21,247 nucleotides of DNA, taken from a virus. The stretch lies in the IMG/VR virus record IMGVR_UViG_3300027712_000181, positions 1 through 21,247 of that record. One strand, 5' to 3'. How positions within the stretch are numbered: position 1 is the stretch's first letter; every line of letters begins with the position of its first letter. The notes beneath the pieces are model-generated. The model saw only the letters and a list, made by a program, of their open reading frames with translations. It did no database searches and was not told where the DNA came from. The position numbers and the translations under genes were made by a program. Positions 1 through 21,247 of this stretch are shown piece after piece.

Positions 1-1330
1 TGTTTACTATACCTCTAATTTCATCTTGACTTAATGAAGCTAATACCTTATTTGCAACTAATGGACTTAATGAATTTAAAGCATCGCTAATAGTTGAGTT
101 AACATTAGTTTGAATGTCTAATGGTTTGCGACCTATAATTTCACGCATTTCATCCTTAGTTAGAATAGTCATTAAAGTTTGCTCGCTAAAACTTGGCATG
201 ATTGGCTCTAATGCTTTTATTTTTAGCTTTCCTTTAATGGGTGCGAATAGGTTATAAATTTCTTCTTGTATTTTTTGTTTTGGATTAACGTATGTATTAG
301 TGAATAGATTGTAAGCACTCACTAATTCATTTGCATTATTTCCTAAGCCTGCGTTTTCTCTTATCCCAAATAAAAGTGGAGATGTAATCTTATGTCCTAC
401 AAATATTTCTTGTTGAATCGTGTCGTTTAAGGCTTGGTATTTCTTATCAAAATCTCCTGCTGCAAGGTCTAATATCTCGGGTACTCTTTGAGGATCATCT
501 ACGAAATCAATTACTATACTACCTGCATTGTCAGTTGGTGTAAACTTAGCTTTTAATTTTCGTTCAGTTGACTTCATTTCCTCGTCTGAAGGGACACCAT
601 TCTTGAACACAATCATTTTAGAACCCTTGAAACTATTTTGAATTTCGGCTCTATGAAAATTTGCTATTTCAGCATCAGTAATAATTGCAGGAATTGCACC
701 AATATATTCTGGTAATGTATAAGTATTGATGTTAGGCCGATACGATTTGTAATAATAAATGCTTTCACTTGGTAGCTTTTTTAAACTTGGATCAAATGGT
801 GGCAAGGTCTTATATTCATCTTCTTTGATGTTTGTATTTTCGCCACCTTCGCTATTTAACCATTTATCACTAATATAAAATTCGCTGTTATCTTCAGTGC
901 TTCTAACATCACAGTAATTTACATGATAAATTTCTGAAATTCCACCTTTTTTGTCGCTTACAATTTTAAGATAACAACCCCCAAATATCTCATTATCTAA
1001 ATCGGTTTTATTTAATAAGTCTTTTAATGTTTCGTATGGATTAGGATTGTCAATAAACGCTTTCAATGCCACTACTTCTTCGCCTTGCATACCTAATTCA
1101 TCAAACATCCAGCCTTGCCCTGTTATGTATTGCTGTTTGCTTGTTAATATTGCGTTATGCTTTGCGCTTCGGTTGAATAAAGTTAATAGAAAGTTAGGGT
1201 AGTTATTATTCTCTCCATACTTTACATACTTCAATCTTTGCGAAGACTTAGGCTCAACAAATGCAGGTACTTTATCATTCGTAAATTTAAGCACCATTAC
1301 ACTTGGATTATATTCTTTTTTATCTGTCAT
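1..1330 (-). CDS. Phage portal protein (3' end beyond window)
   Basis: The frame is open from an ATG at 1330 to the left edge, giving at least 443 residues and no stop, so the C-terminus is missing. I infer a portal protein, the dodecameric ring at the capsid vertex through which DNA is packaged and to which the tail attaches. Visible support includes the N-terminal stretch YGENNNYPNFLLTLFNRSAK, a following ITGQGW, an NPYETLKDLLNKTDLDNEIFGG segment split over about residues 105-126, and a late helix-rich part containing GHKITSPLLFGIRENAGLG. These resemble portals of Bacteroidota siphoviruses, although I could not run a profile search. The start codon abuts the stop of the upstream gene (TAAATG), suggesting translational coupling. 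Oddly, the portal follows the tail and capsid genes instead of following terminase. Confidence 0.8.
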   Translation of the reverse strand, partial: MTDKKEYNPSVMVLKFTNDKVPAFVEPKSSQRLKYVKYGENNNYPNFLLTLFNRSAKHNAILTSKQQYITGQGWMFDELGMQGEEVVALKAFIDNPNPYETLKDLLNKTDLDNEIFGGCYLKIVSDKKGGISEIYHVNYCDVRSTEDNSEFYISDKWLNSEGGENTNIKEDEYKTLPPFDPSLKKLPSESIYYYKSYRPNINTYTLPEYIGAIPAIITDAEIANFHRAEIQNSFKGSKMIVFKNGVPSDEEMKSTERKLKAKFTPTDNAGSIVIDFVDDPQRVPEILDLAAGDFDKKYQALNDTIQQEIFVGHKITSPLLFGIRENAGLGNNANELVSAYNLFTNTYVNPKQKIQEEIYNLFAPIKGKLKIKALEPIMPSFSEQTLMTILTKDEMREIIGRKPLDIQTNVNSTISDALNSLSPLVANKVLASLSQDEIRGIVN

Positions 1331-1762
1331 TTATTGTGGGGTGTAAACAAAGGTAGTTGAATCTGTAGGATTATATTCTGTATTGTTTTGAGCAGTTGGT
1401 TTAAGCCATAATAATCCTGTTTCTAATTGCCCTAATAAATAATTTAAAGCATCTTCAGCCTTAGTTAATGAGTTATATTGAGCCAATGTTAAGGTTGTCT
1501 CCATTACAACATAAGTATAAAACCCACTATAAGGCAAATAAATATGATTATCTAATCCTTTTGCACTATTATCTGAATCAAAAAGCATATCAAATTCATT
1601 ATACCTTTCTTTATATACACTTAAATCATTACTTATTATACTATATGAAACATCATTAGTAACTTGATTTGTGCATTCAAGCAAATAATAATTACTTGTA
1701 CCTACTTTATTTTCAGTTAAAGTAAGTATTATATTGAATTCTCCTATTTCTACTCTTATCAC
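1331..1762 (-). CDS. Hypothetical small structural-region protein
   Basis: This 143-residue ORF starts with GTG at 1762; an in-frame TAG lies two codons upstream, so no longer ATG start exists. It ends immediately before the portal ATG. I recognise no domain. The N-terminal half (IRVEIGEFNIILTLTENKV, then EcTNQVTNDVSY) reads as beta strands, and the C-terminal half has a helix (TLTLAQYNSLTKAEDALNYL). It sits between a terminator and the portal, so it may be a head or connector accessory, but that rests on position alone. Transcription must either pass the upstream terminator or start in the short gap; no clear promoter is visible there. Confidence 0.7.
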   Translation of the reverse strand: MIRVEIGEFNIILTLTENKVGTSNYYLLECTNQVTNDVSYSIISNDLSVYKERYNEFDMLFDSDNSAKGLDNHIYLPYSGFYTYVVMETTLTLAQYNSLTKAEDALNYLLGQLETGLLWLKPTAQNNTEYNPTDSTTFVYTPQ

Positions 1763-1795
1763 TACCTATATATATAAGTCTTTGAAAATTTTGCT

Positions 1796-1825
1796 AAAAA
1801 AAAACCACTCCAATAAATGAAGTGG
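1796..1825 (-). terminator. Intrinsic terminator after the tube-like gene
   Basis: On the minus strand the stem CCACTTC / GGAGTGG (7 pairs, one U-G) with a 7-nt loop ATTTATT is followed directly by nine T residues. It lies 27 nt past the stop of the 172-aa gene. It would end or reduce transcription of the capsid/tube genes before the portal segment. Confidence 0.8.
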
Positions 1826-1852
1826 CTTTAAGTTTCTAAAAAAAATAAGTAA

Positions 1853-2371
1853 TTAAGATTGTAATGCTGCGATAATACTCGAACTAACTTCGTTGGCTAA
1901 TGCTTTCTCCATTCCTGTAAAGGTCAAGATATATCCATTAAACTCATTCATTGCTGCTCCACTTGCTGCACTACCTGCGGTTACTTCAACACCATTCTCT
2001 TTTCCAAACAAAAAGTATTGACCTGATTTTGTTTCTACAATAACTGAACATCTGTTAGCAATCAAAGTCTGTAATTGAAATTGAGTTACATAAGCCAACT
2101 TAGTAAAGTTAGTATTTATGGTTTGCTCATAAGCAACTGTTCCCAATGCTGCATCAGCCATTATGTTTTGACTGAAATCGTTTTTGGCTCTTGGAAGCAA
2201 AGCATATTTATAAAACTTTGTTCCACCTGCTTTTGTGATTGCTGTTACAAATCCGCTTGCATTCTCTGTTACCGCTGTAACATTTGCAAGTTCTGTGATG
2301 TAAATATTTTTGATACCTCCAACTGCGTCTTTGCAGTCTAAGGCGTATGAACTAACTATTGCACATGGCAT
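1853..2371 (-). CDS. Probable structural protein, tail tube-like
   Basis: The 172-residue product starts MPCAIVSSYALDCKDAVGGI and contains VSAL-type repeats of short strands, then LIANRCSVIVETKSGQYFLFGKENGVEVTAG and a final FNGYILTFTGMEKALANEVS. The pattern of strands, a 'KSGQYFLFG' turn and 'GYILTFTGxE' near the C-terminus is familiar from small proteins downstream of Bacteroidota phage capsid genes. I infer a tail-tube or head-decoration role; neither is proven. It is bracketed by terminator-like hairpins on both sides and has one of the few good ribosome binding sites in the window (AAGGAG, 10 nt before ATG), consistent with high, separately tuned expression. Confidence 0.65.
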   Translation of the reverse strand: MPCAIVSSYALDCKDAVGGIKNIYITELANVTAVTENASGFVTAITKAGGTKFYKYALLPRAKNDFSQNIMADAALGTVAYEQTINTNFTKLAYVTQFQLQTLIANRCSVIVETKSGQYFLFGKENGVEVTAGSAASGAAMNEFNGYILTFTGMEKALANEVSSSIIAALQS

Positions 2372-2381
2372 ATTTTGTTTT

Positions 2382-2387
2382 CTCCTT
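2382..2387 (-). promoter_or_regulatory. Strong Shine-Dalgarno for the tube-like gene
   Basis: AAGGAG lies 10 nt upstream of the ATG at 2371. Most other starts in the window, including that of the capsid gene, have only A-rich leaders, as expected for a Bacteroidota host, so this site stands out. Confidence 0.6.
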
Positions 2388-2395
2388 TTAAGTTT

Positions 2396-2418
2396 AAAAA
2401 GGGGCTATTAACCCCCTT
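2396..2418 (-). terminator. Terminator-like hairpin after major capsid gene
   Basis: Just after the capsid stop codon the minus strand reads AAGGGG, an 8-nt loop, CCCCTT, then further T residues. The 6-bp stem and short U-tract suggest partial termination or 3'-end protection of the capsid message. The plus strand is similar enough that it could also work in the other direction. Confidence 0.6.
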
Positions 2419-2421
2419 AAA

Positions 2422-3375
2422 TTATACGATGAATTTTACTATTTCTGTAGGTTGTGAAATTTGAGTTCCTAACTTAAACTTCATTCTCATGAATACTGAA
2501 TCATAGTCTTGAGAATACCACATCTTCATTTCTTCTTCTTCATTTTCTAAGTCTACACCCATGAACATATTTCCTGTTCTCAATGCGTATGCTTTATTAG
2601 TTGAATTTAATCCTGGTACTGGTACAATCTTTACGTTTGTTCCCAATAAATAATACTCACCTGTGGCATCTGTGTTAATATAATTATTTACAACATATGC
2701 AGCATTTGTATTAACTAATGCAGATTGATACAATCTTGACCAATCTTGACCTATGAATATCTTTAAATCTTCTTTGTCTAAAATTGCAGCAGGTATAGCT
2801 TGATATGTAGCTTGTAATACTGAAATAATATTTGATGAGGTTACTGCTGTTACTGGTGTAATGTATGCACTTGCATTTGCACTTATAACTCCTGTAGCTG
2901 CTCCAATGATTTGAATTAAACCATCAAATTTAGATGTATAGTCACTTGAACCACCACCCGATACTGACTGCCATAATGCGATTTCTACTTTCTCACCTTG
3001 TGCGCCCATAATGAAGTTCATAAATGCTTCATCAATTCCGCCTGGTAATGATTCATATTGTGAACCTGGTGATAACATCAATTGTGTGTACTTCTTTTCT
3101 AAGTCTGCAATACACCAAGATTTTTCAATCTTGATAGGTGCAACCGTTAAATTTCTTGATGAAATTGTAGTGTTACCTGATGCGTCTAAAAGTCCACAAG
3201 TTCCACCATTTTTCCAATAGAAATCATCGGTTAATGAAGGTACTTGCATTGCGAATTTCACTCCTGTCAATTTCTGCATGTAAGTTGCAGTTTTTGGAGT
3301 GAAGAAAGACTTAACAATAAGCATCTGCTCATTGGTCTTGGTGTAATCTGATAAATTGCTAAATGAAAATGCCAT
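2422..3375 (-). CDS. Major capsid protein (HK97-like fold inferred)
   Basis: The 317-residue protein has the size and composition of a small HK97-fold capsid subunit: no signal peptide, few cysteines, long mixed strand/helix segments. A spine helix-like region (GIDEAFMNFIMGAQGEKVEIALWQ, about residues 112-136) is followed by a variable Gly/Ser/Ala-rich middle and a C-terminal part with NMFMGVDLENEEEEMKMW and YDSVFMRMKFKLGTQ, which I associate with Bacteroidota phage capsids ending in a conserved strand. It directly follows a scaffold-like gene and an XkdF-like protease gene, the usual head-maturation trio. There is no long N-terminal delta domain, so scaffold function is probably supplied by the separate upstream protein. 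The start has an A-rich leader without Shine-Dalgarno. Confidence 0.85.
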   Translation of the reverse strand: MAFSFSNLSDYTKTNEQMLIVKSFFTPKTATYMQKLTGVKFAMQVPSLTDDFYWKNGGTCGLLDASGNTTISSRNLTVAPIKIEKSWCIADLEKKYTQLMLSPGSQYESLPGGIDEAFMNFIMGAQGEKVEIALWQSVSGGGSSDYTSKFDGLIQIIGAATGVISANASAYITPVTAVTSSNIISVLQATYQAIPAAILDKEDLKIFIGQDWSRLYQSALVNTNAAYVVNNYINTDATGEYYLLGTNVKIVPVPGLNSTNKAYALRTGNMFMGVDLENEEEEMKMWYSQDYDSVFMRMKFKLGTQISQPTEIVKFIV

Positions 3376-3384
3376 AATTTTTTT

Positions 3385-3942
3385 TTATTTATTTTGTGAT
3401 TTTTTAAATTCCATGAATAACTCAACTGCAGATTTTGCAGGCTTGTCTTTTTTGAATAATAAGTTTTTTGGTGCAGGTGTGCTAACACTTGGTTCAGTTG
3501 CAATCTCTCCAACTAATTCAACTACTTTGCTAAACTTGCTTTCAACATCTACCTTTGAATCTGCAATTACTTTGCTTAATTCTGCAAATGAATTTTCTAA
3601 TGCTTCAACTCTACCAATTACACCGCTAAATTGTTCGATGTGCTTAGTGAAGATTTGCTCAAATTCGCTTGACATTTCTAAAGGACCTGTATCTTCGCTT
3701 GGTTTTTCGATTGCAGTTACTAAACCGCCAACCGTGTAAACTTCTGTTCCATCTTCTAATGTGTGAGTTGCATCGGGTGCAGGTGTCATATTGCCTGATT
3801 CATCAACTACCATAATCGCTGCGCCTTCTTTCAATTCGCCTTCCCACGATATGATACTTCCATCTATTAATTTTGCTTGTTGTGCTGCCATCTCTTTGCT
3901 AAACAACATTGTTAATTTTGTTAATGCTTCTTTCGGTGTCAT
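3385..3942 (-). CDS. Probable scaffold protein
   Basis: This 185-residue acidic protein has an N-terminal part that reads like a short beta-rich domain (LIDGSIISWEGELKEGAAIMVVDESGN, then LEDGTEVYTVGGLV), a central helical region likely to form a coiled coil (SSEFEQIFTKHIEQFSGVIG to about residue 145) and a basic C-terminal tail (NLLFKKDKPAKSAVELFMEFKKS). Coiled-coil core plus basic tail immediately upstream of the capsid gene and downstream of a protease gene is the pattern of a prohead scaffold that binds capsid subunits and is later degraded. No motif proves this; the assignment depends on architecture and position. Confidence 0.65.
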   Translation of the reverse strand: MTPKEALTKLTMLFSKEMAAQQAKLIDGSIISWEGELKEGAAIMVVDESGNMTPAPDATHTLEDGTEVYTVGGLVTAIEKPSEDTGPLEMSSEFEQIFTKHIEQFSGVIGRVEALENSFAELSKVIADSKVDVESKFSKVVELVGEIATEPSVSTPAPKNLLFKKDKPAKSAVELFMEFKKSQNK

Positions 3943-3986
3943 GTTCTTTTTATTATTAAATATTAAATTGTTTTTACGTTGCTTTT

Positions 3987-4994
3987 TTAGTCTTCAATTT
4001 GCTTTATGATGTCAATAGCTTGCTCAATAATAGATAGTGGCTTAGCATCAATCTTAGTGGTCTTAAATACACCTTCAACGCTGAAACCTTTAAACTCTCC
4101 TGACTTTATAAAGTAATTCCATATATCTTCATTGTCTACTTTATAGCTACCAAACCATGAACCATCTGTTAGCTTCAACCCATCAGGTGCATTTATTCCT
4201 CTTTTACTATCTATAATAAATGATTCAATCATATACACGCCATCAACCATTTTGTTAGGATCGTGCATTTCATTTACCGATTTCGTATTGTTATTTTTAA
4301 AGAACTTATTGCGTATGTTATATATGTCTTCCGCTGTGAATAGTCCATAATATTCGCCTTGTTCATCTTTGCGATAGATCGGCAAATCTGCCACCATTAA
4401 TGCACCGCTTATTATTTTCTTTTCTTTATTAGATGAAAACTTGCTCATCTTTTGGTCAATCTGTTTTAGCTCAACTATAAATTGATTTTCCATTCCGCAC
4501 ATATTGCACTTATAAGGGTCTTCGCCACCATCGCTAATCATCCAAGTATGCCCACAATTAGAACAAGTGATTTTATCCATTACGAACTTGCTACCTATGC
4601 TGCCTAATTCTTTAATGACATCAGCGTTATTATCGTAATGCTTTGTTATGCCTAATGATTTAACCTTTTCAATCTTTGCCTTATTGCTTCCTGTTGCAAA
4701 TACTCTTGATTCAGGAATGCCTAAATCTTTTGCAATTTTAAGCATACCTTGCACATCTTGTCGTGCAGATATAACATAGATTATTGCACCCTTATCAATT
4801 AATTGCTGTGCTAATTCTTGACCCCTTAAAGTTGAAAGTGTGTCATCGAAATCAAACGATATTTTACTTGCTGCGAACGCTTGCCAATTCATCTCGATTG
4901 CAGGATTGTCTACTAATGCAACTGCGGTAACTCCTGCATCATCATCCTCACCAACTACAAATCTATAAATGGGTATTCTCTTATCTATTGCCAT
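3987..4994 (-). CDS. XkdF-like prohead protease with HAD and zinc-ribbon insertions
   Basis: The 335-residue protein begins with an XkdF-type segment (IPIYRFVVGEDDDAGVTAVA, then LVDNPAIEMNW). Residues about 45-130 form a HAD-like phosphatase domain: DFDDTLS (48-54) as motif I, SAR (76-78) as motif II, a Lys-rich stretch, and HYDNNAD (119-125) as motif IV. A zinc ribbon follows with Cys144, Cys147, Cys163 and Cys166. The rest (about 195-312) looks like the protease core, with His244 in NEMHDP and Ser258 in YMIESF as candidate catalytic residues. The expected role is cleavage of scaffold and capsid during head maturation, which fits its place upstream of those genes. The HAD and ribbon domains are extra and unexplained; motif IV has Asn where a second Asp is common. 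Confidence 0.75.
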   Translation of the reverse strand: MAIDKRIPIYRFVVGEDDDAGVTAVALVDNPAIEMNWQAFAASKISFDFDDTLSTLRGQELAQQLIDKGAIIYVISARQDVQGMLKIAKDLGIPESRVFATGSNKAKIEKVKSLGITKHYDNNADVIKELGSIGSKFVMDKITCSNCGHTWMISDGGEDPYKCNMCGMENQFIVELKQIDQKMSKFSSNKEKKIISGALMVADLPIYRKDEQGEYYGLFTAEDIYNIRNKFFKNNNTKSVNEMHDPNKMVDGVYMIESFIIDSKRGINAPDGLKLTDGSWFGSYKVDNEDIWNYFIKSGEFKGFSVEGVFKTTKIDAKPLSIIEQAIDIIKQIED

Positions 4995-5012
4995 ACTCTT
5001 TTAAATATTAAA

Positions 5013-6869
5013 TTATTGAATAGTTGCTTTGCTTTGAATTCGTGCAACTTTGTTTTGTGAGTTCGTTATATCACTTTCCACTACAAATACTTTTTGTGGT
5101 TCTACTTTTGGAGGTGTTTGACTTGGTTGCCCTGTCGAGAATCCTGTTGGTCTCATTGCAGGTGCTGCAGGCATACTTGGCATTGAACCTCCGCCACCAC
5201 CTCCGCCACCTTTACCTGGTATTGGTGTATTGATGATACCTTGAATTGCTTTTAATCCTGTTGCTGTTGCTGCTGCTGCTGCTATTATTGAAAATGTCCC
5301 TGTTGGGTCTATTTTTAAACCTTCTTTATATGCTCTAAATGCTGCAACAAAAGTATCAATCGTTGTTGCTGCGATTGCAACTGCCTTTCCTTCCTCTGTA
5401 TTCTTACCTAATAATTCTGCAACTTGATTTAGTGTCTGTCCATAAGCACCTATTAAAGCTAATTTAGCATCTTGTTCCGCTTGTGCGATTGCTATTTTTG
5501 CGTCTTTTGCTTGCTCGTCAGATAATACACCTGCTTTATTTAAAGCATCTAATGCTGCATATCTTTCCTCTGCGGTTTTTGTTTCATCATCAGCAATTTC
5601 TTTGTTTAATTTTTTTTGGTCTTCAATATCTAATAATGTTTGCTCATAATTATACTGCCTATTATCTGCTTTTTGCTGGTCATATTCTTCTTTTCTTGCT
5701 TGTTGTTTTTCTAAATCTTTAATTATTGCATCGCCAATATCATCTAAATCCTTTTTATCTTTTTTCTTTTTATCGTCTGCTTTCTTTTTTTCTTCTGCTT
5801 CTCTTTTATCATTTATGGCTTTTAACTTTGCATCTTTTTGAGTTTTTTCATCAACTTCTTTTTTTGTTTCCTCAATAATTGTGTTTGAAGTTACTAATGA
5901 ATATTTTTTTCGTAATGCTGCAATATTTTCTTGCTTTTGTCGTTCAATATCTTCAAGAGATTGTTTGGCTGCTTTTGTTGTTGCAGTTTCAAAACCTATT
6001 TTATCTAAAATATTTTTTGTAGCCTTAAATCCATCTTCATCTCTTTCTTTAGCTGCTTGCTCTCTTATTTCAGTTTCTTTGGTATTTGCTTCATTTAATA
6101 TTTTTAAATACTCTTTTTTAAAGTTGTTTTTATCTTTTAATAAAGCTGCATCTTTTTCTGTAATTTTACCATTTGCTAAATCATTCTCAATTTGCAAATC
6201 TTTAATTTCATCAATTAAACTTGTATATGTTTTCTTTAAATCGCCAACAGCCTTTGCACTTGCTTTATAAATCTCAACTCCACTGCTTAAACCATCATAA
6301 AAACCTTTTAAAACGACTACTATCCCACCAATTACTGAAGCTAATATAAATAATGGATTAGCTAATAAGGCTGTTTTAATTGCGTTTAATGCGCCACCTA
6401 AACCACCAATACCTGTTACCATACTTTGGAATCCACTTATAGCTTCCAAAGTTGTTAAACGCAAGTTCTTAAAAGCATCACCCATTCCCATTAATCCATT
6501 CAATCCAGTTGCTAACGCTATTGCACCTTGCGTTTTAACCATAACTTTATTAAGGTCTTCGCTTTCGCTACCAAATAAAGCCATTGCACCTTGCATCGCT
6601 GCAAATCCATTCGCTGCTATTCCTACACTATCTGCTATTGCTTGAAATTTCTTTTCGGGATTAAACGCATTAACGGTATCTTTTATATCTCCGATTCTAT
6701 CTTTTAATTCCCCTGCTTTTTTAGCAGCGTTTACAAATGCTGCACTCCCTTCTTCAAGGTTCGCAAGTTCATTTGTAACTTGTCTTAACTCTGCTTTTAA
6801 ACTCTTTACCGAGTTAGTCGAATTACCGAGTTTAACCTCTGTTTCTATTATTACTTTCTCTTCTGCCAT
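5013..6869 (-). CDS. Tail tape measure protein
   Basis: The 618-residue product has a helical N-terminus (SVKSLKAELRQVTNELANLE), a hydrophobic centre at about 165-190 (LANPLFILASVIGGIVVVL), a long Lys/Glu-rich coiled-coil stretch (about 290-480) and a low-complexity end with a Gly run near 555 and Pro/Met/Ala repeats. It ends with VVESDITNSQNKVARIQSKA, an ending I recognise from tape-measure-like proteins of Bacteroidota phages. Tape measures span the tail lumen and set its length; at about 1.5 angstrom per residue this one implies a tail of roughly 90 nm. It lies last in the tail module. No peptidase or lytic domain is evident. The Gly-rich tract is a possible site of length variation. Confidence 0.85.
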   Translation of the reverse strand: MAEEKVIIETEVKLGNSTNSVKSLKAELRQVTNELANLEEGSAAFVNAAKKAGELKDRIGDIKDTVNAFNPEKKFQAIADSVGIAANGFAAMQGAMALFGSESEDLNKVMVKTQGAIALATGLNGLMGMGDAFKNLRLTTLEAISGFQSMVTGIGGLGGALNAIKTALLANPLFILASVIGGIVVVLKGFYDGLSSGVEIYKASAKAVGDLKKTYTSLIDEIKDLQIENDLANGKITEKDAALLKDKNNFKKEYLKILNEANTKETEIREQAAKERDEDGFKATKNILDKIGFETATTKAAKQSLEDIERQKQENIAALRKKYSLVTSNTIIEETKKEVDEKTQKDAKLKAINDKREAEEKKKADDKKKKDKKDLDDIGDAIIKDLEKQQARKEEYDQQKADNRQYNYEQTLLDIEDQKKLNKEIADDETKTAEERYAALDALNKAGVLSDEQAKDAKIAIAQAEQDAKLALIGAYGQTLNQVAELLGKNTEEGKAVAIAATTIDTFVAAFRAYKEGLKIDPTGTFSIIAAAAATATGLKAIQGIINTPIPGKGGGGGGGGSMPSMPAAPAMRPTGFSTGQPSQTPPKVEPQKVFVVESDITNSQNKVARIQSKATIQ

Positions 6870-6872
6870 GAC

Positions 6873-9470
6873 TTATAAATGATACCAATTTGTTCCATCT
6901 GAATAAAATATGATTCCTGTTTTCCTCGCTACGTTGTGCGAATCTACTGCTGTGTAAACTCTAATATTACCGCTATGATTATTGTAAATTTTAATCTCTA
7001 TTGATTTGTTATTATCATAATCAAATGAAGCATTAGCAGGTGGTAAGTAAACATCATTATCTACTTTTATGAATTGCGATTTAGGCTCAATCCTATAATC
7101 TGTTATTCCCATTGCGCTTTCAATCTCTACATTAAAATTCTCTCTTTGATTTATTACATCAATCCTATTTGGTGTTTGACTAATTATCGGTGTGTATCTT
7201 TCGCCTGTTATCGTTTGTGAACCTCCATTGATTAATACTTGGTCTGCTAATGGAACATTGATATTCTTTAATTTTAAGAATTGACATCTTGCAGGCTCGT
7301 TGCTATTCAAGTCTGTTTCGACTTTATATAATCTATAATATTGTCGGTCTATTTTATAAAGGTTTCTAAAAGATAAATTCTGCAACTCGACATTATTGAA
7401 GTACATATAACACTCGATAATCTTGCTGTCCTTATCAGTTATCTCTTTGATATTTTTTTCCCAATATCTTTTATAAAGGTTGTTTATCGTAATCGGTGTT
7501 AATCCTCCAATAGTGTAGTAAATTTCTTGTGATGTCGCCCAATTCAAATCGTAGTTAGGGTTTGCAGGGTCGTCTACATGACCTGCATAACCATAGCTTG
7601 AATAAGGTGTGTTTGTTGGTGGTGTTCCATTTGAGTGAATAGTTAATGGACTTCCTGTATATTTTAAACCACCATAATATAAGATACGAGGCTTTGCTGT
7701 TTTATTTACCCTACCATTAACTGAATTTTGGTCTTTCCACCATACTATTTGAGGTATAATTCTATCAGTTGTAGGCTTTGCTAATGGTGTGGGTGCAAAT
7801 GGTAATTCAATCTTTTTTGTCTCTACTAAAAAATCATTTGCTACTTCTAACCTTTTAAATCCATGATTATAATTATACTTATCTGTGTAGTCTTTATTCC
7901 AATAGTCATCATCCATTGCATAGCTAAATTCAAGTCTTTTGAAGTCTAATGCTCCCATAGGTTTTTGAATGAAGTCTTTGCTTACATCTAAGTTGTTAGT
8001 TATGTCGACTACATTACTATTATAATAAACATCTCTTGGCTCAATCGCTAATAACCTATCATCAAGTTGATTTGGCTCAATATAGAGATTGAACATTTTA
8101 ATTAATGCAGTTAAAAAGTCTTTTGCCTTTAATTCAGGAAGTGCGCTTGTCGGATTTATATATGAAAATTCTTCAAGTTCAGGTTTGGGTATGTCGTAAA
8201 ATTGTGTTCCTGTTTTGATAGTTATATATAAGGCATTTTGAGTATAAAAAACCTTGCCACTAGTAGGATTGGATATAAAAACTTTTGTAATTTGCCATTT
8301 AACAATAATCTCTTCACCAACATAAAGTAACCTATTATCAGTTTGAAATACACAACTTAAATCTTGAGTTCTATTATTTACATCCATTGTTACTAATTGA
8401 GAAGTACCACCAGAATTTAATAGTCTGCCACTTGTATTTTCAATATAAACATTCAGGGCAAAACCAATATTTTCTCCATTATATAAAGGAATACTACTTA
8501 ACAACTCAATATTAAAGAATAACTTTAAAACAAAATTATAAGTACCACCTTCATTAGTAGGCACAACCCATGATGAATTGTCGACTGCTACACCTGCAGG
8601 GTCTGTATCTTGTTGTTTGTGGTCAAACATTAATTTAACAGCGTTATTAGTTGCTGCACCTAAATTGTTATCGCTCGTTCTATCAACTACGAATGTCTTA
8701 TCTATTACTTGACTTGATGTTAGTTTTGGAACTCCACTTGCAGGTATTATCAACCGCTTAAAGTCTGTTGAGTTTAAAAAGTTATTTGATTGAATTGTGC
8801 TTTCATATCTATAACCATGTGTTTTTAAAATCTTGTCTAAAATAGTCTTCACATAGATTGCAGGATAAAGTTGGTCTACATTATAAGTCTGTTGCTTGTT
8901 ATTGTCAAATCCATAATCAATCAAAGGGTAAACATAACCTCTACCATATTGGAAAGCTGCAGTTACACCATTTATAATAATTGAAGTATTGATTGAGTTT
9001 CGTACGTTAGTTTCGTTCCATAAGTGAGTGTATTCGCTGAAATCGTAATCGGTCAATAACCTATCCCCAACATCTTGAAACAAGTTAGCAACCCTACCAT
9101 AAACCACTAATTCATAAGTGATGTTTTGCTCATCAAGTATGTTAATTGAGGTCATTTGTAGATATCCTCTTAACTGCGGTATGCCTTCACGATATAGAAT
9201 ACAATTAGCTTTCTTGCGTGGGTCAAAGTCCACATAAAAGTTAGCATTGTCCCCATTCAATATCGAGTGATTGACATCGAATATATTGCTGAAGATTGAA
9301 TTATTGTTTGCAGTTCCTGGTATGTTGATTGTCTTTGTATAGTCTGACTTCCTTTGTTCAGGTTCTGTTAGTTCAATTATAGACTTAGTTAGTTCAATAG
9401 GCTCATTATCGAATAAGTCCACATTGAAATACTTACTATCTGCGTATATTTTTAGTTCTGTCTTTTGCAT
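6873..9470 (-). CDS. Large tail tip / baseplate-like protein
   Basis: The 865-residue protein opens with MQKTELKIYADSKYFNVDLF and a SIIELTEPEQRKSDYTKTIN stretch, and is mostly beta-rich with aromatic residues. A middle segment (ALIKMFNLYIEPNQLDDRLL, then EPRDVYYNSNVVDITN) recalls tail-tip proteins of Bacteroidota siphoviruses. Its start codon overlaps the end of the preceding tail gene (ATAATGC junction at 9470), so the two are probably made together. I infer a structural role at the distal tail, perhaps a hub or adsorption apparatus, from size, position next to the tape measure and composition. No enzymatic motif was seen. Confidence 0.65.
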   Translation of the reverse strand: MQKTELKIYADSKYFNVDLFDNEPIELTKSIIELTEPEQRKSDYTKTINIPGTANNNSIFSNIFDVNHSILNGDNANFYVDFDPRKKANCILYREGIPQLRGYLQMTSINILDEQNITYELVVYGRVANLFQDVGDRLLTDYDFSEYTHLWNETNVRNSINTSIIINGVTAAFQYGRGYVYPLIDYGFDNNKQQTYNVDQLYPAIYVKTILDKILKTHGYRYESTIQSNNFLNSTDFKRLIIPASGVPKLTSSQVIDKTFVVDRTSDNNLGAATNNAVKLMFDHKQQDTDPAGVAVDNSSWVVPTNEGGTYNFVLKLFFNIELLSSIPLYNGENIGFALNVYIENTSGRLLNSGGTSQLVTMDVNNRTQDLSCVFQTDNRLLYVGEEIIVKWQITKVFISNPTSGKVFYTQNALYITIKTGTQFYDIPKPELEEFSYINPTSALPELKAKDFLTALIKMFNLYIEPNQLDDRLLAIEPRDVYYNSNVVDITNNLDVSKDFIQKPMGALDFKRLEFSYAMDDDYWNKDYTDKYNYNHGFKRLEVANDFLVETKKIELPFAPTPLAKPTTDRIIPQIVWWKDQNSVNGRVNKTAKPRILYYGGLKYTGSPLTIHSNGTPPTNTPYSSYGYAGHVDDPANPNYDLNWATSQEIYYTIGGLTPITINNLYKRYWEKNIKEITDKDSKIIECYMYFNNVELQNLSFRNLYKIDRQYYRLYKVETDLNSNEPARCQFLKLKNINVPLADQVLINGGSQTITGERYTPIISQTPNRIDVINQRENFNVEIESAMGITDYRIEPKSQFIKVDNDVYLPPANASFDYDNNKSIEIKIYNNHSGNIRVYTAVDSHNVARKTGIIFYSDGTNWYHL

Positions 9471-10621
9471 TATAACGATTGACTATAACGGTTGTATGAG
9501 TATTCAATATCTAATTGCAAGTTGTGAAGTTTGCGACCATTCAAATATTCTTGGATGAGATATGATGAATTGGTAATGTTAACTGAAACAAAGTCAATCG
9601 AACCTCTTTCTAAATAGACTATCGGACTTGTAAGCAATCCTTGAAACCAATCTGCCATGTCATCGCTTATCCAATCCGAATTTATTTGTAACTTGTCTAT
9701 TATGGTTGTGTTGTAGTTAGTCTTTAATCTGTCACTCTTTGAATACCCGATTGACATCATTTTCTTAAACTGCTTGCGTTCAATATCCATTGCTTTAATG
9801 GATTGTTTTGTGAAGTTGTAACTATCCCATCCCCCTAAGTTATTTAACCAATGTAAACGTATTGTATCAAACTTAGAACACTTTGCAACTATCTCAATCG
9901 TTATGGTTTTAACCGCTGCGACAAAACTATTAGCAAGTGTTATTGTATGAGTTCCTATGGTTTGATAAGGTGCACCCGTACCAAGTACGTTTTTTATATT
10001 TACGTTATATAAGAATTCTCCACTTACTTTATTTGGCACAATATAGTCTTCATACACACCATCAACATATAAAAATCTTATCAAATTGCTTGGGTCGTAA
10101 AAACTCAATCTCAATTCTTGACCTTGTTCGATTGTTATTCTTTCGGGTATATTAGTTAAGAAACCAAATCCGCTTACATCATAACCATTCCAAACATTAG
10201 TGTTGAATTGCTCAAATCCAAATATCGAATTAACTGCGGTGTTACTTCCACTTGTCGGAAATCTTCTAAGGTTATCATAAATTGTTGGCACTCCACTAAC
10301 ATCGTATAACTCCCCATATTGAACATAATATTTTACCCTACTATTTAAGTTAGGCTCACAATATATTGAAGCCCAATTGACATTGAAGAAATCATTTTTA
10401 ACATAGTTCTTCAATATCGGACTTGTATCAATCAAACAAGTATTTACACTTGGTTGTTTTGGTATTGCTATTCTACTTACTGCGTTAGTAATTCCACTCA
10501 CATAAACATCAGCTATAAAATTGAAATTATTTTGCCCTGCTTGAGTTGAACTAACATTAAATGCCATTTGATTAAATGCACTTACTACGCTGTTAGGGTT
10601 TGATATGATGTTAATTGCCAT
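9470..10621 (-). CDS. Tail protein, distal-tail-like
   Basis: The 383-residue protein is beta-rich. Its C-terminal half has FDTIRLHWLNNLGGWDSYNF followed by IERKQFKKMM and LQINSDWISDD, a combination I associate with a conserved tail protein upstream of the tip protein in Bacteroidota phages. The middle (TIGTHTITLANSFVAAVKTI) looks like an Ig-like or jelly-roll strand set. It overlaps both neighbours by short stretches (11 nt with the gp10-like gene, 1 nt with the tip gene), indicating one operon. A distal-tail role is inferred from order and fold impression only. Confidence 0.6.
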   Translation of the reverse strand: MAINIISNPNSVVSAFNQMAFNVSSTQAGQNNFNFIADVYVSGITNAVSRIAIPKQPSVNTCLIDTSPILKNYVKNDFFNVNWASIYCEPNLNSRVKYYVQYGELYDVSGVPTIYDNLRRFPTSGSNTAVNSIFGFEQFNTNVWNGYDVSGFGFLTNIPERITIEQGQELRLSFYDPSNLIRFLYVDGVYEDYIVPNKVSGEFLYNVNIKNVLGTGAPYQTIGTHTITLANSFVAAVKTITIEIVAKCSKFDTIRLHWLNNLGGWDSYNFTKQSIKAMDIERKQFKKMMSIGYSKSDRLKTNYNTTIIDKLQINSDWISDDMADWFQGLLTSPIVYLERGSIDFVSVNITNSSYLIQEYLNGRKLHNLQLDIEYSYNRYSQSL

Positions 10622-11264
10622 TGATTGATATTTTTATATTCTTTGCCATTGCCTTACCTAATGCTGCTGCTAAACTTGCTGCAAGTTCTTTTGTTCGTTT
10701 TGGATTGTCTGCTTTGCTAATAAAATTCATTGGTTTGATACCACCTATTTTAGTTGCGACTGCCAAACCTTGTGCAGCCTTTGCGATTAAATCCATTTTA
10801 GCGGTTTTCTTTTTAGTTTCTTTATTTGTCTTATAAAGACTTTTTCTTTTGCCACCTATCTTCGCTGTCTTCATTCCTGTCCTTGCGATGTAATCCTTAA
10901 ACGATTCAATCATTGCCTTTGATGTTCCTAAGTTCTTAAAACTATAAGGGCTGCTTGGTGCTTTTCCTTTGTTTCTAACTCCTTTCACTCCCTTGTCTAC
11001 AAAGTCAGCATAATACTCGGTGCTAATTGTATTGACTTGAAACTTAGTTGCACTTACTTGAATAGGAACATTACTCATACTTGATGCTAATGTACTCGCT
11101 TGTCCTGTTCGTGCCTTTGATTTTATCTGTTTAGACATCAACTTTATACCTTCGTTGCAATGGTCGATAACAATAGCCTCAATGATATTCTCACTTGCTT
11201 TTGTATAGTCTTTAATTGACTCTCCAAACCTTGCTCCTAATGCTGCTGCTGCTGCCTTGTCCAT
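10611..11264 (-). CDS. HK97 gp10-like tail completion protein
   Basis: The 217-residue basic protein contains YYADFVDKGVKGVRNKGKAP followed by SSPYSFKNLG (about residues 85-113), the 'YA.FVDKGV.G' style motif of HK97 gp10-like proteins, which act at tail completion or the head-tail joint. An Ala-rich N-terminus and a C-terminal Ala/Lys-rich helix flank this core. The start overlaps the end of the chaperone extension frame by 28 nt. A lysine-rich insertion (KIGGKRKSLYKTNKETKKKT) interrupts the region after the motif. Assignment is by motif resemblance and position after the tail chaperones. Confidence 0.6.
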   Translation of the reverse strand: MDKAAAAALGARFGESIKDYTKASENIIEAIVIDHCNEGIKLMSKQIKSKARTGQASTLASSMSNVPIQVSATKFQVNTISTEYYADFVDKGVKGVRNKGKAPSSPYSFKNLGTSKAMIESFKDYIARTGMKTAKIGGKRKSLYKTNKETKKKTAKMDLIAKAAQGLAVATKIGGIKPMNFISKADNPKRTKELAASLAAALGKAMAKNIKISINGN

Positions 11265-11518
11265 ATTTCTTTTTCGTGTTCGCTTTTATCTTTATAAAAT
11301 GTCATCGTGTTTAGAAACTCAATTACATTCATTTTAAAAAAGTAATCCCATTTAGTGCGGTCATCTTTGCATATATCATTTATGCTTGCAATCCATCCCC
11401 ATTTTGTTCTAAAAGTTTGAATTTCGCCATCAGTTCCTTCGTGCTCTCCATCGCCTTGTTCGCTTCCGATTCCAAAAAGGTTAGGATATTTTGCTGCAAT
11501 GCCTCGTAGTATTTGCAA
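11237..11518 (-). CDS. Tail assembly chaperone extension (T domain), made by -1 frameshift
   Basis: This 93-codon open stretch has no good start of its own: its first candidate is TTG in the middle of the T9 run. It overlaps the 3' end of the 208-aa chaperone gene in the -1 frame. The sequence includes FRTKWGWIASINDICKDDRT and a following MNVIEFLNTM, a pattern I associate with the T-domain partner of phage tail chaperones ('W.WI..I....D..K......M.V.EFLN'). A -1 slip at 11517-11525 would fuse it to residues 1-163 of the upstream frame and give a 256-residue protein. In lambda the G and GT products bind the tape measure during tail assembly; the same is inferred here. It ends 28 nt inside the next gene. 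Confidence 0.7.
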   Translation of the reverse strand: MQILRGIAAKYPNLFGIGSEQGDGEHEGTDGEIQTFRTKWGWIASINDICKDDRTKWDYFFKMNVIEFLNTMTFYKDKSEHEKEIWTRQQQQH

Positions 11519-12006
11519 AAAAAAAGCATGATAGGATATGCAGTCGATATTTTCATCTCATTATAGAATAGATCTGCAATCTCTTTGTGGTTATCGCCTT
11601 TATAGCCTAACTCCTTACCATACCAATTACGTTCCACACATACCGAAGCAAGTATATTATGGATGTTGCTCAATATCTTTTCAGGCTCTTTGCAAAAATG
11701 ACTAACATCAATAAATTGCTCACTTGTCAATTCTTGTTCTTTCCACTTAACGATAAACTTTCTGCCACCTACTTTGAATTTTAACTTAATCTTTTCATCC
11801 GCTTGCAGGTTCTCAATCTTATCAAGTCCTTTAAGTGCATCAATCATATCGCCTATTGGCATACTTTCGATTTCATCAACTGAAACTCCACTAATTTCAC
11901 TCAATATCAAAACCTTTCTATGCAAAGGGTCTTGTTCGAGTTCGCTAATTAGTTTGATTTTTAAAAACTGCTTAATCGTTAACTGGTTGTAATTGCCTAT
12001 CATCAT
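11380..12006 (-). CDS. Tail assembly chaperone (G-like)
   Basis: The 208-residue protein begins MMIGNYNQLTIKQFLKIKLI and has helical segments typical of tail chaperones, including ELEQDPLHRKVLILSEISGV and a following VDEIESMPIGDM. No transmembrane or enzymatic motif is present. It directly follows large terminase and precedes the gp10-like gene. A T9 tract at codons 161-163 supports programmed -1 frameshifting into a 93-codon extension. The 45 codons after the tract (ending NGDGLQA) would belong only to the unshifted form. The tape measure is four genes further on, instead of next to the chaperone as in lambda. Confidence 0.7.
   Translation of the reverse strand: MMIGNYNQLTIKQFLKIKLISELEQDPLHRKVLILSEISGVSVDEIESMPIGDMIDALKGLDKIENLQADEKIKLKFKVGGRKFIVKWKEQELTSEQFIDVSHFCKEPEKILSNIHNILASVCVERNWYGKELGYKGDNHKEIADLFYNEMKISTAYPIMLFFCKYYEALQQNILTFLESEANKAMESTKELMAKFKLLEQNGDGLQA
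11517..11525 (-). promoter_or_regulatory. T9 slippery tract for -1 frameshift
   Basis: The minus strand reads ATG CTT TTT TTT TGC in the chaperone frame. The last T of CTT with TTT TTT forms the heptamer T TTT TTT, a canonical X XXY YYZ slippery site. Shifting back by one base after Phe163 gives TTG CAA ATA, the first codons of the overlapping T-domain frame. I did not identify a definite stimulatory structure downstream. Confidence 0.7.
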
Positions 12007-12020
12007 GTATAAATATAAGT

Positions 12021-13235
12021 TTAAATTGAAATTGTTGAATATTTGCCACTTGGTCGGTTATTTAATTTTAAGAGTGCTACATATCTCATAGGGTCAACGC
12101 AATGGTTTAGACTATCTATTGGTTTGCCTGTTAGTTTGCCCTCATTATCTTTCTCCCATGTGTAGCCCCTTAACTCTTTGATTAGATTAGTTGAGTTCTT
12201 TGTAACTTGTATCTCATATCTCTTTAATATGTCAATTCCTATCTTGATACTATCTGCACCTTTAACCGCAGGTCTGACATTGAAACCTTGTAGCCTTAGT
12301 TCTTCTATTGATTTAGGCTCTGCACTATCACAAATCAACTCCTTGCGCCCAAATTGAATTGATTTAAGAAAGTTACCTAAGTCATTATTTGTCATATTAG
12401 TTCGATAGAGTAATTCATCAATGATTAGTTTGCCTTCATACTTATATATCGCTACAAGTGTGCTTGGGTCATTCGTGAAACCAAAGTCCATTCCATGACC
12501 TACTAAGTCGGCTTTCTCTGGGATGGTGTCAATCTGTTTCCATTGGTCAAAAATAACATCTTGCAGGCTTCCGACTTGCCCAAGTCCATATACTTGCCAC
12601 CAATTCGCCCAATAAGTTGAGGTTTTAGCTTTTAGTTCGGCTGCTTCAATATCGTGTATAATTGTTTCGGGTAGTGCTTCATTATCTTTATAAGTCAATA
12701 TAATGTGTTCAGTATCTTCATCATTCATCAATTCGGTATGCGCCCAAAATTCATTGGTAGGGTTAAAGTCTAACCATATCTCGCCACTTGTTCGGACTGC
12801 TAATTGGTGATATGATTCAAATGTTATGTTATTCGCTTCATTAATGTATAGGATGTTTCTTCTTGCACCTCTTAACTTACTTTCCATTTCGGCTGAAAAG
12901 AACTCGATGTATGAACCATTTGCAAAACGATAGGTAAGTAGTGAGCGATTCCAATTCAAATCTGAATAACGACCTGTCCACTCCATTATTTTTAAAAAGT
13001 CTTTCATTGCCCCCCTGCGAAGATGTGGGATGGTTTCTGAAACTACTGATATTTCAAGATGTGGTGTTTTGCTTGCCCTGTCAATTAAGATAGGAAGTAT
13101 TCCAAATGTTTTGCCTGCTGATTAGTCCCCCTTACAATTACTCATAAGGGGATGTTAGGAAGTCCCACCCTGAATGATTTTCTTTCGGGCAGTTAACTTC
13201 AATAATCTATTTATAGCTGTTGTTCTTTTAAACAT
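12021..13235 (-). CDS. Terminase large subunit, frame interrupted by a 39-nt gap in Walker A
   Basis: The frame starts at ATG 13235 (overlapping the HNH stop) and reads MFKRTTAINRLLKLTARKK then IIQGGTS; after 39 nt with two UAA codons it resumes AGKTFGILPILID and runs to 12021. Without the gap the protein is 391 residues. Motifs, numbered without the gap: Walker A GGTSAGKT (23-30), Walker B ILYINEA (115-121), coupling motif WLDFNPT (141-147), and nuclease acidic residues Asp237 (MDFGFTNDP), Asp290 (LICDSAEP) and Asp368 (HCVDPMRY). It would drive DNA packaging and cut concatemers. The first ATG after the gap that begins a long product (13007) omits Walker A, so an active enzyme needs the gap to be bypassed or removed. 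The rest of the gene shows no decay, which argues against an old pseudogene. Confidence 0.85.
13119..13157 (-). other. 39-nt in-frame gap, candidate translational bypass element
   Basis: On the minus strand codon TCC (13160-13158, Ser26) is followed at once by TAA, then a hairpin with a perfect 7-bp stem CCCCTTA (13151-13145) / TAAGGGG (13134-13128) and a 10-nt loop, then ACTAATCA; reading resumes at GCA (13118). The last codon of the gap is TCA, also Ser, so a peptidyl-Ser-tRNA could leave UCC and land on UCA, skipping 36 nt between them. A purine run AAGGGGGA lies just before the landing codon, and the encoded peptide before take-off is strongly basic (KLTARKK). T4 gene 60 has the same parts: matched codons, a stop right after take-off, a gap hairpin and a nascent peptide signal. 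Function here is inferred. Confidence 0.6.
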
Positions 13236-13776
13236 ATTCCCATTTATAACCGTATGCTGTATTATATCTTTTTTGTTTTTGGCAGCATTTTATAATTCCA
13301 AATGTATTAAATCCTATTTCTCTTTTAACTTGGTTTATACTATTCCATACTTTAATTATATTCCCATTTAAATCAAGTTGTGTGATTTTAATTGATTGTT
13401 TATTATGAATATCTTTAATAGCTTTTTGTTTTCCTATTCTAAATGCGTGTTTTTGATTTTCACTTGATGTAACCCATTCTAAATTACTGATGTCGTTATT
13501 TTGCTTATCTCCATCAATATGATTAACTTCTGGTTTGTTATCAATATTTAAAATAAATGTTTTTGCAACAACTCTATGCAACAATAAATGAGACCTTTTA
13601 CCTTCTTTAGATATTTTAACTTGCATATAACCATTGTTTTTTATTCTTGGTTTTATTACTCTTTGTTTACATTTATCAGGATTAGTTGATTTACCTTTCC
13701 CTAAACTAATAACTATACCTTTTGTGCTTACTTTATATAAACCTTCAAAACCTTCAATATTTTGCCATATTTCCAT
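13228..13776 (-). CDS. HNH homing-type endonuclease (NUMOD4-HNH-NUMOD1-like)
   Basis: The 182-residue protein starts with EIWQNIEGFEGLYKVSTKG (residues 2-20), matching the NUMOD4 pattern 'W..I.GFEG.Y.VS..G'. An HNH_3-like nuclease core follows: LLLHRVVAKTF with His67, VNHIDGDKQNND with Asn85-His86, and ISNLEWVT with Asn98. The C-terminus (ITQLDLNGNIIKVWNSINQV, then GFNTFGIIKCC) resembles a NUMOD1 DNA-binding helix unit. Such proteins make site-specific breaks that promote their own copying. The gene sits between small and large terminase, 48 nt after the small terminase stop, and its stop codon overlaps the large terminase ATG (ATGTTTAA). A TATATTTG box precedes the start but lacks a -33 partner. 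It is probably free-standing and not intron-encoded. Confidence 0.85.
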   Translation of the reverse strand: MEIWQNIEGFEGLYKVSTKGIVISLGKGKSTNPDKCKQRVIKPRIKNNGYMQVKISKEGKRSHLLLHRVVAKTFILNIDNKPEVNHIDGDKQNNDISNLEWVTSSENQKHAFRIGKQKAIKDIHNKQSIKITQLDLNGNIIKVWNSINQVKREIGFNTFGIIKCCQKQKRYNTAYGYKWEYV

Positions 13777-13824
13777 AATACAAATATAGGTTTTATAAGT
13801 AGGTTATACTACCTTGTTGATAAA

Positions 13825-14229
13825 TTAATTATCTGGAAAAAGTGGCTGCTCAATATGCCTTACTTCACTCTTATCAGTCAAACCATTTAAACGCTGTGTT
13901 ATGCTTGGATTGTAGATTCCACTCATACCGCCTTCAATCTGGTCGTTTCTAATCATTTTGCGTATCGTGCGACAGATAGGGACATAGTCTGTGTATCTTT
14001 CTTGCTTATTTTCAAAATAGTCGCTTAAATCGCTTATAATATTGTTTTCAAAGCACCATACTTCAAAACCTTCCAATGTCAATGGTCTTTCTTTCTTTCT
14101 GTTTACCTCATCCCCATCCTTACCGACAAAGTCTTGAACTAAAATAGGGTTGCTTTTTACTTTTTGGCGATATGCTTCAAAGTATTCCCACATCTTTTCG
14201 GGTGTTTCAATGTATTTACTCTTTCCCAT
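13825..14229 (-). CDS. Terminase small subunit
   Basis: The 134-residue protein begins MGKSKYIETPEKMWEYFEAY and includes ERPLTLEGFEVWCFE (a likely helix-turn-helix entry, about residues 47-61) and a C-terminal IYNPSITQRLNGLTDKSE. This combination is familiar from Bacteroidota phage DNA-packaging proteins, which recognise the pac/cos region and hand DNA to the large subunit. It lies immediately before the HNH/large terminase genes, as expected. The start follows the methyltransferase stop by one base. Confidence 0.8.
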   Translation of the reverse strand: MGKSKYIETPEKMWEYFEAYRQKVKSNPILVQDFVGKDGDEVNRKKERPLTLEGFEVWCFENNIISDLSDYFENKQERYTDYVPICRTIRKMIRNDQIEGGMSGIYNPSITQRLNGLTDKSEVRHIEQPLFPDN

Positions 14230-14230
14230 T

Positions 14231-14761
14231 TTATTTCAGTTTGTATAATTTACTCCAAGTTGTTGGCAATGTTAGGTCTTTTATAAATTCATAGCCTAAT
14301 TTCTCAAAGGTGGCGTTCCATTCATCATGTGTCTTTATGTTGATGTGTCCCCAATCCCCATCCCAATCGGTTGTATTAGGTGTTGAACTAAATAGAATAT
14401 GAATAGGTTTAATCTTTTTCAATAGTGCTGTAATCTGTTTATCGGTCATGTGTTCAGAAACCTCAATAAATAGCATTAAATCAGTTGTAATCGGTTTGGG
14501 TACTACTTTGATATGTGGCATTTTATCCGCTAAATAGTTGCGGTGTGCCTCAAAATATTCAAAGGCTGACACCTCATAACCTTTCTTATGGAAAGCATCA
14601 GCATAAGCCCCTACACCTGCACCATAATCCAATACATTTTTAAATGTTATTTCTTGTTCTATTGCGTTTGCGGTTGCGTTGCATAGGTTAATGAAGTCTT
14701 GATTGAATGGGTCAATTCCCATTTTCAATTCTTCTTCTAAAAATTCTTTATCGCTTATCAT
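14231..14761 (-). CDS. SAM-dependent methyltransferase, class I, substrate unknown
   Basis: The 176-residue protein has a Rossmann motif I, NVLDYGAGVGAYADAF (about 42-57), an acidic post-I residue region (EVSAFEYFE, 63-71) and IEVSEHM (99-105), as in small-molecule or sugar methyltransferases of the Methyltransf_23 type. The C-terminal WGHINIKTHDEW (137-148) resembles the 'HI...T.EEW' segment of that group. No DPPY-like catalytic motif of DNA N6/N4 methylases and no Pro-Cys of C5 methylases is present, so genomic DNA is a less likely target. Its neighbours, a glycosyltransferase and a membrane protein, hint at modification of a glycan. ATG overlaps the upstream stop (ATGA). Confidence 0.75.
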   Translation of the reverse strand: MISDKEFLEEELKMGIDPFNQDFINLCNATANAIEQEITFKNVLDYGAGVGAYADAFHKKGYEVSAFEYFEAHRNYLADKMPHIKVVPKPITTDLMLFIEVSEHMTDKQITALLKKIKPIHILFSSTPNTTDWDGDWGHINIKTHDEWNATFEKLGYEFIKDLTLPTTWSKLYKLK

Positions 14762-15039
14762 TTTTTTTTCTTTGCTTTTATTTCTTGCGCTGCCTTATCT
14801 GATTCATACTTATTCACCCACCTAATCATGTTCATCAATACTTCGATGTTACACCCCGAACATCCACCTGGTCTTATTCCTGTTAATTCGTGTTGAAATT
14901 CTTTTAACTGAAGCAGTTGGTTAGTTTGACCTATCCAACTATTCTCGGTTTGAAATACGTGCAGAAGTTCACGAAGTGAAAAACGAATCTTCTCATCCTT
15001 AAAAATTATCTCACTGTAAATTTCGTCAAAGGTTTTCAT
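14758..15039 (-). CDS. Hypothetical protein with GGCSGC motif
   Basis: The 93-residue protein has helical segments, a Gly/Cys motif PGGCSGCN (about 57-64) and a Lys-rich end (EIKAKKKK). Two Cys in CxxC spacing may bind metal or be redox-active, but only two are present. I know no function. Its last codons are a run of A followed by TGA that overlaps the methyltransferase ATG; a -1 slip in that run would fuse the two frames. It also shares one base with the upstream membrane protein gene. Confidence 0.65.
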   Translation of the reverse strand: MKTFDEIYSEIIFKDEKIRFSLRELLHVFQTENSWIGQTNQLLQLKEFQHELTGIRPGGCSGCNIEVLMNMIRWVNKYESDKAAQEIKAKKKK

Positions 15040-15284
15040 CAGTATAATTTAATTAAAAGTCGTTTCATCAATATAGATAAGTAGCTTGCAAATCCACCAT
15101 AACCTAATCCAATAAGAAAAGGTTGCGTTATCGGTACAAATATAAATAAAAGTACTCCAAATAATGTACTCCAAAAAGAAAGGCATACAATGCAGTTAAA
15201 TGGTTTGAAGTCTAACCAAGTAGGTAAACTACCTGCGGTAAAGAAACTAATCCATAAAAAAGGTAATCCCAAAAGTGCTATCAT
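15039..15284 (-). CDS. Small membrane protein with CxxC
   Basis: The 81-residue protein has a hydrophobic N-terminus (IALLGLPFLWISFFTAGSL), a short loop with FKPFNCIVCLSFW, and one or two further hydrophobic helices (STLFGVLLFIFVPITQPFLI). I infer at least two membrane segments. The conserved-looking CIVCLSFW sequence recurs in small phage membrane proteins of unknown role. A holin role cannot be excluded, but it is far from any lysis gene seen here. It lies between the glycosyltransferase and the methyltransferase genes. Confidence 0.6.
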   Translation of the reverse strand: MIALLGLPFLWISFFTAGSLPTWLDFKPFNCIVCLSFWSTLFGVLLFIFVPITQPFLIGLGYGGFASYLSILMKRLLIKLY

Positions 15285-15285
15285 A

Positions 15286-16359
15286 TTATTTATTTAATAT
15301 TTGTTTGTATGCTTCAAAGCGTTCTGTTACTACGTTGGTCATGTGGTATCGTTGAACATCAATATATAATTGCGCCCTCAAATCTTCGACTAAGTTCGGA
15401 TTGTCTATTAGCTTAGTCATGTACTTATACCAATCGTTCTTATGTTTTACTTTTAGACAATTTACCCCATGCTTTAAGTCGGGCGAATAAGGATAAACAT
15501 CGCTGCATATTACTGCTTTCATCTTAAATCCCGATTCTAATAGTTTTAAGTTTGACTTGTTATTATTAAAACGATTATTGCGAAGTGGTATGAGTGATAC
15601 GTTTATCAAGTCATAAAAGTTTCCATATTCCTTTACTCCAGTTTCTTTAAAGATTCCAAATTGAGATTCATTTGCCTTACCCCTTGCACTCAATACACTT
15701 AAAATCGCTTGACTTGTATCTGATTGACTTGCAAATCCACCATATACAACCCTAAACTTATCTTTATAGTCATCTGCGGTATAAAGAGAATATAAACCAT
15801 CGTGCATTAAAATTACATCTTCTAAGTGCGTGATTGACCCACTCCAACCAAAGTTTAATTTACCATTAAATTGCGGTTCTTTTAATGCAAAATGTCCATC
15901 AGGGTATATTCCATTTGGTACGATATAAATATTCTTTTGCCCTAATTTCTTAGTGAGTGTATTTGCTAATAGTTCGTGAGTAGTTGTGCAGGCGGTTGCG
16001 TTCTTTACTGCTAAACTAATTTGTTCGGTATGGTTGCCATCCTTTGCTGCATAGTATAAGATATGATTCTTTGGTAATATATAATCGTCATCCAAGTCAA
16101 TCACATAAGGAAGTCCAACTCTTTTTAGTTTATCAATTAGTGCCTGCGGTTCGTTTGTCTTTGAAACAAACCTATTCATCACAACCAAGTCAAAGTCTTT
16201 TAAGAACTCATTTGTGGCGCTGTCTACTTCATTTATTAGACTTATCTCAATCTCATCTTTAAAAAGGTCTGACATCACGTTATGTGGCATCCATAACCTA
16301 TGGTAATCAACTCCGCTAATCTTTGGGTAACTTGGTATAACTATTAGTAGTTTAATCAT
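15286..16359 (-). CDS. GT-B glycosyltransferase (GT4-like)
   Basis: The 357-residue protein has the two-domain plan of GT-B enzymes. The N-terminal domain begins MIKLLIVIPSYPKISGVDYH and carries VIDLDDDYILP (about 87-97). The C-terminal domain includes IYIVPNGIYP (145-153), FGWSGSITHLEDV (170-182), common in the nucleotide-sugar-binding half, and NLKLLESGFKMKAVICSD near 272-289, which resembles the GT4 EX7E region. It would transfer a sugar from a nucleotide donor; the acceptor is unknown and could be a virion protein, the host surface or a phage product. Start overlaps the sigma-like gene stop (ATGA). Confidence 0.75.
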   Translation of the reverse strand: MIKLLIVIPSYPKISGVDYHRLWMPHNVMSDLFKDEIEISLINEVDSATNEFLKDFDLVVMNRFVSKTNEPQALIDKLKRVGLPYVIDLDDDYILPKNHILYYAAKDGNHTEQISLAVKNATACTTTHELLANTLTKKLGQKNIYIVPNGIYPDGHFALKEPQFNGKLNFGWSGSITHLEDVILMHDGLYSLYTADDYKDKFRVVYGGFASQSDTSQAILSVLSARGKANESQFGIFKETGVKEYGNFYDLINVSLIPLRNNRFNNNKSNLKLLESGFKMKAVICSDVYPYSPDLKHGVNCLKVKHKNDWYKYMTKLIDNPNLVEDLRAQLYIDVQRYHMTNVVTERFEAYKQILNK

Positions 16360-16817
16360 ATCTGTTTAGCTTTTTGTTTAATTTTTTCTTTGACTGCCCT
16401 CAATGCTGAATAACTAATGCCTGTTAGCCTCTGGACTTTCTTCATATCCCCGAACTGATTATATAATAATATGATTCGATTTTCAAATTCATTTAAGGAA
16501 AGCATAAACTGCTCTGCTTCCTTAGTCATTATTTCTTTGCTTAGTTCACTTGGTGTATAGATGTCGAACTCGATTAACTCCCTTAGAACTATCTTACCTA
16601 ACTTTCCATTTCTTGTCATTACGTTGAAGGCTACTCGGTAAAACCAAAACTTTAAATAGTTAAGGTCAGGCAGTCGTTCATCTGATATAGTTAGAATTTC
16701 GCAGATAGTTTCTTGGTAGATGTCTTCAGCATAATGAATATTAATCTTATAGCACATTTCTTTGAATGACTTGTCGCTTACAATAACATCAACCAAATGC
16801 AGCCTATCGGGTTTCAT
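16356..16817 (-). CDS. Sigma-70 family-like protein (ECF-type architecture)
   Basis: The 153-residue protein has a region-2-like part, INIHYAEDIYQETICEIL (about 25-42) and YLKFWFYRVAFNVMTR, where sigma factors bind the core polymerase and the -10 element, and a region-4-like helix-turn-helix, ENRIILLYNQFGDMKKVQRL followed by TGISYSALRAVKEKI. Lengths and spacing fit a two-domain ECF sigma. A phage-encoded factor at the junction of early and late genes may switch transcription to the structural operon. Alternatively it could be a terminase-like or other HTH protein. It starts at ATG 16817, overlapping a 15-codon upstream ORF, behind a TAACTTTG box. Confidence 0.7.
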   Translation of the reverse strand: MKPDRLHLVDVIVSDKSFKEMCYKINIHYAEDIYQETICEILTISDERLPDLNYLKFWFYRVAFNVMTRNGKLGKIVLRELIEFDIYTPSELSKEIMTKEAEQFMLSLNEFENRIILLYNQFGDMKKVQRLTGISYSALRAVKEKIKQKAKQI

Positions 16818-16861
16818 TCATCAGGATTTAGTAGTGCAAATAATTCGTCTTCTCTTTCCAT
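16814..16861 (-). CDS. Possible 15-aa leader ORF before sigma-like gene
   Basis: ATG 16861 encodes MEREDELFALLNPDE, then TGA overlapping the sigma-like ATG. The overlap would allow translational coupling. It is very short and may simply be part of the leader, because a putative start site lies at about the same position. Confidence 0.3.
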   Translation of the reverse strand: MEREDELFALLNPDE

Positions 16862-16866
16862 TGAGG

Positions 16867-16874
16867 CAAAGTTA
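16867..16874 (-). promoter_or_regulatory. Putative -7 element TAACTTTG before sigma-like gene
   Basis: TAACTTTG matches the Bacteroidota -7 consensus TAnnTTTG. There is no good TTTG at the usual 17-23 nt upstream; the nearest TTG is 12 nt away. Transcription would start near 16860, giving a leader of about 44 nt to the sigma-like start. Confidence 0.35.
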
Positions 16875-16875
16875 G

Positions 16876-17079
16876 TTATAATTTTTCAATTTCTTTTTTT
16901 ACTTGTAGCCAATAATCATACTTTTCAAATACTCGTTCACTTTCAAGTTCATTCCAAATCTCATCAACTGCTATTAATGCACATTGTTTAGCAAAATACT
17001 TAGTTATATCACTTGGAGAAACAGAATGTGTTTGGTACATTTTTCTAAATAATTCATCTGCTTTTTCTTTTGGTGTCAT
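16876..17079 (-). CDS. Small conserved phage protein, unknown function
   Basis: The 67-residue protein (MTPKEKADELFRKMYQTHSV, then KQCALIAVDEIWNELE) is a mostly helical, amphipathic protein. The 'MTPKEKA.EL...Y' start with 'KQCALIAVDEI' is a pattern I have seen repeatedly in small proteins of Bacteroidota phages, with no known role. Its ATG overlaps the stop of the upstream gene. Confidence 0.7.
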   Translation of the reverse strand: MTPKEKADELFRKMYQTHSVSPSDITKYFAKQCALIAVDEIWNELESERVFEKYDYWLQVKKEIEKL

Positions 17080-17333
17080 TTGTTACCTCCGTATGTTTCG
17101 TTGTAGTAGTTTTCTGCTTCTATATCTCTGCTCATTCTAAAAGGAGGGCTATAAAAGCCTTCTTCGTGTGCGTTTATTATCTGCTTCTTTTCCATTTCTT
17201 TAGCTTGTTCTAAATAATGTTTACGCCATTCATCAGCCATTCCTGCTGATATTTCATCACGATTTCGCATCCAAGTTACATAGTTGTATTTTTCTGCTAT
17301 CCAATCAACTGCTGTTTCTTTTACTGATTCCAT
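17076..17333 (-). CDS. Small conserved phage protein, unknown function
   Basis: The 85-residue protein contains TAVDWIAEKYNYVTW and EQAKEMEKKQIINAHEEGFY, a recurring pattern in Bacteroidota phage early regions. It is hydrophilic and helical, with no catalytic motif. It overlaps the preceding 236-aa gene by 13 nt and the next gene by 4 nt, so the three are likely co-translated. Confidence 0.65.
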   Translation of the reverse strand: MESVKETAVDWIAEKYNYVTWMRNRDEISAGMADEWRKHYLEQAKEMEKKQIINAHEEGFYSPPFRMSRDIEAENYYNETYGGNK

Positions 17334-18031
17334 AAGTCTTCTATTGTTATTTGTTTAGCCATGTTAATTACTTCTTTTGATTCCATTGTGAGCGTTTCAA
17401 TCTTTGCCCTTAACTTTCGCCTTAATAAAATGTCATTTGTTTTAGTTTGCATTTCTAAGTCTTCTAATACATACTCATAAGCCTCCTGCATATTTGCGTT
17501 AAACTCGATATTACTTACCTCATTCGTATCAACTAAAATCTTGTATATGTCACCTATGCTTGGTTCATAAAGTCCAAAATGACCAGTTTTTAAATAAAGA
17601 GACTTTGCATAACTCATAAATTCATCCCTAATTCTTAACTTATCTTCTTCGGTATATTCCTTAATAGGTTCAATTCTTGGTGTAGAACGTATTTTAATAG
17701 CTTCTAATCGCTTTTCTTCAGCCATAAAAGACTTAATCCATTGGTGAAAGGTTACGATGTTTAAACCAAAGTATTCGCCATAAACTTTTCGGACTCCATT
17801 TTGAAAGCATAAATCTAATTCATCAATCTTTAAATTAATAAAATATCGCTTAATCTCATTTATAACTCCATTTGATAGGCTGATTAGTTCCTTAGATTCG
17901 ATTACCTTTCCGCAATCAATGTAGGTCTTTGCAAGTACTTTTATTACTCGGTCTTTAAGTTCTTGTTGCTGCATATCAACTATTAGTTTTGATTTGAGTG
18001 CAATTAAGTAGTGGTTGTCGTTTGTTTTCAT
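17321..18031 (-). CDS. Hypothetical replication-region protein
   Basis: The 236-residue, mainly helical protein carries ELDLCFQNGVRKVYGEYFGL then NIVTFHQWIKSFMAEEKR (about residues 71-108), a segment I associate with proteins of unknown function next to phage replication genes. The second half is acidic and helical (EEDKLRIRDEFMSYAKSLY). The start region carries several ATG codons: a 9-codon ORF (MKTKTKKQK) ends by overlapping the chosen ATG at 18031. It could be a helicase-loader or replication accessory, but nothing in the sequence proves this. Confidence 0.6.
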   Translation of the reverse strand: MKTNDNHYLIALKSKLIVDMQQQELKDRVIKVLAKTYIDCGKVIESKELISLSNGVINEIKRYFINLKIDELDLCFQNGVRKVYGEYFGLNIVTFHQWIKSFMAEEKRLEAIKIRSTPRIEPIKEYTEEDKLRIRDEFMSYAKSLYLKTGHFGLYEPSIGDIYKILVDTNEVSNIEFNANMQEAYEYVLEDLEMQTKTNDILLRRKLRAKIETLTMESKEVINMAKQITIEDLWNQ

Positions 18032-18105
18032 TTTTGTTTTTTAGTTTTAGTTTTCATTGTCTATTATACTATGCTTTTAATTATTTTTTAGCCATAATGA
18101 ATATT

Positions 18106-18303
18106 TTATTGTTCATCGTGTATCATATTAAGAGCCTCTTTTGACCACTCCGAAAGTTTAGCATTGACATATTCGGTTAGTTCTGTTTTTTTAGAAATTG
18201 GGACACGACAAGATAAAGTAGTTGTTTCTTCACTAAATTTAGGTGTCCGACCTGCGCCAATTCTTTTACCCCCTTGTTTTTTTACCTCTTTTTTTGATTT
18301 CAT
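18106..18303 (-). CDS. Small DNA-binding-like protein (GGKRIGAGR type)
   Basis: The 65-residue basic protein has a basic N-terminus with KQGGKRIGAGRTPKF (about residues 9-23), then TTTLSCRVPISKKTELTEYV, a likely ribbon-helix-helix fold as in Arc/MetJ-type repressors. The 'GGKRxGAGRxPKF' start is common in small phage/plasmid regulators. The C-terminal KEALNMIHDE tail is nearly identical to the tail of the replisome-organiser-like protein, encoded by a 30-nt near-repeat. A regulatory role is likely but its target is unknown. It overlaps a 37-codon ORF by 38 nt. Confidence 0.65.
   Translation of the reverse strand: MKSKKEVKKQGGKRIGAGRTPKFSEETTTLSCRVPISKKTELTEYVNAKLSEWSKEALNMIHDEQ
18112..18141. 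repeat. 30-nt near-repeat, copy 1
   Basis: Matches 18781-18810 with three differences; the last 20 bases are identical. Both copies encode the C-terminal tail KEALNMI(H/Y)DE of otherwise unrelated proteins. Confidence 0.85.
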
Positions 18304-18379
18304 CCTCGATATTTTTTATTGCTGCCTTTGTGTATTCAGTAAGTAATTCTGGTTTACTCAAACCCTCTTCTAACCACAT
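18266..18379 (-). CDS. Possible 37-aa ORF, upstream-extended by an in-frame UGA
   Basis: From ATG 18379 the frame gives MWLEEGLSKPELLTEYTKAA followed by an acidic-then-basic helix, 37 codons in all. Upstream the same frame continues open as GSKNGFLNHIK to a TGA at 18415-18413, and before it ATG GCT AAA CTT (18427), so the full reading would be MAKL-UGA-GSKNG. Either the true start is 18379, or a longer gene has a nonsense change. UGA is a real stop elsewhere in the window, so general recoding is unlikely. The 3' end overlaps the next gene by 38 nt. Confidence 0.4.
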   Translation of the reverse strand: MWLEEGLSKPELLTEYTKAAIKNIEDEIKKRGKKTRG

Positions 18380-18419
18380 TTTTATGTGATTTAAAAACCC
18401 ATTTTTACTGCCTCAAAGT

Positions 18420-18665
18420 TTAGCCATTAAGTTTTCTTTTTGCTTCAAACAAATCATACATTTGTTCGCCAGTTAGTGATAATGTAATTCTACCTCCATC
18501 TGTATAAGTGCCTGTGATTTGATCTTCTTCCATTGCATCATAAACTTTAGAAAGTATTGTTGCAATGGTTTCTATTTCATCAGTAGTTAGTTTTTGGCTA
18601 CGTTTTTTTGGTGCAGCTTCTAAAGTGCTGTTACCTATATTTTTTTCGTTAATTCTGTGTCCCAT
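18420..18665 (-). CDS. Small hypothetical protein behind a clear promoter
   Basis: The 81-residue protein (MGHRINEKNIGNSTLEAAPK, then TDEIETIATILSKVYDAMEE) has a short linker, a helical segment and a beta-rich tail (GGRITLSLTGEQMYDLFEAK). No function is recognised. It is first in the transcript from the promoter at 18691-18721. Its ATG is about 20 nt from the predicted start site. Confidence 0.65.
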   Translation of the reverse strand: MGHRINEKNIGNSTLEAAPKKRSQKLTTDEIETIATILSKVYDAMEEDQITGTYTDGGRITLSLTGEQMYDLFEAKRKLNG

Positions 18666-18690
18666 TTTATTTGCTTTTTGATTTCGTTTA

Positions 18691-18721
18691 CAAAATTACG
18701 AAATATTTTTGAATTTGCAAA
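18691..18721 (-). promoter_or_regulatory. Bacteroidota-type promoter, TTTG-19-TAATTTTG
   Basis: The minus strand has TTTG (18721-18718), a 19-nt AT-rich spacer and TAATTTTG (18698-18691), matching the -33 TTTG / -7 TAnnTTTG consensus closely. It lies in a 109-nt gap and drives the small-protein cluster downstream. Confidence 0.8.
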
Positions 18722-18774
18722 CTATTTAAAATATTTATTAAATATATTTTATAACTTACTGAAAATCAAACGCT

Positions 18775-19572
18775 CTAATTTTCATCATAAATCATATTAA
18801 GAGCCTCTTTAGCTGAATTAACCATTGATTCCATTTTGCTTGGTTGACCATTGGACAAATTTTGTACTTTGTTTCTAAAATCTCTTTTAAGCCAACTTGA
18901 AGCAGTCAAATATACTGATGTGTATTTCTTAGTCAAATCCTTTTTATTTTCCATCTGCAACAATATATTGCCTATTTTTTCCTTATCATAACTTGACATT
19001 AGTTTTACGCATTCATCATAAGTTAATTGGTTTGATAATTTTGAAACATTTTTTAAAGTACTAACAATATAATTTTGAAGTGGATGTGTTAAAATTAATT
19101 CACTTTCATTTTCTTCTTCAGTTTCATCTTCTATTTCTTCTTCTATTTCTACTTCTACTTTCCGAACCATTCCGAACCCTTTGCAAAGGGTTTCAAACCC
19201 TTCCTTATCCCTTTCAATCTTATTAATGTTTTCAATCTTTAACGAGGATGGCAAATCATTATAAATGTCTATTGCAGATTTCATCATATTAAAATTGTAA
19301 TTTTGATGTTTTAAGAAATTAAGCATAATAACTCGATGTTCTTTGTATTTTATTTTATTTGATTTCTCAAAGTCAAGTAAATATTTTTCGATTTCAATTT
19401 CTTTAAGTCCAGTTTCAAATGAGATTTTGCGTGTTGAAACTTCATAGACTCCAAGCATATTAGTTTTTTCATTTGTAATTAAATAAATGAATAATAATTT
19501 TTGCCCTACTGCTAATGTTTCAAACCAAGTATCACTCCAAATTACTGTGTTTATGCTTCTAAGTTTGCTCAT
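18775..19572 (-). CDS. Replisome organiser / DnaD-like replication protein
   Basis: The 265-residue protein opens with RSINTVIWSDTWFETLAVGQ then KLLFIYLITNEKTNMLGVYE and KISFETGLKEIEIEKYLLDF, the winged-helix N-terminal domain of phage replisome-organiser/DnaD-like proteins, which bind the origin and load helicase. An acidic linker (EIEEEIEDETEEENESELI) follows at about 143-165, then a C-terminal helical domain with LTKKYTSVYLTASSWLKRDF, as in DnaD-type ssDNA/helicase-contact domains. The tail KEALNMIYDE is shared with the 65-aa protein. It is preceded by a structured leader and a TATATTTG box, so expression is probably controlled post-initiation. Confidence 0.75.
   Translation of the reverse strand: MSKLRSINTVIWSDTWFETLAVGQKLLFIYLITNEKTNMLGVYEVSTRKISFETGLKEIEIEKYLLDFEKSNKIKYKEHRVIMLNFLKHQNYNFNMMKSAIDIYNDLPSSLKIENINKIERDKEGFETLCKGFGMVRKVEVEIEEEIEDETEEENESELILTHPLQNYIVSTLKNVSKLSNQLTYDECVKLMSSYDKEKIGNILLQMENKKDLTKKYTSVYLTASSWLKRDFRNKVQNLSNGQPSKMESMVNSAKEALNMIYDEN
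18781..18810. repeat. 30-nt near-repeat, copy 2
   Basis: Partner of 18112-18141, located at the 3' end of the replisome-organiser-like gene. Confidence 0.85.
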
Positions 19573-19775
19573 AAATAAAAAAGCCTATAAATCATCATTT
19601 GGGGTCTCACTTCCAAAGTCAAATAAATAGGCTATTTAATAAGTTTAAGTTCTATAACGTGAGACCGAACTACAATGCAAATATAACTACTACTTAATGA
19701 AATAATGGAATAATTTTAAGAGATATTTCTTCACAAATAATTCCCATACTGTTATAGTTATGATTATCTTGGCTA
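19573..19775 (-). promoter_or_regulatory. Structured leader of replication gene with interleaved inverted repeats
   Basis: In transcript order the leader has GGTCTCAC (19666-19659), AGCCTAT (19633-19627), GTGAGACC (19610-19603) and ATAGGCT (19588-19582), the last followed by six T and then the ATG at 19572. The two perfect stems (8 and 7 bp) are interleaved, so they form an H-type pseudoknot or alternative structures. The second stem with its T-run resembles a terminator. A TATATTTG box (19685-19678) would start transcription at about 19670, directly before the first arm. Outside this, from 19690 to 19775, nothing else is evident. Confidence 0.55.
19678..19685 (-). promoter_or_regulatory. Putative -7 element TATATTTG
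   Basis: Matches TAnnTTTG and would start transcription just upstream of the leader stem-loop, but no TTTG is seen 17-23 nt upstream. Confidence 0.4.
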
Positions 19776-20039
19776 TCATTGGTAACTATTGATTAGCTTT
19801 TTAGATGTCTTCTTGAAGTCCAAAGAATACTCAATGAATGAGCAACTATTGCCAAATATTGACAACTTAGTAACTCTTTCTTTTTTGATTGAGAATCCCA
19901 GTGCGATGATGTCAGCAATTCTTTGAGGTAACTTGGTGCAATAGCCAAATTGCTTTTGCGTTGCTTGAATTGATGTGATGCTGTTACCTGCTATCATATA
20001 GCAGATGATTGCTTCGATTTGTGTTTTTGGTTTTTTCAT
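19776..20039 (-). CDS. Winged HTH protein
   Basis: The 87-residue protein has IEAIICYMIAGNSITSIQAT followed by FGYCTKLPQRIADIIALGFS and a strand pair FIEYSL, resembling a small helix-turn-helix/wing domain (HTH_39-like) of phage proteins: first helix, a turn starting 'SITSIQA', recognition helix 'LPQRIADI', then a wing. A DNA-binding role is inferred. It overlaps the NinG-like gene by 4 nt. Confidence 0.65.
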   Translation of the reverse strand: MKKPKTQIEAIICYMIAGNSITSIQATQKQFGYCTKLPQRIADIIALGFSIKKERVTKLSIFGNSCSFIEYSLDFKKTSKKLINSYQ

Positions 20040-20560
20040 TTTATTTTGTATTTGGTATTAATTGTTTGTAATTCTTCTATTGTCCATTTCTTTGTGCGTG
20101 TTTCATTAGCTAAGTCTTCAAGTGCAATAACCTGATCAAGTCCTATTTTTTTTACAAGTCTTTCACGATAGTTTAATTCGTTACCATTAAGAAAGACATT
20201 GCACTTTTTGCAACTACGCCAAACGTTAATTTCATTGAATATAACACCGCTATAGATTTCTGCTTTTTTAAAATGTGAAGCGTGCCATTCGTTTGCTGTT
20301 AAAGTACCACATGATATACAAGGTTCGTTCTTATCCCTTTCTCTGATCCATTTTTGAAAGATTACTTTTGCCTTGTTTACCTTTTGGCTGTATGTTTCAA
20401 GTTTCTCTTTTGCTTCACTTTTTAGCTGCGAATTAACCCTCTTATAATTGACTTTTGCAGGCTTCAATTTACCCAACTCAATAGCACACTTGATACTGCA
20501 TACCTTGTTTAAGCTATTGAATTGAGTGAATTGTTTTTTGCAGAATGAACACTTAGCCAT
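20036..20560 (-). CDS. NinG-like (Rap) recombination protein
   Basis: The 174-residue protein starts with a zinc-finger-like CSFCKKQF...CSIKC (about residues 4-25), followed by a helical basic segment and then the NinG-like core FQKWIRERDKNEPCISCGTL, WHASHFKKAE and WRSCKKCNVFLNGNELNYRE. The pattern 'W.R.RD....CISCG....H..H......C..CN..L.GN...YR' is that of lambda NinG/Rap, a Holliday-junction-cutting protein used in recombination between phage genomes. It stands among early genes, as in lambda's nin region. Confidence 0.85.
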   Translation of the reverse strand: MAKCSFCKKQFTQFNSLNKVCSIKCAIELGKLKPAKVNYKRVNSQLKSEAKEKLETYSQKVNKAKVIFQKWIRERDKNEPCISCGTLTANEWHASHFKKAEIYSGVIFNEINVWRSCKKCNVFLNGNELNYRERLVKKIGLDQVIALEDLANETRTKKWTIEELQTINTKYKIK

Positions 20561-20925
20561 TAACCTAATTTAGACTTATAATGATTGATAATCTTTTCAG
20601 TTTCATTCGTGTAAAATTCTTTGAATGTTGCTGAATTCCCGCCATTTTGTTGGTGTAAAATATAAAGAGTGTTTCTTAATCTTGTACTTTGACTTTTATT
20701 GTTGATTTCCTTGTCAATTACATCCATTTTAGCCAAGTCTTCATCTTCAATTTTATCGCTTTCAGTAAAATGTAATGCTCCTATTTTACTCATTAATTGA
20801 TTGATAGTAATTATTTCATACTCTCGTAGTTCAGATGTTGAGAATGTTAATGTGAATGATTTATCCTTTCGTGGTCGGTAGCTTTCCAAACAAGCTGCAA
20901 GGGTTAGTTTCATTATTGATGCCAT
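20560..20925 (-). CDS. Hypothetical phage protein, early region
   Basis: The 121-residue protein includes KMDVIDKEINNKSQSTRLRN then TLYILHQQNG and FKEFYTNETEKIINHYKSKL. The 'S.RLR..LY........F..FY....EKII.HYK.KL' tail is one I associate with proteins beside phage replication/recombination genes; function unknown. It shares one base with each neighbour gene (TAATG-type junctions), indicating an operon. Confidence 0.65.
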   Translation of the reverse strand: MASIMKLTLAACLESYRPRKDKSFTLTFSTSELREYEIITINQLMSKIGALHFTESDKIEDEDLAKMDVIDKEINNKSQSTRLRNTLYILHQQNGGNSATFKEFYTNETEKIINHYKSKLG

Positions 20926-21247
20926 TAGATAGTAATCTTTAAACTTGATGTACTTGATTTAATTGGTGGTAATACCTGGATAATATCGCCACTTTCTTCA
21001 TCCACTAAACTAATAGGGTCTTTTAATGATTTTAAGAATGTTTCACGCTGTTTTTTTGATTCATTTAGCTTTGATAACTCTTCGCTTACTTTGGCTAATA
21101 CAAAGTCATTACATTGGCTATAATCGTACTTTGTACCAACTTCTGCAAGTTCAATCTTAATTCCTTTATATTCAAAACTTTTTGCTCCATACTTTTCAGC
21201 CTCTTCTCTTGCCATTTTGGAAAGAGTATCTTTTGTCTGTTCAATTA
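20925..21247 (-). CDS. Hypothetical phage protein, 5' end beyond window
   Basis: The shortest start is ATG 21215 (96 residues, MAREEAEKYGAKSFEYKG...), but the frame stays open to the window edge as IEQTKDTLSKM, which reads like protein. So the gene probably begins upstream and this is a fragment. The core has GTKYDYSQCNDFVLAKVSEE, KKQRETFLKSLKDP and VDEESGDIIQVLPPIKSSTS, a pattern seen in unknown phage early proteins. No enzyme motif is visible. Confidence 0.65.
   Translation of the reverse strand, partial: IEQTKDTLSKMAREEAEKYGAKSFEYKGIKIELAEVGTKYDYSQCNDFVLAKVSEELSKLNESKKQRETFLKSLKDPISLVDEESGDIIQVLPPIKSSTSSLKITI

Follow-up and report, generated by a model that had tools for sequence, protein, structure and literature searches.

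How can a phage make its large terminase subunit when the gene is interrupted, inside the Walker A loop, by a stretch that contains stop codons? The question is posed by a 21,247-nt viral contig (IMG/VR record IMGVR_UViG_3300027712_000181, positions 1 to 21,247; this whole stretch is called the window below). Its terL gene lies on the minus strand, begins with an ATG at 13235-13233 and runs for 26 codons up to a UAA at 13157-13155; the terminase frame resumes at GCA GGC AAA ACA (A G K T) from 13118 and stays open down to 12021. A preliminary description of the window had proposed that ribosomes bypass the 39 nt in between, which were said to start with UAA directly after a UCC serine codon, to end with UCA and to restore the frame when deleted. 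We found the gap to be exactly as described, and its removal restores IIQGGTSAGKTFGILP, an exact Walker A motif.

Gene 60 of bacteriophage T4 contains a 50-nt programmed bypass, with the homing-endonuclease gene mobA nearby (PMC5009743, PMC11194080, PMC2988022). Efficient programmed bypassing in phages and bacteria amounts, in the papers we found, essentially to T4 gene 60, to which elements of yeast mitochondria can be added. Here we present a comparative sequence analysis of the terminase gap and its relatives, which leads us to read the 39 nt, with a probability of roughly 0.87, as a programmed ribosomal bypass element carried in a homing-endonuclease cassette, in the style of T4 gene 60 and mobA.

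Results

An intact terminase on both sides of the gap

The loop that the window regains on deletion of the 39 nt is contiguous in the TerL of L043, which is gap-free and 99% identical to it in amino acids, and in 76 other uninterrupted relatives. Two in-frame stops lie within the gap of the window. The window contig carries a single TerL as judged by the Terminase_3C domain, and longer contigs searched for this domain (up to 34 kb) had exactly one in 15 of 16 cases and none in the sixteenth. The stop codon of the HNH ORF that precedes terL, an ORF absent from the preliminary description, overlaps the TerL start, as is typical across loci. The features of the locus are collected in Table 1.

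Table 1. Features of the terL locus in the window (positions are those of the window).
Feature	Position	Strand	Remarks
TerL 5' ORF, 26 codons MFKRTTAINRLLKLTARKKIIQGGTS plus UAA	13155..13235	-	matches the N-terminus of uninterrupted TerL
Putative take-off codon UCC (Ser 26)	13158..13160	-	final P-loop codon ahead of the stop; its landing triplet is cognate
39-nt gap UAACAUCCCCUUAUGAGUAAUUGUAAGGGGGACUAAUCA, untranslated in the bypass reading	13119..13157	-	same in other IMG/VR terL contigs; missing from L043
Hairpin: 10-bp stem CCCCUUAUGA/UUGUAAGGGG (13151-13128) plus closing U-G, GUAA (GNRA) tetraloop	13127..13152	-	fold; compensatory changes
Putative landing triplet UCA (Ser)	13119..13121	-	triplet preceding the resumed frame; ends the gap
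TerL 3' ORF, AGKTFGILP..., 365 aa, RNase H-like nuclease domain	12021..13118	-	Pfam Terminase_3, Terminase_3C
HNH ORF, free-standing, homing-endonuclease-like, 182 aa	13228..13776	-	Pfam NUMOD4 1.9e-12, HNH_3 3.6e-12
Small terminase subunit gene (TerS), GP3_package	13825..14229	-	Pfam 1.2e-10

Downstream of the gap, dN/dS is about 0.02-0.07 in the interrupted pairs with usable dS, the same as in uninterrupted genes; one more distant interrupted pair gave 0.10, and the 3' ORF of the window compared with its near relatives gave 0.015-0.039. The downstream frame is fully kept in 91 of 101 loci, and in the remaining 10 its loss is compatible with the contig ending there. The earlier view that the downstream terminase is intact and under selection is thus borne out, and the decay that would mark a pseudogene, which we looked for, is contradicted by these ratios and by the intact frames.

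The gap itself changes far less than the gene that follows it. Window and L094 are separated by a dS of about 1.1, yet only 1 of the 39 gap positions differs, and L002 and L090 match the window at all 39. The 21 nt upstream of the gap are likewise unchanged between the window and each of these three, whereas beyond the landing codon there are 9-12 changes per 60 nt, as in the rest of the gene. With so sharp a boundary at the landing codon, recent transfer could be part of the reason why close relatives share an identical gap.

A family of gaps at one P-loop site

We collected the family by pattern scans for any GGTS-KTF interruption followed by a translation filter, and added loci reached via the HNH gene. 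Gaps at the P-loop site occur in 135 loci, or 77 unique contexts once duplicates are removed, and comprise 45 distinct versions of 32-45 nt that belong to at least 12 sequence families. All of them hit the same three P-loop codons, with the break following any one of the three codons of S-A-G (or S-S-S), and the frame is restored across every gap even though the host TerLs are diverse. By the codon at the take-off position the gaps fall into serine (16), alanine (22) and glycine (7) tRNA classes. Their lengths are distributed 22/15/8 modulo 3, that is, 23 of the 45 are not divisible by three.

The gap of the window recurs unchanged in more than 10 further IMG/VR terL contigs, and L094 has a 1-nt variant of it; diverged versions of 39 or 40 nt sit at the same codon in L018, L112, L117, L136 and L419. 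As both 39 and 40 nt occur within this class, the reading frame does not dictate gap length. Alignment of related TerLs, as the preliminary description had suggested, therefore finds the gap present, absent (L043) and variable. A stop directly after the take-off codon, as in the window (UAA), had been put forward as an ingredient of the bypass, but as a general feature it finds no support: it occurs in 6 of the 45 gaps, the stop being the second codon in 26 and later or absent in the rest. L344, L375, L388, L395, L398, L419, L436 and L465 have no stop in the first two codons past take-off.

Outside this setting the searches gave no further cases. A pattern for the window-class element written without terminase flanks matched terL only. 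Two interrupted TerLs served as queries against the cultured phages of INPHARED, and the 60 best relatives listed for each run through the P-loop without a gap; among the pattern matches listed for genome contigs, all prophage candidates were chance matches; and 400 genomes from a single Flavobacterium family yielded no real gap. Bacteroidota (Flavobacterium, Elizabethkingia, Bacteroides and others) are the hosts of the nearest cultured relatives, which makes a member of Bacteroidota the probable host of the window phage.

Take-off and landing triplets match in codon register

In 45 of 45 gaps the landing triplet is cognate to the take-off codon, the pairs being UCN/UCN (16), GCN/GCN (16), GGN/GGN (7) and GCN/GUN (6). 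The first two bases thus agree in 39 gaps, and in the 6 that go from GCN to GUN position 2 is pairable by G-U. Of the triplets inside the gaps, no more than 9% would count as cognate. Multiplied together, the chance probabilities of 12 conservative sequence families give 2.8e-13; as each gap had been given at most three placements, we allow a factor of 3 for each and adopt a cautious bound of about 1.5e-7.

Full identity of the two triplets is found in 8 of the 45 gaps. The window is not among them (UCC/UCA), and its third-base mismatch had been seen as a weakness of the bypass model. Across the 45 gaps, take-off and landing triplets are identical at the first codon position in 100%, at the second in 87% (the rest being C to U) and at the third in 18%, the last of which is chance level. 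The bases that adjoin the triplets agree in 13% and 9%, and other flanking positions in 0-49%. Such a pattern fits the signature expected of an anticodon that re-pairs with the wobble base left free, and since the third base agrees at chance level and the first two at 100% and 87%, the UCC/UCA mismatch turns from a weakness into supporting evidence. We considered a target-site duplication, or a recombination or splice repeat, as the origin of the matched ends and rejected it on the ground that the match is confined to bases 1 and 2 and does not extend into the flanks.

Two further regularities were seen at the triplets. In the L347, L356, L377 and L398 groups a GUN landing triplet follows a GCN take-off codon, where tRNA-Ala fits only via a middle G-U pair. 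The third base of alanine and serine take-off codons is mostly a pyrimidine or G and that of the landing triplets mostly A; tRNAs with U34 may hop here from a weak to a strong pairing.

A covarying hairpin just past the take-off codon

The hairpin, first noted as a perfect 7-bp stem, is in fact longer, with 10 bp plus a U-G pair (Table 1). Each of the 45 gaps contains one C-rich/G-rich hairpin, whose stem, with outer pairs counted, starts 4-6 nt past the take-off codon; its C-run begins 5-7 nt past that codon, again in 45 of 45. Stems are 6-11 bp long, mostly 9-11, and the order of the arms is constant, the C-rich arm being 5' and the G-rich arm 3', with the latter 1-10 nt ahead of the landing codon. 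The loops of many members are GNRA or cUUCGg.

Taken singly, the window does not fold remarkably (z of -0.5 against dinucleotide shuffles of the 60-nt region), so the case for structure rests on comparison. Folds of the gaps alone, compared with mononucleotide shuffles, average a z of -5.4 over the families. Relative to the window, L018, L117, L136 and L419 share a compensatory change from A-U to G-C, and the stem of L112 differs by U-G to C-G and G-U to A-U. In the alignment of the window class every cell is paired, with one fully compensated pair and two consistent changes, and that of the alanine class has six doubly changed cells, a number reached in 0 of 500 shuffles; sliding the partners destroys the signal.

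Linkage to HNH endonucleases

Of the 61 unique interrupted loci, 24 have the HNH ORF upstream of the P-loop at a distance of no more than 80 nt; of 64 uninterrupted loci, 2 do (Fisher p=3e-7). For the NUMOD4/HNH family of the window (at least 47% identity) the association is complete, with 36 of 36 loci directly preceding an interrupted terL; 35 of these were detected by script, and L459 was scored by eye because its contig ends early. HNHs at 44% identity or less adjoin an interrupted TerL in 0 of 44 cases, and no comparable gap appeared in those of their contexts that were read. Other HNH subtypes (L018, L442) occupy the same place, each with its own gap.

The distribution of gaps is patchy, with uninterrupted close relatives such as L043 (99% amino acid identity to the window). 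The TerL tree has 13 changes between gap and no gap, at least 8 of which well-supported branches make unavoidable; the trait is thus both gained and lost. Compared with L043, the window has wobble differences in seven successive codons immediately before the insertion, and the roughly 35 nt ahead of them are identical; wobble changes at this place are as expected for co-conversion or an altered nuclease site.

Discussion

Programmed bypassing is the reading best supported by the cognate ends, the covarying hairpin, the selection on the downstream frame, the variation of gap length modulo 3 and the HNH linkage, also because the gap recurs, each contig has one terL and there are close relatives that are uninterrupted. 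A ribosome would translate the 26 codons at the start of terL and stop with peptidyl-tRNA-Ser on UCC. The hairpin, close to the P-site codon, would have to melt for decoding and would refold next to or in the A site, where together with the UAA it would block normal decoding. The tRNA would then release, the mRNA slide and the tRNA re-pair with UCA just past the hairpin, and translation would resume at GCA to give an uninterrupted Walker A, GGTSAGKT. These steps, like the nuclease target and the protection from cutting discussed below, we infer from the architecture of the gaps. Docking of stem-loops in the A site, which blocks tRNA, is documented for other spacings (PMC7282821), and T4 take-off uses an A-site stem-loop (PMC11194080). 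As a speculation, the G-run before the landing triplet may pair with 16S rRNA like the SD-like sequence of T4; such pairing in Bacteroidota-type hosts would be more speculative still.

The main rival to bypassing, and the sole one that also tolerates any gap length, is removal at the level of RNA, in which a tiny intron or hairpin would be excised from the mRNA and religated by an unidentified activity. A compact hairpin suits it, as does the linkage to HNH genes, a kind that is often intron-borne. We nevertheless regard it as unlikely: at 32-45 nt the gaps are far below the size of any self-splicing intron, they have no Rfam match at the gathering threshold or at E<=1, no splice motif is common to the families, the HNH lies outside the gap, and excision gives no reason for ends that match in codon register with tolerance at the wobble base and C/U freedom at the second. 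Group I and group II introns in particular were discarded, given the gap length of 32-45 nt and no Rfam match to a catalytic core.

The remaining alternatives are less likely still. An essential gene that has a stop codon in its P-loop might be one broken by a disabling insert, its dead TerL being replaced by another terminase or supplied in trans, but the dN/dS of 0.02-0.07 in many interrupted pairs, the frame kept in 91 of 101 loci and the single TerL on each of 15 contigs of up to 34 kb make this very improbable. Homing endonucleases do split genes (PMC2988022), and a 26-residue piece might assemble with an internally started one as in split T4-like genes; we give this little credence, since the break falls within the P-loop, no start lies near the resumed codon (the first listed ATG, at 13007, is past Walker A) and in a split gene neither cognate ends nor covariation of the hairpin would be selected. 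Stop readthrough or simple frameshifting, with the gap decoded as extra residues, would be compatible with the 39 in-frame nucleotides of the window but is barely plausible in view of the two in-frame stops, of other gaps of 40, 41, 43, 44 nt and so on that are not divisible by three, and of the more than 10 foreign residues that would end up within Walker A. Every gap-bearing record is an uncultured viral contig, which might raise the suspicion of an assembly or sequencing artefact, an origin named in the preliminary description; it is scarcely tenable for an element that is found in many separate IMG/VR records, in 77 unique contexts and in 45 distinct versions with covariation.

Read as bypass elements, the P-loop gaps share much with T4 gene 60: a stretch without coding function close to the 5' end of a phage gene, a few dozen codons in; take-off and landing triplets that match, with a stop after take-off in the window; a hairpin at take-off, whose cUUCGg loop in T4 (L524) recurs in one class here; an SD-like G-run ahead of landing; and an HNH homing endonuclease on the 5' side. 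The T4 mobA/gene 60 pair is reportedly a mobile cassette as well, as Bonocora et al. are said to have described in 2011. The differences are equally plain. The gaps lie in a terminase P-loop and span 32-45 rather than 50 nt, they use tRNA-Ser and tRNA-Ala besides tRNA-Gly, their landing triplets mostly differ at the wobble base, the A-site stop is not universal, and there are many versions instead of one. The T4 hairpin contains the take-off codon, whereas here it begins 4-6 nt past it. T4 also has a strong nascent-peptide requirement, and here nothing of the kind can be separated from the ordinary TerL N-terminus; the basic stretch before take-off that had been offered as evidence is equally basic in uninterrupted relatives, so no nascent-peptide signal can be claimed. 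One might go further and propose, at about even odds in our estimate, a simple and portable form of bypassing, spread by endonucleases aimed at the terminase P-loop, in which a hairpin 4-6 nt past the P-site codon would suffice without a nascent-peptide signal of the T4 type, and in which Ser, Ala and Gly tRNAs would re-pair directly past the hairpin with only two good pairs or with a G-U.

Other systems resemble the P-loop gaps in part. The byps of Magnusiomyces capitatus mitochondria (PMC5009743, PMC8211752) are likewise many short bypassed elements that are possibly mobile, but they occur in many genes of a eukaryotic mitochondrion, and the P-loop gaps occupy one site in one phage gene and are HNH-linked. 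The bypass proposed for Streptomyces phage Hau3 (PMC5009743) also concerns a terminase gene and is tied to the rare UUA codon of the host and to KGWG. All 45 take-off codons here are UCN, GCN or GGN, never UUA, and a UUA-dependent bypass of the Hau3 type was thereby ruled out. In the tape-measure gene of Corndog (PMC4351075) an HNH again lies beside a phage gene and bypassing was one possibility offered, the alternative there being a non-AUG start, but that case has no defined hairpin gap.

The P-loop gap family is described nowhere in the open literature that we searched (subscription papers and preprints were outside reach), and the best explanation of its features is a new and much larger family of bypass elements with an architecture unlike that of T4 gene 60. 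If this is true, the ribosome hop of T4 would be just one of the many occurrences of a mobile trick, and an essential catalytic loop could be interrupted and still work. Dozens of natural variants in tRNA, gap length and hairpin would allow the minimal rules of take-off and landing to be read from evolution, and the idea that bypass elements arise within homing-endonuclease cassettes would gain support. Terminase is a widely used phage marker gene, and gene callers will split or miss the gap-bearing copies.

A route of spread can be sketched along the same lines. The HNH nuclease would cut the conserved P-loop DNA of a gap-free terL, and repair would copy the HNH gene, the first terL codons and the gap into the cut gene. 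The gap would then shield its carrier from cutting and bypassing would spare the essential gene; the HNH could later be lost and the gap stay.

The terminase neighbourhood also holds some unusual arrangements. In L136, ACA stands in place of the TerL start codon just after the HNH stop (at about 4070-4080; junction gggagtacatttaaaag), because the HNH ends in EYI and not in EYV. In L036 and L044, HNH ORFs lie 19-37 nt ahead of a gap-free TerL P-loop (GGSSAGKT); these are possibly recent invaders or cassettes without a bypass. A roughly 140-aa ORF unlike HNH (MSKQEVEQIKNKLNNLVRLNF...) takes the place of the HNH between TerS and the interrupted TerL of L083. Finally, a different NUMOD4/HNH ORF in L087 (1046-1564) is fused to the first TerS residues (MGKNKYIETPEKMW...) and followed by another TerS ORF, which is a separate homing event in TerS.
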